Below, in pieces: positions 1 to 64,000 of a DNA stretch of 64,000 nucleotides. The translations under genes and the position numbers were made by a program. The first letter of the stretch is position 1, and every line of letters starts with the position of its first letter. A model generated the notes under the pieces. The model had not been told where the DNA came from, did no database searches, and was given only the letters and a program-made list of their open reading frames with translations. This DNA comes from a virus: positions 124,001 through 188,000 of IMG/VR virus record IMGVR_UViG_3300035703_000006. One strand, given 5' to 3'.

Positions 1-53
1 GAAATAACGTACTATCCAGTTCCCCCTGGACTTTTACTTACCCTTTAACGAAA

Positions 54-1394
54 ATGACTGCTTCTATTGCACAACGCAATTCTACTACTAATCTCTGGGA
101 ATCTTTTTGCCAGTGGGTTACTTCAACCGATAACCGCCTTTATGTGGGTTGGTTCGGTGTTCTTATGATTCCAACGTTGCTTGCTGCAACGACTTGCTTC
201 ATCATCGCATTCATCGGTGCTCCCCCTGTGGACATTGATGGAATTCGTGAACCCGTTGCTGGTTCACTCATGTACGGAAACAACATCATCTCTGGTGCTG
301 TGATTCCTTCGTCCAACGCAATTGGACTGCACTTTTACCCCATCTGGGAAGCTGCTTCTCTAGATGAATGGCTTTACAATGGTGGACCTTTCCAACTGGT
401 AGTGTTCCACTTCCTCATTGGTATTTACTGCTATATGGGTCGTGAGTGGGAACTTTCATATCGTCTAGGTATGCGTCCTTGGATCATGGTTGCTTACTCT
501 GCACCTGTTGCTGCTGCAAGCGCAGTGTTCCTGGTCTATCCTTTTGGTCAAGGTTCTTTCTCTGATGCAATGCCTCTAGGTATCTCTGGCACCTTTAACT
601 ACATGCTTGTGTTCCAGGCAGAGCACAACATCCTGATGCACCCCTTCCATATGCTTGGAGTTGCTGGTGTGTTTGGTGGTTCTCTGTTCTCTGCTATGCA
701 TGGATCTCTTGTTACCTCCTCACTGGTTCGTGAAACCACTGAGAATGAGTCACAGAACTATGGTTACAAGTTCGGTCAAGAAGAAGAGACTTACAATATT
801 GTTGCTGCTCATGGTTATTTCGGACGCCTTATTTTCCAATACGCTTCCTTCAATAACTCCCGTTCGCTGCACTTCTTCCTCGCTGCCTGGCCTGTTGTCG
901 GTATCTGGTTTACTGCTCTTGGTGTAAGCACTATGGCTTTTAACCTTAATGGATTTAATTTCAACCAGTCTATCGTTGATGGTCAGGGTAAGGTTATTAA
1001 CACTTGGGCTGACGTTCTGAACCGTGCAGGTCTGGGCATGGAAGTGATGCACGAGCGCAACGCTAGATTTGTTGGTGTTGTTGCCTAGTAATAGGCATTA
1101 GAAAAATCGGGTTAAACGGGGAAACTCTCAAGTAGACAATCCCGTACCAAGTCAGAAAGGGTTTAAGTTTTCTGAAAGGTCTAACGACTAGGTAGTGAGT
1201 CCCAACAATAATCTACCCACGAATGCCCGACTCCTTAATAAACATAAGGATGAAGAGATAGTCTGAACTTACTGGCGACAGTAAGAAGTAAAGAATAAAG
1301 AGTCTTTACGATAACACAATTGCACAATTTCCCTCTTGACCTCGCAGCAGCAGAAGCAACACCAGTTGCTCTTACTGCTCCAACCATCGGTTGA
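54..1394 (+). CDS. psbA: Photosystem II D1 protein, gene split by an intron (join 54..1064, 1323..1394)
   Basis: Encodes the D1 reaction-centre core protein of photosystem II, a five-helix thylakoid membrane protein; phage copies replace the fast-turning-over host D1 during infection. The open frame from ATG 54 reads conserved D1 sequence up to ...HERNA (residue 337), then runs into an unrelated tail RFVGVVA and a TAG at 1086. The missing C-terminus, beginning HNFPLD and ending TIG, is found at 1323-1394. Joining the two gives 360 residues, the normal D1 length. With numbering one higher than the usual scheme, Tyr162 (YZ), Asp171, His191, His199, His216 and His273 are all present. The residue at the Gln/Glu130 site is Glu, as in high-light D1 forms. 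Base composition looks richer in G+C than the following genes. A hairpin terminator follows the second exon. No clear promoter is visible in the 53 bases upstream. Confidence 0.97.
1065..1322 (+). ncRNA. Group I self-splicing intron in psbA (258 nt)
   Basis: The intron interrupts psbA between the codons for Ala337 and His338. Exon 1 ends in U (1064) and the intron ends in G (1322), as group I introns require. A P1 helix can be drawn: exon CAACGCT (1058-1064) pairs with GGTGTTG at 1074-1080, with a G-U wobble at the splice site. The catalytic core is visible: GACTA at 1186-1190 pairs with TAGTC at 1259-1263, which are the P7 strands of the R and S elements. P9-like hairpins follow (CTTACT...AGTAAG near 1268-1285 and TAAAGA...TCTTTA near 1288-1308). 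The intron has no internal endonuclease ORF; a candidate homing nuclease lies just downstream. A psbA group I intron is known from Synechococcus phage S-PM2. Splice sites here are inferred from the restored protein. Confidence 0.9.
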
Positions 1395-1420
1395 GTTTCT
1401 TAAAAACTGAATAATAATCA

Positions 1421-1447
1421 GAGAGACCTTTACGGGTCTCTTTTTTT
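1421..1447 (+). terminator. Rho-independent terminator after psbA
   Basis: GAGACC and GGTCTC form a stem around a six-base loop, followed directly by seven T. It lies 27 bases after the psbA stop codon and isolates psbA from the downstream endonuclease gene. Confidence 0.85.
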
Positions 1448-1458
1448 GTGGTATAATA

Positions 1459-1466
1459 TATAAATA
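1459..1466 (+). promoter_or_regulatory. T4-type late promoter (TATAAATA)
   Basis: An exact TATAAATA octamer lies between the psbA terminator and the ATG at 1493. This is the motif read by the gp55 late sigma factor in T4-like phages, so the nuclease gene probably has its own late promoter. Confidence 0.6.
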
Positions 1467-1492
1467 GTTATGGAAAGTTATGAGCAACCTTT

Positions 1493-2098
1493 ATGGATTT
1501 GCACCAACTAGTAATATCTGAATGTGATAGAAGAGGATTGGAACTAATTCATCTTCCTGAAAAACTTGTTCGTCGTTCTACTGATGTGATTGTAAGTTGC
1601 CCTTGCACAGGTCAACGAAATATGAGCATAAGAAACTTTATTGTGACCTATGAAAAAGGTGGTGAAGCATTCTGTTGTAAAAGAAAAGCAAAAATTGGAA
1701 AGAATAATCCAGCATTTGGGAAACCAACTTGGAATGCAGGAACTGTTGGTGTATCAAAGAGTTATGGATTTTTCGGTTTTAAAGAAGAATGGTCTGATAG
1801 AGAAGATTACTTGTATTTTATTGAAACCATTTATGGAACATACAAGATAGGAAGGTCTTTTCATGGAATAAAATATCGTTTTACTGAAACTATAAAAGAA
1901 CTTGGTGAATGGAAAGCAACTCATAAAGAAGTGTTTGATTGTGAGAGATACATTTTGGATGCATATAAGCAGTATCAAAAGAAGATTAGTGGTATAATTG
2001 GAGGGTCGGAGCACTTTACAAAAGAACTGCCGATACAAGAAATCATAGAATATGCAAACCAAAATCTTCAAAAAATGATAGAATACCTAAATACCTAA
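1493..2098 (+). CDS. Putative free-standing homing endonuclease, GIY-YIG superfamily (MUG113/Seg-like)
   Basis: A 201-residue protein downstream of the intron-bearing psbA. Residues ~57-84 hold Cys residues (FCCKRK) followed by KIGKNNPAFGKPTWNAG, which resembles the NUMOD3 DNA-binding motif of homing nucleases. Residues ~106-130 read DYLYFIETIYGTYKIGRS with a following RF, the YxYFIE...YKIGRS...R core of the GIY-YIG-related MUG113/T5orf172 nucleases. A later Glu (CERYILDAY) could be the metal ligand. T4 Seg enzymes have the same kind of build. Its position fits a nuclease that cuts intronless psbA and carries the intron along, as described for the nuclease next to S-PM2 psbA, but the target is inferred. 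It has its own late promoter and sits behind a terminator. Confidence 0.72.
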   Translation: MDLHQLVISECDRRGLELIHLPEKLVRRSTDVIVSCPCTGQRNMSIRNFIVTYEKGGEAFCCKRKAKIGKNNPAFGKPTWNAGTVGVSKSYGFFGFKEEWSDREDYLYFIETIYGTYKIGRSFHGIKYRFTETIKELGEWKATHKEVFDCERYILDAYKQYQKKISGIIGGSEHFTKELPIQEIIEYANQNLQKMIEYLNT

Positions 2099-2112
2099 AA
2101 AGTATTAGTAGA

Positions 2113-2820
2113 ATGGACGCACAGGAACTTCGCAATCTTCAAGAAGCATATAATAAGGTCCATCAACTTGATGAAATTTCTTCTGAACTTGCTAAAAGAG
2201 CAGGAGAAGAGAGGATGAATAGAACTTTTGCTCTTATGCAAAAAGATTGGAAAGAAGGTAGAAAGAAACCATCATTAGAGTTTCAAAAATCTTATAAGAA
2301 ACAACAGGATGACGAAAGAAGATATAGAAGAAAATTAAAAAAAGAACAAGTAGATATTTACGACATCATCCTCTCACATTTTCTTGATGAAGCATCTGGT
2401 GGTATTATAGGTGGAAAAACTTTTTCTTCTGGAAGTTCTCAATTAAAACAAAAACCAAAAAGTTCTTCAAAATTGGGTAGAAAAATTGGTAAATCTTTGA
2501 GTGGTTTTAGTTTCGGTGATGAAAAACCAAAAGATATTGTTAAAAGAACTAGAAATGCTAGTGATAGTGAATTGAATACCTTATCAAGAAGAAGTGATGA
2601 AAAGGAGCCAGGAAAAGGAAGAAGCAGAAGTGGTAGAGAGTTTCAGTTAAAAGTTATTGAAAGAGAGAAGAGAAGAAGAAGTAAAACGAATGAAGAAGTA
2701 GATATTTACGACATCATCCTCTCACATCTTCTTGATGAAAGATATGCTGAAACTCTAGAAGCAGCAGAAGCAATTATGGTGAATATGAGTGAAGAGTGGA
2801 GACAAAGTATTCTTGGTTGA
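2113..2820 (+). CDS. Cyanophage conserved hypothetical protein with duplicated VDIYDIILSHxLDE motif
   Basis: A 235-residue, highly charged protein rich in Lys, Arg and Ser, of unknown function. The motif VDIYDIILSHFLDE occurs at residues ~80-93 and again as VDIYDIILSHLLDE at ~196-209. The second copy runs into RYAETLEAAEAIMVNMSEEWRQSI, a C-terminal signature I recognise from many short cyanomyovirus proteins of unknown role. The spacer between copies is basic and low-complexity (KSSSKLGRKIGK, GRSRSGRE). It starts 15 bases after the endonuclease stop and is followed by a strong terminator. It could be a virion-packaged or scaffold-processed protein, but nothing in the sequence proves this. Confidence 0.7.
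   Translation: MDAQELRNLQEAYNKVHQLDEISSELAKRAGEERMNRTFALMQKDWKEGRKKPSLEFQKSYKKQQDDERRYRRKLKKEQVDIYDIILSHFLDEASGGIIGGKTFSSGSSQLKQKPKSSSKLGRKIGKSLSGFSFGDEKPKDIVKRTRNASDSELNTLSRRSDEKEPGKGRSRSGREFQLKVIEREKRRRSKTNEEVDIYDIILSHLLDERYAETLEAAEAIMVNMSEEWRQSILG
2350..2739 (+). repeat. Pair of near-identical 42-base direct repeats
   Basis: Copies at 2350-2391 and 2698-2739 differ at a single base (CACATTTTC against CACATCTTC). They encode the two VDIYDIILSHxLDE motifs of the same gene. Near identity even at silent positions suggests recent duplication or gene conversion. Confidence 0.85.
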
Positions 2821-2845
2821 TAAAAACTGAATAACTGATATAATT

Positions 2846-2870
2846 AGAGGGTGTAACAACCCTCTTTTTT
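2846..2870 (+). terminator. Rho-independent terminator
   Basis: AGAGGGT and ACCCTCT form a seven-pair stem with a six-base loop and end in six T. The next start codon (2871) lies immediately after the T run. Confidence 0.85.
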
Positions 2871-2993
2871 ATGTCTCATAATAATCAACACCATCCCATG
2901 GAATCCTGGATCATCTGGGCAGGAGTAGGTATGATGGCATTTACAGTTCTTGTGTTTGTCTTATTCACTCTCGGGCAGATGTATTGGGGATGA
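2871..2993 (+). CDS. Mini membrane protein, 40 aa, unknown function
   Basis: ATG 2871 to TGA 2991 encodes 40 residues: a polar, His-rich N-terminus (SHNNQHHP) and then one continuous hydrophobic segment from about residue 12 to 36, ending GQMYWG. This is a typical single-pass membrane protein in the size range of small photosystem subunits, but I do not recognise it as any named subunit. The start codon directly abuts the T tract of the preceding terminator and no good ribosome-binding site is visible, so expression depends on terminator read-through or an unseen start. It lies between psbA and psbD. Confidence 0.55.
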   Translation: MSHNNQHHPMESWIIWAGVGMMAFTVLVFVLFTLGQMYWG

Positions 2994-3027
2994 GTGTATA
3001 ATAATATAAGTATCTTTGGGAATAATT

Positions 3028-3786
3028 ATGAAAAGAAAACCTGACGGAAGTGTTCATATTAGAGTTTTGTCAAATGGAACTGAAGTCGTAACGAAAAAAA
3101 TAGATGGAAAATGGGTACATCAAAAAAAATATCCCAATGGATATGTAGATAAATGGGGAAATTTTTCACAAAGAGGTAGAGGTGATAATAGTCCAGTTAT
3201 TGGAAAATCTGGACCAAGACCAGAACTTCGTGGTTTATGTCACGGAATAGGAATTAATGATGTTCATATTCCATATTTTACTAAAACTAAAATATGGAAA
3301 AAATGGAATGATATGTTAGGTAGATGTTATTCTAGAACCACTCAAAAACAAATTGAAAAAAATGCTCCTTGGGATGGATGTTCTGTTGATTCTCGATGGC
3401 ATAAACTTTCTGCATTTAAAGAATGGGTAGAACAATGGGAAGATTATGAAAATAAAGAATTGGATAAGGATATTTTAATACCTGGAAATAAAATTTATGG
3501 ACCAGATACATGTTTGATGGTTAGACCAGTTGTTAATTTATGGTTTAAACCAAATTCAAGTAAAAATGACCTTCCCAAAGGTGTCTGTATTAATAATAGA
3601 ACTGGTAGACCATATCGTGCTCAAATAACTCCTATCGGGGGAAAAAGAACACATCTTGGTTATTTTGACACTCCAGAAGAAGCATATGAGGTATATCATC
3701 AAAAATGGAAAGAACAAATTTTAGTTTTAATAGAACAAGAAAAAGATGTGATTGTAAAAAATGCTCTAACAAAATATGCTCAATGA
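3028..3786 (+). CDS. Putative homing endonuclease-like protein (HNH/AP2-type family)
   Basis: A 252-residue protein starting at ATG 3028, preceded by GGGA; an in-frame TTG at 3016 would add four residues. The N-terminus (GSVHIRVLSNGTEVV, then KKYPNGYVDKWGNF) resembles MORN-like repeats. The middle has WNDMLGRCYS, GCSVDSRW, LDKDIL and GNKIYGPDTC, a pattern common in phage-encoded HNH-like nucleases of the AP2 group. The C-terminal part (LPKGVCINNRTGRPYRAQI...THLGYFDTPEEAYEVY) matches an AP2-like DNA-binding domain. Strong AT bias and its place between psbA and psbD suggest an inserted selfish gene. The upstream TATAAGTA (3005-3012) is a weak late-promoter match. A catalytic HNH triad cannot be assigned with certainty. 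Confidence 0.6.
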   Translation: MKRKPDGSVHIRVLSNGTEVVTKKIDGKWVHQKKYPNGYVDKWGNFSQRGRGDNSPVIGKSGPRPELRGLCHGIGINDVHIPYFTKTKIWKKWNDMLGRCYSRTTQKQIEKNAPWDGCSVDSRWHKLSAFKEWVEQWEDYENKELDKDILIPGNKIYGPDTCLMVRPVVNLWFKPNSSKNDLPKGVCINNRTGRPYRAQITPIGGKRTHLGYFDTPEEAYEVYHQKWKEQILVLIEQEKDVIVKNALTKYAQ

Positions 3787-3802
3787 GCACAAACACTCAT
3801 TG
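3781..3802 (+). other. Hairpin at end of the nuclease gene
   Basis: CAATGAG and CTCATTG form a seven-pair stem with an eight-base loop overlapping the stop codon at 3784. There is no T run, so it is not a classical terminator; it may slow read-through into psbD or stabilise the message. Confidence 0.4.
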
Positions 3803-3834
3803 ACTTCCTTTGTTAACTTATGTTAAGATAAATA
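3800..3834 (+). promoter_or_regulatory. psbD: Possible overlapping sigma70-like and late promoters for psbD
   Basis: TTGACT (3800-3805) is followed after 18 bases by TAAGAT (3824-3829), a usable sigma70-type pair. Overlapping the latter is GATAAATA (3827-3834), one base off the late octamer. Together they could give both early and late psbD expression. Confidence 0.4.
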
Positions 3835-3854
3835 TGAGAAACACATAGGAGGTT

Positions 3855-4916
3855 ATGACTTCTTCTACACTTTCACAACCTATTTCACAGAGAGGATGGT
3901 TTGATGTCTTGGATGACTGGCTTAAACGAGATCGCTTTGTCTTTGTGGGTTGGTCTGGATTACTTCTTTTTCCCACTGCTTATTTGGCCCTTGGTGGCTG
4001 GCTTACTGGCACAACGTTTGTTACAAGTTGGTACACCCACGGGTTGGCGAGTTCCTATCTTGAGGGTGCTAATTTCCTCACAGCAGCTGTGTCGACGCCT
4101 GCAGATTCTATGGGTCATTCTCTTCTTCTACTTTGGGGTCCTGAGTCTCAGGGGGATATCATCAGGTGGTTCCAACTTGGGGGACTCTGGACTTTTGTGG
4201 CACTCCATGGGGCCTTTAGTTTAATTGGATTCATGCTTCGCCAGTTTGAAATTGCTAGACTGGTTGGTATTAGACCTTACAATGCCATTGCATTCTCTGG
4301 TCCTATTGCTGTATTTGTATCTGTATTCTTGATGTATCCACTGGGTCAGTCCAGTTGGTTCTTTGCACCATCATTTGGTGTTGCTGCTATCTTCAGGTTC
4401 CTTCTGTTCCTTCAGGGTTTCCACAACTGGACCCTCAACCCCTTCCATATGATGGGAGTTGCTGGTATACTGGGAGGAGCACTGCTTTGTGCGATTCACG
4501 GAGCAACTGTAGAAAATACATTATTTGAAGATGGAAATCAAGCAAACACTTTTAAGGCTTTTGAGCCTACGCAGGAAGAAGAAACTTATTCTATGGTTAC
4601 TGCAAACAGATTCTGGTCACAGATCTTTGGGATTGCTTTTAGTAACAAGCGTTGGCTTCATTTTTTCATGCTATTTGTCCCTGTCATGGGTCTTTGGACT
4701 TCCAGCATTGGTATCATTGGGCTTGCCCTTAATCTTCGTGCTTATGACTTTGTAAGTCAGGAAATTAGAGCAGCAGAAGATCCAGAGTTTGAGACATTTT
4801 ACACAAAAAATGTGCTTCTTAATGAAGGTCTTCGTGCGTGGATAACACCAGTAGACCAACCACATGAGAACTTTGTGTTCCCAGAGGAAGTTCTACCTCG
4901 CGGTAATGCACTTTGA
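3855..4916 (+). CDS. psbD: Photosystem II D2 protein
   Basis: Full-length 353-residue D2, the partner of D1 in the photosystem II reaction centre, located in the thylakoid membrane; it binds P680 chlorophyll, pheophytin and plastoquinone QA. D2 signatures are present from end to end: [21 protein letters not shown] at the start, the [17 protein letters not shown] segment carrying the chlorophyll-ligating His, [20 protein letters not shown] on the stromal loop, and the usual C-terminus [18 protein letters not shown] (3847-3852) lies at ideal distance from the ATG. With the upstream psbA it supplies both reaction-centre proteins during infection, and a terminator follows. Base composition looks higher in G+C than the neighbouring nuclease gene, consistent with cyanobacterial ancestry (inference). 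Confidence 0.98.
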
Positions 4917-4956
4917 TTAAGATATAAGACTTTATCTTATCTCAAAAATAAATAAG

Positions 4957-4981
4957 AGGAGTTCTCTGAACTCCTTTTTTT
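4957..4981 (+). terminator. Rho-independent terminator after psbD
   Basis: AGGAGTT and AACTCCT pair around a five-base loop, followed by seven T. Confidence 0.85.
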
Positions 4982-5056
4982 ATGCTTCTTATCTTAGTTC
5001 TCTTCCAACTTTTTGGAATACTAATGTTTATATTGTCCATCACACAAGATCTCTAA
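4982..5056 (+). CDS. Possible 24-aa hydrophobic mini-ORF
   Basis: ATG 4982 to TAA 5054 encodes 24 residues that are almost entirely hydrophobic (MLLILVLFQLFGILMFIL, then SITQDL). Like the mini-ORF at 2871, its ATG follows directly on a terminator T tract. It could be a single-span membrane peptide or a chance ORF. No ribosome-binding site is evident. Low confidence. Confidence 0.3.
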   Translation: MLLILVLFQLFGILMFILSITQDL

Positions 5057-5081
5057 TACATAGAGAGGTTGCTTTTATTAA

Positions 5082-5243
5082 ATGAAAAACCTAGAACTTT
5101 CTGAAGACCAGATTAAACTTCTGGCAGATGCTCTTTGGATGAGACAAAGATGTTTTATTGCAGGTGACAGAAGATTTAAAGAATATGGAGCAATGTTAGA
5201 TGCACTTTTAGAAGGAATGGAATATACCCCAAAAAGATTCTGA
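5082..5243 (+). CDS. Small hypothetical protein, 53 aa
   Basis: ATG 5082 to TGA 5241. The purine-rich GAGAGG about 15 bases upstream may serve as a ribosome-binding site. The predicted peptide (starts MKNLELSEDQIKLLADALW, ends MEYTPKRF) looks mostly helical and soluble. It ends two bases before the metallophosphoesterase start, so the two are probably co-translated. Function is unknown. Confidence 0.6.
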   Translation: MKNLELSEDQIKLLADALWMRQRCFIAGDRRFKEYGAMLDALLEGMEYTPKRF

Positions 5244-5245
5244 TT

Positions 5246-5950
5246 ATGACTTACGATACAGTTTTCGTGTCTGATGTTCACCTAGGGACTCCACGATGTA
5301 ATACAGAAAAGTTTCTGAAGTTTCTTAAAGAAATAAAGACCAAAAAATTAGTTTTGGTTGGTGACATCATTGATATTCATTGTTTAGAAAAATATAATAC
5401 TCGTTGGAAAAAAGAACACACCGAATGTGTTCATCAGATTTTAAACCTAGTTAAGAAAGGGACAGAAGTTGTTTATATTCTTGGAAATCATGAGGCACAG
5501 ATTCGTCGTTATGTGAACTTTGAACACAATAACTTTAGAATGTTAGATGAATATACCCACAAGGATTCAAATGGAAATAAATTTCTTTGTGTCCATGGAG
5601 ATAAGTATTCGGAGTATTCTTCTGGATCTTGGAAGCAGTTGGTATTTAATAAAGGATATGAGATTATTACTCCATTGAGTTTTTGGTTGGAACGATTCTT
5701 TCGGTTTTCTTTGGTTTATGCTTTGAAGAATACAGTTCGTGGAAAGAATTATATTAATCAATATGAGACTGATATTGCTTCTTATTGTGCTCAAAGAGAT
5801 AAGAAGTATGATGGTGTGATTTGTGGTCATATTCATCATGGAAACATTCGTAATTTTGGCAAAATCACTTATATGTGTTGTGGTGATTGGTGCGATACCT
5901 GCTCTGCAATTGTGGAAAAGAATGGAATTTATTCTTTAGAAAAGTATTAA
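5246..5950 (+). CDS. Calcineurin-like metallophosphoesterase (LpxH-like fold)
   Basis: A 234-residue metal-dependent phosphoesterase. The five signature blocks are all present in order: D10-V-H12, G39-D40 with D43, G80-N81-H82-E83, H117 (in CVHGDKY) and G194-H195-I-H197. These residues build the two-metal site that hydrolyses phosphomono- or diester bonds. The overall build, with a helical insertion between the fourth and fifth blocks (residues ~125-185, rich in aromatic and basic residues), resembles UDP-2,3-diacylglucosamine hydrolases (LpxH) and related phage proteins. The real substrate is not evident. It may act on nucleotides or on a host envelope precursor. No signal peptide. It lies in a string of tightly packed small genes (5082-6570). 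Confidence 0.85.
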   Translation: MTYDTVFVSDVHLGTPRCNTEKFLKFLKEIKTKKLVLVGDIIDIHCLEKYNTRWKKEHTECVHQILNLVKKGTEVVYILGNHEAQIRRYVNFEHNNFRMLDEYTHKDSNGNKFLCVHGDKYSEYSSGSWKQLVFNKGYEIITPLSFWLERFFRFSLVYALKNTVRGKNYINQYETDIASYCAQRDKKYDGVICGHIHHGNIRNFGKITYMCCGDWCDTCSAIVEKNGIYSLEKY

Positions 5951-6072
5951 TGATAAGTTCAGAGACACCTTATAAACTTGCAGAAATAATCAGAGATACT
6001 TGGCCAGGTCTTTACGGAAAACCCGAAGTGCCTTATAATAAAGAAAAGGAAACTAAAAATGAAAAAGTATAA
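5950..6072 (+). CDS. Small hypothetical protein, 40 aa
   Basis: ATG 5950 overlaps the TAA of the phosphoesterase gene (TAATG), indicating translational coupling. The 40 residues (ISSETPYKLAEIIRDTWPGLY, then a Lys/Glu-rich tail) show no known motif. The gene end overlaps the next start at 6059. Confidence 0.5.
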   Translation: MISSETPYKLAEIIRDTWPGLYGKPEVPYNKEKETKNEKV

Positions 6073-6370
6073 TGAAGAATATTTTTCAGTCATTGAAATT
6101 AAGACTGGAAGAAAAATAGTAGATTGCGGAGATGAAATGGATGCTTTAGTGATGGTTTCTTTTGATCCACAGAATAGAACAATCACTAGAAATAAATTTT
6201 TAATGGGTCCTGTAGTTGATATTGAAATACCGAAAGCACTACCTACAAATGAAATTGTAATTGATACTAGATTATATCAAGAACACCAAGATAATTGGAT
6301 GGTGAAAAAGATCAATGAATTGCCACAAATCAAACTTCCTGATAGACAAGCAGAACCTGTGAGAATATGA
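6059..6370 (+). CDS. Hypothetical protein, 103 aa
   Basis: It starts inside the end of the preceding ORF (ATG 6059) and ends four bases into the next gene, so it is part of the coupled run from 5246 to 6570. The sequence (MKKYNEEYFSVIEIKTGRK..., PVVDIEIPKALPTNEIVIDT) looks like a compact beta-rich soluble protein. I do not recognise the family. There are no membrane segments. Confidence 0.6.
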   Translation: MKKYNEEYFSVIEIKTGRKIVDCGDEMDALVMVSFDPQNRTITRNKFLMGPVVDIEIPKALPTNEIVIDTRLYQEHQDNWMVKKINELPQIKLPDRQAEPVRI

Positions 6371-6570
6371 ATCACAGAAAAAGAAAACAATCAGAGAATC
6401 AAAAAAAGAAAAGAATGTATACTCCAGAAGGATACATTGCGGATCCTCCAGATGCTAAGTGCCCTTACTGCGGGAAAAAACAAAAACCTTGTTCTCATGT
6501 GAATAGTCTAAGTCGTGCTTGGGCAAGGGGTGCTTGTGCCCATAAATACAAGAAAAAAGACGATAATTAA
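6367..6570 (+). CDS. Small putative zinc-binding protein, 67 aa
   Basis: Starts at ATG 6367, overlapping the previous stop. After a strongly basic N-terminus (NHRKRKQSENQKKKRM), residues ~31-45 contain CPYCGKKQKPCSH, a CxxC plus Cys/His cluster that could bind zinc, and a further CAH follows near the C-terminus. It may bind nucleic acid, but this rests only on charge and the Cys pattern. It ends directly before the first adhesin gene. Confidence 0.55.
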   Translation: MNHRKRKQSENQKKKRMYTPEGYIADPPDAKCPYCGKKQKPCSHVNSLSRAWARGACAHKYKKKDDN

Positions 6571-8154
6571 ATGGGAAGATACGTCAAAACTAGAATTATT
6601 ACTGATGGATTGATTTATCTGAATGATGCTGGAAACTCTAAGTCATATTCTGGTGTCGGAACAGCAATTAAGAATTTAGTTGGATATGGTGCGACTAATA
6701 TTTCATTTAATCAAACATTTGTGTCTTCAGGGACTACGAGTTATTTTGTATCAACAGGTTCAACATCTTATATAAGCAATACAAACGTAAGTGTAAGTGC
6801 CTCTACTGGAAGAGGATTTACGATTTGTATGATGATTAAACCACAAACTTTAACAAATAGTGAATGGAATTATTGGTTTCAGCAACAATCTGGAACTAAA
6901 TCAATTGAATTTGGAAAATATGGAACTTCCAATGGATGGGAAATTAAAGATAATATAAAGGTAGAGGGGCAAAAAGTATTCACTTCAGTCGGCACTACAA
7001 CCTGGTCTGTTCCTGATGGGGTGACTTCTATCACTGCTGTTTGTGTCGGTGGTGGTGGTGGAGCAAGTGGAGGTTCTGCTTCTTCTGATGGTGGAACTGG
7101 AGGTGGTGGAGGAGGACTTGCTTATGGAACTATTAGTGTAACTCCTGGTGATGTTTTGTATATACGAGTTGGTACTGGTGGAACTGGTGGTCGTTCTTAT
7201 AATTATGATAATGCTTTTTCTCAAGGTAGCGCTGGAAATCCAGGTCAATCAAGCTACATAAAAACCGGATCACATTCAGGTACTGCATTTCTTGAAGGTG
7301 GTGGAGGTGGAGGTGGAGCATTCGGTTTTGGTGCCAGTGGAGGATCTGGGGGAACTTCTACTGGAACTGCAAGAGTTGGAGGTGGAAGTGGAGGTAGTGG
7401 TGGATCAAATGATGGTTCTAGAAGTGGAGGAGGAGCAGGAGCAGGAGGATATGGTGGAAATGGAGGAAATGGTGCAAATGGTAGTATAACTGATTTGTCT
7501 GGTTCTGCTGGAACTGGTGGTGCTGGAGGTGGTGGTGCAAATGCCAATGATATTGTAACAGAAGTCTATAATTCCGGTGGTGGTGTAGGTATAGGAGCAT
7601 CTGGTATTAATGGAGCTGGTGGATCTGGATCCTCTCAGAGTACCTTTCTTGCCGCGGGAACATCTGGATCAGATGGCATCTCTGCAACATCTTCATCTGG
7701 GAATTCCTCCAACCAAAGAGCAGTTGGTGGTCTTTATGGTGGGGGAGGAGGAACAAAAAGACATACTTCAATATTTGCTAACGTGAGAGATGGTGGAAAT
7801 GGAGGACAAGGTGCAGTAAGAATTGTTTGGGGTACTAGTAGATCTTATCCAACCACTAATACATCAGACCCAATACCAGTAACGCAATCGGTATCATTTA
7901 GTGATTGGACTTTTATTGTTTGTGGTGTAACAACAGACTATTATACTTTTATATCAACTAATGGATCAACCAAGACTTTAGGTTCTTCTAATGATTGGAA
8001 TAATTCTGATCAAATTAATCTTAATAAAATCTTTGGAACAGGAACAAGTAACTATAGTTGCTTGTGGAACAACGTGATGATTTATAATCGTGAATTAACA
8101 AATGAAGAAATACAAATAAACTTTGAAGCATTTAGACGTAAGTTTAATCTTTAA
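6571..8154 (+). CDS. Glycine-rich adhesin/tail-fibre protein with LamG-like flanks (copy 1)
   Basis: A 527-residue structural protein. Residues 1 to ~145 (TDGLIYLNDAGNSKSYSG..., FTICMMIKPQTLTNSEWNYWF) and ~420-527 (STNGSTKTLGSSNDWN..., WNNVMIYNRELTNEEIQINF) are the two halves of a concanavalin/LamG-like jelly roll. Inserted between them is a long polyglycine domain (~158-407) that opens with TTTWSVPDGVTSITAVCVGGGGG and closes with GGQGAVRIVWG. Such glycine-rich domains occur in cyanophage virion proteins and recall the gp38 adhesin of T2-like phages, where polyglycine loops set receptor choice. It probably contacts the host surface. Its near-copy lies immediately downstream. Confidence 0.75.
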   Translation: MGRYVKTRIITDGLIYLNDAGNSKSYSGVGTAIKNLVGYGATNISFNQTFVSSGTTSYFVSTGSTSYISNTNVSVSASTGRGFTICMMIKPQTLTNSEWNYWFQQQSGTKSIEFGKYGTSNGWEIKDNIKVEGQKVFTSVGTTTWSVPDGVTSITAVCVGGGGGASGGSASSDGGTGGGGGGLAYGTISVTPGDVLYIRVGTGGTGGRSYNYDNAFSQGSAGNPGQSSYIKTGSHSGTAFLEGGGGGGGAFGFGASGGSGGTSTGTARVGGGSGGSGGSNDGSRSGGGAGAGGYGGNGGNGANGSITDLSGSAGTGGAGGGGANANDIVTEVYNSGGGVGIGASGINGAGGSGSSQSTFLAAGTSGSDGISATSSSGNSSNQRAVGGLYGGGGGTKRHTSIFANVRDGGNGGQGAVRIVWGTSRSYPTTNTSDPIPVTQSVSFSDWTFIVCGVTTDYYTFISTNGSTKTLGSSNDWNNSDQINLNKIFGTGTSNYSCLWNNVMIYNRELTNEEIQINFEAFRRKFNL

Positions 8155-8181
8155 AAATATAACTTAAATTTTAGAGATTAA

Positions 8182-8189
8182 AATAAATA
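8182..8189 (+). promoter_or_regulatory. Late-promoter-like AATAAATA
   Basis: Octamer one base off TATAAATA, in the 50-base gap between the two adhesin genes and 16 bases before the second start. Confidence 0.4.
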
Positions 8190-8204
8190 GAAATAAAAAG
8201 TATA

Positions 8205-9818
8205 ATGACAATAGCACATAGTCCTCGTATTGTTACTGATGGATTGATTTATCTGAATGATGCTGGAAACTCTAAGTCATATTCTGGTGTCGGAACAGCA
8301 ATAAAAAATCTAGTTGGATATGGTGCAACTAACACTTCATTCAATCAAACATTTGTATCTTCGGGGACTACAAGTTATTTTGAATCAACGGGTTCAACAT
8401 CTTATATAAGCAATACAAACGTAAGTGTAAGTTCTTCAACAGGTCGTGGATTTACGATTTGTATGATGATTAAACCAGAAACTTTAACAAATAGTGAATG
8501 GAATTATTGGTTTCAGCAACAATCCGGAACTAAATCAATTGAATTTGGAAAATATGGAACTTCTAATGGGTGGGAAATAAAAGATAATTTAAAAATAGAA
8601 GGACAAAAAGTATTTACTTCGGTTGGTACTACAACTTGGACTATTCCTGTCGGAGTAACAACTATCACTGCTGTTTGTGTTGGTGGTGGTGGTGGTGCGG
8701 GAGGAAGTGATTCAACAAGAGCTGGAGGAGGTGGTGGGGGAGGAGGACTTGCTTATGGATCTACCATATCAGTAACTCCTGGAGATATATTGTATATAAG
8801 AGTTGGTTCTGGTGGAATTGGAGGAACATCTTATCTCAGTAGTTCTCCTGAAACTTTACCTACCAATGGAACTGCTGGTCAATCAAGTTACATAAAAACT
8901 GGATCACATTCAGGTACTGCACTTCTTGAAGGTGGTGGTGGAGGTGGAGGATTTTCTGGATATAATCTTAACAATGAAGGGAGTGGAGGAACAGTTGGTG
9001 GGACTGCGAGGACTGGTCCTGCTGGAAGTTTTCAGGGACATGGAGGTGGTGGGGGAAAATCTACGACTAGTGGAGTTGCTGGGGGTGGAGGTGGAGCAGG
9101 AGGATATCCTAGTTCAGGTTCTTTGGGAGAACCAGAATTTGCATATGGTGGATCAGGAGGTGGTTCATCGCCTGCCCAATCTGCTTCAAATGGTGTTGGT
9201 GGAGGAGGTGGTGGAGGTGGGTATATTAGTACACAAAATGGTGAGGTCACAAACCCTGGTGGTGGTGTTGGAATTTTTGGTAGGGGATCGAATGGAACTC
9301 TAGGATCCCCCAGTAATGGGGGAGGGGGTGGATCTGGTGGTCAATCTGGAACTTCATCAACGGGAAACCAACTAAATCAAAGATCTGTAGGGGGACTTTA
9401 TGGTGGTGGAGGTGGTTCAGTTAGACCCGCAACATCTGATGCTAACGTGAGAGATGGTGGAAATGGAGGACAAGGTGCAGTAAGAATTGTTTGGGGTACT
9501 AGTAGATCTTATCCAACCACTAATACATCAGACCCAATACCAGTAAGACAATCAACATCTTTTTCTGATTGGACTTTTGTTGTTTTTGGAGTAACGTCAA
9601 GTTACTATACTTTTATATCAACTAATGGAAGTACAAAAACTTTAGGTTCTTCTAACGATTGGAACACATCACCACAAATTAACTTTGATAAAATCTTTGG
9701 AACGGGAACAAGTAACTATAGTTGCTTGTGGAACAATTGTATGATTTATAATCGTGAATTAACAAATGAAGAAATACAAATAAACTTTGAAGCATTTAGA
9801 CGTAAGTTTAATCTCTAA
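8205..9818 (+). CDS. Glycine-rich adhesin/tail-fibre protein with LamG-like flanks (copy 2)
   Basis: A 537-residue tandem paralogue of the preceding gene. The N-terminal jelly-roll half (residues ~8-155) and the C-terminal half (~430-537) are almost identical to copy 1, including the closing RELTNEEIQINFEAFRRKFNL. The central glycine-rich domain (~158-425) is strongly diverged in length and in the loops between Gly runs (for example YNLNNEGSGG and YPSSGSLGEPEFAYGG). It uses the same entry (TWTIPVGVTTITAVCVGGGGG) and exit (GGQGAVRIVWG) sequences. This is the pattern expected of a receptor-binding protein whose contact loops evolve quickly while the scaffold is kept. The first residues differ (MTIAHSPRI against MGRYVKTRI). 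Confidence 0.75.
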   Translation: MTIAHSPRIVTDGLIYLNDAGNSKSYSGVGTAIKNLVGYGATNTSFNQTFVSSGTTSYFESTGSTSYISNTNVSVSSSTGRGFTICMMIKPETLTNSEWNYWFQQQSGTKSIEFGKYGTSNGWEIKDNLKIEGQKVFTSVGTTTWTIPVGVTTITAVCVGGGGGAGGSDSTRAGGGGGGGGLAYGSTISVTPGDILYIRVGSGGIGGTSYLSSSPETLPTNGTAGQSSYIKTGSHSGTALLEGGGGGGGFSGYNLNNEGSGGTVGGTARTGPAGSFQGHGGGGGKSTTSGVAGGGGGAGGYPSSGSLGEPEFAYGGSGGGSSPAQSASNGVGGGGGGGGYISTQNGEVTNPGGGVGIFGRGSNGTLGSPSNGGGGGSGGQSGTSSTGNQLNQRSVGGLYGGGGGSVRPATSDANVRDGGNGGQGAVRIVWGTSRSYPTTNTSDPIPVRQSTSFSDWTFVVFGVTSSYYTFISTNGSTKTLGSSNDWNTSPQINFDKIFGTGTSNYSCLWNNCMIYNRELTNEEIQINFEAFRRKFNL

Positions 9819-9821
9819 ATA
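9814..9821 (+). promoter_or_regulatory. Late-promoter-like TCTAAATA
   Basis: Overlaps the stop codon of the second adhesin and lies 20 bases before the HNH gene ATG. TCTAAATA and CATAAATA recur upstream of late genes in this window. Confidence 0.4.
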
Positions 9822-9841
9822 CTCATAAGTTGCAAAAACTT

Positions 9842-10210
9842 ATGACTCCTCTTCATTCGTCCAAAGAGTACTTGTTCAATCTTTACACGACAAGTTCTGG
9901 AGAAGCAAAACGAATATGGAGGCAACACATTAAAGAACATTGGAATCATAAATGTGCTTATTGTGATTCTGAAGAAAACCTTACAATTGATCATATTATT
10001 CCAAGATCAAAAGGTGGAACAGATTTCACAAACAATGTTGTTTGTTGTTGTCATAGATGCAATCAAGATAAAAAACATACTCACTGGGAAGATTGGTTTT
10101 CCGAACAAATTTTTTTTACAGAAGAAAAAAGACATGCTATACTAAAATGGATGCACAATAAGCAGGAGCAGGTGCTCTATAAATATCCTCAAAGACAAAA
10201 TAAAGTTTAA
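9842..10210 (+). CDS. HNH endonuclease
   Basis: A 122-residue protein from ATG 9842 (an in-frame TTG at 9830 is less likely). It has a complete HNH signature: C38-A-Y-C41, then LTIDHIIPRSKGGTD with the catalytic D50-H51, then TNNVVCCC and C70-H-R-C73; the two CxxC pairs bind structural zinc. This is the small stand-alone HNH type common in cyanophages, either homing nucleases or housekeeping cutters. It lies directly after the duplicated adhesin genes, where it could act as a mobile element or promote local recombination (inference). Confidence 0.88.
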   Translation: MTPLHSSKEYLFNLYTTSSGEAKRIWRQHIKEHWNHKCAYCDSEENLTIDHIIPRSKGGTDFTNNVVCCCHRCNQDKKHTHWEDWFSEQIFFTEEKRHAILKWMHNKQEQVLYKYPQRQNKV

Positions 10211-10218
10211 AAAGTATT

Positions 10219-10467
10219 ATGAATTTTACAATTTATTCAAAGCAAGGTTGCCCTTATTGTGATAAGGTAAAAATGGTTTTAAATCTTTTAAGTGAGTCAA
10301 AGGGATATAATATTATTTCTTATGAACTTAATACTGATTTCAATAGAGATCAATTTTATTCAGAGTTTGGAGAAGGTTCTACCTTCCCTCAAGTGATTTT
10401 GAATGATAAGCATATCGGTGGATGTACTGATACAATTTCATATTTGCAAGAAAATAATATGCTTTGA
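10219..10467 (+). CDS. Glutaredoxin
   Basis: An 82-residue thioredoxin-fold reductase. The dithiol active site C11-P-Y-C14 follows the first beta strand (MNFTIYSKQG). STFPQVILND holds the cis-proline and GGCTD is the usual glutathione-binding segment, so all functional parts of a class I glutaredoxin are present. In T4-like cyanophages such proteins are thought to supply electrons to ribonucleotide reductase, supporting nucleotide synthesis. The gene starts eight bases after the HNH gene stop. Confidence 0.93.
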   Translation: MNFTIYSKQGCPYCDKVKMVLNLLSESKGYNIISYELNTDFNRDQFYSEFGEGSTFPQVILNDKHIGGCTDTISYLQENNML

Positions 10468-10655
10468 TCGTGTCTATAAATAATTCTGAAAATTATAGCA
10501 TTAATCGTGGATTTGAATTAATGCTTAGAAAAAAAGGAGGAGAGAAAGAAGAAACAAAATTGATACCAAAAACTTTCAATTTTGAAAAAGTATTTTCTCT
10601 CTTCAATCGAGAGATATTCTTCAAGATTGAATTAGATATAATGAAAACAAAGTAG
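10464..10655 (+). CDS. Doubtful small ORF, up to 63 aa
   Basis: Open frame from a TTG at 10464 that overlaps the glutaredoxin stop; an ATG at 10521 would give 44 residues (MLRKKGGEKEETKL...). It is Lys/Glu/Phe-rich with no known motif. A TATAAATA at 10474-10481 lies within its first codons, which favours the internal ATG or the next gene as the real late start. Weak support. Confidence 0.35.
   Translation: MIVSINNSENYSINRGFELMLRKKGGEKEETKLIPKTFNFEKVFSLFNREIFFKIELDIMKTK
10474..10481 (+). promoter_or_regulatory. T4-type late promoter (TATAAATA)
   Basis: Exact late octamer just after the glutaredoxin stop. It could serve the ORF starting at 10521 and the membrane protein at 10673. Confidence 0.5.
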
Positions 10656-10672
10656 TCTCTCGGAGAAGAACA

Positions 10673-10909
10673 ATGGCAGCAATAGATTTAGTATTTGGTT
10701 CCTTTTTAATTGTTTTGTTTTTTATTGTGGGACTTTTTATTGGATGGAGTGCCAGAGAATATATGATGAATTATCAAGAAGGACCAAAACAAATTGCTTA
10801 TCATCCAGAGTTTTACGATAAAAATGGTGAGTTAATAGATCAAGAAATTGTTTCAGTAAGATTTGAACCAGATTATTTTGATGATGAACTAGTTGATGAT
10901 GATGAATGA
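10673..10909 (+). CDS. Small membrane protein, 78 aa
   Basis: One N-terminal transmembrane helix (residues ~5-25, LVFGSFLIVLFFIVGLFIGW), then a short basic/aromatic linker (SAREYMMNYQEG) and a very acidic cytoplasmic-type tail ending FDDELVDDDE. I recognise this layout, with AREYM and HPEFYDKNGELI, from conserved cyanomyovirus proteins of unknown function. GGAG lies eight bases before the ATG. Possibly an inner-membrane-associated phage protein; role unknown. Confidence 0.7.
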   Translation: MAAIDLVFGSFLIVLFFIVGLFIGWSAREYMMNYQEGPKQIAYHPEFYDKNGELIDQEIVSVRFEPDYFDDELVDDDE

Positions 10910-10915
10910 TAAATA
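10908..10915 (+). promoter_or_regulatory. Late-promoter-like GATAAATA
   Basis: Overlaps the stop of the small membrane protein, 35 bases before the next ATG; one base off TATAAATA. Confidence 0.4.
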
Positions 10916-10949
10916 AATTTTAATTAATCTAATTCTGTATTAATTTTTT

Positions 10950-11540
10950 ATGACAATGACAATAAAAGAAAAAACAACGACCAGAAAACCTACTTCAAGG
11001 GCAAAGAAGGTTTTGGACGAAGTGGTAGAATTGCCAGCAAATCCATTTGCCTTTGAAGTTTTAAATCTTGCAAGTTCACAAAAGACAAATGCAAAAAAAG
11101 TCGAGATTCTCAAAAAATATGAACACGATTCATTGAAAGCAATTTTTATTTGGAATTTTGATGAATCGGTAATTTCACTTTTACCAGAAGGAGATGTTCC
11201 TTTTTTTGGTGACAATACGATGAAGACGACAACAATGTCTGAGAGAATTGAAGATGCAATTAAGCAGATGAGTGATTCTTCAATTGGAGCAATTGATCAA
11301 AAATATTCTACTCTCAGAAAAGAGTATACTTTGCTTTATAACTTTGTAAAAGGTGGAAATGATTCTTTGAATGGAATCAGAAGAGAGAATATTTTTGTCA
11401 ATTTGTTAGAAGGACTTCATCCATTAGAAGCAGAAATTATCTGTCTTTGTAAGGATAAAAAACTACAAACAAGATACAAAATAACTAAAGAAATTGTATC
11501 TGAAGCATACCCAGACATTACCTGGGGAAACAGAAGTTGA
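10950..11540 (+). CDS. Conserved cyanophage protein (resembles DUF6433 family)
   Basis: A 196-residue soluble protein. After a basic, Thr-rich N-terminus (residues 1-22) comes NPFAFEVLNLASSQKTNAKKVEILKKY, then LKAIFIWNFDESVISLLPEGDVPF and, near the end, LEGLHPLEAEIICLCKDKKLQTRY. I associate this arrangement with the DUF6433 family of T4-like cyanophages; the family name is from memory and the function is unknown. It is an early member of the gene run leading to thyX, phoH and the replication genes, so a DNA-metabolism role is possible but unproven. Confidence 0.65.
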   Translation: MTMTIKEKTTTRKPTSRAKKVLDEVVELPANPFAFEVLNLASSQKTNAKKVEILKKYEHDSLKAIFIWNFDESVISLLPEGDVPFFGDNTMKTTTMSERIEDAIKQMSDSSIGAIDQKYSTLRKEYTLLYNFVKGGNDSLNGIRRENIFVNLLEGLHPLEAEIICLCKDKKLQTRYKITKEIVSEAYPDITWGNRS

Positions 11541-11542
11541 TT

Positions 11543-11803
11543 ATGGTTTTAATACATAAAAATTGTGATCCTTCTGTAGCAAATAACAAATCTTTGCCAA
11601 GAAATTCTTATTTGGTTACATATCAAGAAGATAAAGAAACAAAGTATGACATTGTTCAAGCAGGTTCCTTTGTGGAAGTATTTGATAATTATTATGATCA
11701 ATATGGAAAAGGAAGCATTATGAATATCAAGTGGTCAGAGGGAACCATAAATCCAAAGTCATATAACTATAAAGTTAAAGATAATAAAAAATCAAAAAAA
11801 TAA
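11543..11803 (+). CDS. Hypothetical protein, 86 aa
   Basis: ATG 11543 lies three bases after the previous stop; an upstream TTG (11537) would overlap it. The protein (MVLIHKNCDPSVANN..., SYLVTYQEDKETKYDIVQAGSFVEVFDNYYDQYG) looks like a small beta-rich domain with a Lys-rich C-terminal tail. Similar short proteins occur in cyanophages but I cannot name a function. A terminator follows. Confidence 0.6.
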   Translation: MVLIHKNCDPSVANNKSLPRNSYLVTYQEDKETKYDIVQAGSFVEVFDNYYDQYGKGSIMNIKWSEGTINPKSYNYKVKDNKKSKK

Positions 11804-11806
11804 TAC

Positions 11807-11836
11807 AAAAGGGGAGGTTGATTCTCTCCTTTTTTT
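11807..11836 (+). terminator. Rho-independent terminator
   Basis: AGGGGAG and CTCTCCT (one G-T pair) form a stem with a seven-base loop, followed by a run of T, directly after the stop at 11801-11803. Confidence 0.8.
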
Positions 11837-11867
11837 ATGTTAAAATTTTGAAAGAGAATGGAATTTT

Positions 11868-12032
11868 ATGGACAAAGACAAACTAAAACTGATTGTTCGT
11901 AATCTTGAATTATTGGTTGATTCTCTGAAAGCAGAAATTTATTCTGATACTTCTTCATATAGACCTAAAGAACCAATGGGGAAAAAACCAATTTTGGATT
12001 ATGACGAAATTTTTGAGGATAGTGACTTATGA
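11868..12032 (+). CDS. Small hypothetical protein, 54 aa
   Basis: ATG 11868 to TGA 12030. The peptide starts with a helical segment (DKDKLKLIVRNLELLVDSLKAE) and ends with an acidic tail (DEIFEDSDL). Its stop overlaps the next ATG (12029), so the two are translationally coupled. It is the first gene after the terminator and likely heads the thyX operon. Function unknown. Confidence 0.6.
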   Translation: MDKDKLKLIVRNLELLVDSLKAEIYSDTSSYRPKEPMGKKPILDYDEIFEDSDL

Positions 12033-12196
12033 CCAATAAAGCACGAGAACTTATAAAATTACTTGAGAGACTTGTTAAACAAGATCACCTTTATACCGAA
12101 GAAAAAATCATAGAAATGAAACAACAACTGCGAACATTGAAAGAGCAACTCGCAGAACTTGAAGCAAAAACATCAAAAGGATTTGGAAAGAAATGA
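12029..12196 (+). CDS. Small coiled-coil protein, 55 aa
   Basis: ATG 12029 to TGA 12194, overlapping genes on both sides by four bases. Nearly the whole sequence is helical with heptad-like Leu/Ile spacing (LLERLVKQ..., QQLRTLKEQLAELEA), so it probably forms a coiled coil. Function unknown. It precedes and is coupled to thyX. Confidence 0.6.
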   Translation: MTNKARELIKLLERLVKQDHLYTEEKIIEMKQQLRTLKEQLAELEAKTSKGFGKK

Positions 12197-12945
12197 AACC
12201 TATTAAAGCAAAAGATCTTCTGGAACTTGATAAGAGACTTCAAGTTGTAAAACTGCAATCCTACCCAATTCCAGAACAGGTAATTTGGCAGGCAGGAAAA
12301 GGAGATTATTCTGAAGTTCCTATTCATGAAGTCAAAGTACCTAATCACCAAGAATGTGGTGAGTGGATTGTGGAACAACTTCTTGCGAATGAAAGGGGGC
12401 ATTGGGGTCCATTGGAGCACCCTGCAATTACTTTTTCAGTATCTGGATTTGTTCATAATGTAATTGTTCAGGCAAGGACTCATCGTATTGGAACTTCTTG
12501 GGATGTTCAATCTCAGCGTTATACTGGTAAACGTGTAGTAAAAGTTGCCAAGAAAGAACTTGATATTGAAGAAGTGTTCTATGTGCGTCCTGAGGGGTTC
12601 TATACTAATCGTAAGGGTAAGAAGTATGAATGGACTCAAGAACATCGTCAACGCAAATTAGAACGTATTCTGGATGAATGTAAGGAGTATGCTGATTACT
12701 ATGAGCAGGGAATGTGTGAGGAACATATTCGTGATTATCTTCCTCAGGCAATTCGTCAGAATTTTGTAGTGTCTTTCAATCTTCGTTCTGTTCTTCACTT
12801 TATGGATCTTCGTTCGAAACTTGATGCTCAACTTGAGATTCAAGCACTATGTGAAGGTTTTGTTCCTGAACTTCAAAGATGGGCACCAAATGTTTGGAAA
12901 TATTATGAAGAAAAAAGGTTATATCGTGCTCGTTTGAGTCCATAA
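12193..12945 (+). CDS. thyX: Flavin-dependent thymidylate synthase ThyX
   Basis: A 250-residue ThyX, which makes dTMP from dUMP with FAD, methylenetetrahydrofolate and NADPH, supplying thymidine for phage DNA. The ThyX signature is at residues 95-110, R-T-H-R-IGTS-W-DVQS-Q-RY, the variant form found in cyanobacterial and cyanophage enzymes in place of the canonical RHRxxSxNxxSxR. The upstream ANERGHWGPLEHPAITFSV and downstream SFNLRSVLHFMDLR...DAQLEIQ segments are also typical ThyX. ATG overlaps the stop of the preceding gene (ATGA), so it is translationally coupled. Length is normal for the family. Confidence 0.95.
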   Translation: MKPIKAKDLLELDKRLQVVKLQSYPIPEQVIWQAGKGDYSEVPIHEVKVPNHQECGEWIVEQLLANERGHWGPLEHPAITFSVSGFVHNVIVQARTHRIGTSWDVQSQRYTGKRVVKVAKKELDIEEVFYVRPEGFYTNRKGKKYEWTQEHRQRKLERILDECKEYADYYEQGMCEEHIRDYLPQAIRQNFVVSFNLRSVLHFMDLRSKLDAQLEIQALCEGFVPELQRWAPNVWKYYEEKRLYRARLSP

Positions 12946-12951
12946 TAAATA
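12944..12951 (+). promoter_or_regulatory. Late-promoter-like AATAAATA
   Basis: Overlaps the thyX stop and lies 23 bases before the ATG at 12974. Confidence 0.4.
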
Positions 12952-12973
12952 AATTTATCTTGAAATTATAACA

Positions 12974-13222
12974 ATGCCGACGTATCCCGTAGTGAATATA
13001 AAAACTGGTGAAAAGAAAGAAGTGGAAATGAGTATCCACAACTGGGACCAGTGGAAAAATGATAATCCAGAATGGATTCGTGATTGGTCAGATCCATCGA
13101 CCTGCCCTTCTCCAGGGGAGGTTGGGGATTTATTGAGCAAACACGTCAATAGAAATCCAGGATGGAATGATGTCCTACGTAAAGTTTCAAAAGTTCCAGG
13201 TGCAAACGTAAAACCAATTTAA
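12974..13222 (+). CDS. Conserved small cyanophage protein, 82 aa
   Basis: The layout MPTYPVVNIKTGEKKEVEMS..., then WDQWKNDNPEWIRDW, then PGWNDVLRKVSKVPGAN is one I recognise from short T4-like cyanophage proteins. The first part resembles the start of FmdB-like zinc-ribbon proteins, but only one Cys remains here, so zinc binding is unlikely. It ends two bases before phoH and is probably co-translated with it. Function unknown. Confidence 0.65.
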   Translation: MPTYPVVNIKTGEKKEVEMSIHNWDQWKNDNPEWIRDWSDPSTCPSPGEVGDLLSKHVNRNPGWNDVLRKVSKVPGANVKPI

Positions 13223-13224
13223 CT

Positions 13225-13983
13225 ATGGCAAGAAAAAGAAGAAATAATGACAATCAACCAATTGGTATTGGTATGACTGCAAAACAAATGAAGAGGAGAA
13301 AACCAATCAGTTCTGATTATCTGATTGACATTGAACCTTTAACAGAAAATCAAAAGAAACTTTTTGAATCTTATAAAAATCAAAAGCATATTGTTGCTTA
13401 TGGTTGTGCTGGTACAGGTAAAACTTTTATTACTCTTTATAATGCTCTTCAGGATGTACTTGATGAAGTAAGTCCTTATGAGAGAGTTTATATTGTTCGT
13501 TCATTAGTTGCTACTCGTGAGATTGGATTTTTGCCTGGAAGTCACGATGATAAAGCAGATATTTACCAGATTCCTTACAAGAATATGGTTAAGTATATGT
13601 TCCAGATGCCATCTGATGCTGACTTTGAGATGCTTTATGGTAATCTAAAAACGCAAGAAACGATTAAATTTTGGAGCACTTCGTTTCTTCGTGGAACAAC
13701 TCTTGACAATTCAATCATCATTGTTGATGAGTTTCAAAACTTAAATTTCCATGAACTTGATTCTATTATTACTCGTGTTGGAGAAAATACAAAAATCATG
13801 TTCTGTGGTGATGCAACACAATCGGATTTGATCAAAACAAATGAAAGAAATGGAATCAGTGATTTTATGAATGTTTTAAGAAAAATGGATTCTGTTGATA
13901 TTGTTGAATTTGGAGTAGACGATATTGTTCGTTCTGGACTTGTTAAAGAATATATTATTGCAAAAATAGAAGCAGGTTATTGA
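13225..13983 (+). CDS. phoH: PhoH-like ATPase
   Basis: A 252-residue P-loop NTPase of the PhoH family, widespread in marine phages and linked by name, though not by firm evidence, to phosphate stress. Walker A is GCAGTGKT at residues 60-67 and Walker B is SIIIVDEF with Asp168-Glu169; MFCGDATQSD (~194) and the EFGVDDIVRSGLV segment near the C-terminus are family-typical sensor regions. The basic N-terminus (ARKRRNN) may bind nucleic acid. Its stop overlaps the next start (TGATG), part of the coupled chain to gp32. Confidence 0.95.
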   Translation: MARKRRNNDNQPIGIGMTAKQMKRRKPISSDYLIDIEPLTENQKKLFESYKNQKHIVAYGCAGTGKTFITLYNALQDVLDEVSPYERVYIVRSLVATREIGFLPGSHDDKADIYQIPYKNMVKYMFQMPSDADFEMLYGNLKTQETIKFWSTSFLRGTTLDNSIIIVDEFQNLNFHELDSIITRVGENTKIMFCGDATQSDLIKTNERNGISDFMNVLRKMDSVDIVEFGVDDIVRSGLVKEYIIAKIEAGY

Positions 13984-14729
13984 TGGTAAATCCTCTTATT
14001 GAAAAATACAATGAATTGTATGGAAAAAAACAAATAAAGGAAACTAAAAATTTATTTGATCATATCAATATTAATCTTCCTAAACTTGAAAGAGAAACTA
14101 TAGATGGTGTTCGTTATTATAAAGTTCCTGAAGAAGAAGAATTTATAAAATTAGTTTCTATTACTTCTGTGACGAGTCATAAAAATCGGCAATTTTTTGC
14201 AGATTGGAGACAAAAAGTTGGAGAAGAAAATGCAAATAAAATCACAAAGCAAGCAACCAGTCGTGGTACTGACATGCACACACTATGTGAAACATATTTG
14301 AAAAATGAACAATTACCTAATGATATTTTACCAATTTCTCAAGTTTTATTTGGAATTGCAAAACCTTATTTGAATAATATAAATAATATTCACGCACTTG
14401 AAAATTCCCTTTATAGTAAAGTTTTGGGAATTGCAGGAACAGTAGATTGTATTGCGGAATATAATGGCGAACTAGCAATTATAGATTTCAAAACATCCAA
14501 AAAACCAAAACCACGGGATTGGATTGAACACTATTTTGTTCAGTGTGCTGCTTATGCTTGTATGTTATATGAACTTACTGGTATAATGGTAAAGAAATTT
14601 GTAATTATTATGGCTTGCGAAAATGGAGAATGCATCGTTTATGAAGAATATGACAAAGCAAAGTACATCAAACTACTCACCAAATATATTAGAGAATTTG
14701 TTAGAGATAAACTTCACGAATATGAATGA
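13983..14729 (+). CDS. PD-(D/E)XK exonuclease (Cas4/RecB/MGME1-like)
   Basis: A 248-residue nuclease from ATG 13983, which overlaps the phoH stop. The fold's landmarks are present: RGTDMHTLCE (motif I region, ~95), GIAGTVDCIAEYNGELAIIDFKTSKK (~150-175; catalytic D...D-F-K) and the following QCAAYACML helix (motif IV). This is the exonuclease found next to phoH and gp33 in many T4-like cyanophages, probably acting in recombination or DNA end processing. The substrate is not deducible. It overlaps gp33 by eight bases. Confidence 0.85.
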   Translation: MVNPLIEKYNELYGKKQIKETKNLFDHININLPKLERETIDGVRYYKVPEEEEFIKLVSITSVTSHKNRQFFADWRQKVGEENANKITKQATSRGTDMHTLCETYLKNEQLPNDILPISQVLFGIAKPYLNNINNIHALENSLYSKVLGIAGTVDCIAEYNGELAIIDFKTSKKPKPRDWIEHYFVQCAAYACMLYELTGIMVKKFVIIMACENGECIVYEEYDKAKYIKLLTKYIREFVRDKLHEYE

Positions 14730-14976
14730 TAAAGTCAAGGAAGAATTAAATAGCAAATTTTTATGTCCTCAAAAATTTGCTCAAGATATAGAAAGCATCG
14801 TAAAGAATTCAAAGATTAACTATATTGATGCAATAGTTACTTATTGTGAAGAAAATAGTATTGAAATTGAAACAATATCAAAATTAATTTCAAAACCATT
14901 AAAGGAAAAAATTAAGAATGATGCCACCCAATTGAATTTTTTGAAAAAAACTACTCGTGCTAAATTGCCATTGTGA
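14722..14976 (+). CDS. gp33: Late transcription co-activator gp33
   Basis: An 84-residue protein from ATG 14722. In T4, gp33 bridges host RNA polymerase and the gp45 sliding clamp so that late promoters fire on replicating DNA. The identification rests on the C-terminal half, ISKLISKPLKEKIKNDATQL, then NFLKKTTRAKLPL, which I recognise from cyanophage gp33, and on the order gp33-gp59-(DUF1825)-gp32, close to the T4 32-59-33 cluster. Longer upstream extension of the frame is unlikely because it overlaps the exonuclease. It overlaps gp59 by four bases. Confidence 0.8.
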   Translation: MNDKVKEELNSKFLCPQKFAQDIESIVKNSKINYIDAIVTYCEENSIEIETISKLISKPLKEKIKNDATQLNFLKKTTRAKLPL

Positions 14977-15563
14977 CTCCTTTTGATGTTTATAAAACTT
15001 ACTTAGCATTTAAAAATCATTTCACAAAAGAAAATTACGATTACTTCAAGTATTGTGGAAAGTCCAGAGCATCTTTGGACTCCTTTCATAAGAGGAAGGA
15101 TAGATATTTTTTTGAACGAACTTCTAGACAGAAGAATGACGAAGAAATTAAGGCATATTTTGTCGCAAATTTTGTTGAGTGTGATGATCCACAATCACTT
15201 TGGATTGGTGAAATTATCAAATGTGGAGAAGATGTTTTTTCTGATTGGTTAAAAAAATCTCAATCAATGACTTATTTGTTTAAAGAAGAAATAGAGAGCA
15301 TTTTTACAAAAGAAAATTTTGAAAAAATGTTTGATATAAGTGCAAATTGCCATCCAGAAATATTAAAATTATATTTTTCTAAAGAATTATCTTTAGAAAC
15401 AATGGTTATACTTGATATGATTCTTGAGTATGTAAAGAGATTTGATAAAAAACTCACTGATCCAGTGTGGGAATCCGTAAGTTTAAGAATTAAAAAATAC
15501 AAACCTTTTCTAAATATAGATGTAGATAGGTATAAAAAAATTCTGAAGGAGAACGTATTATGA
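14973..15563 (+). CDS. gp59: DNA helicase loader gp59
   Basis: A 196-residue protein with a GTG start (14973) inside the gp33 stop (GTGA). It begins TPFDVYKTYLAFKNHFTKENYDYFKYCGKSRAS and SFHKRKDRYFFERTSRQK, the conserved N-terminal DNA-binding region of T4 gp59, which loads the gp41 helicase onto gp32-coated forks and recombination intermediates. The remaining all-helical part (SWIEIIK..., LETMVILDMILEYVKRFDKKLTDPVW) also fits. Length is slightly below T4 gp59. The non-ATG start may limit synthesis relative to gp32. Confidence 0.9.
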   Translation: MTPFDVYKTYLAFKNHFTKENYDYFKYCGKSRASLDSFHKRKDRYFFERTSRQKNDEEIKAYFVANFVECDDPQSLWIGEIIKCGEDVFSDWLKKSQSMTYLFKEEIESIFTKENFEKMFDISANCHPEILKLYFSKELSLETMVILDMILEYVKRFDKKLTDPVWESVSLRIKKYKPFLNIDVDRYKKILKENVL

Positions 15564-15892
15564 GTAGATTTTTTGATTCAGATGTGGTCAGAGAATCATT
15601 GAAAGAACTTGATGATCTTCAGAAAGAAATTTTTCATGAGATGTTTGAACTTCCTTTTTTTAGTAAAGAAAAGAAAAAAGAACATCTCGGTAAGATGAAA
15701 TTGTTTCTAGAGAAACAGAAAAATTTTATTTTTAGAATTTCTTTATCAGATGATCCAGACGCAATAGAAATGAAAAATACAATTCTTGAATCAGCACAAA
15801 TGTTTGGTATTGGTCCAGTCAATAATGTGTCTATATTGTTTGAAAAAATGGAAAAATCTATTGACGCTCTCGAAAAGTCTCTTGACGATTGA
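15560..15892 (+). CDS. DUF1825 family protein
   Basis: A 110-residue all-helical protein with the DUF1825 build: it starts SRFFDSDVVRESLKELDDLQKEIF and continues SKEKKKEHLGKMKLFLEKQKNFIFRISLSDDPDAIEMK, followed by a Gly-Pro-containing C-terminal segment. The family is confined to cyanobacteria and their phages and has no known function. It starts four bases inside gp59 and its 3' end carries the -35 box of the gp32 promoter. Its place inside the replication cluster hints at a role in DNA metabolism (inference). Confidence 0.75.
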   Translation: MSRFFDSDVVRESLKELDDLQKEIFHEMFELPFFSKEKKKEHLGKMKLFLEKQKNFIFRISLSDDPDAIEMKNTILESAQMFGIGPVNNVSILFEKMEKSIDALEKSLDD

Positions 15893-15910
15893 TTCGTTGC
15901 CTGCTACAAT
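15882..15910 (+). promoter_or_regulatory. gp32: Strong sigma70-like promoter for gp32
   Basis: TTGACG (15882-15887), a 17-base spacer, and TACAAT (15905-15910) match host-type promoters closely. It lies 46 bases before the gp32 ATG, partly inside the previous gene, allowing early and strong gp32 expression. Confidence 0.75.
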
Positions 15911-15955
15911 TAATACGTACAATACGTCTCAATACTACTAATACGGAGAATACAA
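15911..15955 (+). promoter_or_regulatory. gp32: gp32 leader with repeated AATAC, possible autoregulatory operator
   Basis: The 45-base leader contains AATAC five times (around 15912, 15921, 15931, 15940 and 15948) and no stable hairpin can be drawn; GGAG precedes the ATG. T4 gp32 represses its own translation by coating an unstructured leader, so this could be the equivalent target. The function is inferred. Confidence 0.45.
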
Positions 15956-16900
15956 ATGTCCTTTGCTGATCTTAAAAAGCAATCCAAGATGGGTTCTTTG
16001 ACCGAGAAACTCATCAAACAAGTAGAAAAATTGAATGAAAGTGGTTCCAAAGATGATGATCGTTTTTGGAAACCCGTGATGGATAAAGGTGGTACTGGTT
16101 CCGCAATTATTAGGTTTCTTCCTGCTGCTGAAGGTAATGATCTTCCTTGGGTGCAAGTGTGGTCTCACGCATTTCAAGGCACTGGTGGTTGGTTGATTGA
16201 TAATTGTCTCACTACTCTTGGTCAACAATGTCCTGTTTGTGAGGCTAATCGTGAATTGTGGAATACTGGAAGTAAGGATAATCAAAATATTGTTCGTGAT
16301 CGTAAACGTAAACTTTCATATTTTGCAAACATTTATGTCGTAAAAGATCCTGCCAATCCTGCAAATGAAGGTAGAGTATTCCTTTATAAGTTTGGCAAAA
16401 AAGTTTTCGATAAGATTACTGCAGCAATGCAACCTGAGTTTGATGATGAAGAACCAATCAACCCCTTTGACTTTTGGAAAGGAGCAAACTTCAAACTGAA
16501 ACTGGTCAAGAAAGATGGATATTGGAACTATGATAAATCAGAGTTTGCTTCACCTTCAATTCTTCTTGATGATGACGATGAACTTGAAAAAATCTATAAG
16601 TCTCTTCATAATCTGAATGATTTTACTGATGCATCTCAATTCAAGTCATATGATGATTTGAAAAAACGTCTTGAGTATACTTTGGGTCTTCGTGGTGTTC
16701 CTAAGATGCAAGATCCAGAAACTATCGATGAAGAGGAAGAGTGGAACAATGAAAGAAGTGGTAAAACATCTTCTTCTGAACTTCCCAGCAATCTTCGTTC
16801 CGAATTGAATAGTTTGAGTTCTAGTAAATCTTCTAGTAGTGAAGATGATGAAGATGAGGACGATGCTCTCTCATACTTCCAAAAGTTGGCAGAGTCCTGA
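15956..16900 (+). CDS. gp32: Single-stranded DNA-binding protein gp32
   Basis: A 314-residue T4-type single-strand binding protein that coats DNA in replication and recombination. It begins SFADLKKQSKMGSLTEKLIKQ, the basic cooperativity region. The zinc site is visible: His71 (WSHAF), Cys84, Cys92 and Cys95 (CPVC), in the same order as His64/Cys77/Cys87/Cys90 of T4. The oligonucleotide-binding core continues to ~235, and the C-terminus (from ~245) is a Ser-rich, acidic tail (DDEDEDDALSYFQKL) that in T4 recruits partners such as gp59. It has its own promoter and a strong terminator, so it can be expressed apart from the upstream operon. Confidence 0.96.
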   Translation: MSFADLKKQSKMGSLTEKLIKQVEKLNESGSKDDDRFWKPVMDKGGTGSAIIRFLPAAEGNDLPWVQVWSHAFQGTGGWLIDNCLTTLGQQCPVCEANRELWNTGSKDNQNIVRDRKRKLSYFANIYVVKDPANPANEGRVFLYKFGKKVFDKITAAMQPEFDDEEPINPFDFWKGANFKLKLVKKDGYWNYDKSEFASPSILLDDDDELEKIYKSLHNLNDFTDASQFKSYDDLKKRLEYTLGLRGVPKMQDPETIDEEEEWNNERSGKTSSSELPSNLRSELNSLSSSKSSSSEDDEDEDDALSYFQKLAES

Positions 16901-16927
16901 TTTCAAAATCGACTTTTAAATCCATTT

Positions 16928-16957
16928 TACCCTCGAAAAAATCGGGGGTATTTTTTT
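16928..16957 (+). terminator. Rho-independent terminator after gp32
   Basis: TACCCTCGA pairs with TCGGGGGTA (one G-T pair) around an A5 loop, followed by seven T. It separates gp32 from the convergent minus-strand genes. Confidence 0.9.
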
Positions 16958-16968
16958 GTCTGTAGGGT

Positions 16969-17262
16969 TCAAACCCCTGTGATTTTTGGATTATAACCAC
17001 GTTTAGTTGTTCGGTTTATGTATTGAGAAGACTCATCATATTTCATAATATTCTTCATATCACTTACGAACACAGATACAAATTCTGGTTTTAGAATTAA
17101 AATGAGTCTTTTCTTTTCATTTTGATCAACTTCATATTCATAGTTTGTAACTGCTTTAAAACTATTTTTTGTTGATACTATATTTCCAGTAGGTGTGGTA
17201 ATTTTAGTATCTTGTTTTTCTGTTGATATTTTTATTTTTACACCAGGTAATGGAGTTGCCAT
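16969..17262 (-). CDS. Hypothetical protein, 97 aa, distal in the minus-strand baseplate operon
   Basis: A small protein (starts MATPLPGVKIKISTEKQDTKI; LILILKPEFVSVFVSDMKNIMKY) with mainly beta-strand-like composition and no Cys. It sits 12 bases after gp53 on the same strand, so it is probably a virion or assembly protein expressed late. I do not recognise the family. CCTAAATA (minus strand, 17272-17279), which overlaps the gp53 stop, may give it a separate late promoter. Confidence 0.6.
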   Translation of the reverse strand: MATPLPGVKIKISTEKQDTKITTPTGNIVSTKNSFKAVTNYEYEVDQNEKKRLILILKPEFVSVFVSDMKNIMKYDESSQYINRTTKRGYNPKITGV

Positions 17263-17274
17263 TTTTATTTTTAT

Positions 17275-18117
17275 TTAGGATTGAGGTAAAAATTTAAACA
17301 CTGGAACTACTTTTCCATCTTGAAGTTCTCCGACAATTTCATACAATGTTGGATCTAATACGACATCATTATCAAATACAACATCACCGACTTGTATTGT
17401 TGTTGATATGCTATTTCTTCCTACTACTGCAAAACTTCCACCCCAACTATTTGGCCAATCGGATAAAGTATTTGTAATTGAAATTGGGGTATTAGTGTCT
17501 CTTGCCTTTACTTGTAAGAATGATTTGTTAGTTTCAATATCTTTTACAATCGCATCTGTATTTTCATTTGTGACATTGTTTCCGAAAACACGAACGAATT
17601 GGTTTAAATTGATTGTGATTACATTGTTTGTATCGGCACTTGGAAACTCAGATAGATTATAATCAAGATCTGTTGAATTTGTTGTAACTGATATTGTTTT
17701 TGGTGGGTCAACATACAAACCACCAGGAACAATTAGTCTATTAAAATCATCTCTAACTTCTATTGTCTCATAATGATGAACTTCTCCTATAGTTTCATCG
17801 TCACCATATTTGTCTAAAAGATACTTATAGAGACTATTATTGTCTAAAGGCCATTGATCATTTAAATTTGTGATATTATTTGCAATTAAAATGACCCAAT
17901 CAAGATCAGAATTGTTATAAACTTTTTGTGCTACTTGGTCTGGTCTTTCATTATCTGTAATTTGATAATATTCAAATGCTGTAACTGCATTGGCAATATC
18001 TTCTCTAAGTTTTGGTCTTTTGAATAGATTTTTTGTGATTATATAATCATCATTGAAACTTTGATTTGGAAAGTTTGAGATATACTCAAAATTGGGAAGT
18101 TCTCTAAAGTATGACAT
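17275..18117 (-). CDS. gp53: Baseplate wedge subunit gp53
   Basis: A 280-residue protein of the T4 gp53 family, the wedge component that joins wedges around the hub. Diagnostic stretches are near the start: MSYFRELPNFEY..., LFKRPKLREDIANAVTAFEYYQI and DQVAQKVYNNSDLDWVILIANNI, the last typical of gp53 and of LysM-like wedge proteins. The part from ~130 to 240 is a beta-rich insertion not found in T4, and GDVVFDNDVVLDPTLYEIVGEL closes the domain. It is read with gp48 (one base between genes). Confidence 0.85.
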   Translation of the reverse strand: MSYFRELPNFEYISNFPNQSFNDDYIITKNLFKRPKLREDIANAVTAFEYYQITDNERPDQVAQKVYNNSDLDWVILIANNITNLNDQWPLDNNSLYKYLLDKYGDDETIGEVHHYETIEVRDDFNRLIVPGGLYVDPPKTISVTTNSTDLDYNLSEFPSADTNNVITINLNQFVRVFGNNVTNENTDAIVKDIETNKSFLQVKARDTNTPISITNTLSDWPNSWGGSFAVVGRNSISTTIQVGDVVFDNDVVLDPTLYEIVGELQDGKVVPVFKFLPQS

Positions 18118-18118
18118 A

Positions 18119-19630
18119 TCAGTATCCTATATCGTCGTCGGTAATTTTTGCATAATCATTAGATAAACCATCAAAGATTTTATCTTGATAATCACTTTCA
18201 TAAATTGGTTCAATTTCTTGAAATCCTAGTGTCATTGTATATGAAACAGGTTGCCCTTCTTCATATGCAGACCATTGACCATCAGGTGCATAATTTACCG
18301 ACACTCCTTGAAGAGCACATATTTTAAATTTATTTACCCCTTCAATTGGTTTTTTTCCTGTTGTTCTGTACTCTAATTTAAATACATTTGGAGATCCAAG
18401 AAAAACTGATCCTTGCCCAGCACCTCCTGATGCATTTAGCTTTCTAGCAGCACTTCCTTGCTTGAAGAATCTAATAATTCTTCTTACGTCCTTTGCTTCT
18501 TCTTCACTTCTTGGACTGAAACGATACGCAAATTGGAATTGACGGAGAGTTGGACCTCTGAATAATAATTCAAGATTTGAATTGGGAACTATGCCAGCAC
18601 CCCTTGCCAAAATACTTTCTGGGGAAACTTCAAATTGAGCATTCTTTAATATCATTGCCATTAATGCTGTTTTCACTTCTGGCATATTTAAGTCCGCACC
18701 TGCTTGTTTTAATAATGCTGCTTGATTTATAGCACCTGTAGGTAATGAAAGTCCTGCCTTTGTTTGTGCGAGTGCATTGGTAAATCCAACTAAAGCTTGT
18801 TGAAGTCCAGTTCCAAATAAATTTTGCCCAACAGCACCAGTCACTGCCGTTGTCATATTATTCATTCTATCATCTCCCCATTCTACATTATTTGAGTCTG
18901 ATATTCCTGCGGGGATTGGTAAAATTACGGAACCTATAGAATCTTTTAATAGGGCACTATTTCTTTGAACTCCTTTTGTAAATATATCTGCAATATTTAC
19001 AGGTGTTGTGCCTGGTTTCGGATCAAATAAGTCTCCAAGAGGTGGACGATACCTAAACATTTCAATATGGAGGGTATCTTGTTGATTTTCTAGTATATCT
19101 TTTGGGTATTTCAGTACACCTTTAAATAACTTATCTTCATTTACACTTTCAAATTTTTTATAATTTCCTAGATTAAGTCCCGGATCAAAGAAGTTTCCTT
19201 GTCCCAGTGGAGCAGACAATGCCGTACCAATTCCAGGAATTGAAGGTGGTGGACCTGATCCTACTGGAGCATTATAAACACGAAATTTATCTTTATTTTC
19301 TGGTTTTGCTGCAGTATTAACCACATTACCTTTTGCTGTTCCACCTCTTGTTTGAAATGCAGCATAAACTTTTTTATTAATATCAATTGATAAATCTTTT
19401 GCTAATTGTGTTGGTCTATTTGGATCACCATCTACAAATAGTTTTGGATCTTTTATTGCATCGGAATACCAAACACCATTAGAAAAATACACAGAAGGAC
19501 TTAAAAGGGATAAACCTTTTAGTTCATAATCTCCTGTCTTATAATTGTAATTTATGCCAAGTTTTATTTCTCCAAATGAACCTGGAGGGGTGGATCTATA
19601 AAAATCTTCATCTAGAGTAATCCAAGACAT
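18119..19630 (-). CDS. gp48: Baseplate tail-tube cap gp48
   Basis: A 503-residue protein assigned to gp48, which joins the hub to the first tail-tube ring in T4. The best evidence is the region around residues 365-400 (LLFRGPTLRQFQFAYRFSPR, then SEEEAKDVRRIIRFFKQG), followed by FKLEYRT and ICALQGVSVNYAPDGQWSAYEEGQPVSYTMTLGFQEIEPI, a tube-like fold shared with gp19 and gp54. The N-terminal ~200 residues are cyanophage-specific and proline-rich. It is longer than T4 gp48. It lies between gp53 and an unknown protein in the minus-strand operon. Confidence 0.8.
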   Translation of the reverse strand: MSWITLDEDFYRSTPPGSFGEIKLGINYNYKTGDYELKGLSLLSPSVYFSNGVWYSDAIKDPKLFVDGDPNRPTQLAKDLSIDINKKVYAAFQTRGGTAKGNVVNTAAKPENKDKFRVYNAPVGSGPPPSIPGIGTALSAPLGQGNFFDPGLNLGNYKKFESVNEDKLFKGVLKYPKDILENQQDTLHIEMFRYRPPLGDLFDPKPGTTPVNIADIFTKGVQRNSALLKDSIGSVILPIPAGISDSNNVEWGDDRMNNMTTAVTGAVGQNLFGTGLQQALVGFTNALAQTKAGLSLPTGAINQAALLKQAGADLNMPEVKTALMAMILKNAQFEVSPESILARGAGIVPNSNLELLFRGPTLRQFQFAYRFSPRSEEEAKDVRRIIRFFKQGSAARKLNASGGAGQGSVFLGSPNVFKLEYRTTGKKPIEGVNKFKICALQGVSVNYAPDGQWSAYEEGQPVSYTMTLGFQEIEPIYESDYQDKIFDGLSNDYAKITDDDIGY

Positions 19631-20128
19631 TTATGGTGCGTCCCAAACTTTAGTTTTAAATACAGGTTGTCCTCTTCTATCAACAAATTTCTCTGTAGGA
19701 AGTAAGGATACTCCTCCCCATTCTCCTTCAGGCACTTTGAAGAAATCACTTACTACTCCAGAGAAGAGATATTTATGTAAAGTTTTCTTGGGTGCATTTA
19801 CAATACCTGATTTATTTAGATAAGAATTTGCAACTGCTTCACGATATTTTGGTGTCAGATAATGAAGGTTTGAACCCAAAAAAGAACCTTCTCTTGGATT
19901 TACTTCAATAATATAAGATAAAGGATGCATATCCCAATAATCATATCGTTGTGGGTATTTGGCACTATACATAAAAAATACCAAATCCCCTGGAATAATA
20001 AAACTTGTATCCAATTGATTGATATTTTTTTTATTATATTCTAATAAAGAATTCATTAAAGAATTCACATACCAACTAGTGCTTTTATATTTTCCTCCTG
20101 TTTCTTTGATAATTTCTTCTGCTATCAT
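19631..20128 (-). CDS. Conserved myovirus structural/assembly protein, 165 aa, unnamed
   Basis: The central part reads FIIPGDLVFFMYSAKYPQRYDYWDMHPLSYIIEVNPREGSFLGSNLHYLTPKYR. This pattern (YxxxHPLxxIIE, then FLGxNLHYL) recurs in proteins of myoviruses but I cannot attach a T4 gene number. It overlaps gp4 by four bases and ends next to gp48, so a late head or baseplate assembly role is likely. No membrane segments or catalytic motif are visible. Confidence 0.6.
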   Translation of the reverse strand: MIAEEIIKETGGKYKSTSWYVNSLMNSLLEYNKKNINQLDTSFIIPGDLVFFMYSAKYPQRYDYWDMHPLSYIIEVNPREGSFLGSNLHYLTPKYREAVANSYLNKSGIVNAPKKTLHKYLFSGVVSDFFKVPEGEWGGVSLLPTEKFVDRRGQPVFKTKVWDAP

Positions 20129-20592
20129 TTGATGGAAATTCCTAAATCTTTTTCTGTCAGCACACGAAACTCATAATTTCTATCAGCACAATATTCTCTT
20201 GCTGCTTCCCATTTTGCTTGATTGACTGCCCAAGTTTTGACTGCATATGCCCAAGATTTTGTTTTTCTTTTTGGATTTGTTTCTGGCATTTTTAAATCTT
20301 TTTGTGGTTTAATTTCGACAACTAGATGTCTATTATTTCCATTCTTATCTTTATACTTAACAAAGAAGTCTGGGAAGTATCTATGAACTTTATTGTCTAT
20401 TGGAGAACGATATGGGATCCAAAATTCTTCAGACTTCCAAGTATTTACACTTTCAGTTAAGTCACAATATTGCATAAACTTTAATTCATATGATGACCTA
20501 TAAACTATATTTGTTGGGTCACCATTATATTTTTCTGGGTTTTGTGGTCTGTATTTTCCTTGTCTATATTTACTATCTTCGTTACGAGGCAT
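20125..20592 (-). CDS. gp4: Head completion protein gp4 (nuclease-fold)
   Basis: A 155-residue protein of the T4 gp4 (gp50) family, which finishes DNA-filled heads before tail joining. The N-terminus is basic (RNEDSKYRQGKYRPQNPEKY). The middle has YRSSYELKFMQYCD, then PYRSPIDNKVHRYFPDFFV and HLVVEIKPQKDL, an E...PD...ExK pattern like that of Tn7 TnsA/PD-(D/E)XK nucleases, and WAVNQAKWEAAREYC follows. It is the first gene of the minus-strand operon, 23 bases from a TATAAATA. Confidence 0.88.
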   Translation of the reverse strand: MPRNEDSKYRQGKYRPQNPEKYNGDPTNIVYRSSYELKFMQYCDLTESVNTWKSEEFWIPYRSPIDNKVHRYFPDFFVKYKDKNGNNRHLVVEIKPQKDLKMPETNPKRKTKSWAYAVKTWAVNQAKWEAAREYCADRNYEFRVLTEKDLGISIK

Positions 20593-20614
20593 ACATATTA
20601 TATAATCTTAATCG

Positions 20615-20622
20615 TATTTATA
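20615..20622 (-). promoter_or_regulatory. T4-type late promoter on the minus strand (TATAAATA)
   Basis: The plus-strand TATTTATA is an exact late octamer on the minus strand, 23 bases from the gp4 start. It likely drives the operon gp4-unknown-gp48-gp53-97 aa protein. Confidence 0.65.
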
Positions 20623-20623
20623 A

Positions 20624-21322
20624 ATGGCATCAAGAGGACCAGGAGCAGGACAACCTGAAGTTGGTTTTTTGTATAAGACAACAGATGAAGCAAGAAAAAT
20701 CTTTGGTAAATTATCTCTCACTAGTCAATTTAAAGTATCATTGCACTTGACTAATAATGATGTTAATTTGATGGGATGGTTGAAAAAAGCTGAAATTACA
20801 GATAATTTAGAAGTCTCAAATTTATTTGATTTTTATTGTGCAGAGACTTCACTTCCTGGTGCAACTTTTGATGTCACAGAGGAGATTGGGTCACGTCAAG
20901 GGGTGATAGAAAGATTTCCAACTAAAAGAGTTTATCCTGATGTGACGATGACTTTCTATGTTGACTATGATTATAAACTTATTCGTCTTTTTGAGGAATG
21001 GATGAATTATATCAATCCCATTTATACAGATGACGGAGAGTTTCAACCAAATCCGAAAGGACAGGGAGACGCAAAAAATCGTTCAGACTTTTTTAGACTT
21101 AAATATCCAGATACATATAAGAGAATTATATCAATTGTAAAATTTGAAAGAGATTTAAATAAAACTAATGATGTACCAAGAATAACCTATCGTTTAATTG
21201 ATGCATTTCCTACAAACATAGCAGCGATGCCAGTAACTTATGAAGGAAGTACAATCACTAAAACAATAGTTACTTTTAGTTATTCACGTTATGTAATTGA
21301 AAAACACAAAGCAAGGACGTAA
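20624..21322 (+). CDS. gp54: Baseplate tail-tube initiator, gp54-like
   Basis: A 232-residue protein with the tail-tube (gp19/gp54) build: FDFYCAETSLPGATFDVTEE and SRQGVIERFPTKRVYPDVTMTFYVD, then IRLFEEWMNYINPIY, and near the end VPRITYRLIDAFPTNIAAMPVTYEGSTITKT. These are the strands and loops by which tube-type rings stack. Comparable cyanophage proteins are annotated as gp54, which nucleates tube polymerisation on the baseplate. It is shorter than T4 gp54, so an alternative is a second tube-like ring protein. It opens the plus-strand hub operon, divergent from gp4. Confidence 0.7.
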   Translation: MASRGPGAGQPEVGFLYKTTDEARKIFGKLSLTSQFKVSLHLTNNDVNLMGWLKKAEITDNLEVSNLFDFYCAETSLPGATFDVTEEIGSRQGVIERFPTKRVYPDVTMTFYVDYDYKLIRLFEEWMNYINPIYTDDGEFQPNPKGQGDAKNRSDFFRLKYPDTYKRIISIVKFERDLNKTNDVPRITYRLIDAFPTNIAAMPVTYEGSTITKTIVTFSYSRYVIEKHKART

Positions 21323-21329
21323 ATAAATA
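21322..21329 (+). promoter_or_regulatory. Late-promoter-like AATAAATA
   Basis: Directly follows the gp54 stop and lies 22 bases before the gp26 ATG. Confidence 0.4.
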
Positions 21330-21350
21330 AAAGCACTGAACTATTGAATT

Positions 21351-22079
21351 ATGCCATTACCTAAGATTTCTACACCAACGTATGAATTGGTTTTACCCTC
21401 AACTGGAAAAACAATTAAATACAGACCATTTTTAGTTAAAGAAGAAAAAATATTAATTCTTGCTCTTGAAAGCCAAGATACAAAAGAAATTACAAATGCA
21501 ATTAAACAAGTATTAAAGGATTGCATTTTAACCAAAGGAGTTAAAGTAGAGGAACTTCCAACTTTTGACATTGAATATTTGTTCTTAAATCTTCGTTCAA
21601 AGTCTGTTGGTGAATCTATTGATTTGATTATTACTTGCAGTGATGATATGGAAACCCAAGTTCCAGTCACAATTTATATTGATGAAATTCAAGTTCAAAA
21701 AGAAGAAGGTCATAGTATTGATATCAATCTTGATGGAAATTTAACTTTAAGAATGAAGTATCCATCTTTAGATCAGTTTATTAAAAATAATTTTGATTTT
21801 AGTACAGAACAGAGTGCATCAAATATTGAAAAGTCATTAGATATTATTGCTTCTTGTATTGATATAATATTCAGTGCAGAAGAGAGTTGGGCAGCATCTG
21901 ATTGCACAAAGAAAGAATTAGTTTCTTGGATTGAATCATTAGATTCAAATCAATTTAAACAAATTGAAAACTTTTTTAGTACAATGCCAAAACTTGCTCA
22001 TAAAGTAAAAGTCAAGAATCCAAAGACAGGAGTTGAAAGTGAAGTTACGTTGGAGGGGTTAACATCTTTTTTCGGTTGA
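21351..22079 (+). CDS. gp26: Baseplate hub assembly protein gp26
   Basis: A 242-residue protein of the T4 gp26 family, needed to assemble the central hub. It starts MPLPKISTPTYELVLPSTGKTIKYRPFLVKEEKILILAL, a strong family signature, followed by IKQVLKDCI and FDIEYLFLNLRSKSVGESIDL. The C-terminal part (QFKQIENFFSTMPKLAHKVKV, then SEVTLEGLTSFFG) resembles the tail-assembly-chaperone G-type proteins of other phages. The next gene is the small gp51-like protein, two bases downstream, as in the T4 order 26-51. Confidence 0.85.
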   Translation: MPLPKISTPTYELVLPSTGKTIKYRPFLVKEEKILILALESQDTKEITNAIKQVLKDCILTKGVKVEELPTFDIEYLFLNLRSKSVGESIDLIITCSDDMETQVPVTIYIDEIQVQKEEGHSIDINLDGNLTLRMKYPSLDQFIKNNFDFSTEQSASNIEKSLDIIASCIDIIFSAEESWAASDCTKKELVSWIESLDSNQFKQIENFFSTMPKLAHKVKVKNPKTGVESEVTLEGLTSFFG

Positions 22080-22081
22080 GT

Positions 22082-22255
22082 ATGGCATATATGGAATTGG
22101 AGGCATATTTTAGAATTAACTTCGCATTACTTCAATTTCATAAATGGCCGATTGGTGATGTTGGAAATATGATCCCTTGGGAAAGAGATATCTACTTAAC
22201 ACTTCTTCAACAACATATTGAAGATGAGAAATTAAAACAACAAAATGCTCAATAA
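22082..22255 (+). CDS. gp51: gp51-like baseplate hub assembly protein, 57 aa
   Basis: ATG 22082 to TAA 22253. The peptide MAYMELEAYFRINFALLQFH, then WPIGDVGNMIPWERDIYLTLLQQ is strongly helical. The WPIGDVGNMIPWERDIY segment is the hallmark of the short T-type tail-assembly chaperones, which in many phages are made by frameshift from the G-type gene. Here it is a separate ORF after gp26, matching T4 gene 51 in position. The assignment as gp51 is from position and motif. Confidence 0.7.
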   Translation: MAYMELEAYFRINFALLQFHKWPIGDVGNMIPWERDIYLTLLQQHIEDEKLKQQNAQ

Positions 22256-22258
22256 ATA
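22251..22258 (+). promoter_or_regulatory. Late-promoter-like AATAAATA
   Basis: Overlaps the gp51 stop and lies 22 bases before the next ATG at 22280. Confidence 0.4.
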
Positions 22259-22279
22259 ATTTCAAAAGAAAAAAGTAAG

Positions 22280-24028
22280 ATGGCAATAGGTTCGGTTCTG
22301 AACCCAGAAAAAATAGTAGGTAAACAGAATACAAACCAACAACTTGCTAGAAATTTTATTTCTGGTGGGTCTTTTCTTGGGACATCTTCAATTGCTTCTG
22401 CTGCAAATAAAATAGTAGGATTTCAGAGGGGTACTGCAAAACCAGTTCCATCTTCAGTAGATTCAATTGTAAGTACTATTTCTACAAATATTACAAATAA
22501 TATAACAGGTACTTTAAATAATACTCTTCAGAGTTTTACCTCAGATTATAAGAAAAGAGTATCTGACGTTGATTCTGCAAAACCAACTAGCATTATAAGT
22601 AAATTTTTAACTACTTATAAAAATGTAACACAATTTATTCAGTTTTTTGGGAACAAAAAATTTGTGAATGGAATAAGTGATAATTTAAAAAGTCTTTCAA
22701 AATCATTTACTGAAAGTTTTGAAGTTGCAAAATTAATTCGTCAGGTCATTGTAAAAATAGTACAACAATTATCAAATCTCCCAAAAGCAACTCCTGGTGG
22801 TGGAGGTGGAATTGATATTGATGTTGATGTTCCTATGGGTGGTGTGAGAAAGAGCGCACCAAGAGGACTTGGGAATATGTTTAAAGGAAGAGGCAAAATG
22901 CTTGCTCTTGGTGCTGGTGCTCTTGGAGTAGGTGCTGTTGGTGCTGGTGCAGTCAATGCACTTTCTAATGTTGATGAAATCAGAGCAGGAATGTTCCAAC
23001 CAGGAGATGGTGGAGACATTATATCAACTTTTGGTTCTGCGATAGAGAGATTTATTGCAGCAATCAATACGATGGTTGGCATTGGGAAAGGTTCTAAACC
23101 TCCTGGTGGTGGAAGTAGTGGTGGAGGAGGTGGTGGGGGAAGTCCTGGTAGTCCTGGTGGTCCTGGTCCTGGTGGTCCTGGTCCTGGAATCACTCCCCCA
23201 CCAACTGGTGAGATAAGTGGTAATCAACAACAAATTGAATCTCAAATGTTTGATTATCTTAAACAAAATTATGGAGAAAATGTTGCTTATGGTATGTTGT
23301 CCAATGCAATGAGGGAAAGTGGTTATAGAACTAATGCACCAGAAGGTGGTTTTTTTGGAATGTTTCAATTAGATAAAAACAGAGAAGCAAGATTTAAGGA
23401 ATGGGCAAAATCTAAAAATCTTGATCCAATGAGTCACCAGGCCCAATTGCAGTATGGGGTTATAGAGGCACAACAACTTGGAACTTTAGATAGAATGAAA
23501 GCAGCAAAAACACCAGAAGATGCTGCAAGTCTTTTTTATAATGAATTTGAAAGAGCTGCTTATAGCAAACCGATTGTTGGTTCTGCGTATACACCTGACA
23601 ATCCACATGAACAAAAAAATAGAATATTTCTACAGAAAATAAAAGAAAGGCAATCTAAAAGAGTCCCTGGAACAATTCCTGGAGCACCACCAGCTCCAGT
23701 ATTGCCCTCTCCCCAACAATCACCTTTAGGGCAAGGTGGGCCAGATTTACCAGATTATATGCTTCCCCCAGAAAAAAGAGATCAATATAGAAACTTAGCA
23801 ACCAATGTTTCGCAACCTGTTCAGACAGCAGCACAATCACAAACAAATATTGTACCAATAGATTTGTCTGGCACAATTCCTCAACAATCTCAAGGTGGTG
23901 GAGGAGGTGTTTCGGCACCACCATCAACTCAAAAAAATGGACCTTCAGTTCCACTATTACCTTCTACAAACACCGATAACTTTTTAGTTTTATATTCAAG
24001 AATGGTTTATAACATAGTAGACGGATAA
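22280..24028 (+). CDS. Baseplate/tail protein with phage tail lysozyme domain
   Basis: A 582-residue protein. The N-terminal ~165 residues are helical and Ser/Thr-rich. Residues ~190-240 include an Ala/Gly-rich hydrophobic patch (LALGAGALGVGAVGAGAV). A Gly/Pro linker (GGGSPGSPGGPGPGGPG, ~275-310) leads to residues ~316-440: MFDYLKQNYGENVAYGMLSNAMRESGYRTNAP with FFGMFQLDKNREARF, the layout of the Phage_lysozyme2 (tail lysozyme) domain with its catalytic-type Glu in AMRESG. The C-terminus is Pro/Gln-rich. It probably cuts peptidoglycan during DNA entry, a role that T4 gives to the gp5 lysozyme. Its place suggests gp28/gp29-type hub parts, but no T4 number can be assigned. It shares one base with the next start. 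Confidence 0.75.
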   Translation: MAIGSVLNPEKIVGKQNTNQQLARNFISGGSFLGTSSIASAANKIVGFQRGTAKPVPSSVDSIVSTISTNITNNITGTLNNTLQSFTSDYKKRVSDVDSAKPTSIISKFLTTYKNVTQFIQFFGNKKFVNGISDNLKSLSKSFTESFEVAKLIRQVIVKIVQQLSNLPKATPGGGGGIDIDVDVPMGGVRKSAPRGLGNMFKGRGKMLALGAGALGVGAVGAGAVNALSNVDEIRAGMFQPGDGGDIISTFGSAIERFIAAINTMVGIGKGSKPPGGGSSGGGGGGGSPGSPGGPGPGGPGPGITPPPTGEISGNQQQIESQMFDYLKQNYGENVAYGMLSNAMRESGYRTNAPEGGFFGMFQLDKNREARFKEWAKSKNLDPMSHQAQLQYGVIEAQQLGTLDRMKAAKTPEDAASLFYNEFERAAYSKPIVGSAYTPDNPHEQKNRIFLQKIKERQSKRVPGTIPGAPPAPVLPSPQQSPLGQGGPDLPDYMLPPEKRDQYRNLATNVSQPVQTAAQSQTNIVPIDLSGTIPQQSQGGGGGVSAPPSTQKNGPSVPLLPSTNTDNFLVLYSRMVYNIVDG

Positions 24029-26124
24029 TGAAAAAAGTAATCTCTTCTCCTTTAGTTGCTGCTTCCAATAACATAGTTTCTTTTAGTGGAGATTCTTCAA
24101 GAAGACTAAAAGGAATTCAAAGAGAAGTTATTAATTTTTCTAAATTTTTAAATACTCAAAATAAACAAATTGAAAGAATAAAGTTACCAGAAAAAAGAAA
24201 AATTAAAGAACTTGCAAACTTAAACATTGCATCAAGTTTTGGTTCTCCTGGAAATTTATTATCATCATTATTGGATGGTGCATTGGATGTTGCTGGATTT
24301 CTTGGTAATATGTTCCCACCAAGAGGAAGAATGGGAGCTCCTCAAAATACCAGAGGATTAAGACCACCAAAACCAATGGTCTCTGGTTCCAAGTTGCAAT
24401 TTGGAGGACTTAAATCTGTAGGTATTTTGAATGCGGTTTTTTCTGGATTGGACTTTGCTCAGGGATTATCAGAAGGAGAAAGTGCAGGACAAGCAGCATC
24501 AGGAGCAGTAGGAAATCTTGCTGGTTCATTGCTTGGTGGTGCTATTGGGCAAGCATTGATTCCAATTCCTGGACTTGGTTTTGTACTTGGAAGTATGGCA
24601 GGTGGATTTCTTGGTGGTTATGCTGCAGATAGAACGTATGAACTTGCGACTGGTGGTGCTGGAGGTGTGTCTAGTAAAGTTGAAGAAAGACTAAAAGCAC
24701 AGGAACAGCAACAAAAAGCATCAGTTCAAGAAAGTGGATTTGGTGATATAATAAACAGATTTAGTGACTCTGTAGGAAAGTTTGAGAACTTTGTTTATAA
24801 GTCATTCGCAAATGTAATGAATGCTGCAGCATCTACTGCTGGTTCTGATCAAATGATGATGGATTATGGATTAGATCCAGATGCAATTCCCGATTCCCCT
24901 GAACTTCCGGGGGACCTTCCAGAAATGACTGCAGAAGGTGGAGACATTCCAAGTAGGGTTGTATCTTCTTCTTATGGAATGAGATGGGGGAGACCACATA
25001 ATGGAGTTGATTATCCTAGACCAGATGGAACTCCGGTAAGTGTAATTCAACCAGGAACCGTTACTTCTGCTGGATGGAATGATGGTGGATACGGATATAT
25101 GGTTATGATTTCCCACCCTGGTGGTAATACAACTCTTTATGGGCACTTAAGTAAAATATCAGTCAAACAAGGACAACAAATAGAACCTGGAACTGTAATT
25201 GGAAATGTCGGAAGTACTGGACGTTCTACTGGACCACACGTCCATTTTGAAGTTAGAAGAGGAGGAGGTGGTATTCAAATACCAAATAATGAAGGAGACA
25301 AGTATTTCAGATTTGGTGGAAATGTAAAAGCAAAACCAAAGTCAGGAGTTTCGGGAGCAGGTTCTAATCCTTTTGTTTTAGAATTGCACGCAGACCCAAA
25401 TGCAAAAGGACAAAAAACAGGATTAATCCCAAGTAATACTAGTCCAGATACTGCTGTTTCTCAAGCACTTGTGTCTAGTTTCGGGACTTATGGTAAAAAT
25501 TTTAGAGGAGGATTGGGTGTTACAAATAGAGGTGGAAACATTCTAGAAACAGATATGGCATTAGGTGCTGAAGCAAATGCAAGAAGAATAGTTGAAGCAA
25601 TGATGAAAGACCCTAAACGTGCATATCATATTTTTGCAGGACACGCTGATGTGACAAAAGGTGAAACTGGTGCTCCTGGAGAAAAGGAATATAATTTGAA
25701 AACTGCTGAATTGGTTGAAAAATTAGCAAAAGCACAAAAATTAAATGTAATGTATCATAAATCTATTATCGCAAATGAAGCAAGTGATCCAAATTCAAAT
25801 CTCTCCAGAATTAAAGCAATAATGGATGCTCCAAAGAGACCTGGAATAGGAGGTCCAGATTTGACACCAGAAGCAATTGCTGCATATCAATCTGGAATGA
25901 TTCAAAATCTTCAACAATACCCTTCTTATAATCAACTACAACAGGTTACAACAATTATACCAATGATGATGAGTTCTCAAGGTGGAGGAGGACAACAAAA
26001 ACCAGTTTTTATTCCAGTTGGTGGAGGTGGGGGAGGTACTGTAATTCTTCCTGGTCCAGATGAAGGACAGGTGGTAAATAGTCTTATGAAAACTATGTTA
26101 CTTACTAATCTGTCAGCAAGCTAA
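24028..26124 (+). CDS. Baseplate/tail protein with M23 peptidase domain and an amidase-like C-terminal domain
   Basis: A 698-residue protein. The N-terminus is basic and helical, and residues ~130-205 form a Gly/Ala-rich, glycine-zipper-like stretch (QAASGAVGNLAGSLLGGAIGQ). Residues ~310-420 are an M23/lysostaphin-type metallopeptidase: SYGMRWGRPHNGVDYPRPDG with the His and Asp zinc ligands, TTLYGHLSKISVKQGQ, and GPHVHFEVRRG carrying the HxH motif. Residues ~445-600 (FVLELHADPNAKGQKTGLIP, then AYHIFAGHADVTKGE) look like an N-acetylmuramoyl-L-alanine amidase fold (ELH). It likely opens the host wall at injection together with the preceding protein. The C-terminal amidase call is less certain than the M23 domain. 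Confidence 0.78.
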   Translation: MKKVISSPLVAASNNIVSFSGDSSRRLKGIQREVINFSKFLNTQNKQIERIKLPEKRKIKELANLNIASSFGSPGNLLSSLLDGALDVAGFLGNMFPPRGRMGAPQNTRGLRPPKPMVSGSKLQFGGLKSVGILNAVFSGLDFAQGLSEGESAGQAASGAVGNLAGSLLGGAIGQALIPIPGLGFVLGSMAGGFLGGYAADRTYELATGGAGGVSSKVEERLKAQEQQQKASVQESGFGDIINRFSDSVGKFENFVYKSFANVMNAAASTAGSDQMMMDYGLDPDAIPDSPELPGDLPEMTAEGGDIPSRVVSSSYGMRWGRPHNGVDYPRPDGTPVSVIQPGTVTSAGWNDGGYGYMVMISHPGGNTTLYGHLSKISVKQGQQIEPGTVIGNVGSTGRSTGPHVHFEVRRGGGGIQIPNNEGDKYFRFGGNVKAKPKSGVSGAGSNPFVLELHADPNAKGQKTGLIPSNTSPDTAVSQALVSSFGTYGKNFRGGLGVTNRGGNILETDMALGAEANARRIVEAMMKDPKRAYHIFAGHADVTKGETGAPGEKEYNLKTAELVEKLAKAQKLNVMYHKSIIANEASDPNSNLSRIKAIMDAPKRPGIGGPDLTPEAIAAYQSGMIQNLQQYPSYNQLQQVTTIIPMMMSSQGGGGQQKPVFIPVGGGGGGTVILPGPDEGQVVNSLMKTMLLTNLSAS

Positions 26125-27437
26125 TGTCTCAATCTGTAGCAGCATTTAAACCGAATTATTTCATTATACAATCATTGGATGGTAGTAAAAAACTTGACGT
26201 TACTAACTCGTTACTATTTTTTGATTACTTTGAGGATATTTTATCTCCTTGTATAACTGCTACTGCACAAATAGTTAATAGTACAAGTTTGTTTAATCTT
26301 TTACCAATTCGTGGTGGAGAAAAAGTTTCTATCAGTGTTGATACCGCATTTGGTGAGTTCTTATTTGATGGTGATAATGCTTTTTATGTTTATAAGGTCA
26401 GCAACCTTGATGCTCAAAAATCAAGTGAAATGTTTACATTGCATTTAGTTTCTCGTGAAGGATTAACAAATGATACTGCTAGATGTGAAAGAAAATATAC
26501 AGGTAATATTCAAACTACAGTAACTAAAATTTTAAAGGATGTATTAAAAACTAAAAAATTTAAGAGTGAAAATATAGAAGGAACATCCAACGATTTTTCT
26601 TTTATTGGAAATAATAGAAAACCATTTCATATTTTAACTTGGTTGGGACCAAAAGCAGTTCCTGCGAATGGACAAAACTCTGGAACGTCGGGTGGAAATA
26701 ATAGTGGAATAGCAAAAGGAACTGCAGGGTTTTTATTCTATGAAAATAAAGATGGATTTAACTTTAGAAGTATTGATAGTTTAGTGTCAAGTACTAAGAT
26801 TCAAAATAATAGTGCTGATAAGGAATCAATATACAATTATCAATATGCTCCAATCATTGAGAGTAATAATGTAGAAACAAATTTTAGAATTTTAAATTAC
26901 AAGTACGAAAAGAATATTGATTTAATGAAATCCTTGAGAGTTGGTATGTATGCAAATAAAACATATTATTTTGATTTGTATTCAAATACTTTAGACATTT
27001 ATAAGTATACATTAAAAGACCAAGTTAAAAATAAACTAGGTGCAGCAGAAAGCATTGCTGTTTCTGATGAATTTGGAGATAGTATTAGTAGAATTATGGT
27101 TAAAGTTTCTGATAGAGGAAATTTAAACAACGATGGTACGATAAGTGGTAAGTCAAGGAGTGGTGCTGATATGTCAATGTCTTATTCTAGATATAATTTA
27201 TTGTTCACACAAGCACTAAATATGGTCATACCTTGCAATATAAGATTAAAAGTTGGAGATATTATAAATGCTCAGTTTCCAAAGATCACAAGATCTGATA
27301 ATAAAGAAGCAGACAATGAACAAAGTGGAAAATATTTGATTAAAGAACTGAGACATCACTTTGAAGGAAATCAAATGGTTACAAGTGTAAAATTAATTCG
27401 TGATAGTTATGGTCTTTATGGTCCCGAAAATGTTTAA
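26124..27437 (+). CDS. gp27: Baseplate hub subunit gp27
   Basis: A 437-residue gp27-like hub protein, in T4 a trimeric torus that caps the tube and holds the gp5 spike. The start KPNYFIIQSLDGSKKLDVTNSLLFFDYFEDILSPCITATAQIVNS and LFNLLPIRGGEKVSISVDTAFG are gp27-typical, as is MFTLHLVSREGLTNDTARC. A Gly/Asn-rich linker (~185-200) follows a second domain with NRKPFHILTWLGPKAV. It ends IRLKVGDIINAQFPKI... and KYLIKELRHHFEGNQMVTSVKLIRD, the usual hub-protein C-terminus. ATG overlaps the previous stop. Confidence 0.9.
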   Translation: MSQSVAAFKPNYFIIQSLDGSKKLDVTNSLLFFDYFEDILSPCITATAQIVNSTSLFNLLPIRGGEKVSISVDTAFGEFLFDGDNAFYVYKVSNLDAQKSSEMFTLHLVSREGLTNDTARCERKYTGNIQTTVTKILKDVLKTKKFKSENIEGTSNDFSFIGNNRKPFHILTWLGPKAVPANGQNSGTSGGNNSGIAKGTAGFLFYENKDGFNFRSIDSLVSSTKIQNNSADKESIYNYQYAPIIESNNVETNFRILNYKYEKNIDLMKSLRVGMYANKTYYFDLYSNTLDIYKYTLKDQVKNKLGAAESIAVSDEFGDSISRIMVKVSDRGNLNNDGTISGKSRSGADMSMSYSRYNLLFTQALNMVIPCNIRLKVGDIINAQFPKITRSDNKEADNEQSGKYLIKELRHHFEGNQMVTSVKLIRDSYGLYGPENV

Positions 27438-27442
27438 GAAAA

Positions 27443-27652
27443 ATGGATTTACAAGAAACTATAAATGAAATTTGTGAGGAACTTATGGAGTCCTCAATAA
27501 ATAAACAAAGAAAAAGATACTTAAGTGCATATCTTGAGGATCTTATTAAATATCAAAAAAATAATCCTACGGCAACACAAACGCCAACAACATTTGAATT
27601 GTTTTGTGCGTTAAATCCTGATTCCTCCGAATGTAAAATTTACGATGATTGA
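27443..27652 (+). CDS. Small conserved cyanophage protein, 69 aa
   Basis: ATG 27443, five bases after gp27. The first 40 residues are helical (LQETINEICEELMESSINKQRKRYLSAYLEDLIKY). The C-terminus FELFCALNPDSSECKIYDD is a Cys-Asn-Pro...Cys-x-IYD ending that I recognise from short cyanophage proteins next to gp5. It overlaps gp5 by eight bases. Function unknown; possibly a hub assembly factor. Confidence 0.65.
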   Translation: MDLQETINEICEELMESSINKQRKRYLSAYLEDLIKYQKNNPTATQTPTTFELFCALNPDSSECKIYDD

Positions 27653-29909
27653 AGAAGCATTATTAAAATCCAATTATATTGGTAAAGATGGTTTTCACTG
27701 GTGGATTGGTCAAGTAGCAAATCAAAATTCTTGGAAAAGTAAGTCTCAGTTTTCCGAAGAAAAAGGTTCCGATGGAAAAGTATGGGCAGCAAGATGTAAA
27801 GTAAGGATTGTTGGACATCATACTTTTGATGGCAATGTCCTTCCTGATGATGATTTGCCTTGGGCACAGATTATGATGGACCCTGCATTTGGAAGTGGTC
27901 AGGGTGGTATGGGTGCTACAATTAATCTAAAAGGTGGGGAAACTTGTTTTGGATTTTTTATTGATGGGGATGATGCTCAGCAACCAGTGGTAATTGGGTT
28001 GCTCCATCGCAGTGATGGTGTTAAGAATTTAATTAGTGAAGAATCAATAGCAAAAGAAAAAAGTTCTCAATTTAAACCATTCACTGGTCATCCTGGAAAT
28101 AACATCCCAGCAACTCAAAGAAGTGCAAGAAAACGTAAATCCATTACTCCTGAAAATCCTCAAACAGAAACTTCTCCATTATCAACAAAAGATAAAGTAG
28201 ATCTTGCTTTTAATTCAAATGTTGGATTTTATACTGGGACTACTCGTGTGTTTCCTCAGTATGGAGATAGACTTCAATTTGATGCTGCATCAATTTGGCA
28301 AGTTGCAAAAAAGGCAGACATAGAAATTACAATACCTAATGGTTGTCAAAATGGATTAATTGGAGATATCTCACAAGCTCTTCAGAGCTTTATGGCAATT
28401 ACAAATGGACTAGACCAATATTTAAATGTTTATGTAGATGCTGTACTAAATGAAATCGTAGATATACAAAACCAAATTCGCAATACTGCTAGGTCTATAC
28501 TTGGTATTGTGAAACTCATTATTAATAATTTAAGAAACACAATTTTTAAATGTATTACTTGGGCATTTAGAAAATTAGTTGGTCTTGTTGTCCCACAACC
28601 TCAACAAAAGATTGTTTTGGAATCAATGAAGAAAATTCTTGATGTAATTTTTTGTATTCTAGAAAAACTTCCATCAAGTCTTTTGAATTTTATTACAGAT
28701 GCATTAAGTGATTTGGTGAATAGAACAGTAAATGTTCCTCTTTGTGCAGCAGAGGAATGGACTGCTGGTATCCTTGCTAAATTAATGGATTCAATTGAAA
28801 ACGCATTATCTGGAATAATGTCTGGTATTAGTTGGTTGACTGGTGGATTAGGAACAATTTCTGGAATTTTAAATCAAGCAAGTTCATTGGCATCTCAAAT
28901 TTTTAGTTTTCTTGAGTGTACTGGACTTGCTTGTAAAAAACCTTACACTTGGGCAGCAAAGTTTGGTCCAAGTGAGAAAGAGGCAGATGATTGGAAGAAG
29001 ATGGTTAGTAGTGTGAACGTATTTAAGACTGCTGCTAATGCGGGAAGTTCAATAGAAAATGCTCTTCGTGATACTTCTTTATATTCTGCTGTCGATACAT
29101 TTGGATCTGGATTTGGTGGATTAATTGATAGAGCACTTAGTAATATATCTTGTTCATCCAAAGTTCTCAATCCGACCAATCAGGATGATTTAATGAGAAT
29201 GCCAATCGGAAGTAGGTGGAAAACTTGCATACCACCTCAAGTTTATATCACTGGAGATGGAGTAGGTGCTAAAGCAATTCCAATAGTTGGTGATAATGGT
29301 AGAATTTTCTCTGTGCAAATTATCAATAGAGGAGTTGGATATCAAAATGGAACAACAGATGTTAGAATTGTTGATAAAAGTAATTATGGTTTAGGTGCAA
29401 CTGCAAGAATTGAAGTTGATGAAAAAGATGGTGGAATCAATAGAATTGTAATTCTAAATTCTGGAGATGGGTATTGTAAAGGTAATATTGGTCTTGGAAC
29501 AAATGTAGTTGGTGGTCTTGGAACAAATGTAGTTGGTGGTCTTGGAACAAATGTAGTTGGTGGTCTTGGAACGAATTCATCTGGAATAAGTTCATCTATA
29601 ACTGGAATAGTTACTGACATTGTTGTGGATAAACCAGGTTATGGATATACGACTGGAGATAAAATTACTGATGGAAAAAATACTTATGAACCAATTGTTT
29701 CTCCAGGAAGTGGAGCAATTGTGGATGTTAAGATACCGACAAACATTATAGGCGGATTTAAAGACATTCCTATATTGACTATAAATACCAACACGGGGGT
29801 AGGAGCAGAACTCATTCCAGTTATGCAATTTACTCCAAATTATTCTTCAACAACTGGTATTCCAGCAGTATCTGGAATCGCAGTAACCTCAGTGATAGAT
29901 TGTGTATGA
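27645..29909 (+). CDS. gp5: Baseplate hub/spike protein gp5-like, without a lysozyme domain
   Basis: A 754-residue protein. The N-terminal ~150 residues form a gp5-type OB fold (HWWIGQVANQNSW, then CKVRIVGHHTFDGNVLPDDDLPWAQIMMDPAFG, GGETCFGFFIDGDDAQQPVVIGLLH). The middle (~250-420) is helical with Leu/Ile-rich segments. The C-terminal ~200 residues are beta-repeat modules (RGVGYQNGTTDVRIVDK, NSGDGYCKGNIG, DKPGYGYTTGDKI). A 24-base tandem repeat encodes GLGTNVVG three times. No lysozyme motif of T4 gp5 is seen, which fits the wall-hydrolase domains found in the two proteins upstream. It overlaps the next gene by four bases. Confidence 0.78.
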   Translation: MIEEALLKSNYIGKDGFHWWIGQVANQNSWKSKSQFSEEKGSDGKVWAARCKVRIVGHHTFDGNVLPDDDLPWAQIMMDPAFGSGQGGMGATINLKGGETCFGFFIDGDDAQQPVVIGLLHRSDGVKNLISEESIAKEKSSQFKPFTGHPGNNIPATQRSARKRKSITPENPQTETSPLSTKDKVDLAFNSNVGFYTGTTRVFPQYGDRLQFDAASIWQVAKKADIEITIPNGCQNGLIGDISQALQSFMAITNGLDQYLNVYVDAVLNEIVDIQNQIRNTARSILGIVKLIINNLRNTIFKCITWAFRKLVGLVVPQPQQKIVLESMKKILDVIFCILEKLPSSLLNFITDALSDLVNRTVNVPLCAAEEWTAGILAKLMDSIENALSGIMSGISWLTGGLGTISGILNQASSLASQIFSFLECTGLACKKPYTWAAKFGPSEKEADDWKKMVSSVNVFKTAANAGSSIENALRDTSLYSAVDTFGSGFGGLIDRALSNISCSSKVLNPTNQDDLMRMPIGSRWKTCIPPQVYITGDGVGAKAIPIVGDNGRIFSVQIINRGVGYQNGTTDVRIVDKSNYGLGATARIEVDEKDGGINRIVILNSGDGYCKGNIGLGTNVVGGLGTNVVGGLGTNVVGGLGTNSSGISSSITGIVTDIVVDKPGYGYTTGDKITDGKNTYEPIVSPGSGAIVDVKIPTNIIGGFKDIPILTINTNTGVGAELIPVMQFTPNYSSTTGIPAVSGIAVTSVIDCV
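29491..29575 (+). repeat. gp5: 24-base tandem repeat inside gp5
   Basis: Three copies of a 24-base unit (GTCTTGGAACAAATGTAG plus TTGGTG) at 29491-29514, 29515-29538 and 29539-29562, then a partial copy. They are identical at every base, encoding GLGTNVVG each time. Confidence 0.9.
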
Positions 29910-30475
29910 CAACTCCAGATCCACATTTAAGACAAACTGATCATTTTATAGAAGCTTGTGGAGTAGAAAGTCCTCATAATGGGAAGATAGATTATTCTTG
30001 TACAACAAAGAAGGGACAAGGATTTATTTACTATGAAAATGGTGACTTAGATATTGTTGCAGACAAAACATCAAAAGAAGTTGTTGGAAGAAAAATAACA
30101 AATGAACAAGAACCAGCAAAAATCATTCGTGCTGAAAATGGGGGTATAATTTTATCGGCACCTTACGGAACTGTTACAATAGTTGCAGCAAATATTCGTT
30201 TTGTTGCTGTTGATGGTGTAGGTGGAGGAGAAATTACATTTCAAGCATCTAAAATAGTACATTTGGATGCCCCAACAGTTACTGGACAAGGAACAAATGT
30301 AACGACTGCAGCATCAAATAATGCTTCAGTGACAGGAGGTACTGCATCTGTTAGTGGAAATACACAAGCAGAAGTTCAGTCTGGAATAGATTCTGATAAG
30401 TCTTCAGTGTTAGGTAAAATATTAGATGCGATTACTAGATTTAAAAAATTCTTTGCTTCCATTTGTTCTGATTAA
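29906..30475 (+). CDS. Structural protein, possible spike/needle part, 189 aa
   Basis: ATG 29906 overlaps the gp5 stop (an earlier in-frame TTG at 29900 is also open). The first third has Cys/His residues (DHFIEACGVESPHNG). The middle is a chain of short beta-strands (GGIILSAPYGTVTIVAANIRFVAVDG, then GGEITFQASKIVHLDAPTV), resembling the triple beta-helix of gp5 C-terminal needles, and then a Ser/Thr/Ala-rich helix. It fits a trimeric needle that continues the gp5-like spike. This is an inference from order and composition. Confidence 0.6.
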   Translation: MTTPDPHLRQTDHFIEACGVESPHNGKIDYSCTTKKGQGFIYYENGDLDIVADKTSKEVVGRKITNEQEPAKIIRAENGGIILSAPYGTVTIVAANIRFVAVDGVGGGEITFQASKIVHLDAPTVTGQGTNVTTAASNNASVTGGTASVSGNTQAEVQSGIDSDKSSVLGKILDAITRFKKFFASICSD

Positions 30476-30477
30476 TT

Positions 30478-31335
30478 ATGGCAGATTTTACAGTTGTTAA
30501 TGCTGGTGAAAAATTAATTGTAGGTCAATTGGATATGTCTTTTTTGACTGCTACCGATAAACTCACCCCAGGAACTGCAGTCATTAATGGTCCTTGTTAT
30601 ATTGGATTAACTCCACAAGTTGGAGTAGCAAGAGCAACTTGTATGATTGGACCACCTTTACCAGGACTTGCTGCTCCTGTGTCTCTAGAAGTTGCTGGAA
30701 TATCAAACTTTGCTGGAATTACAAATACTGCAGGAGTTATCAATGATACTGCAGTCACAAATAAACTTGGATTTATTAATAAACTTGGTGCAGAAATTGC
30801 TTCAGCAATGAAAGCAATTTTTGGATTGAAATTAAACAATGCAGCTCAAATTACTAATGGACCAAAGGCTTGTAATGCAGTCACAACAACACCAAAGATA
30901 TCGGCAACTTTTGGGTTATTTGGAACCTGTGAAGCAAAATTGGGAGTATTTGCATCAGTTGCAGCACCATTCAAAAAATTTGATATACCACATCCAATAA
31001 AAGAAGGATACCGATTAGTCCATACCTGCTTGGAAGGTCCAGAGATTGGAGTATATTATCGTGGACGATTGACCGATTCAAATGTCATTGAACTTCCAGA
31101 TTATTGGAGAGGTCTCGTAGATCCAGAAACAATTACTATAAGTTTAACACCTCATTCATTTTATCAAGAACTTTATGTTAAGAACATTGAATGGGGGTGT
31201 AGAATTAATATAGTAAATAATGCTGGTGGTCCAGTTGACTGTAGTTATATTGTATATGGAGAAAGAAAAGATGTAGATAAATTAATCGTAGAATATAAAG
31301 AAGAAAAAAATAACAACTATCCTGAGGAGATTTAA
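30478..31335 (+). CDS. Virion structural protein with conserved cyanophage C-terminal domain
   Basis: A 285-residue protein. The N-terminal ~150 residues are small-residue-rich beta repeats (ISNFAGITNTAGVINDTAV). The C-terminal ~120 residues (FDIPHPIKEGYRLVHTCLEG, then PEIGVYYRGRL, IELPDYWRGLVDPETITISLTPH, YELYVKNIEWG, YIVYGERKDVDKLIVEY) are a compact domain I recognise from many cyanophage fibre and structural proteins, often as a C-terminal cap. Function unknown, but the position behind gp5 and the spike protein suggests a baseplate or short-fibre component. Start follows the previous stop by two bases. Confidence 0.65.
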   Translation: MADFTVVNAGEKLIVGQLDMSFLTATDKLTPGTAVINGPCYIGLTPQVGVARATCMIGPPLPGLAAPVSLEVAGISNFAGITNTAGVINDTAVTNKLGFINKLGAEIASAMKAIFGLKLNNAAQITNGPKACNAVTTTPKISATFGLFGTCEAKLGVFASVAAPFKKFDIPHPIKEGYRLVHTCLEGPEIGVYYRGRLTDSNVIELPDYWRGLVDPETITISLTPHSFYQELYVKNIEWGCRINIVNNAGGPVDCSYIVYGERKDVDKLIVEYKEEKNNNYPEEI

Positions 31336-31337
31336 TT

Positions 31338-33182
31338 ATGGGAGTAGATTATAGAAATATAGATGAATTTTTTGAAAGTATAGGAATATCACAAGATTAT
31401 TATTTGGGGAATTACCCAAAGAGTATTTTTTCAGATTCTTTGACTGAATTGGATGAGTTGCAAAAAAAATCAACAGAAAAAGAAACCACATTATCTGAAA
31501 AGTTTAAAAAAGATTTAAGACAAGATATAAAATTTAAAGAAGAAGAAAAAAAACAAATTGAAAATCAATTAACTTTACTTGATTTAAAAATCGATCAATA
31601 TGATATTTTAATTGGGAATATTGATAAAAAAATTGTTTCTCTAGCAAATGAGATAAATGCTTCCATTAATGAAGTAAAAGTTGCATATGATGCAAGAGTT
31701 GCTGCTGGATGTTCTAATAGTTTATATTGGAATTTAAGCAGACAATCAACATATGAAACATTTGGTGACATAAATGTCACCATAACATTATCAGAATACG
31801 TTGTAGAAGAAAATCCAAGTTTGAGAATAGATTATTCCAAATATGGTGCAAAGTATTATAGAAAACCTCAAAATCAAGACTATGGTTTTTATACCCCCTT
31901 AGATTTTGATGGCAACATTGGAGTAGCAAAAAGTTCACTTACTATTGTGAGTGCGGGTGGAACGAGTGGTATTTTAGTGGGAGATGAAATAATTGATAAC
32001 ATAGATAACCCTATTATATTTTCAAAAGCAAATATCCCATCAGTGGTTGGATTTGGAACTACATTGTCAATAGTATCTTCAATTGATTTTTATGGTTCAA
32101 TTTCTGCAGGTAGTACAATATTATCTGGTGTTGGAACTGGAACTACAACTGGAATATCTACAAATTATGCGATTAATCTTTCTGGAATTTTACCAAATAA
32201 TACAATTATTGTTGGAATTGGAACAACAACGATTTTGCAATCTGATATTTGGAATCCAAATGCTGGTGGTTCTGGCATTGGGGGATTTATATCAACAAGT
32301 GTTGTTGTTGATAGTTTAATTTTAAATCAGTCTGCTATAGTTGGAATTGCGACAACAGAACCTGAAATTTTTAAAGTCGGGACCATTGAAACTTTACCTA
32401 CATTAAATTTAAGTAAAAATTCAATTGGTTCAGGAAGCAGTGCTAATTTCTTAGTTATAAGAAAGACACAAGAAGATGTTTTTGAATTTGATATTAATAA
32501 TAATCCAATTAATCCAATAAAAGTTGGGATTTTAGACAATTCTACCATTGGTGTTGGACATAAACTAGTTAGGGTGAATAACGGAAAACCAGTTGGTCCA
32601 TTTAAATGGGAGGAAGTTTTGGGACCAAAATATGCTCCAGAACCAGAGTGTGGTGCAGGATTTTCAAGATATTATTTTGGCAATAGAAGTTGGCCTTTAA
32701 AAATTACATATACTTACGATCCTGAAGGAATGTTAGTGGGAAGTACAGAAGAATATGCAGAGTTGGGAGATATAATTGCAATTTCTATTGGTTCTACTTC
32801 AAGTGTAAGATATGGTATTGGATACACTGGAACTCCCGGTGGTCCTTATCCAGTTCCTTCTGGTGGATTGGATGGTTCTTATTGTCAACAACTGGCAACT
32901 AATATAACAACCAAAGAAAGCACGAGAGATACAATTATAAGCAGAAATCTTCCACAAATTGATAACTTAATATCATCATCATTAGCTTTGAGAAATACTA
33001 GAGATAGATTGGAGGGTCAAGCATTTTGTCTATTGCAAGGCAAAATTAATTCTCAAGTTGAATTAAATAATTTAAAGAAAGATTTAAATTCTTTAATTAA
33101 AACTGATTTCGCAGAATTTGAGCCAAGTTCATATTACTTTAACAAAGACAATGGAAAATTTAACTCGCAAAATATCCTATAG
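31338..33182 (+). CDS. Virion structural protein with N-terminal coiled coil, 614 aa
   Basis: Residues ~30-110 form an unbroken coiled coil (DELQKKSTEKETTLSEKFKKDL, FKEEEKKQIENQLTLLDLKIDQY), followed by a beta-rich central region with GT/IG repeats (GVGTGTTTGIST, VGIGTTTI) and a C-terminal helical stretch (NLPQIDNLISSSLALRNTRDRLEG, VELNNLKKDLNSLIK). This rod-sheet-rod build is typical of baseplate fibres. No family name is recognised. An AGGAG motif shortly before the ATG is a good ribosome-binding site. It is the last gene of the hub block before the large fibre genes. Confidence 0.6.
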   Translation: MGVDYRNIDEFFESIGISQDYYLGNYPKSIFSDSLTELDELQKKSTEKETTLSEKFKKDLRQDIKFKEEEKKQIENQLTLLDLKIDQYDILIGNIDKKIVSLANEINASINEVKVAYDARVAAGCSNSLYWNLSRQSTYETFGDINVTITLSEYVVEENPSLRIDYSKYGAKYYRKPQNQDYGFYTPLDFDGNIGVAKSSLTIVSAGGTSGILVGDEIIDNIDNPIIFSKANIPSVVGFGTTLSIVSSIDFYGSISAGSTILSGVGTGTTTGISTNYAINLSGILPNNTIIVGIGTTTILQSDIWNPNAGGSGIGGFISTSVVVDSLILNQSAIVGIATTEPEIFKVGTIETLPTLNLSKNSIGSGSSANFLVIRKTQEDVFEFDINNNPINPIKVGILDNSTIGVGHKLVRVNNGKPVGPFKWEEVLGPKYAPEPECGAGFSRYYFGNRSWPLKITYTYDPEGMLVGSTEEYAELGDIIAISIGSTSSVRYGIGYTGTPGGPYPVPSGGLDGSYCQQLATNITTKESTRDTIISRNLPQIDNLISSSLALRNTRDRLEGQAFCLLQGKINSQVELNNLKKDLNSLIKTDFAEFEPSSYYFNKDNGKFNSQNIL

Positions 33183-33230
33183 TATGTTAGCACCTATATA
33201 GTATAACAAAAAAAGTACTAGCAATAAGTA

Positions 33231-36200
33231 ATGGCGGACAGATTTCCACTTATAGCAAATCCAACAACAAAACAGATTGAGGAATTGGCACCTGGGGATA
33301 ATCTCAATCTTCAAAATAGTGGAGTAGTTGGTGCTACTACAATCACTGCAAATAAATTTATTGGAAATCTTGAAGGTAATGCAACAAGTTCAGATACATT
33401 AAATAACGCAGCAAATATTTCTGCAGGTACAATTAGTAGTTCAAGATTATCTGGAACTTACAATATAAATGTAACTACAGCAACTAACCTATCAAATGCA
33501 GCAAATATTTCTGCAGGAACTATCAGCAGTGCAAGGTTATCTGGACATTATCCAATTTCTGTTGACTCTGCATCTTCATCTGATGCTTTGACTAATGCTT
33601 CAAATATTACAGGAGGAATACTTCCTTTTGGAAGACTATCTGGATTTTATAATATATCTGTAGGAGTAGCAAATACTGCGAATATTATTACTCCAGGAAG
33701 TTTTCAAAATATTGACATTGGTGGAAATGCTGCGACTGCTACTACAGCAACAAACCTTTCGGGTGGAGTGGTATCAGGCACTAATTTAAATATTACTGGG
33801 ATTGGAACAATAAATTCTTTAGGTGTTTCTGGTCTTACGACAACAACAAGTTTAAGTGTAACTAATCTAGCATCAATTGGATTTGCAAGTGTAGGTATTG
33901 CAACAATTGGATTTGGAACATTTACGAATATTAGAGTATCAAGTGCTGCTACCATTGGATTTTTAACAGCAACCAATGTTCGTGTTTCTGGAACTGCTAC
34001 TGTTGGCCTTTTAACAGCAACTAATTTAAATTCACCCAATGCAACTTTAGGAATTGTTACTGCAAGCACAATAACTGGAGTAAATACATTATCTGCGTAT
34101 GATTCTACACTTGATTTTATTAATAATACAAGAATTACGTCAAATCTATTAGTTGGAACTGCAGCATCTATTGGAATTGCAACAATAGGATTTGGGACTT
34201 TTACTAATGTTCAAGTATCAGGAATATTAACAGCAGGAACATTTTCTGGTAATTTTAGTGGAGGAATAGTTGCTACTGCTGCTTCTATTGGAATTGCAAC
34301 TATCAATTATGCAAATATTGGATTTACATCAGTTGGTGTTGCTACTATTGGATTTGCATCAGTTGGTGTTGCTACTATTGGATTTTTGACAGCAACCAAT
34401 GTTCGTGTTTCTGGAACTGCTACTGTTGGTTTTTTAACAGCAACAACAATTTACTCTAATACTTATCTTGGAAGTGGAGCAACTTTAGTTGGAATCGTAA
34501 CTCAAATTAATGTTGGAACAGGTCTTACAATATCATCAACGCAAACATCAGGAAAAGGAATAGTTAACGTAGGAATTCGCACTACTATAGGAAAAACAAT
34601 CTTTGTTTCTTTTGGAGGTGATGATTCAAATACTGGATTGTTAAACAATGATGCAAAGAAAACAATAAAAGCAGCAGCAGCACTTGCTTTACCTGGAGAC
34701 ACGATTAAAGTTTTTCCAGGAACTTATGTTGAAAATAATCCAATTATATTGTCAAAAAATGTTTCTATTGAAGGAACAGAATTACGTAACTGCCTAATTT
34801 CACCACAAAATACTGGACTTGATTTATTTCATGTTAATGATGGTGTTCATATTACCGACTTAAGTTTTGTTGGTGCTGCAGCAACAAATGGAGCAGCAGT
34901 AATAGCACTTCAACCACTTGCGGGAGTTTCTACTCATAGATTTTTTGATGCAGCAAGAATGATTCGTATGAATCTTGATTTTATTGTTTCAGAAAGCGTA
35001 GGATATCTAACCAGCACAGATTACAGAAATCCAGCATTTACGATTGGTATAGGTACAATCGGAACTGCTAAGGAATATATTTCGGGAATATTTAAAGCAG
35101 TTTGCCACGATATTACTAGAGGTGGTAACTCAAATTGTGTAGGGGCAGGGAAATCATACTATAATCAAACAGGAACACTTGAAAATATTGTCGGTGTCAA
35201 AACTGAAATGATTGATGTTTTAAATTATGCTGCAGGAATTGCAAAGTCTTGTATTAATAATGTTTCTTTTGCAAAAACAAGTGGTGGAAATTACCAATCA
35301 TATTATACGCAAGTAAAGGATGTTTCAATTCAGGCAGATACAGCAACTGGATCTAATACTAATTTAAACTCCTGTTCAAATGTGATTTCTGCGTTATATT
35401 CGTGTGTTGGAATTGTAACTACAATTATTAGAAACGGATTCAGTGCTCTTGGTGGAGCAGGAATTAATACAACATTACCATCAGCATATGATGGGCAAAC
35501 AAGTAATAATTGGTCCAGCACAAAACTTGAAGGGACGACTTTCTCACCTGGGGTTGGTATTATTTCAAAGGGTCCTTACATTCGTAACTGCACAAATTTC
35601 ATACCAAATAGCATCGGATTAAAGGTAAATGGATTTGATGCAGAACCAGGTTTTGATATTGATAATGGAATTCAAGGTTCTATGAGTGTTGATTCTTATA
35701 CTCAATATAATCAAGGTGGAATTGGAGTTTCAATTACTAATGGTGGTTATGCTCAATTAGTATCCATCTTTACAATTTGTGATGATATTGCAATTTATAC
35801 ATCTTCTGGTGGTCAATGTGATCTTACTAATTCCAACTCTTCATTTGGGACTTATGGATTGTATTCAAATGGGGTCGGAGATTATACGAGTAGATCTATT
35901 TTTAGATATACAGGAACTGCAACTACAACAGCAAATTCAAATCAAAATGTAATTTCGGTGTCTGGTCTTGGAACTAATAGACCTTACCAAGGACAAGCAA
36001 TTTATTTTGGAAATTTATATTATTCTGTTGAATCTATAAATGTTACTAATGGTGGTTCTGGATATACTTCTGAACCGATTGTAACTATTGATGCCCCATC
36101 TGGTCCAAATGGAATTAGAGCAGAAGCATTTCCAGTAGTTCAAAACGGAAGTGTAGTCTCAATTAATATCATTAGTACTGGAAATCAATATTTGACTGCA

Positions 36201-36662
36201 CCGAATGTAACAATTAGTGGTCCTGGAGCAGGAACAACCGCAACTGCAACCGCAAATCTTTCCCCAATATATTATAAAGTTGATAGTGCTACTTTACCAT
36301 CTTCAGGTATTTCTACTATCACATTAACTGAGAATCTAAATAATACCATCAGTGCAGGAACAACTGCTTATTTCTCAAGAATGAGTTTACAAGTTGCTTC
36401 TACAATATCATTTGAGTATATCGGAGCAGGAAATGCTATTGAATCTGCTAGACCATCTAAAGGTGGTGTAACAATACAAGAGAATGAAGTTGTAAGAACA
36501 AATGGTGGAGAAGTTGTTTATACAAGCACTGACCAATCAGGAAACTTTAGAATTGGTGAAGGAGTGGTGATTAACCAATTAACAGGAACAATTACTGGAA
36601 GATCCTTTAGTCAAAGTTTGTTAAATACAGTAACACCTTTACTTATTGCACTAGGAAAATAA
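33231..36662 (+). CDS. Large tail-fibre protein with beta-helix domain (cassette 1)
   Basis: A 1143-residue fibre protein. Residues 1 to ~445 are repetitive, with units such as NAANISAGTISSSRLSG and ATIGFLTATNVRVSGTATVG. From ~454 the sequence is a right-handed beta-helix of pectate-lyase type (IFVSFGGDDSNTG..., PGDTIKVFPGTYVENNPIILSKNVSIEG). Later come the FIPNSIGLKV...SYTQYNQGGIGVSITNGGYAQLVS segment and a C-terminal RIGEGVVINQLTGTITG. The whole C-terminal half is repeated in the gene at 53461. It may bind or degrade host surface polysaccharide, though no catalytic residues can be assigned. Confidence 0.7.
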   Translation: MADRFPLIANPTTKQIEELAPGDNLNLQNSGVVGATTITANKFIGNLEGNATSSDTLNNAANISAGTISSSRLSGTYNINVTTATNLSNAANISAGTISSARLSGHYPISVDSASSSDALTNASNITGGILPFGRLSGFYNISVGVANTANIITPGSFQNIDIGGNAATATTATNLSGGVVSGTNLNITGIGTINSLGVSGLTTTTSLSVTNLASIGFASVGIATIGFGTFTNIRVSSAATIGFLTATNVRVSGTATVGLLTATNLNSPNATLGIVTASTITGVNTLSAYDSTLDFINNTRITSNLLVGTAASIGIATIGFGTFTNVQVSGILTAGTFSGNFSGGIVATAASIGIATINYANIGFTSVGVATIGFASVGVATIGFLTATNVRVSGTATVGFLTATTIYSNTYLGSGATLVGIVTQINVGTGLTISSTQTSGKGIVNVGIRTTIGKTIFVSFGGDDSNTGLLNNDAKKTIKAAAALALPGDTIKVFPGTYVENNPIILSKNVSIEGTELRNCLISPQNTGLDLFHVNDGVHITDLSFVGAAATNGAAVIALQPLAGVSTHRFFDAARMIRMNLDFIVSESVGYLTSTDYRNPAFTIGIGTIGTAKEYISGIFKAVCHDITRGGNSNCVGAGKSYYNQTGTLENIVGVKTEMIDVLNYAAGIAKSCINNVSFAKTSGGNYQSYYTQVKDVSIQADTATGSNTNLNSCSNVISALYSCVGIVTTIIRNGFSALGGAGINTTLPSAYDGQTSNNWSSTKLEGTTFSPGVGIISKGPYIRNCTNFIPNSIGLKVNGFDAEPGFDIDNGIQGSMSVDSYTQYNQGGIGVSITNGGYAQLVSIFTICDDIAIYTSSGGQCDLTNSNSSFGTYGLYSNGVGDYTSRSIFRYTGTATTTANSNQNVISVSGLGTNRPYQGQAIYFGNLYYSVESINVTNGGSGYTSEPIVTIDAPSGPNGIRAEAFPVVQNGSVVSINIISTGNQYLTAPNVTISGPGAGTTATATANLSPIYYKVDSATLPSSGISTITLTENLNNTISAGTTAYFSRMSLQVASTISFEYIGAGNAIESARPSKGGVTIQENEVVRTNGGEVVYTSTDQSGNFRIGEGVVINQLTGTITGRSFSQSLLNTVTPLLIALGK
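33958..34443 (+). repeat. Dispersed ~60-base direct repeats in the first fibre gene
   Basis: Near-identical copies at about 33958-34020 and 34383-34443 encode FLTATNVRVSGTATVGxLTAT; a shorter repeat ATTGGATTTGCATCAGTTGG lies between (34340-34380 region). Such identity favours recombination inside the gene. Confidence 0.75.
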
Positions 36663-36663
36663 A

Positions 36664-37017
36664 ATGGCAGTAGTAGCACTTAATACATTTAAAACAGTAA
36701 GGAAGTCATTAACAACTTCTAATGTTGGAATTTATACTTGTCCATCTGGAGTTGCTTCCATTGTAATTCTAGCACAAGTTACTAATGTTTCTGCAGGAAC
36801 AACTACTTATACAGTCTCTGCTGTTCATTCAAGAAGCACAGAATCTCCAACTGACTATAAATTTGCAAATAATGTCTCTGTTCCACCAAATGATTCCGTA
36901 AATTTAATTCCAGATGGAAGACTTGTTTTAGAGACAGGTGATGTTATCAAGGTTTCATCTAATTCAAATGATGAAATGAATATTGTATTAAGTGTTTTAG
37001 AAACTGCTAAGGGATAA
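36664..37017 (+). CDS. Small virion protein, 117 aa (cassette 1)
   Basis: It starts two bases after the large fibre gene. The sequence is a single small beta-sandwich-like domain (MAVVALNTFKTVRKSLTTSN, YTCPSGVASIVILAQVTNVSAG, NLIPDGRLVLETGDVIKVSSNSNDEMNIVLSVLE). It has a clear paralogue at 55251-55580 with the same layout (ILAQVxN, LVLESGDKLVISGSN), also directly behind a beta-helix fibre. It is probably an accessory or connector protein of the fibre. No recognised family name. Confidence 0.65.
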   Translation: MAVVALNTFKTVRKSLTTSNVGIYTCPSGVASIVILAQVTNVSAGTTTYTVSAVHSRSTESPTDYKFANNVSVPPNDSVNLIPDGRLVLETGDVIKVSSNSNDEMNIVLSVLETAKG

Positions 37018-37022
37018 TTTAA

Positions 37023-38465
37023 ATGTATAATTATACTTCTGGAAGAGTAAAAAAAGAAAGTAGAGTTGGATTAACATCAGATAGATATGAGTTTTTAGCA
37101 TTAAATCAAGCTGAACCCGATCTTGGAGATCCACTTGTAGGTCCCTCTTCTATTGGTGCAAATCCATCACCACCTTCGGTATCAGGGGATCAATATTTGC
37201 TTGTTGCTAATAAAAATAATCCAGGAAAGAGATATTGGATTGCATCTTCTCAGGTACTGACTGGTGGTTTAATACCTGGTTCTTTTACTGTTTTTGATGA
37301 CAACATTCAAGTAGGTGCGGCAAATAGTTTTAATGTTTTTAACTTAGTTGGTGATATTGTATCCGTAGATCCCGTTGGTTCAGGTGTTTCCGATCAAACT
37401 GGTATCGCAACAATTAGATTTTCACTAAAAGCGCCTGGTCAAGCAAATCAAATAATGTATCACGGAAGTGGTAATTTAATCAAAGCAGCAAGTGGATTCG
37501 TTTATTCGTCAGGAAATATTGGAATCGGAAGTAATTCACCTACAGAATTACTAGATGTAAGTGGAAATGGAAAGTTTCTTGGATCTGTAACTGCCTCAAA
37601 TTTTGTTGGTGATTTAACTGGCACAGCATCATTTGCATCTGGATTCAGCACAACAGCAAATATTAACACTTCGGGTATTATAACTGCCTCTAGTTTCGTA
37701 GGAAATCTGATAGGAGAGGCAACTGGATTAAGTACAACATCAAGTATTAATACTTCAGGTATTATAACTGCTTCTAGTTTTGTTGGTAATGTTACTGGTA
37801 CAGCAACCACAGCAACTACAGCACTTGGTGTATCAACAACAATTAATATCAATACTAGTGGTATTATAACTGCTTCTAGTTTTGTTGGTAATGTTACTGG
37901 TACAACAACTACAGCAACTACAGCACTTGGTGTATCAACAACAATTAATATAAACACTTCAGGTATTATAACTGCTTTTAGTTTTGTTGGTAACTTAACT
38001 GGTACAGCAACCACAGCAACCACTTCAACAAATGTAATTGGTGGAATTGCTTCGGTAACATCTTTGAGTGTTTCTGGAGTAACTACAATTGGAACAGCAT
38101 CTACTACTACAAATACTCCATTGCAAGTTGAAACTTATGGAGTAAAAACTGGAACTGGTAGTTTTATTGCTTCTGTTGGTATTACTACAACAATAGATTC
38201 ATTCTCAATCATAGATACAGATTTTAAACTCGTTGAGTATTCTGTGCATATTGGATTTAGTAGTAGTATTCAAGTACAAAAAGTTTTGATTATGCAAGAT
38301 GGCATTGATGCAAATGCAGAATCTTATGGAATTATGTACAATAAGAATGCATTAGTTTCAATTGGTGCAACTTTAGATGGAAGTAATTGCAAATTACAGG
38401 TTATTCCTCAATCTGGAGTAAATGGTTTGACTACTTATAGATTTGTAAGAGGAAGTTTATTGTAA
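37023..38465 (+). CDS. Repetitive tail-fibre protein, 480 aa
   Basis: It starts five bases after the small virion protein. The N-terminal ~165 residues (NYTSGRVKKESRVGLTSDRYEFLALNQAEPDLG..., LLVANKNNPGKRYWIASSQVL) form a cyanophage fibre attachment type; residues ~214-330 consist of 34-residue repeats of NTSGIITASSFVGN, then VTGTATTATTALGV. The C-terminal part (IIDTDFKLVEYSVHIGFSSSIQVQKVLIMQDG) is a compact beta domain. The repeat module also occurs in the next gene. This gene has no counterpart in the second cassette at 53461. Confidence 0.65.
   Translation: MYNYTSGRVKKESRVGLTSDRYEFLALNQAEPDLGDPLVGPSSIGANPSPPSVSGDQYLLVANKNNPGKRYWIASSQVLTGGLIPGSFTVFDDNIQVGAANSFNVFNLVGDIVSVDPVGSGVSDQTGIATIRFSLKAPGQANQIMYHGSGNLIKAASGFVYSSGNIGIGSNSPTELLDVSGNGKFLGSVTASNFVGDLTGTASFASGFSTTANINTSGIITASSFVGNLIGEATGLSTTSSINTSGIITASSFVGNVTGTATTATTALGVSTTININTSGIITASSFVGNVTGTTTTATTALGVSTTININTSGIITAFSFVGNLTGTATTATTSTNVIGGIASVTSLSVSGVTTIGTASTTTNTPLQVETYGVKTGTGSFIASVGITTTIDSFSIIDTDFKLVEYSVHIGFSSSIQVQKVLIMQDGIDANAESYGIMYNKNALVSIGATLDGSNCKLQVIPQSGVNGLTTYRFVRGSLL
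37665..38022 (+). repeat. 102-base tandem repeats in the 480-aa fibre gene
   Basis: Copies start at 37665, 37749, 37851 and 37953. The last three are exactly 102 bases apart and differ at few positions; the first spacing is 84 bases. Each encodes the NTSGIITASSFVGN module. Confidence 0.8.
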
Positions 38466-38489
38466 TTATTTTATCATTTCAAATGAAAA

Positions 38490-38497
38490 CATAAATA
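38490..38497 (+). promoter_or_regulatory. Late-promoter-like CATAAATA
   Basis: In the 45-base gap before the collagen-like fibre gene, 14 bases from its ATG. Confidence 0.4.
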
Positions 38498-38510
38498 CTT
38501 TAAAACTCTC

Positions 38511-41500
38511 ATGGCAGATAAAAGTTTCGGTTTAAATCAATTAAATTTTACTGGAATAGCAGGAACTTCATTAATTGAAAGTGAGAGTGGGTTGCAGATA
38601 AATTCACCTTCAGTTTCTATTAGTACTGATCTTTCTATTGGTGGAAAGGTTAATTCTAATTTAATTATTTCAAGTTCTTATTCTGTTGGCATTGGTTCTA
38701 CTCAACCACAACAAAAACTTGATGTTGTAGGAAATATAAACGTCTCAGGTTCCATAACCGCAACTTCTTTTGTCGGTTCTGGGACCAATCTCACTGGAGT
38801 AGCAAGAAATACCATAACAGCAATTGATGAGAATATTTATTATTATCCAATCTTTACTCCGTCAAATGCAAGTGCTGGAACTTATTCAACAATTGCAATA
38901 CCATCAGATAAAATTACTTATAATCCATCTGGTTTGATTGGAATTGGAACCAGTACTCCAAATTATAATATAGATGTTGTTGGGACTGGAAGATTTACAG
39001 GAAATTTAATTGCATCAACATTTATAGGTAGTTTAACTGGTACAGCAACCACTGCTTCCAGTTTAACGTCAACAGCAAGTGTCAATACATCAGGCATTAT
39101 AACTGCTTCTAGTTTTGTAGGTAACTTAACAGGTACAGCAACTGCAGCAGTTGGTTTAGGCACAACATCAAGTATTAATACTTCTGGTATTATAACTGCT
39201 TCTACTTTTGTAGGTAACTTAACAGGTACAGCAACTACAGCAACTTCTCTTGCCGATGCTTCTAATATTACCACAGGAACTATTAGTAGTTCTAGACTTA
39301 GTGGTTCTTATGGTATTTCTATAACAGGAACAGCAACTTCTCTTGCCGATGCTTCTAATATTACCACAGGAACTATTAGTAGTTCTAGACTTAGTGGTTC
39401 TTATGGTATTAATATTACTGGAACAGCAAATACTCTTGCTGATGCAGCAAACATAACTACTGGTACTATTAGTAGTTCTAGATTATCAGGGAGTTATGGA
39501 ATTTCTATAACAGGAACAGCAAATACTCTTGCTGATGCAGCAAACATAACTACTGGTACTATTAGTAGTTCTAGATTATCAGGGAGTTATGGAATTTCTA
39601 TAACAGGAACAGCAAATGCTCTTGATGATGCAGCAAACATAACTACTGGTACTATAAATTCATCAAGACTTAGTGGTTCTTATGGCATCAATATTACAGG
39701 AACAGCAGCTACAGCAACTACAGCACTTGGTGTATCAACAACAATTAATATCAACACTTCAGGTATCATAACTGCCACAACTTTTAGAGTTGGGACTAGT
39801 GCAACTGAATCAATTGGAATCACCACAAATATTATTAATGGTGGAAATTTATTACTTATAAATCCTGCTACAATTGGAGTTTCTACAGGAACAGTAAGGA
39901 TACTTGGAAACTTAATTGTTGAAGGAACTACATCTACTACTCAAGAATTAGTTTTAACTTCTAGTGATAAGCTCATTGCAATTGCAAGTACAGTTGGTAC
40001 TATTATTGATTTAGATGGGGCAGGAATAGGTATAGGATCTACATCAATAAGAAAGTTTATAAGATGGAATTATGGTTCAAGTTCTTTAAAATCTTCTGAA
40101 AACTGGAATTTAGATTCAGGAAAAGCATATCAAATCAATGACACTTCGGTTCTTACATCAACTGCCTTAGGTTCTGGTGTTACTATATCAAGTCTTAGAA
40201 GTGTTAGTTCTGGAATCATAACTGATAGAACGGAACTCACTTCAGGTCAAGTTTCTTCTGGTGATTATATATTAATTTACGACGTAAGTGATCCCACAAA
40301 CTTGAAGAAAGCAACAATACAAAATGCTGCACTTCAGGGACTTCAGGGAACACAGGGCACTCAAGGTGCTCAAGGACTTCAGGGAACACAGGGCACTCAA
40401 GGTGCTCAAGGACTTCAGGGAACACAGGGCACTCAAGGTGCTCAAGGAACACAAGGAACACAAGGAACACAAGGTCTTCAGGGTACTCAAGGTACACAAG
40501 GGACACAAGGTCTTCAGGGTACTCAAGGTACACAAGGGACACAAGGTCTTCAGGGTACTCAAGGTACACAAGGGACACAAGGTCTTCAGGGTACTCAAGG
40601 TACTCAGGGAACTCAAGGTACACAGGGAACTCAAGGAACACAGGGTACTCAAGGAACTCAAGGTACACAGGGAACTCAAGGTACACAGGGTACTCAAGGT
40701 CTCCAAGGTTTACAGGGCACACAGGGAACTCAAGGTACTCAAGGTCTCCAAGGAACTCAGGGCACTCAAGGTACTCAAGGAAGACAGGGAACTCAAGGAA
40801 GACAGGGAACTCAAGGTCTTCAGGGAACTAGTGGATCTAATGGAACTAGTGGTTCTTCTAATTGGATTCCAGTTTTAGTTAATGTAACGCAAGATTCTTC
40901 AAATCCATCAACATTTACAAAAACTGGAGCTGGAGGAACTGATGCAAATTGGGATGCTTCAGTTTATTCAGAGCAAGGTTTTGTTCTTGGTGCTTATGTG
41001 TCCACAAAAATATCATCAACAAGTGGAAGTGCCATAATTGGATTAGGAACTAATCCATCATTATCAAATGACACACTTATCAATTACGGATTATATCTTG
41101 ATAGTGGAACTTTGAAATCTATTGAAAATAACTCTCAAACTGGTCTTGGGACAACTTATGATATAACTGACGTTTTATCAGTTACTTATGATGGTGCAAA
41201 CGTTAGATATTATAAAAATTCATCTTTATTGAGAACTGTTTCTCGTTCTTTTGGTGATGCTTTATATTTGGATAGTTCTATCTATAGTACAGGTCTTGCC
41301 TTTAACAATCTTGTTTTTGGTCCCATGGGACCTCAGGGTACTCAAGGTCTCCAAGGTACTCAAGGAACTCAAGGTCTTCAGGGACTTCAAGGTACACAGG
41401 GAACTCAAGGAACTCAGGGAACTCAGGGAACTCAGGGAACTCAAGGTACACAGGGAACTCAAGGTCTCCAAGGTTTACAGGGAACTCAAGGAACTCAAGG

Positions 41501-42662
41501 TACTCAAGGAACTCAGGGTACTCAAGGAACTCAGGGTACTCAAGGAACTCAGGGTACTCAAGGAACTCAGGGTACTCAAGGAACTCAGGGTACTCAAGGA
41601 ACTCAGGGTACTCAGGGTCTCCAAGGTCTCCAAGGTTTACAGGGAACTCAAGGTACTCAAGGAACTCAAGGAACTCAAGGTACGCAGGGAACTCAAGGTC
41701 TCCAAGGTTTACAGGGAACTCAAGGTACTCAAGGAACTCAAGGTACTCAAGGAACTCAAGGTACTCAAGGAACTCAAGGTACTCAAGGTCTCCAAGGTTT
41801 ACAGGGAACTCAAGGTACTCAAGGAACTCAAGGAACTCAAGGAACTCAAGGTACACAGGGAACTCAAGGTACACAGGGAACTCAAGGTACACAGGGAACT
41901 CAAGGTACTCAAGGTCTCCAAGGTCTCCAAGGTTTACAGGGAACTCAAGGAACTCAAGGTACACAGGGAACTCAAGGTACACAGGGTACTCAAGGTACTC
42001 AAGGTTTACAAGGAACTCAAGGTACTCAAGGTCTCCAAGGTTTACAGGGAACTCAAGGAACTCAAGGAACTCAAGGAACTCAAGGAACTCAAGGAACTCA
42101 AGGAACTCAAGGAACTCAAGGAACTCAAGGAACTACTGGACCTGTGGCAGGTTCTGCAAATCAGATTGTTTACAAAGATTCATCAAATAATCCAACCAGT
42201 TCAAGTAGTTTGAGTTATATCGGCCCAGTTTCTGGAATCGGAACTCTAGGAATTGGAACCATCATTACAATCAAGCATAATGATACTTTAAATTCTGGAA
42301 CTTTAACTTTTGAGGGGTCTGCAGGTCAATTATTCACAATCACAAATAATCTCACTAGTGGTTCTATATTCTCAGTGGCAGATTCTTCTGGGATTCCCAG
42401 TATAGATGTAAATGCCGACGATACTGTTCTTTTAGCACCTTATAATGGAAATGTTGGTATAGGAACCACATTGCCACAAGCAAGAGTTCATATTGTTGGT
42501 AATACATTAATTACTGGTATTACAACTGTAGGTCTTGCAGATACTTCAACCCCCCCAAATAATTCTCAATTGAGTTTTGAACTTACTAGTAATACTAATC
42601 TAAGAATTAAAGTTCGTGGTACAGATGGAGTATTAAGATCAGCAAACATTACTCTTTCTTGA
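38511..42662 (+). CDS. Large collagen-like tail-fibre protein (cassette 1)
   Basis: A 1383-residue fibre. After an N-terminal region with S-x-G repeats come five 31-residue repeats (SLADASNITTGTISSSRLSG, then SYGISITG). Two long Gly-X-Y blocks follow, mostly GTQ, GLQ and GRQ (residues ~608-775 and ~938-1210), which should form a collagen-like triple helix. A beta-sandwich-like domain (SNWIPVLVNVTQD... to MGPQ) separates them. Each block has a boundary motif: ATIQNAALQ before the first, and GPVAGSANQIVYKD after the second. The tip is VGIGTTLPQARVHIVGN... ending SANITLS. It lacks an S74 chaperone, unlike the gene at 43308. Confidence 0.75.
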   Translation: MADKSFGLNQLNFTGIAGTSLIESESGLQINSPSVSISTDLSIGGKVNSNLIISSSYSVGIGSTQPQQKLDVVGNINVSGSITATSFVGSGTNLTGVARNTITAIDENIYYYPIFTPSNASAGTYSTIAIPSDKITYNPSGLIGIGTSTPNYNIDVVGTGRFTGNLIASTFIGSLTGTATTASSLTSTASVNTSGIITASSFVGNLTGTATAAVGLGTTSSINTSGIITASTFVGNLTGTATTATSLADASNITTGTISSSRLSGSYGISITGTATSLADASNITTGTISSSRLSGSYGINITGTANTLADAANITTGTISSSRLSGSYGISITGTANTLADAANITTGTISSSRLSGSYGISITGTANALDDAANITTGTINSSRLSGSYGINITGTAATATTALGVSTTININTSGIITATTFRVGTSATESIGITTNIINGGNLLLINPATIGVSTGTVRILGNLIVEGTTSTTQELVLTSSDKLIAIASTVGTIIDLDGAGIGIGSTSIRKFIRWNYGSSSLKSSENWNLDSGKAYQINDTSVLTSTALGSGVTISSLRSVSSGIITDRTELTSGQVSSGDYILIYDVSDPTNLKKATIQNAALQGLQGTQGTQGAQGLQGTQGTQGAQGLQGTQGTQGAQGTQGTQGTQGLQGTQGTQGTQGLQGTQGTQGTQGLQGTQGTQGTQGLQGTQGTQGTQGTQGTQGTQGTQGTQGTQGTQGTQGTQGLQGLQGTQGTQGTQGLQGTQGTQGTQGRQGTQGRQGTQGLQGTSGSNGTSGSSNWIPVLVNVTQDSSNPSTFTKTGAGGTDANWDASVYSEQGFVLGAYVSTKISSTSGSAIIGLGTNPSLSNDTLINYGLYLDSGTLKSIENNSQTGLGTTYDITDVLSVTYDGANVRYYKNSSLLRTVSRSFGDALYLDSSIYSTGLAFNNLVFGPMGPQGTQGLQGTQGTQGLQGLQGTQGTQGTQGTQGTQGTQGTQGTQGLQGLQGTQGTQGTQGTQGTQGTQGTQGTQGTQGTQGTQGTQGTQGTQGTQGLQGLQGLQGTQGTQGTQGTQGTQGTQGLQGLQGTQGTQGTQGTQGTQGTQGTQGTQGLQGLQGTQGTQGTQGTQGTQGTQGTQGTQGTQGTQGTQGTQGLQGLQGLQGTQGTQGTQGTQGTQGTQGTQGLQGTQGTQGLQGLQGTQGTQGTQGTQGTQGTQGTQGTQGTQGTTGPVAGSANQIVYKDSSNNPTSSSSLSYIGPVSGIGTLGIGTIITIKHNDTLNSGTLTFEGSAGQLFTITNNLTSGSIFSVADSSGIPSIDVNADDTVLLAPYNGNVGIGTTLPQARVHIVGNTLITGITTVGLADTSTPPNNSQLSFELTSNTNLRIKVRGTDGVLRSANITLS
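39237..39701 (+). repeat. Five tandem 93-base repeats
   Basis: Units at 39237, 39330, 39423, 39516 and 39609, each encoding 31 residues. Copies 3 and 4 look base-for-base identical, suggesting a very recent duplication or gene conversion. Confidence 0.85.
40332..40831 (+). repeat. Collagen-like Gly-X-Y repeat block A
   Basis: Short units of nine bases (such as GGAACTCAA or GGTACTCAA) encoding GTQ, GLQ, GAQ and GRQ, in frame with the gene 38511-42662. It is preceded by ATIQNAALQ and followed by GTSGSNGTSGSS. The repeats leave other frames open. Confidence 0.9.
41323..42141 (+). repeat. Collagen-like Gly-X-Y repeat block B
   Basis: Nine-base units encoding GTQ with periodic GLQGLQ, in frame with the same gene, starting after MGPQ and ending at GTTGPVAGSANQ. 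Long stretches are exact repeats of AAGGAACTC. Confidence 0.9.
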
Positions 42663-42666
42663 TGAC

Positions 42667-42695
42667 TTGACATTAAAAGGTTTTTGTGCTAAAAT
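42667..42695 (+). promoter_or_regulatory. Strong sigma70-like promoter in the fibre region
   Basis: TTGACA (42667-42672), 17-base spacer, TAAAAT (42690-42695): a near-consensus early-type promoter directly after the fibre gene stop, 25 bases before the small ORF at 42720. Confidence 0.75.
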
Positions 42696-42719
42696 ATTAG
42701 AGTACTGAGTAACATCAAA

Positions 42720-42893
42720 ATGCAAATTAGTCGTGAAACTCTTCGGGAACTTCAGGGAATGCAAGAAGACATTGCATCCCATTTCACCGAGGAGTTTTTT
42801 CCTATCAGTGGAGAAACTTATTGGACTTGTGTGCAGTGCCTTGCGGAAGCAAAATTGGCAGAACTTCGTGGTGAATTGACATATTCGAGTTGA
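42720..42893 (+). CDS. Small conserved cyanophage protein, 57 aa
   Basis: ATG 42720 to TGA 42891, read from the sigma70-like promoter just upstream. Sequence QISRETLRELQGMQEDIASH, then FPISGETYWTCVQCLAEAKLAELRGEL has a CxxC pair and looks helical. I recognise similar short proteins in cyanophages without known function. The early-type promoter suggests it is not a structural protein despite its place among fibre genes. Confidence 0.65.
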   Translation: MQISRETLRELQGMQEDIASHFTEEFFPISGETYWTCVQCLAEAKLAELRGELTYSS

Positions 42894-42895
42894 AC

Positions 42896-42903
42896 TCTAA
42901 ATA
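42896..42903 (+). promoter_or_regulatory. Late-promoter-like TCTAAATA
   Basis: Between the 57-aa and 90-aa genes, 21 bases before the ATG at 42924. Confidence 0.35.
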
Positions 42904-42923
42904 TAGAAAATAGGGTTCGTTCT

Positions 42924-43196
42924 ATGAAGTACCGCATAGACACTACGTACTGTTGGTATAATTGTGGAACAGAAATCGTTCTTATGTATTTTATAAATGG
43001 AATTCCATTTACATTTGATGAGTTACCACATTCTGGAATGCACACTACAGAAATTGTGGAACACGCAAATAATGAATTGTCATATGAACCAGAAGATTTA
43101 TATCAATCTTCTTATTATTTGATGCTTGAAGAATGCCATCCACTTATGTTTGAATTGGAATTGGAAAATCCAGAACTGCTACCCTGCGATGACTAA
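42924..43196 (+). CDS. Hypothetical protein, 90 aa
   Basis: A 90-residue acidic protein (MKYRIDTTYCWYNCGTEIVLMYFINGIPFTFDELPHSGMH..., LEECHPLMFELELENPELLPCDD). It has four Cys and several His residues that might bind a metal, but no known pattern. It lies in the small-gene gap between two giant fibre genes and may share the upstream sigma70-like promoter. Not recognised. Confidence 0.55.
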   Translation: MKYRIDTTYCWYNCGTEIVLMYFINGIPFTFDELPHSGMHTTEIVEHANNELSYEPEDLYQSSYYLMLEECHPLMFELELENPELLPCDD

Positions 43197-43269
43197 AACC
43201 AAAATTGACTTTTAATTGCAAAAAGGGTGCAAAAAATTTCCCGCAAAATTTTTTGACCTAAGGTTTTTG

Positions 43270-43277
43270 TCTAAATA
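43270..43277 (+). promoter_or_regulatory. Late-promoter-like TCTAAATA
   Basis: In the 111-base gap, 31 bases before the 2557-codon fibre gene; likely its late promoter. Confidence 0.5.
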
Positions 43278-43307
43278 CAACTATAAAAGATTTATAGTGC
43301 TAATAAA

Positions 43308-46300
43308 ATGCCTCTGTCAAGATTAGAGAATTTTTTAAAAAATGCTGAAGGAAATATTCTTTACGTAAATCCATCAGATTTTGATGCTACAGATAGTTAC
43401 GAAAATCAAGGCAATTCTTTAACTCGTCCATTCAAGACAATTCAAAGAGCATTAATAGAAGCTGCAAGATTTTCATATCAAAGTGGCAGAAATAATGATA
43501 GGATCGACAGAACGACTATATTAGTTTATCCGGGAACTCATTATATTGACAATAGACCTGGTTTTTCAATCCAAAAGCAAGGTGCTAACGCAATTTATAA
43601 AAAAAGAACTGGGACATCTACTTGGTCTGAGGTTAATTTACCAGAACTTAATGATAATACAAATTATGACATTTTAGATACAAATAACGATTTATATAAA
43701 TTTAACTCAGTTCTTGGTGGTGCAATTTTACCTCGTGGAACCTCAATTATTGGATATGATTTAAGAAAAACAAAAATTCGTCCTCTTTACGTTCCAAATC
43801 CAGAAGATTCCTCTGTTGAAAATACAAGTATTTTTAATGTAACTGGTACTTGTTACTTCAGTACCTTCACATTTTTAGATGCAGATCAAACAAAGACGGT
43901 ATTTAGAGATTATACTGATAATCGTTTTGTCCCTAATTTTTCACACCATAAGGTAGTTTCGTTCGCTTATGCTGATGGTGTAAATAAAGTTGCTCTTGGA
44001 ACAGAGCAGACTGATTTGACCGACCTTGACATGTATTATTATAAGGTCGCAAGGGCATATGGTGATATCACTGGAAGAGGAGTTGTTGATTATCCATCTC
44101 TTACTGACTTTGAACCATCCAAAGATGAATTTAGAATTGTTGGAGAATTACAAGCAAATCCACTTGGTATTTCAAATATTAGTGGTGGTGATGGGGTCAC
44201 GCAAGCAACAAATGTAATTACAGTTACGACAAAAAATCTTCAAACAGGAGAAGAAATCCCTCACGGACTTTTTGTTGATAGTCCAGTATTAATTTCTGGA
44301 ATTACTACAGATGCTGCAACATTTAATGGATCTTTTACAGTTAGAGAAGTTGTTGGATTATCCACTTTTACTTACACTTCAACCTCTTCACCGACAAATC
44401 CCAACCCACAAGTTGCGAATTATGAAACTGGTATCGTAACAATTGAGGCAGATAGTGTAAGTTCTGCATCTCCTTATGTATTTAATTGTTCAATCCGTTC
44501 TGCATATGGATTGTGCGGAATGTGGGCAGATGGCAATAAAGCAGATGGTTTTAAAAGTATGGTTGTTGCCCAGTTTACTGGGGTATCTCTACAAAAAGAC
44601 GATAATGCTTTCATTATTTACAATAAAACCACAGGAAAATATGAAGGTAATGATATCTTAGCATTAACAAGTAATGAAAGACCATTACACATAAATGGTA
44701 ATGCAATTTACAAACCAGATTATGAAAGTTATCATATTCGTGTCTCAAATAATGGTTTCGTTCAGTGCGTTTCTATCTTTGCTATTGGTTTTGCAAAACA
44801 TTTTATAACTGAATCTGGTGGTGATATGAGCATCACCAACTCAAACTCAAATTTTGGTGCAATTTCTCTTGAATCTGTTGGATATAGAAATGAATCATTC
44901 GATAGAGATGATGTTGGTTATATCACTCACATTATACCACCTAAAGAAGTAGATGAACCAGAAACTAATATTAATTGGTTACCACTTGATGTATCAAAAA
45001 CTATTTCAGTAGGTTCTGTAGAAAAATTATATCTTTATAATTACAAAGATAAAGAATTTTCACCATCAAAAGACGTAGATGGATTTAAAATTGGTGCAAA
45101 GATAAGTGATAAATTAAATCTGAATATAACAATTGGAACTGCACAAACTGTTTATAGTTCTCCAATATTGATGCCAGTTTCCTCTGGAGTTGGAGTTACT
45201 GCAAGAAAGTCATATCAAGTAACTAGAACTGCTGGCAATTTAAATAGTATCTCTAATAATGTTTTAACTTTAAATACTAATCATCAATTAATTAATGGAG
45301 AGAGTGTTAGAATTTTTTCAGATACTGGTGAAGTTCCAAATGGAATTTCAGTAAATACAGTTGCGTATGCAATTACAACTGGATTAGCAGCAAATCAAAT
45401 CAAACTCGCTTATTCATTAAATGATGCAATTGCACAAAATGAAATAAAAGGAATTAATGATAGGGGTGGAATTCTTACTATTGTAAGTTCAGTAACTGAT
45501 AAAAAACCTGGAGAAATTGGAAGTCCTATACAATATGATGATGCAAATGGACAATGGTACATTTTAAGCAGTAATTCATATGACAATCAAATCTATTCTT
45601 CCATTGTTGGATTTGGAACAACATCGTTAGGGAACGAAACTTCATCTACATTTTTAAAAAGAAAATTAGATAATCGTGCCATTCAAGATAGAATTTATAA
45701 AATAAGATATGTAGTCCCAAAAGAGTTCACTAATGCAAGACCACCACAAGCAGGATTTGTATTACAAGAATCAAAAAGTGTAGGAATTAGTTCTATTTCT
45801 TTTAATTATAATCAAGAAATTACTAATTTAACTCCACCAGCATATTTAAGAAATGAAAAAATTGTAACAAACGCAGTAGTTGGTGCTTTATCTGGAGGAA
45901 AACAAACAGTAACTATTACGACAGAAAAACCTCATAAGTTTTTTGTTGGAGATAAAGTTAAGATTCAAAGAGTTAAGAGTACAAATAACCCCTCTGCAGT
46001 TGGAATTACTTCATCTTATAATGGATCATATGTAATTAATTCTGTACCAAGTTCTAAAACTTTTACTTATGAAATTTCTGGAGTAAAAGTAAATCCAGGA
46101 ACATTTTCTACTTTAATTAATGAAAGAGATACAAATCAAGAAAGAAAAGATATACCTCTAGTTTCTAGAGAGCAATATAAGAATGATTTTTACATTTATA
46201 GAGTAGATACAATCAGACCTCATATTCCTGGAGTAAATGGTCAAGATGGCGTATATAATTTAATTATTTTAGCATCCAACATCTCTCCGTCTTCGGATAT

Positions 46301-49300
46301 AGGATACAATCTTTCAAGCAAAGCATTTAATCAAGATGTAAGGAATTTATATCCACAAATTGATCGTGATAATTTCAATTCAGACCCGTCAGAAGTAGTT
46401 AGTTACGCTGATGCATCTGTAATAGGAAAAGTTGTAACTGATGATAAAAGAAAATCTATTACAAGAGAAACAATAAACTCTTTTATAAAAAATTCAAATA
46501 TTGGATTTGGAATTACTGGAGTAGTTGCATCAGGAACTGGATATACAACAATCACATTACATACAAATGTTGAGCACAATTTAAATTCAATTAAATCAAT
46601 AACCATAAAAGATGCTGTTTCGGGGATATCTTCTGGTGCTGGATATGGTAATACTACAATATACTCTGCATCTTTGGTTGGAGGAACTGGTCAGGATGCT
46701 TCTCTTTATGTTCCTGTTGTTGGTTCAACTGGAACAATCAATGCAAATTCAATTAAAATAGTTGATCGAGGATCAGTTTATTCTGTAGGAGACGTTTTGG
46801 ATGTCTCTGGTCCATCCGGGATTACTCCAACAATATATGCAAAGGCAGAAGTCCTGGAAATCAATAATAATGTTGGAGATGCCCTAGAAATACGTGGATT
46901 TAACACCACAGAAATGGATGGTGTTTATAAAATTATAAGTGTTCCATCTGCAAAGTCTATTCAAATTTATGTTCCAAGCGGAGTTCCATCATATCAATCA
47001 AATACGAATGGAAGAATTCCTTTGGCAATGTTATCATCTAAAGGAGTTGGAATTAATTCATTCAGATTTGATAATGTTAATACTGGAATAGTTACAGTTA
47101 CAACAGAAATTGCTCACGGATTGTTAAGGGGAAATAAATTTACAATTGTTGGTAGTGGACATACAATTTATGACAAAACATTTGTTGTAAAAGAGAATGT
47201 TGGATTGACCACATTTACCTTTAATGTTGGTATTGTAACACAAACCAAAATATCAACCACTGGAACATTACTTAAGCACTCTTTAAGTGCTAATGAATTA
47301 GTTCTGACAAGGGGCGAGGACAATCTTGGATCTAGAGCATCTTATTTTTATGCTGGAATCACAACAACCATTTCTGCATCAATAAGTGTATCGGATCTAA
47401 CAATTACATTGACAAGTTCCAAAGGATTTGAACGTGGAGATTATATTGCCATAAACAATGAAATTATTCGTCTTGCAAATTCAACATCTACGAATACTTT
47501 TAATGTTCTTCGTGGTGCATTCAGTACATTTAAAACTACTGCAGAAGCAGGAACTCAAGTTAAGAAAATAAGTATAATGCCAATGGAGGTTCGTAGACCT
47601 TCATTTATGAGAGCATCTGGCCATACTTTTGAATATCTTGGATATGGACCAGGAAACTATTCTACTGGTATGCCACAAAAGCAAACTAGAATTTTAACAG
47701 AAGATGATGTTCTTGTATCGCAGGCAAGAAAGCAAAAAGGTGGAGTAGTCGTTTATACTGGAATGAATGATGTTGGTGAATTTTATTCTGGTGCTAAAAA
47801 GTTAAGTTCCTCAACTGGTGAAGAAAAAATTGTTGAAGCACCAATTATCAGTTATACAGGAGACGATGCTGAAGGGACTAACACAAATAAACTAGATGTA
47901 ACTTTTGATAATATTTTGGCAAGAGGAAGAATTACTATTGAAGGTGGTGAAGGAGCAAGAGAAACAAGTCAATTTTATGGTCCAGTAAGTTTTAGTAAAA
48001 AAGTTGTAAGTACTTCTGATGAAGGTATCATATCCAAAAATCTTTATATCAGTGGGGATACATCATCTAATAAGTTAATCACAGTTGGATTATCAACACC
48101 AACTAGTGCAAATTTAGTAAATAGTGGTAATATATCTCTTAAATCACTTCCAAATGATGGTTATATTGGTCAAGTTTATATTGATAATGAATGGAAAAAA
48201 TTTGGTTTAATTAGCCAATCTAAAGACATTTTAGACCTTAAGGTTGATAAAATTGGAATTGGAAATTCCAATTTATTTTTAAATGCAGCAGATTCTGGAG
48301 TAAATAATGCAATATTTTATGTTGGAGGAAAGGCAAAGTTTAGAGATGTCGTATTTTCTGGAAATGTTGACATTGAATCTGGAGTCACATTAGATAATGT
48401 TACTTTTAATAGTATAAATGTTAGAAAAACTGCTTTCTTTAGTGGTGTTGGTGGAGGTGGAACTTCTTATGCAATTTATGTTTATGATCCAGGAACTTTA
48501 GTTCCTTTTGGTGCTGGAACAACAAATGCCCCAAGACTTAGAAGTAGATTCTATGATTTAGAAGTTGCTGGAGTTTCTACATTTACAAGTGGTCTTGTTG
48601 GAATAGGAACTACAACCTTTACAGGTACTTCCAATCAATTGCTGCAGGTAAATGGAGGTGCTTACTTTAGTGGTTCTGTCGGAATTGGAATCACAAATCC
48701 ATCTGAAAAACTTGTTTCATTTGGTGATGTTGGAATACATACGAGTTTAAATTTATATTCACCAACTCAACAAAAAAGAGCATCATTACAAGCAGTAGAG
48801 GCAACACAAAAGTATAAATCTGGACTAGTTATTAATGTTCCTGATGGTGATGAGATTGCTATCTCTGATGGGGAAACTACTAATGTAGTTATAACTGGTT
48901 CTGGTTCTGTTGGAGTTGGAACAACAAATCTATCATCAAAACTACAAGTACACGGAACAATTGGAATATCTTCTTCTGGAGATACTGAACAAATTGTTTC
49001 TGGTGGAAGAACAAAACTTTCATCTAATAGCACTACTGGATTTATTATTAATCAAACTGACTCTAATGATATAATTTTACAAAACCAAGGAACTGAAAGA
49101 CTTAGAGTTGGTGCTGCAAGAACAGCAACTTATACAAGCAATAGTAATGATAGTGACTTAAAGGGAAGTCACTTTAAACTTAAAAACACAGGAATAGGAG
49201 ATGTTATTTTATCTTGGTTTGCAGATGACGCAAGCAATCAAAGATGGTATTCTGGAATTGATGTAAGTGATTCTTATTCTTGGAAATTAGCAAGTCCAAA

Positions 49301-50981
49301 TAGTTCTGTTGCTTTAGGACAAGAAAACTTTGATTCTGTTGGTGAAAATTCAGCAAGAAATCAAATTGAAACAAAACTAAGAGTTAATGGTGATGGCGAT
49401 TTAAGTGTTCTTGGTTCTTTAACTTTGAGAGGTCTGAATACACCACCAAGACTTGAAGTTAATTCAGTTGGTGTTGCAACTATTAGAGGAAGTTTAAATC
49501 TTTCCAATCTTACTAACACAAGTGGAGCAACATTAGCAGTATCCGATATTACAATTAATACTGATAGATTCATTGTTGCAGGAAATACAGGAAACATTAC
49601 TACGAAAGGAACAATTGTTTCTGATGGGGCACTTACAGTAAATTCGGCAAATCAATCAGTATTTGGAGGAAGTCTTGGAGTTACTGGTGCGATAACTGCT
49701 GGTTCATTTGTAAAAACAAATGGTGGTTCTTTGGGTGGAATTTCAAACATATTGAGAGCAGATGGAAGTGATACTGAATTAAAAGAACTAGATATCCTAA
49801 ATGCTCTAGGATACAAACCTTCTCCCCCAATTGCAACATCATCTTTACCAACAGGCAATTCTGAATTATTAAACGATATTGGTGTATTTTTTAATGGGAC
49901 AAATACAATATTTGCATTAAAAAGAAGATATTTCATAGAAGGTACTACACAATTTCAATCATATATTCCCCTCGGTCCTGATAACTTGATAGTTTCTTTA
50001 GGTGGTGTAATACAAAGACCATCTACTGATTACGAGTTGGAGACATCTGTTGTAAATGGGGCAGTAGTTTATACTGGGAATATTAGATTTATAGAGGCAC
50101 CTCCTGCTTCTCTTAAAAATGAATGTTTTATTCTTGCTCTTGGTGGTCAAGGAAGTCTTCTTAATAATGTAGATTGGGAAAGTGAAGGTGATATTGCTGT
50201 TGGAATACAAAATAATTCCGCAAAAATACTTCCAATTGGAACCAACAATCAAGTGCTTATTGTTGATACAACTATAGGAAATATTGGCAAATTGAAGTGG
50301 TCAAACGATTTAGATATTAATAATTTAACAGTCAATAATAATTTAACAGTCAAAGGAAACTTTACGTTAGGGGATCAAAGTACAGATATTATTACAATCA
50401 ATTCTCTAACAACAGCAAATGAAAAAATTGAAATTGCACAAAACAAATATTTAAAAGTTGGAAATGCCCATTTATCTTCTGGTGGAGACTATGTGCATTT
50501 AGCAAATAATGAATGGTATAATGGAACTGCTTGGACACAAAGTGCAAATGGTGCATTATTTCAAATTACTGGACAAACCTTTAATTGGTATAAGTTCACT
50601 AATGGAAATCAAAATCATACCAGTTTAATGAGTCTTGATGCATCTGGAAATCTCTCAGTAACAAATGATATTACTGCATTTGCGTCTGATATTAGACTTA
50701 AAACTAATATTGAACCGATCAAAAATGCTCTGAATAAAGTCCTTAAACTTCATGGATTTACTTATAATTTTAATGAAAAAGGCAAAGAACTTGGGTTTGA
50801 TACTAATAGTCGTTATGTTGGAGTTTCTGCTCAAGACATTCAAGCAGTTCTTCCTGAAGCAGTTAAGCCTGCTCCATCGAATGAAAATTATATTACGGTT
50901 CAATATGAGAAGATTGTTCCATTGTTAATTGAAGCAATCAAAGAGTTGAAAGCAGAAATTGAAGAATTGAAGAATAAATAA
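43308..50981 (+). CDS. Giant tail-fibre protein with C-terminal S74 chaperone domain, 2557 aa
   Basis: The largest complete gene here. It begins SRLENFLKNAEGNILYVNPSDFDATDSYENQGNSLTRPFKTIQRALIEAARF and TILVYPGTHYIDNRPG, a right-handed beta-helix entry, followed by a series of beta modules (for example GLVKITN-like VGDKVKIQRVKS and FERGDYIAINNEIIRL). The middle and end have many short GIGTT-type repeats typical of fibre shafts. At ~2455-2557 the sequence ASDIRLKTNIEPIKNALNKV...HGFTYNF...RYVGVSAQDIQAVLPEAV is an S74 intramolecular chaperone with the Ser and Lys expected for self-cleavage. Probably a long tail fibre trimer matured by autoproteolysis. Confidence 0.78.
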   Translation: MPLSRLENFLKNAEGNILYVNPSDFDATDSYENQGNSLTRPFKTIQRALIEAARFSYQSGRNNDRIDRTTILVYPGTHYIDNRPGFSIQKQGANAIYKKRTGTSTWSEVNLPELNDNTNYDILDTNNDLYKFNSVLGGAILPRGTSIIGYDLRKTKIRPLYVPNPEDSSVENTSIFNVTGTCYFSTFTFLDADQTKTVFRDYTDNRFVPNFSHHKVVSFAYADGVNKVALGTEQTDLTDLDMYYYKVARAYGDITGRGVVDYPSLTDFEPSKDEFRIVGELQANPLGISNISGGDGVTQATNVITVTTKNLQTGEEIPHGLFVDSPVLISGITTDAATFNGSFTVREVVGLSTFTYTSTSSPTNPNPQVANYETGIVTIEADSVSSASPYVFNCSIRSAYGLCGMWADGNKADGFKSMVVAQFTGVSLQKDDNAFIIYNKTTGKYEGNDILALTSNERPLHINGNAIYKPDYESYHIRVSNNGFVQCVSIFAIGFAKHFITESGGDMSITNSNSNFGAISLESVGYRNESFDRDDVGYITHIIPPKEVDEPETNINWLPLDVSKTISVGSVEKLYLYNYKDKEFSPSKDVDGFKIGAKISDKLNLNITIGTAQTVYSSPILMPVSSGVGVTARKSYQVTRTAGNLNSISNNVLTLNTNHQLINGESVRIFSDTGEVPNGISVNTVAYAITTGLAANQIKLAYSLNDAIAQNEIKGINDRGGILTIVSSVTDKKPGEIGSPIQYDDANGQWYILSSNSYDNQIYSSIVGFGTTSLGNETSSTFLKRKLDNRAIQDRIYKIRYVVPKEFTNARPPQAGFVLQESKSVGISSISFNYNQEITNLTPPAYLRNEKIVTNAVVGALSGGKQTVTITTEKPHKFFVGDKVKIQRVKSTNNPSAVGITSSYNGSYVINSVPSSKTFTYEISGVKVNPGTFSTLINERDTNQERKDIPLVSREQYKNDFYIYRVDTIRPHIPGVNGQDGVYNLIILASNISPSSDIGYNLSSKAFNQDVRNLYPQIDRDNFNSDPSEVVSYADASVIGKVVTDDKRKSITRETINSFIKNSNIGFGITGVVASGTGYTTITLHTNVEHNLNSIKSITIKDAVSGISSGAGYGNTTIYSASLVGGTGQDASLYVPVVGSTGTINANSIKIVDRGSVYSVGDVLDVSGPSGITPTIYAKAEVLEINNNVGDALEIRGFNTTEMDGVYKIISVPSAKSIQIYVPSGVPSYQSNTNGRIPLAMLSSKGVGINSFRFDNVNTGIVTVTTEIAHGLLRGNKFTIVGSGHTIYDKTFVVKENVGLTTFTFNVGIVTQTKISTTGTLLKHSLSANELVLTRGEDNLGSRASYFYAGITTTISASISVSDLTITLTSSKGFERGDYIAINNEIIRLANSTSTNTFNVLRGAFSTFKTTAEAGTQVKKISIMPMEVRRPSFMRASGHTFEYLGYGPGNYSTGMPQKQTRILTEDDVLVSQARKQKGGVVVYTGMNDVGEFYSGAKKLSSSTGEEKIVEAPIISYTGDDAEGTNTNKLDVTFDNILARGRITIEGGEGARETSQFYGPVSFSKKVVSTSDEGIISKNLYISGDTSSNKLITVGLSTPTSANLVNSGNISLKSLPNDGYIGQVYIDNEWKKFGLISQSKDILDLKVDKIGIGNSNLFLNAADSGVNNAIFYVGGKAKFRDVVFSGNVDIESGVTLDNVTFNSINVRKTAFFSGVGGGGTSYAIYVYDPGTLVPFGAGTTNAPRLRSRFYDLEVAGVSTFTSGLVGIGTTTFTGTSNQLLQVNGGAYFSGSVGIGITNPSEKLVSFGDVGIHTSLNLYSPTQQKRASLQAVEATQKYKSGLVINVPDGDEIAISDGETTNVVITGSGSVGVGTTNLSSKLQVHGTIGISSSGDTEQIVSGGRTKLSSNSTTGFIINQTDSNDIILQNQGTERLRVGAARTATYTSNSNDSDLKGSHFKLKNTGIGDVILSWFADDASNQRWYSGIDVSDSYSWKLASPNSSVALGQENFDSVGENSARNQIETKLRVNGDGDLSVLGSLTLRGLNTPPRLEVNSVGVATIRGSLNLSNLTNTSGATLAVSDITINTDRFIVAGNTGNITTKGTIVSDGALTVNSANQSVFGGSLGVTGAITAGSFVKTNGGSLGGISNILRADGSDTELKELDILNALGYKPSPPIATSSLPTGNSELLNDIGVFFNGTNTIFALKRRYFIEGTTQFQSYIPLGPDNLIVSLGGVIQRPSTDYELETSVVNGAVVYTGNIRFIEAPPASLKNECFILALGGQGSLLNNVDWESEGDIAVGIQNNSAKILPIGTNNQVLIVDTTIGNIGKLKWSNDLDINNLTVNNNLTVKGNFTLGDQSTDIITINSLTTANEKIEIAQNKYLKVGNAHLSSGGDYVHLANNEWYNGTAWTQSANGALFQITGQTFNWYKFTNGNQNHTSLMSLDASGNLSVTNDITAFASDIRLKTNIEPIKNALNKVLKLHGFTYNFNEKGKELGFDTNSRYVGVSAQDIQAVLPEAVKPAPSNENYITVQYEKIVPLLIEAIKELKAEIEELKNK
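50973..50980 (+). promoter_or_regulatory. Late-promoter-like AATAAATA
   Basis: At the stop of the giant fibre gene, 40 bases before the ATG at 51020. Confidence 0.35.
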
Positions 50982-51019
50982 TATTATACTTTGCTTTAAT
51001 ATTCCAATATTAAAAGATT

Positions 51020-51772
51020 ATGCCTACACCAACAGGAACTATTAGCGCAAGTCAAATAATCAATGAATTTGGTCCAAATAATAACACTAATGATCTTCCC
51101 AACAGAACAAAAATGGGATCTTATAGAGTATCTCAATCTGCAGGATTATATTCAAATCTTCCTCTTGATGCAGGAATACCACAAAGTGGTCCAATTAGTT
51201 TTAGTCAATTGAGAGGAAAAAGATTGAATGTGGTAGTAGATATTTCTGGAGGGGATGAATATAGAGTCAACATGAGATCAAAGTATGATGCAAATGCTGG
51301 TGTTGCTGTAATTGGAGGTTTTAAATCTAAACCTGCAGATCCAAGTCAAACTAATGTGCTAATTAGTATCAATAAAAAAATTGGATCTTCTGCTGGGTCT
51401 AGGCAACAAGTAGCATTGAGGACAGGTTCATGGGGAACCTCAACATTTCTTACTGTTACTTTAGGATCAAGTGCAATAATAATTGGAGCTGGTGGAAGAG
51501 GTGGTGATTTTACTGCAACTACAAACACTACACAAACATCGGTCCCACTATATGATAATGAGGGCAATCAAGTATATTATTATGATCCCGAAAACGACTC
51601 GTATTATCCTGCTTATACTACTGAGGAGACTACAACTACAGATTTTGTTGCAAATAATGGATCAACAGGATCTAGTGCCTTTGGGGTAGACTATCCTTGC
51701 ACTATTTTTAATTATGGTTATATACAAAATGGATTTGGTGGTGGTGGTGCTGGTGGATACAGATCAAGATAA
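51020..51772 (+). CDS. Adhesin-like structural protein, N-terminal part of a possible split gene
   Basis: A 250-residue protein. The start PTPTGTISASQIINEFGPNN and ISFSQLRGKRLNVVVDISGGDEYR is a recognisable cyanophage fibre-attachment module. Then come SSAIIIGAGGRGGDFTATTN and a Tyr/Thr-rich loop (VYYYDPENDSYYPAYTTEETTT). It ends GFGGGGAGGYRSR at a TAA just as a polyglycine region starts, and the polyglycine continues in the next ORF. The ending suggests that an ancestral single adhesin has been split. Confidence 0.6.
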   Translation: MPTPTGTISASQIINEFGPNNNTNDLPNRTKMGSYRVSQSAGLYSNLPLDAGIPQSGPISFSQLRGKRLNVVVDISGGDEYRVNMRSKYDANAGVAVIGGFKSKPADPSQTNVLISINKKIGSSAGSRQQVALRTGSWGTSTFLTVTLGSSAIIIGAGGRGGDFTATTNTTQTSVPLYDNEGNQVYYYDPENDSYYPAYTTEETTTTDFVANNGSTGSSAFGVDYPCTIFNYGYIQNGFGGGGAGGYRSR

Positions 51773-51784
51773 GGAGGTAATCTA

Positions 51785-52171
51785 ATGAGCAAAGGTGGTG
51801 GTGGAGGAGGAGGTGGAGGCACCTCTACTGGTGGTGGAGGAGGTGGAGGCGCTGGTCTTCCTGGAGGAGCAGGTGGATCCTCTACAGGAGAGGGAGTAGC
51901 AGGACAAGGAACATCAGGATCAGGAGGTTCTGCTGGAGGAGAAACTACAAGGGGAACTGGAGGTAATGGTGGTAGAGAAGCAGGTCGTGGGGGTGATGGT
52001 GGTGATCCATCTCAAGGGCCACAACAAGGTGAGGGAACACCAAATCAAGGTGGAGGACAACCTGGGTCAAATGGACATGCTTTTGTATCCTTAGGGGGTC
52101 CTGGTTATTTTACTTTATTTAATTACAATATAATTATTGGAGACATAGCTTATAATACTTCTCCAGAATAA
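51785..52171 (+). CDS. Polyglycine adhesin-like protein, 128 aa
   Basis: ATG 51785 follows the perfect Shine-Dalgarno AAGGAGGT (51772-51779), one base of which overlaps the upstream stop. The first ~105 residues are almost only Gly, Ser and Thr with a few charged residues (GGGGGTSTGGGGGGGAGLPG, QGPQQGEGTPNQGGGQPG), and a hydrophobic end YFTLFNYNIIIGDIAYN follows. It looks like the tip of a gp38-type adhesin cut off from its attachment module in the preceding gene. A real, separately translated gene seems likely given the strong ribosome-binding site. Confidence 0.6.
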   Translation: MSKGGGGGGGGGTSTGGGGGGGAGLPGGAGGSSTGEGVAGQGTSGSGGSAGGETTRGTGGNGGREAGRGGDGGDPSQGPQQGEGTPNQGGGQPGSNGHAFVSLGGPGYFTLFNYNIIIGDIAYNTSPE

Positions 52172-52174
52172 ATA
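52167..52174 (+). promoter_or_regulatory. Late-promoter-like AATAAATA
   Basis: Overlaps the polyglycine gene stop and lies 21 bases before the ATG at 52195. Confidence 0.35.
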
Positions 52175-52194
52175 TAAAAATCAGAGATAGATTT

Positions 52195-52536
52195 ATGAAA
52201 CTATTATTTAAAATTATTCAACATCTTCCAGAGACTGAACAAATTATAGTCAAATGTTGCAGACAAAATGCACCAAAACCAATAGATGACTATAATGCTG
52301 TTGCTATAGATCTTATGCACGTTGATTTAAGTAGCTATGAAAATTTTAAACACTCATTAATTATGAATTTGGTACATATTATCAGAAAACAGATAGAAGA
52401 TGAACCAATTCTTACGGAAAATGAATTTACAGAAGAGATAGATTCTGAAGATTTAAATGATTATGTAAATAAAATTATTGATATAGATTTAGATGAGATT
52501 ATGGATGATTCTTACGTTTTCAAATCAATGCTATGA
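52195..52536 (+). CDS. Hypothetical protein, 113 aa
   Basis: A mostly helical, acidic protein (KLLFKIIQHLPETEQIIVKCCRQNAPKPIDDYNAVAIDL..., LIMNLVHIIRKQIEDEP, EEIDSEDLNDYVNKIIDIDLDEIM). No family recognised. Ends four bases into the following gene, so the two are co-translated. Both are AT-rich and lie between adhesin and fibre genes. Confidence 0.55.
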   Translation: MKLLFKIIQHLPETEQIIVKCCRQNAPKPIDDYNAVAIDLMHVDLSSYENFKHSLIMNLVHIIRKQIEDEPILTENEFTEEIDSEDLNDYVNKIIDIDLDEIMDDSYVFKSML

Positions 52537-53024
52537 AAGCACCTATTTGTAGACGATTTCACAGAAAGTGTGAAGATTTTACCCTGTGTGTAAATATTGG
52601 AGAAAAAGGTTATGTTCTAGCAGAACATCCCAATGAAAGATACACACTTTTTCATTATGCATCGTATGGATCTGGAAAAATTGGAAAAATTTTTGAATCT
52701 GATTATACATTAATAGAATCAAAAAAATTAGTTGATGTTCGAGATTATGTAAATTCAGAAGTTGTATTTCAGGCACATGAAGATTTTTGTCTTATTGGAT
52801 TCAATACAATGGATAAAAATATTCATTGGGATGCTAAAGTATTGAATGTAGATACTAAAATTATAAAAGAAAATAAAAACTCTATATTAATTTGTCTAGA
52901 TGGAGACATGATTGTAAATGATAAAAAATTCAAAAGATATCATTATACGACTTTAAATTCTGAAGAAGAATATTATTTAGAAATGAATCAAAATACAGCA
53001 GCAATAATTTTTACTAAAATTTGA
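52533..53024 (+). CDS. Hypothetical protein, 163 aa
   Basis: A beta-rich soluble protein (EDFTLCVNIGEKGYVLAEHP, RYTLFHYASYGSGKIGKIFESDYTLIESKKLVD, SILICLDGDMIVNDKKFKRYHYTTLNSEEEYY). The C-terminal part resembles a small cupin-like sheet, but no metal-binding pattern is seen. It starts inside the stop of the previous gene. Function unknown. Confidence 0.55.
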   Translation: MKAPICRRFHRKCEDFTLCVNIGEKGYVLAEHPNERYTLFHYASYGSGKIGKIFESDYTLIESKKLVDVRDYVNSEVVFQAHEDFCLIGFNTMDKNIHWDAKVLNVDTKIIKENKNSILICLDGDMIVNDKKFKRYHYTTLNSEEEYYLEMNQNTAAIIFTKI

Positions 53025-53130
53025 AAATAATTAAAAACAATAATTTGAATACTTTAAAATGAAGACATATTATTTTCAATGTTTTTGATTTTTGACTTAA
53101 ATCACACAAAAATCTAAATGTTATTCAAAA

Positions 53131-53138
53131 CATAAATA
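53131..53138 (+). promoter_or_regulatory. Late-promoter-like CATAAATA
   Basis: Within the otherwise empty 139-base gap (53025-53163), 25 bases before the ATG at 53164. Confidence 0.45.
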
Positions 53139-53163
53139 TCCTCGTAGTTATTCTATATCAATT

Positions 53164-53334
53164 ATGACTAAAGAAGAAATGACGGAGACTCTAACAAAAA
53201 AAGCAATTAAAATTCGTGATGAACTTCTTGCTCTTGAGCAAGAATTCAATGTCAAAAAAGAAGAGTTCCTTAAAGTTCAAGGAGCACTCGAAGCACTAAG
53301 TAATTTGGAAAATGAAGAGAAAGAAGAAGAATAA
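53164..53334 (+). CDS. Small coiled-coil protein, 56 aa
   Basis: ATG 53164 to TAA 53332. Almost entirely charged helix with heptad spacing (TKEEMTETLTKKAIKIRDELLALEQEF, NVKKEEFLKVQGALEALSNL, ending EEKEEE), so a coiled coil is likely. I recognise similar short cyanophage proteins with KKEEFLKVQGALEAL, function unknown. It is followed by a strong terminator and preceded by a late-promoter-like octamer, so it is a one-gene unit. Confidence 0.7.
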   Translation: MTKEEMTETLTKKAIKIRDELLALEQEFNVKKEEFLKVQGALEALSNLENEEKEEE

Positions 53335-53336
53335 AT

Positions 53337-53370
53337 AAAAGGGATAAGGATATTATCCCTTTTATAATTT
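53337..53370 (+). terminator. Strong hairpin terminator
   Basis: AAAAGGGATAA and TTATCCCTTTT form an eleven-pair perfect stem with a five-base loop. The stem's own T run and following T-rich bases make it a likely rho-independent terminator; its palindromic A/T ends could act in both directions. Confidence 0.85.
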
Positions 53371-53460
53371 AAAAAATGAAGTTCCTACTATTACTTTAGT
53401 AATTATAGAAACAAGGAAAAAATATCCATAAACTCTGAGGTTATTTTCTTCTAATACCAG

Positions 53461-55248
53461 ATGGATAATATTAAAGTAAGAGTAGGAACAAATAATGCTA
53501 TAAAGGTAATTTCATCAAATTTTGCTGATGTAGTACAGATTAATTCTGATTATGTAGTTTCAAATATCTTATATGTCACAGAAGACGGAAATGATTCCAA
53601 CACAGGAAAAAAACTCGGAGAAGCAAAAGCAACTATCGCAGCAGCAGTTGGAATTGCAACAGAGGGAACTGTTATTAAAGTTAGTGCTGGAACTTACATA
53701 GAAAATAATCCAATTTCTTTACCAAAACAAATCAGTATTGTTGGAGACAATTTAAGAGAAGTTACAATTATTCCACAGAATGCAAATGCTGATTTATTTT
53801 ACGTCAATAATGGAAATTATATCTCAAACGTATCATTTTCTGGAAGTTTGAATGCAGGAAAGGCAGTCTTTGCATTTGACCCAACCAAACCAACTTATAT
53901 CAATCAATCACCTTACGTTCAAAATTGTACTAATTTTATTCCAAATAGTATTGGATTAAAAGTCGATGGGTCTAAAGCAATTGGACCAACTAAAAGTATG
54001 GTCTTAGACTCATATACTCAATATAATCAAAATGGAATTGGTGCTTCAATTACCAATGAAGGGTATGCACAATTAGTGTCCATGTTCACTATTTGTAATG
54101 ATACTGCAGTTTATTGTGGTTCTGGTGGCGGTTGTGATTTGACCAATTCCAATTCATCCTTTGGAAATTATGCTTTAGTTGCCGATGGAGTAAGTGCTAA
54201 AAAATATACAGGAATTGTTACTGTAGAAGCATCTGAAAATTCAGATACTTTTGTTTTAAATTTAAATACACCAACACTAAATGTTACAAATGCAGTTTAT
54301 GATAATGTGACTGGATTGACAACAATCACAGTCAGTCAAAGTCATAATTTTAATGTTGGAATGGGAGTTTCAATAAGTAATCTTATTTTCTCTTGTTCTT
54401 CGGGTGGTGGAGTTGCTGCTTTCCCATCAGGAAACAATGGTTATATTTTTGAAGTTGCAAATATTCCAACATCAACCTCCTTTGAAGTATATGTTGGGGT
54501 TTCCACAATTCAACATACTTATGTTTCCGGAGGAACTACAAAAGTAAATGCTGTTCGTCCATTTGATGGGCAAGTTGTTTATTTTGGACAATCCTATTAT
54601 ACAGTTGGAAGTGTGAACGTAAGTTCTGGTGGAACTGGTTATACTGGAAATACATCCGTTATATTTTCTTCACCCGAAACCTCTTGGGGGATACCTGCTT
54701 CTGGAATTGCTGAAGTTAAAAATGGATCTGTAACTAAAGTTGAAATTGTATCTTCAGGAAGAGGGTATGGTTCAACTCCTCCAACATTAACTTTTGGTTC
54801 TCCAAATGTTGGAATAAATACTGCAATAGGAGTTGCTAATTTGATTCCATCTTATTATACAATTCAAAGTTCTACCCCTATTGTTTCTGGAATTTGTACA
54901 ATCACTTTGAATGATAGTGTTCCATTTAATGTTGGTATTGGCACTACGACTTTCTTCTTTAAGCAAAGTCGCATTTTGGCATCAGGTCATTCATTTGAAT
55001 ATATTGGGTCAGGAACAAATATTGCATCTGCTTTACCTGTAACTGGTGGTGTTGCAATTCAAGAAAACGAAATTGATATGAGAAATGGTGGTCTTGTAGT
55101 GTATACTTCAACCGACCAATCTGGAAATTTTAGAATAGGAGATGGTGTTACAATCAATCAACAAACAGGAACAATTAGTGGAACATTTTATTCTAAGAGT
55201 TTGTTTTCATCTATGACACCATTCATTTTAGCATTAGGAGGAGAATAA
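53461..55248 (+). CDS. Beta-helix tail-fibre protein (cassette 2)
   Basis: A 595-residue protein. It lacks the repetitive N-terminal region of its counterpart at 33231 and starts at the beta-helix: ILYVTEDGNDSNTGKKLGEAKATIAAAVG and GTVIKVSAGTYIENNPISLPKQISIVGDN. It shares with the first copy the stretches YVQNCTNFIPNSIGLKVDG, VLDSYTQYNQNGIGASITNEGYAQLVS and the end FRIGDGVTINQQTGTISG. The two are clearly paralogues across about 550 residues. No ribosome-binding site is obvious. It probably forms a trimeric fibre or tailspike-like element. Confidence 0.72.
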   Translation: MDNIKVRVGTNNAIKVISSNFADVVQINSDYVVSNILYVTEDGNDSNTGKKLGEAKATIAAAVGIATEGTVIKVSAGTYIENNPISLPKQISIVGDNLREVTIIPQNANADLFYVNNGNYISNVSFSGSLNAGKAVFAFDPTKPTYINQSPYVQNCTNFIPNSIGLKVDGSKAIGPTKSMVLDSYTQYNQNGIGASITNEGYAQLVSMFTICNDTAVYCGSGGGCDLTNSNSSFGNYALVADGVSAKKYTGIVTVEASENSDTFVLNLNTPTLNVTNAVYDNVTGLTTITVSQSHNFNVGMGVSISNLIFSCSSGGGVAAFPSGNNGYIFEVANIPTSTSFEVYVGVSTIQHTYVSGGTTKVNAVRPFDGQVVYFGQSYYTVGSVNVSSGGTGYTGNTSVIFSSPETSWGIPASGIAEVKNGSVTKVEIVSSGRGYGSTPPTLTFGSPNVGINTAIGVANLIPSYYTIQSSTPIVSGICTITLNDSVPFNVGIGTTTFFFKQSRILASGHSFEYIGSGTNIASALPVTGGVAIQENEIDMRNGGLVVYTSTDQSGNFRIGDGVTINQQTGTISGTFYSKSLFSSMTPFILALGGE

Positions 55249-55250
55249 GA

Positions 55251-55580
55251 ATGGCACTACCATTAAATGTATTCCAGACAGTTACCGCAGTTGTATCTAC
55301 AAGTCCAACGGAAGTTTATACTGCTCCAGTCGGGTATACTGGGGTTGTTCTTTTAGCACAAGTTGCAAATATTGGAGCATCATCTCAAGATATTACAATG
55401 CTCCATCGTAGAAGTGTAACTGATACTGAGATGTTAAAGGCATATCCAGTTGCGGGAAATGATACAATAAATCTTCTTTCTGGAAAATTGGTTCTTGAAA
55501 GTGGAGATAAATTAGTTATATCTGGTAGTAATGCAACTGATCTGAAACTTGTTGCAAGTATTTTAGAAACACTTAACTAA
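55251..55580 (+). CDS. Small virion protein, 109 aa (cassette 2)
   Basis: A paralogue of the gene at 36664-37017. The shared core is GVVLLAQVANIGASSQDITMLHRRS against ASIVILAQVTNVSAG, followed by KLVLESGDKLVISGSNATDLKLVASILETLN. It starts two bases after the beta-helix gene and ends 12 bases before the giant fibre gene, the same order as in cassette 1. Probably an accessory component of the fibre. GGAG precedes the ATG. Confidence 0.68.
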   Translation: MALPLNVFQTVTAVVSTSPTEVYTAPVGYTGVVLLAQVANIGASSQDITMLHRRSVTDTEMLKAYPVAGNDTINLLSGKLVLESGDKLVISGSNATDLKLVASILETLN

Positions 55581-55592
55581 TATTAAATAAAA

Positions 55593-58500
55593 ATGGCAAA
55601 GTACCTCAGCAATCGTCAAAAGAACTTTAAGATTGGTATAAGTTCTTATACAGAAGGAAAAACGGTACTTGAAGTTTCTGGAAATGTTGGCATTGGAACA
55701 ACAAATTCTGGTGGAAGAAGTTTATATGTAATTGGAGATGGTGAATTTACTGGCATTTTAACTGCAAATAGAATTTTTAGTTCAGTTTATGGTGAATTTA
55801 TAGGAGGAATAACAGGAACAAATATTGTAGGTACTTCATTATCTATTTCTGGAATTTCAACTCTCGGTATTACAAGTATTTCTCAACTTTATGTTTCTGG
55901 AATCACTACTTTAGCATCTGATGGTGGTATTACAACAACTGGTGGTAATTTATATGTTGGTCAGAATTTACAAGTTGCAGGAACTTCTAATTTTATAGGA
56001 ACTGCAATTTTTAGAGGTGGGACCATAGGAATTGGTGATTCGATTTCTGATAATATAGATGTTGGTGGTGAATTTATATCAAATTTAGTTCCAAGTGATG
56101 ATGGACTTTATGATCTTGGAATTGATGGAAAAAGATGGAGAAATGCAAAATTTTCTGATTTAACTACAACTACAGATCTTTATGTTTCTGGTGTTGGAAC
56201 TATACAAAACTTAGTTACAGCAAATGCAACATTAACTAATATTAATTCTACTGGAATTAGTACATTTGGGATTACTGAAATATCAGTTAATAGTTCTTCT
56301 AACGCATTAACGATCACTCAAACTGGATCTGGAAATGCTTTAGTTGTTCAACCAAATGCTAATGGTTTAGTTGTCACTGATAATGGATTTGTTGGAATTA
56401 GAAATTTAACTCCTGGAGAAGCACTTCAAGTTGGTGGAAATTTAAGAATAGGGTCTTCAGAGTCAAATTACATTGCATTCCGAGGGACTAGTGGAGATGG
56501 TGCCGGAGAATTTGATCATACTTATATTGGCGAAAGAGTTTATGAACCAGGCACAGAATTATCTGAACTTTTTATTTTTAAAGGAAATGATCCTGATACT
56601 CCATCGGTAGGTCCAGATAGAATTAGATTAGCCGCTGCAGAAATTAGATTAGATACTTATACTATAACCACACCATTATATGGTCCTTTTGAAGATGCTG
56701 CTACTTCAGTAAATTTAGACACAAGAGTCATTATAAAGGACCATGGATTTGTTGGCATAGGGACAACAGAACCATCAACACTTCTTGATGTATATGGTGG
56801 ATTTAATGTAAGTGGCATTGGAACTATAGCAACTTTAGATGTCACTACAGGTACTATTGATTACTTATCGGGAACTAATGTCTTTTGTAGTGGTATTACT
56901 ACCTTAGGCACTTTAGGTGTCACTGGTCTTACTACAACTCAAAATCTTCAAGTTATTGGAGTATCAACACTTGGAGTTACAAGTGCTACGAATCTAATAA
57001 CACAACAACTAAATGTCTCTGGAATTTCTACTTTTATTGGTGGAATTACTGGTACAATTTCTACAGCAACAAAATTAGAAAACTCTAGAACATTTGAAAT
57101 TACTGGTGATATTGTTGCATCACCAATTAGTTTTGATGGAACTGGTAATGTATCTTTAGCAGCAACAATACAACCAAATTCTGTTGCTTTGGGTGGTGAT
57201 ACTACTGGAGATTATGTTCAGATAATTTCTGGAACTGCAAATCAAATCACAATAACTGGTGGAACTGGAGAAAGTTCTACTCCAGTAGTTGCTTTTGCTC
57301 CAAATCCAACAATTCCAGGAAATGTAACAATTGGAAATGATTTGCAGGTTAATAATAATTTAAATGTAACAGGTAATATTACTGTTGGTGGAACAACTGG
57401 TTATATTATTGTTGAAGATTTTAGAGTCACTGATGCTGATATAACTCTTGGTTTTACGACTGATTCTTATGGAAATGATAATTCTACCGATACTACCGCA
57501 AATCATGGTGGTATTGCGATTGCGTCAACTGAAGGAAATCCTTTAGTTCAACTTGTTAATGTTGCAATTGGTGAATCATTACCTGCCACATACAAGAAAT
57601 TTATGTGGTTCAAGGCAGGTGCTTTTTCTGGACTGAATACAGATGCCTGGTTGAGCAATTATGCAATTGGTATTGGATCTACTCAGTTTCCATCAGGAAC
57701 AATACTTTCTGTTGGAAATGTTCAATTCAATCAAAATGATTTATCAGTTATAAGAAATATTAATGCTTCTGGTGTTGTAACCGCAACTAGATTCATTGGT
57801 ACTGCAACTAGTCTTGATATTGATGGTCTCACAACAATTGCTGATCCCCAAGGTAGTGATTTTATTGCACTTTATGATGTAAGTGGAGCAGTTGTAGGTA
57901 AAGCAACAATACAGAATGCAGCACTTCAGGGCACTCAAGGTACTCAAGGACTTCAAGGAACTCAGGGAACACAAGGAACTCAAGGAACCCAAGGTCTTCA
58001 GGGCACTCAAGGCACTCAAGGAACTCAAGGCACTCAGGGAACCCAAGGTCTTCAGGGAACCCAAGGTCTTCAGGGCACTCAAGGAACTCAAGGAACTCAA
58101 GGAACTCAAGGAACTCAAGGAACTCAAGGCACACAGGGTACTCAAGGAACTCAAGGAACTCAAGGTCTCCAGGGTACACAGGGCACACAGGGTACTCAAG
58201 GTACACAGGGTCTCCAGGGAACTCAAGGAACTCAAGGCACACAGGGCACTCAAGGTACACAGGGTCTCCAGGGAACTCAAGGAACTCAAGGCACACAGGG
58301 CACTCAAGGAACTCAAGGTCTCCAGGGAACTCAAGGAACTCAAGGAACACAGGGCACTCAAGGACTTCAAGGAACTCAAGGAACTCAAGGAACTCAAGGA
58401 ACACAGGGAACTCAAGGTACTCAAGGAACACAGGGCACACAGGGAACTCAAGGTCTCCAAGGAACTCAAGGAACTCAAGGAACTCAAGGAACTCAAGGTC

Positions 58501-61500
58501 TCCAGGGTACTCAGGGAACTCAAGGTACACAAGGAACTCAAGGTTTACAAGGACTTCAAGGAACTCAAGGAACACAGGGTACTCAAGGTACTCAAGGTAC
58601 TCAAGGAACTCAAGGTTTACAAGGTCTTCAGGGAACTCAAGGTCTTCAGGGAACTCAAGGTCTTCAGGGTACACAAGGAACTCAAGGAACTCAAGGAACT
58701 CAAGGAACTCAAGGTACTCAAGGTACACAAGGAACTCAAGGTACTCAAGGTACTCAAGGTACTCAAGGTACTCAAGGTACTCAAGGTACTCAAGGTACTC
58801 AGGGAACTACTGGACCAGTAGCAGGTTCTGCAAATCAAGTTGTTTACAAAGATGGTTCCAATAATCCCGCAGGTTCTAATAATTTAACTTTTGATGGAAC
58901 TGCTCTTTATGTAAATCAAATTACTGGACCAACAGAACTCATAATAGACCCAACTGCAATTGGAGATAATACAGGTGCAGTTAGAATTAAAGGCGATTTA
59001 TATGTTGATGGCAATCAAACTTATATTAATTCTACAACTATTGAACTTGCTGATTTCAATGTTGGTGTTGCTACAACAATAGGAACTAATTTACTTCTTG
59101 ATGGTGCTGGTATTGGAATTGGTTCTACTGGAATTCGTAAAACTTTAACTTATGATTATATAAATGATTCATTAAAATCGAGTGAAAATGTTAATATTGC
59201 TATAGGAAAAACTTATAAAATTGATGGAACTGATGTACTAAGTTCTACGACTCTTGGTGCTGGTGTAACTATTTCAAATATAAGAAGTGTAAATCCAGGA
59301 TTAATTTTTGATAGAACTACATATTCACCAACTTCAGATGATTATTTGTTAATTTATGATAATGCCGATAATCAACTGAAAAAAGCAACAATTCAAAATG
59401 CTGCTTTACAGGGTATTCAAGGTACTCAAGGTCTTCAAGGAACTCAAGGAACACAGGGTACTCAAGGTTTACAAGGTCTTCAGGGAACACAGGGCACTCA
59501 AGGAACTCAGGGAACTCAAGGTACTCAGGGAACTCAAGGTACACAAGGAACTCAAGGTTTACAAGGACTTCAAGGAACTCAAGGTACACAAGGAACTCAA
59601 GGTTTACAAGGACTTCAAGGAACTCAAGGTACACAAGGAACTCAAGGTACTCAAGGTACACAAGGAACTCAAGGTACTCAAGGTACTCAAGGTACTCAAG
59701 GTACTCAAGGAACTCAAGGTACACAAGGAACTCAAGGTACTCAAGGTACACAAGGAACTCAAGGTACTCAAGGTACTCAAGGTACTCAAGGTACTCAAGG
59801 AACTCAAGGTTTACAAGGTCTTCAGGGAACTCAAGGTCTTCAGGGAACTCAAGGTCTTCAGGGAACTCAAGGTACACAAGGAACTCAAGGTACACAAGGA
59901 ACTCAAGGTCTTCAAGGTCTTCAAGGACTTCAAGGCACTCAAGGAACACAGGGTACTCAAGGAACACAGGGTACTCAAGGTACTCAAGGACTTCAAGGTA
60001 CTCAAGGTACACAGGGAACTCAAGGAACTCAAGGTACACAGGGAACTCAAGGAACTCAAGGTACACAGGGAACTCAAGGTACACAGGGAACTCAAGGTAC
60101 ACAGGGAACTCAAGGAACTCAAGGAACTCAAGGTCTTCAAGGAACTCAAGGAACACAGGGTACTCAAGGTTTACAAGGTCTTCAGGGAACACAGGGCACT
60201 CAAGGAACTCAGGGAACTCAAGGTACTCAGGGAACTCAAGGTACACAAGGAACTCAAGGTTTACAAGGACTTCAAGGAACTCAAGGTACACAAGGAACTC
60301 AAGGTTTACAAGGACTTCAAGGAACTCAAGGTACACAGGGCACTCAAGGTACACAGGGCACTCAAGGTACACAGGGCACTCAAGGTACTCAAGGTACTCA
60401 AGGTACTCAAGGCACTCAAGGTACTCAAGGTACTCAAGGTACTCAAGGTACTCAAGGCACTCAAGGTACTCAAGGCACTCAAGGACTTCAAGGAACTCAA
60501 GGACTTCAAGGAACTCAAGGAACACAGGGAACTCAAGGTCTCCAAGGCACACAGGGCACACAGGGAACTCAAGGTCTCCAAGGTACTCAAGGAACTCAAG
60601 GAACTCAAGGTCTCCAGGGTACTCAAGGTACACAGGGAACTCAAGGAACTCAAGGTCTCCAGGGTACTCAGGGAACTCAAGGTACACAAGGAACTCAAGG
60701 TTTACAAGGACTTCAAGGAACTCAAGGAACACAGGGTACTCAAGGTACTCAAGGTACTCAAGGAACACAGGGCACACAGGGAACTCAAGGTCCCCAAGGT
60801 ACTCAAGGAACTCAAGGAACTCAAGGAACTCAAGGTCTTCAGGGAACTCAAGGAACTCAAGGAACTCAAGGAACTCAAGGTACACAAGGAACACAGGGTA
60901 CTCAAGGAACACAGGGTACTCAAGGTACTCAAGGTACTCAAGGAACACAGGGCACACAGGGAACTCAAGGTCTCCAAGGTACTCAAGGAACTCAAGGTCT
61001 TCAGGGAACTCAAGGAACTCAAGGAACTCAAGGTACACAAGGAACTCAAGGTATCACTGGGCCAGTAGCAGGTTCTGCAAATCAAATTATTTTCAAAGAC
61101 ATCTCCAATAATCCAACTGGTTCTGGTAATTTAACTTTTGATGGATCTAATCTTTATGTCGGTGGAAATGTAACGATTGGTGGTACTAGTGTTCTTATTG
61201 CTGCCAATACTTTAACTGTAAAAGATAAAGATATTATTGTTGGACTTGCAACAACTGCTGGTGGAGTTGTAATTTCCAATGACACAACAGCAAATCATGG
61301 TGGTATTGCTGTTGCTTCTACCGAAGGAAATCCACTAATTGATATTAATGCTGGTGTTGGTACTGATGATATTCCATCCACATATAAGCAACTTATGTGG
61401 ATTAAGGCAGGCACTTTTACTGGTTTGAATACTGATGCGTGGATATCAAACTATGCAGTTGGTGTTGGTACTTTTGATCTTTCCAATGGAGTAAGATTTG

Positions 61501-64000
61501 CCGCAGGTGGAATGAGAGTCAGTGATGACATTACAACTATCAATGCACTTGATGTAAATAAATTGTCTCCAAATGGCACTGATTTTGGTGCTGCATCTTA
61601 TGTTCCAATTGCAGATGGTGCAGGAAATTGGAGTTGGGGAACAGTAAGTGCTGCTGGTGCGGCAACAACAAACGCAATTAATATTAGAGATGAAAATACC
61701 CCACAAGGAAGTGCAACAACACTAAACTTTACTGGAGATGGTATAAGTGCATCGGTTGCATCTGGAACTGCGACTATAACTGTTAATACTATTCAAGGTC
61801 TTCAGGGAACTCAAGGTACTCAAGGATTTCAAGGAACTCAAGGAACTCAAGGAACTCAAGGAACTACAGGTACTCAAGGAACTACAGGTACTCAAGGTAC
61901 TCAAGGACTTCAAGGAACTCAAGGAACTACAGGTACTCAGGGAACTACAGGAACTCAAGGAACTACAGGAACTCAAGGAACTACAGGAACTCAGGGAACC
62001 ACAGGTACTCAAGGAACCACAGGTACTCAAGGAACTACAGGTACTCAGGGAACTACAGGAACTCAAGGAACTACAGGTACTCAAGGTACTCAAGGACTTC
62101 AAGGAACTCAAGGAACTACAGGAACTCAAGGAACTACAGGAACTCAAGGAACCACAGGTACTCAGGGAACTACAGGTACTCAGGGAACTACAGGTACTCA
62201 GGGAACTACAGGAACTCAAGGAACTACAGGTACTCAAGGAACTACAGGTACTCAGGGAACTACAGGAACTCAAGGTTTACAGGGTTTACAAGGAAGACAG
62301 GGAACTCAAGGAACTACAGGTACTCAAGGAACCACAGGTACTCAAGGAACCACAGGTACTCAAGGAACTACAGGTACTCAGGGAACTACAGGAACTACAG
62401 GTTTACAGGGTTTACAAGGAACTACAGGTACTCAGGGAACTACAGGAACTCAAGGAACTACAGGAACTCAAGGAACTACAGGAACTCAGGGAACCACAGG
62501 TACTCAAGGAACTACAGGAACTCAGGGAACCACAGGTACTCAAGGAACTACAGGTACTCAAGGAACTCAAGGTTTACAGGGTTTACAAGGAAGACAGGGA
62601 ACTCAAGGAACTACAGGTACTCAGGGAACTACAGGAACTCAAGGAACTACAGGAACTCAAGGAACTACAGGAACTCAGGGAACCACAGGTACTCAAGGAA
62701 CCACAGGTACTCAAGGAACTACAGGTACTCAGGGAACTACAGGAACTCAGGGAACCACAGGTACTCAAGGAACTACAGGAACTCAAGGTTTACAGGGTTT
62801 ACAAGGAACTACAGGAACTACAGGTACTCAAGGAACTACAGGTACTCAGGGAACTACAGGTACTCAGGGAACTACAGGTACTCAGGGAACTACAGGTACT
62901 CAAGGAACTACAGGAACTCAGGGAACTACAGGAACTCAAGGAACTACAGGTACTCAAGGTTTACAGGGTTTACAAGGAACTACAGGAACTACAGGTACTC
63001 AAGGAACTACAGGTACTCAGGGAACTACAGGTACTCAAGGAACTACAGGAACTCAGGGAACTACAGGAACTCAAGGAACTACAGGTACTCAAGGAACTAC
63101 AGGTACTCAAGGAACTACAGGTACTCAGGGAACTACAGGTACTCAGGGAACTACAGGTACTCAGGGAACTACAGGTACTCAAGGAACTACAGGTACTCAA
63201 GGAACTCAAGGTTTACAGGGTTTACAAGGAAGACAGGGAACTCAAGGAACTACAGGTACTCAAGGAACTACAGGTACTCAAGGAACTACAGGTACTCAAG
63301 GAACTACAGGTACTCAGGGAACTACAGGAACTCAAGGAACTACAGGAACTCAAGGAACTACAGGAACTCAGGGAACCACAGGTACTCAAGGAACTACAGG
63401 TACTCAAGGAACTACAGGAACTACAGGTTTACAGGGTTTACAAGGAACTACAGGAACTACAGGTACTCAAGGAACTACAGGTACTCAGGGAACTACAGGT
63501 ACTCAAGGAACTACAGGAACTCAGGGAACTACAGGAACTCAAGGAACTACAGGTACTCAAGGAACTACAGGTACTCAGGGAACTACAGGAACTCAGGGAA
63601 CCACAGGAACTCAGGGAACCACAGGAACAGGTACTCAGGGACTTCAGGGACTCCAAGGTCCTGCTGCCGCAGGAGGAGGTGGTGGTGGATCTTTAACGGT
63701 TATTGATGACACAACTACAAATGCTACTTGGTATGTTGGAGTTCTTTCTGTTACGGCAGGAACTGCTTCAACCATTCATACTTCATCTACAAAACTCAAC
63801 TTCAATCCAAGCACTGGAACGTTATCAGCAACAGTCTTTACATCTCTTTCTGACCAAACACAGAAAACAAATGTAAGAAAGATTGAAAATGCTTTAGAAA
63901 TAGTTAAAAAAATTGAAGGTGTAAAATATGAATGGATCGACAATCACAACCAACCCTCAATCGGTGTAATTGCTCAGGAAATTGAAAAAGTACTTCCTGA
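55593..64000 (+). CDS. Giant collagen-like tail-fibre protein with S74-type C-terminus (cassette 2, incomplete at window end)
   Basis: One uninterrupted frame from ATG 55593 to the window edge (at least 2802 codons); frame was checked at several points, including each linker. The N-terminus (KYLSNRQKNFKIGISSYTEGKTVLEVSGNVGIGTT) leads to beta modules (FDLGIDGKRWRN-type, YDLGIDGKRWRNAKFSDL). Three Gly-X-Y blocks follow (57924-58815, 59406-61061, 61791-63668), separated by globular linkers. The last block changes from GTQ to GTTGTQ. Near the end SDQTQKTNVRKIENALEIVKKIEGVKYEW and GVIAQEIEKVLP are the start of an S74 intramolecular chaperone, truncated by the window. It is the longest gene in the window and likely a very long fibre. 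Confidence 0.78.
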   Translation, partial: MAKYLSNRQKNFKIGISSYTEGKTVLEVSGNVGIGTTNSGGRSLYVIGDGEFTGILTANRIFSSVYGEFIGGITGTNIVGTSLSISGISTLGITSISQLYVSGITTLASDGGITTTGGNLYVGQNLQVAGTSNFIGTAIFRGGTIGIGDSISDNIDVGGEFISNLVPSDDGLYDLGIDGKRWRNAKFSDLTTTTDLYVSGVGTIQNLVTANATLTNINSTGISTFGITEISVNSSSNALTITQTGSGNALVVQPNANGLVVTDNGFVGIRNLTPGEALQVGGNLRIGSSESNYIAFRGTSGDGAGEFDHTYIGERVYEPGTELSELFIFKGNDPDTPSVGPDRIRLAAAEIRLDTYTITTPLYGPFEDAATSVNLDTRVIIKDHGFVGIGTTEPSTLLDVYGGFNVSGIGTIATLDVTTGTIDYLSGTNVFCSGITTLGTLGVTGLTTTQNLQVIGVSTLGVTSATNLITQQLNVSGISTFIGGITGTISTATKLENSRTFEITGDIVASPISFDGTGNVSLAATIQPNSVALGGDTTGDYVQIISGTANQITITGGTGESSTPVVAFAPNPTIPGNVTIGNDLQVNNNLNVTGNITVGGTTGYIIVEDFRVTDADITLGFTTDSYGNDNSTDTTANHGGIAIASTEGNPLVQLVNVAIGESLPATYKKFMWFKAGAFSGLNTDAWLSNYAIGIGSTQFPSGTILSVGNVQFNQNDLSVIRNINASGVVTATRFIGTATSLDIDGLTTIADPQGSDFIALYDVSGAVVGKATIQNAALQGTQGTQGLQGTQGTQGTQGTQGLQGTQGTQGTQGTQGTQGLQGTQGLQGTQGTQGTQGTQGTQGTQGTQGTQGTQGTQGLQGTQGTQGTQGTQGLQGTQGTQGTQGTQGTQGLQGTQGTQGTQGTQGTQGLQGTQGTQGTQGTQGLQGTQGTQGTQGTQGTQGTQGTQGTQGTQGLQGTQGTQGTQGTQGLQGTQGTQGTQGTQGLQGLQGTQGTQGTQGTQGTQGTQGLQGLQGTQGLQGTQGLQGTQGTQGTQGTQGTQGTQGTQGTQGTQGTQGTQGTQGTQGTQGTQGTTGPVAGSANQVVYKDGSNNPAGSNNLTFDGTALYVNQITGPTELIIDPTAIGDNTGAVRIKGDLYVDGNQTYINSTTIELADFNVGVATTIGTNLLLDGAGIGIGSTGIRKTLTYDYINDSLKSSENVNIAIGKTYKIDGTDVLSSTTLGAGVTISNIRSVNPGLIFDRTTYSPTSDDYLLIYDNADNQLKKATIQNAALQGIQGTQGLQGTQGTQGTQGLQGLQGTQGTQGTQGTQGTQGTQGTQGTQGLQGLQGTQGTQGTQGLQGLQGTQGTQGTQGTQGTQGTQGTQGTQGTQGTQGTQGTQGTQGTQGTQGTQGTQGTQGTQGTQGTQGLQGLQGTQGLQGTQGLQGTQGTQGTQGTQGTQGLQGLQGLQGTQGTQGTQGTQGTQGTQGLQGTQGTQGTQGTQGTQGTQGTQGTQGTQGTQGTQGTQGTQGTQGTQGLQGTQGTQGTQGLQGLQGTQGTQGTQGTQGTQGTQGTQGTQGLQGLQGTQGTQGTQGLQGLQGTQGTQGTQGTQGTQGTQGTQGTQGTQGTQGTQGTQGTQGTQGTQGTQGTQGTQGLQGTQGLQGTQGTQGTQGLQGTQGTQGTQGLQGTQGTQGTQGLQGTQGTQGTQGTQGLQGTQGTQGTQGTQGLQGLQGTQGTQGTQGTQGTQGTQGTQGTQGPQGTQGTQGTQGTQGLQGTQGTQGTQGTQGTQGTQGTQGTQGTQGTQGTQGTQGTQGTQGLQGTQGTQGLQGTQGTQGTQGTQGTQGITGPVAGSANQIIFKDISNNPTGSGNLTFDGSNLYVGGNVTIGGTSVLIAANTLTVKDKDIIVGLATTAGGVVISNDTTANHGGIAVASTEGNPLIDINAGVGTDDIPSTYKQLMWIKAGTFTGLNTDAWISNYAVGVGTFDLSNGVRFAAGGMRVSDDITTINALDVNKLSPNGTDFGAASYVPIADGAGNWSWGTVSAAGAATTNAINIRDENTPQGSATTLNFTGDGISASVASGTATITVNTIQGLQGTQGTQGFQGTQGTQGTQGTTGTQGTTGTQGTQGLQGTQGTTGTQGTTGTQGTTGTQGTTGTQGTTGTQGTTGTQGTTGTQGTTGTQGTTGTQGTQGLQGTQGTTGTQGTTGTQGTTGTQGTTGTQGTTGTQGTTGTQGTTGTQGTTGTQGTTGTQGLQGLQGRQGTQGTTGTQGTTGTQGTTGTQGTTGTQGTTGTTGLQGLQGTTGTQGTTGTQGTTGTQGTTGTQGTTGTQGTTGTQGTTGTQGTTGTQGTQGLQGLQGRQGTQGTTGTQGTTGTQGTTGTQGTTGTQGTTGTQGTTGTQGTTGTQGTTGTQGTTGTQGTTGTQGLQGLQGTTGTTGTQGTTGTQGTTGTQGTTGTQGTTGTQGTTGTQGTTGTQGTTGTQGLQGLQGTTGTTGTQGTTGTQGTTGTQGTTGTQGTTGTQGTTGTQGTTGTQGTTGTQGTTGTQGTTGTQGTTGTQGTTGTQGTQGLQGLQGRQGTQGTTGTQGTTGTQGTTGTQGTTGTQGTTGTQGTTGTQGTTGTQGTTGTQGTTGTQGTTGTTGLQGLQGTTGTTGTQGTTGTQGTTGTQGTTGTQGTTGTQGTTGTQGTTGTQGTTGTQGTTGTQGTTGTGTQGLQGLQGPAAAGGGGGGSLTVIDDTTTNATWYVGVLSVTAGTASTIHTSSTKLNFNPSTGTLSATVFTSLSDQTQKTNVRKIENALEIVKKIEGVKYEWIDNHNQPSIGVIAQEIEKVLP
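57924..58815 (+). repeat. Collagen-like Gly-X-Y repeat block C
   Basis: About 890 bases of nine-base GTQ/GLQ units (for example GGAACTCAA), preceded by ATIQNAALQ and ended by GTTGPVAGSANQ. Confidence 0.9.
59406..61061 (+). repeat. Collagen-like Gly-X-Y repeat block D
   Basis: About 1.65 kb of GTQ/GLQ units with long internal direct repeats (for example the ~80-base segment near 59440-59520 recurring near 60150-60230), preceded by ATIQNAALQG and ended by GITGPVAGSANQ. Confidence 0.9.
61791..63668 (+). repeat. Collagen-like Gly-X-Y repeat block E (GTTGTQ type)
   Basis: About 1.9 kb. After a short GTQ start the unit becomes 18 bases (GGAACTACAGGTACTCAA, GTTGTQ). It is broken at irregular intervals by GLQGLQ, in places followed by GRQ (around 62275, 62400, 62570, 62790, 62960, 63210 and 63430). 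The block ends GLQGPAAAGGGGGG. Confidence 0.9.

Follow-up and report, generated by a model that had tools for sequence, protein, structure and literature searches.

A periodic AATAC array before gene 32 of a virus related to cyanophages as a candidate translational operator

In phage T4, gp32 represses its own translation: passages of PMC535899 and PMC3014915 describe that the protein nucleates on a pseudoknot and spreads over UUAAA/UAAA repeats across the ribosome-binding site, and that repression requires both elements. A passage of PMC535899 calls it unclear how gp32, which is made to bind ssDNA of any kind, recognises its own mRNA, and also leaves open whether gp32 of pseudoknot-less T4-like phages such as RB49 binds or represses its own message; according to a passage of PMC3014915, gp32 control in a range of T4 relatives should be studied more thoroughly. 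Gene 32 of the virus investigated here is preceded by a regular AATAC pattern, which an earlier, sequence-only reading had proposed to be the cyanophage form of the T4 operator. The question raised by this locus is whether the repeats can be read in that way.

Gene 32 and its upstream region

The window, the whole stretch of DNA that was analysed, comprises 64,000 nucleotides (positions 124001-188000 of a 247,112-base virus record). The gene 32 product matched Pfam PF08804 (E 1.2e-49), PHROG 224 (E 4.7e-119) and gp32 chains in the PDB, and its three cysteines (C-x8-C-x2-C) aligned to the T4 zinc site. Because the best DNA matches among named records were Synechococcus and Prochlorococcus phages and marine single-cell viruses, the label cyanophage is applied by kinship. 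The features of the region are listed in Table 1; the hairpin behind gene 32 precedes oppositely oriented genes.

Table 1. Features around the start of gene 32, in window positions
Feature	Positions	Strand	Remark
gp59-like helicase loader gene	14973-15563	+	upstream of DUF1825 gene
DUF1825 protein gene	15560-15892	+	upstream of gene 32
-35 hexamer TTGACG	15882-15887	+	overlaps 3' end of DUF1825 gene
Extended -10, TGC-TACAAT	15902-15910	+	17-nt spacer to -35; TG at 15902-15903, TACAAT at 15905-15910
AATAC unit 1	15912-15916	+	directly after -10, probably discriminator
AATAC unit 2	15921-15925	+	
AATAC unit 3	15931-15935	+	
AATAC unit 4	15940-15944	+	just 5' of Shine-Dalgarno
Shine-Dalgarno GGAG	15945-15948	+	in spacer between units 4 and 5
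AATAC unit 5	15949-15953	+	ends 2 nt before gp32 ATG
Gene 32, gp32 ssDNA-binding protein	15956-16900	+	314 aa, ATG at 15956
Terminator-like hairpin with T run	16928-16950	+	directly 3' of gene 32

The five AATAC units reported for the 45 bases before gp32 (15911-15955) were confirmed, with a unit-to-unit spacing of 9, 10, 9 and 9 nt (mean 9.25). The last two units flank the GGAG, and the array runs over the gp32 ribosome-binding site. The maximum number of AATAC per 45 nt in the window was five on the + strand, in the gp32 leader, and three on the - strand, and none of 300 order-1 Markov simulations of 64 kb gave more than three. AATAC-N4-AATAC occurred five times in the window compared with 0.25 expected, and three of the five were located in the gp32 leader. 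The minimum free energy (MFE) of the segment -45..+12 was -4.3 kcal/mol, which ranked 22nd among 48 window genes (z about 0), and for 15916-15975 185 of 200 shuffles folded at least as well. The earlier description of the leader as unstructured is thus weakly borne out, the value being unexceptional for the genome.

The promoter motif TTGACG-17-TACAAT was read at 15882-15910 exactly as it had been described. With 10 of 12 consensus matches plus the TG and a hexamer spacing within 16-18 nt, the match alone is unremarkable, since the 1.7 kb scanned contained seven promoter-like sites compared with 6.8 expected. What makes the gp32 promoter credible is its conservation in all 42 distinct leaders of the nearest set and in 70 of 75 cyanophage representatives (sets described below), compared with 22 of 415 control genes, where the search span was 80 nt for gp32 leaders and 70 nt for the control genes. 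The host-type promoter is therefore significant through its conservation and not through the consensus alone. From the usual distance between -10 and transcript start, the 5' end of the gp32 mRNA would lie near 15917, giving a predicted leader of about 39 nt. As the -10 ends at 15910, unit 1 is probably part of the promoter discriminator, which would leave four units in the RNA. The 45-base leader with five units is accordingly correct as a DNA layout and probably not as an RNA.

Conservation of the array in related leaders

The nearest set consisted of the gp32 leaders of 80 related IMG/VR loci, of which 42 were distinct; 18 of the 80 were left after merging those at least 80% identical, and the related sequences are not independent of one another. 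At least two AATAC were found in the last 55 nt of 39 of the 42 distinct leaders. The number of units was 0 in one leader, 1 in two, 2 in six, 3 in four, 4 in nine, 5 in 19 and 6 in one. Among the 122 gaps between successive AATAC in these leaders, 82 were 9 nt, 15 were 10 nt, 16 were 18-20 nt and nine had other lengths; a gap of 18-20 nt is a missing unit on the same 9-10 nt lattice. The last unit ends 2 nt before the ATG in 34 of the 41 nearest leaders with a unit. At the other end, 41 nearest leaders have an AATAC/AATAT unit downstream of the -10, and the array starts 1 nt after this hexamer in 25 of them. The distance from -10 to ATG was 43-45 nt in 24 of the 42 leaders and 53-56 nt in 14, so that leader length changes in steps of about one unit.

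Thirty-one leaders with their last unit at -7..-3 were aligned on this unit, which is hence fixed by the selection of the leaders. In all 31 the second-last unit (-16..-12, unit 4 of the window) was invariant, as was the GGAG. The unit at -25..-21 (unit 3 of the window) showed a column entropy of 0.35-0.55; in the spacer 3' of it three of the four columns had values of 1.28-1.44 and the fourth was an invariant A. Spacers varied among the near leaders (TACT, AATT, AAAA, TCTC, TTCC, GTAC and others). The units were conserved while the spacers drifted, and the lattice of 9-10 nt holds. These results bear on ancestry alone as an explanation, in which the leader was inherited without function. Many of the leaders are indeed close relatives, as their reduction by merging illustrates, but simple inheritance does not predict that units and period are kept where spacers have drifted, nor that a period of 9-11 nt extends over representatives with gp32 proteins less than 70% identical and with different units. 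We regard ancestry alone as highly improbable.

The same leaders allow a DNA-level operator to be weighed, at which a transcription regulator would bind the repeats on double-stranded DNA just 3' of the promoter. Operators are commonly built from direct repeats of about 10 bp, and the short distance between -10 and array in the 25 leaders mentioned above would suit this arrangement. However, steps of exactly 9 nt (L002 and L005) or of 9.25 nt on average (the window) drift from the helical phase of 10.5 bp, and it is the start codon, not the promoter, to which the array end is fixed, the promoter distance being variable. In addition, two loci with one common leader (L011 and L013) have unrelated upstream sequence with an unrelated promoter and have kept the last three units. 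A double-stranded DNA operator is quite unlikely, given this loss of helical phase with 9-nt steps and the anchoring of the array on the start codon.

The wider cyanophage sample was composed of named phages and of loci found with the Bellamy and syn9 gp32 queries, and yielded 76 gp32 representatives with less than 88% protein identity. P-TIM40, whose leader has two AATAC units, was left out of the counts, since the gp32 start annotated for it is upstream of the likely one. The leaders showed the same layout, with AATAC, AATCC or AATCT as the unit. At least two AAT(A/C)(C/T) units were present in 71 of the 76 leaders and at least three in 46, compared with 25 and one, respectively, of 415 control leaders of other genes. 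Here and in the other control sets (the 48 window genes, the genes ranked below and the ORF leaders of the lag analysis) starts were taken from a simple longest-ATG caller that places some wrongly, and a few genes in overlaps between stretches of the window's genome (G000) may count twice. Alignment of gp32 leaders, the check put forward together with the sequence-only reading, thus found the units conserved across cyanophages, and the contrary outcome of non-conservation did not occur.

By unit type, 28 of the 76 representatives were pure AATAC, 23 pure AATCY and 20 mixed, and five had fewer than two units. When unit type was placed on the gp32 tree, pure AATAC required 10 changes compared with 23.0 after shuffling (none of 500 as low), and the AATCY label 14 compared with 20.1. 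The mixed label showed no clustering (18 changes compared with 17.8). For the 51 pure rows alone three changes suffice, and the 12-row gp32 clade of the window is pure AATAC. Units within a leader also resembled one another: sameness in 154 leaders was 0.636 compared with 0.404 when units were permuted between leaders, and the effect was weaker in 23 representatives (0.557 compared with 0.402 ± 0.052, largest permuted value 0.595).

Several minor observations were made in this sample. The zinc-site cysteines were found by motif in 13 of the 76 representatives, only in the clade of the window and in L076; the other cyanophage gp32s shown carry S/D/S or S/D/A at these positions. Leaders of the 13 cysteine-retaining gp32s have 3-5 units, and 52 of the 63 others have 2-3. 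A relation between cysteine retention and unit number is suggestive and was set aside, as only about two lineages are involved. The annotated gp32 start of P-SSM2 (L087, AY939844) looks too late, with a MSFAKLKKQ start 75 nt upstream (L415:1943), and that of P-TIM40 (L088, KP211958) looks too early, with a MSFASLKK start 45 nt downstream. In the syn9/S-RIM2 group (L084, L085, L086, L174-L190) the -10 of the gp32 promoter lies within an inverted repeat, GCTAC-N9-GTAGC. The symmetry of this repeat seems to be kept, because L183 and L188 have GTTAC...GTAAC instead, a matched change on both arms. A CTAAATA late-type motif adjoins this inverted repeat in several leaders.

Specificity for gp32 and the operator reading

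Pairs of the form AATAC-N3-6-AATAC were no more frequent in the window's genome than in the reversed control (13 each), and overlapping pairs, which mark arrays of at least three units, occurred there only at gp32. Three-unit AATMC arrays were present in nine of 14 other records, with 21 matches compared with none in the reversed control. Seventeen of the 21 lay just before gp32, at least one in each of the nine records, and the remaining four were single matches elsewhere, in G003, G004, S-SCSM2R and Bellamy. In 12 non-cyanophage records a three-ATAC pattern gave 12 matches and its reversed control four; specificity for gp32 is weaker there, because six of the 12 matches lie elsewhere and six before gp32. 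Leaders of called genes were also ranked by their self-matches at lags 9-11. The gp32 leader was first among 245 in G000, 62 in G002, 61 in G010, 71 in G012 and 39 in G014, first among 56 and 58 in 60 kb each of P-SSM2 and S-SCSM2R, and tied first in 60 kb of ValKK3 (60 genes).

This clustering is relevant to two further explanations. The A-rich, weakly paired leader could act as a translation enhancer that recruits ribosomes through a standby or S1 site, with the repeats as a by-product and no feedback. The protein is needed in large amounts, and gp32 leaders tend to be less structured, with a mean MFE of -3.06 in 47 representatives compared with -5.13 in the 48 window genes. An enhancer, however, predicts neither a fixed period of 9-10 nt nor a lineage-specific unit, and it should recur at other highly expressed genes, whereas the gp32 leader was first or tied first in all eight records ranked. 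The window's own leader, moreover, is of ordinary stability. We consider an enhancer unlikely.

The array could also be the operator for another RNA-binding repressor of the phage, above all RegA. The same genome encodes RegA (G000:C1:74935-75297, E 6e-45), and a passage of PMC3014915 describes A+U-rich start regions without structure as its targets. According to the same source RegA acts on many mRNAs, however, whereas the overlapping AATAC pairs of G000 are found at gp32 alone, the gp32 leader ranks first of 245 and the element is not seen at several early genes. A RegA operator is therefore very unlikely.

We consider it rather probable, by analogy with T4, that the AATAC array is the autogenous translational operator of the cyanophage gene 32, a pseudoknot-less relative of the T4 operator at which gp32 protomers would block the ribosome. 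The proposal of the sequence-only reading is supported by the conserved units, by their clustering at gp32 and by the way in which they embrace the Shine-Dalgarno sequence; the step from there to an operator is taken by T4 analogy. From a host sigma-70-type extended -10 promoter, gp32 would be transcribed with a leader of about 39 nt. The four AAUAC units of this leader, spaced by 9-10 nt and with the Shine-Dalgarno sequence between the last two, would be preferred seats for gp32. As long as free ssDNA is present, gp32 would occupy it and the mRNA would be translated. Upon gp32 excess, protomers would sit side by side on the RNA seats, cover the ribosome-binding site and stop translation. The repeated unit and its spacing would confer specificity, in place of the T4 pseudoknot. 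Passages of PMC10484735 and PMC12893549 give 7 nt and 8 ± 1 nt, respectively, as the site occluded by T4 gp32, so that a step of 9-10 nt could seat one protomer. Seating of one protomer per unit would require some slack, because the period exceeds the T4 site size of 7-8 nt.

Like the gene 32 operators of T4, T2 and RB69, the cyanophage array consists of short A+U-rich repeats before gp32 that lie over the ribosome-binding site. It differs in its unit, AAUAC every 9-10 nt instead of UUAAA/UAAA (neither TTAAA nor TAAA occurs in 15911-15955), in the Shine-Dalgarno sequence placed within a spacer and in its own host-type promoter close upstream. The 5' pseudoknot of the T4 operator lies in a region that extends to about 67 nt before the start codon; a leader of the predicted 39 nt, with its start near 15917, would have no room for it. 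An Rfam search of the window returned only sub-threshold, unrelated families, and the phage T6 positive control was also silent, so that this search has no bearing on the pseudoknot. RB49 likewise has a T4-type gene 32 without a recognisable pseudoknot; its leader has kept UUAA/UUAAA units according to a passage of PMC535899 and has no A+U-rich sequence according to one of PMC3014915. The passages on RB49 in these two papers describe no period of 9-10 nt, unlike the cyanophage array. Host-type promoters before early T4-type genes are known from the marine cyanomyoviruses S-PM2 and Syn9, where sigma-70-like early promoters were described (PMC2984593). The window promoter leads straight into the repeat array, whereas the promoter passages of that paper mention no repeats.

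A gp32 autogenous operator is a known kind of element. In the literature searched, which was mostly titles and abstract openings with subscription journals largely outside, no gp32-leader repeats were described outside T4 and phages closely related to it. A periodic array that lacks a pseudoknot and has lineage-specific units is a form that did not appear there. The cyanophage array is a small (about 39 nt), pseudoknot-free candidate. Its many relatives offer natural variants in unit number, sequence and spacing, which makes the question of gp32 mRNA specificity directly testable. If the operator reading is true, the array would show how an ssDNA-binding protein gains RNA specificity through repetition.

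Periodic leaders outside the cyanophages

Further loci were collected with the gp32 queries of ValKK3 (60 loci) and Moby (80 loci) and their leaders were read. Many had other units with a similar period, such as ATACAACRC in L324, CGCAATATAA in L313 and ATAC in L225. Lag analysis was performed on 352 leaders, from 340 of 351 IMG/VR loci, 11 named phages and the window; L009, whose match starts at residue 10, and ten further loci without an ATG near the match or with less than 60 nt upstream were excluded. In 47 leaders chosen at 70% protein identity, 4-base self-matches at lags 9, 10 and 11 were 4.3, 3.9 and 3.3 times the shuffled level (z 11.0, 9.2 and 7.1) and fell to near background at lags 8 and 12 (1.5 and 1.4 times expected). 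Leaders of 70 other ORFs from the same loci gave 1.1, 1.0 and 0.9 times at lags 9, 10 and 11. Two further controls were not wholly flat. Self-matches in the stretch -108..-60 reached 1.8 times the expected level at lag 10 (z 2.1). At the beginning of the gp32 coding sequence (first 48 nt) they were 2.2-fold over expectation at lag 11 (z 2.7) and 5.5-fold at lag 12 (z 10.1), the latter peak perhaps being codon-phased. Coverage by self-matches in 46 leaders was 0.30-0.51 at -45..-11 compared with 0.12-0.13 in shuffles; it was slightly raised at -90..-46 (0.15-0.26) and 0.04 at the start codon.

Taken singly, 20 of the 47 representatives reached p<0.05 (27 had p>=0.05), compared with 3% of the 70 controls. 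By set, these were three of seven cyanophage leaders, nine of 25 from the ValKK3 set and eight of 15 from the Moby set. Eight named phages were held out: one each of Acinetobacter, Campylobacter and Sinorhizobium, and five Ackermannviridae. None of the eight leaders reached p<0.05, and their summed lag band was 6 compared with 5.6 expected; the leader of one hold-out, KARL-1, is nearly identical to that of L245, which was already negative. A periodic leader as a feature of all T4-like phages was rejected on the basis of these signal-free hold-outs. Together with the patchy single-leader p values they indicate that the periodic gp32 leader is near-universal in the cyanophage sample and occurs patchily in other phages, with some lineages of T4-like phages in which it was not detected.

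A broader reading, which we hold only tentatively and consider doubtful as it stands, is that many T4-like gp32 operators are periodic registers, in which a lineage-specific unit would recur every 9-11 nt and each copy would seat one protomer of an ssDNA-binding protein that is otherwise indifferent to sequence. The unit would change and the spacing stay, and recognition would proceed by repetition and register and not by a pseudoknot. The units would be AAUAC/AAUCY in cyanophages, AUACAACGC-like in Moby-like phages and AUAC in the KVP40 type. For the Moby group there was concern that the unit might be a genome-wide element, because a passage of PMC5587285 reports 56 'phage specific promoters' for pf16. 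This was rejected, as AATACAACG was not abundant, with 15 occurrences in 12 records (present in seven) and 10 in the reversed control. No gp32 was detected by tblastn in 50 kb of pf16. Three of the five Ackermannviridae leaders (L447, L448 and L449) contain an inverted repeat TAGCCC...GGGGC just 5' of the Shine-Dalgarno sequence. Five leaders of the Moby group (L287, L291, L299, L300 and L339) are without repeats and carry two GC-rich inverted repeats of the GGGGAGTTCCC type, which are perhaps a different operator.
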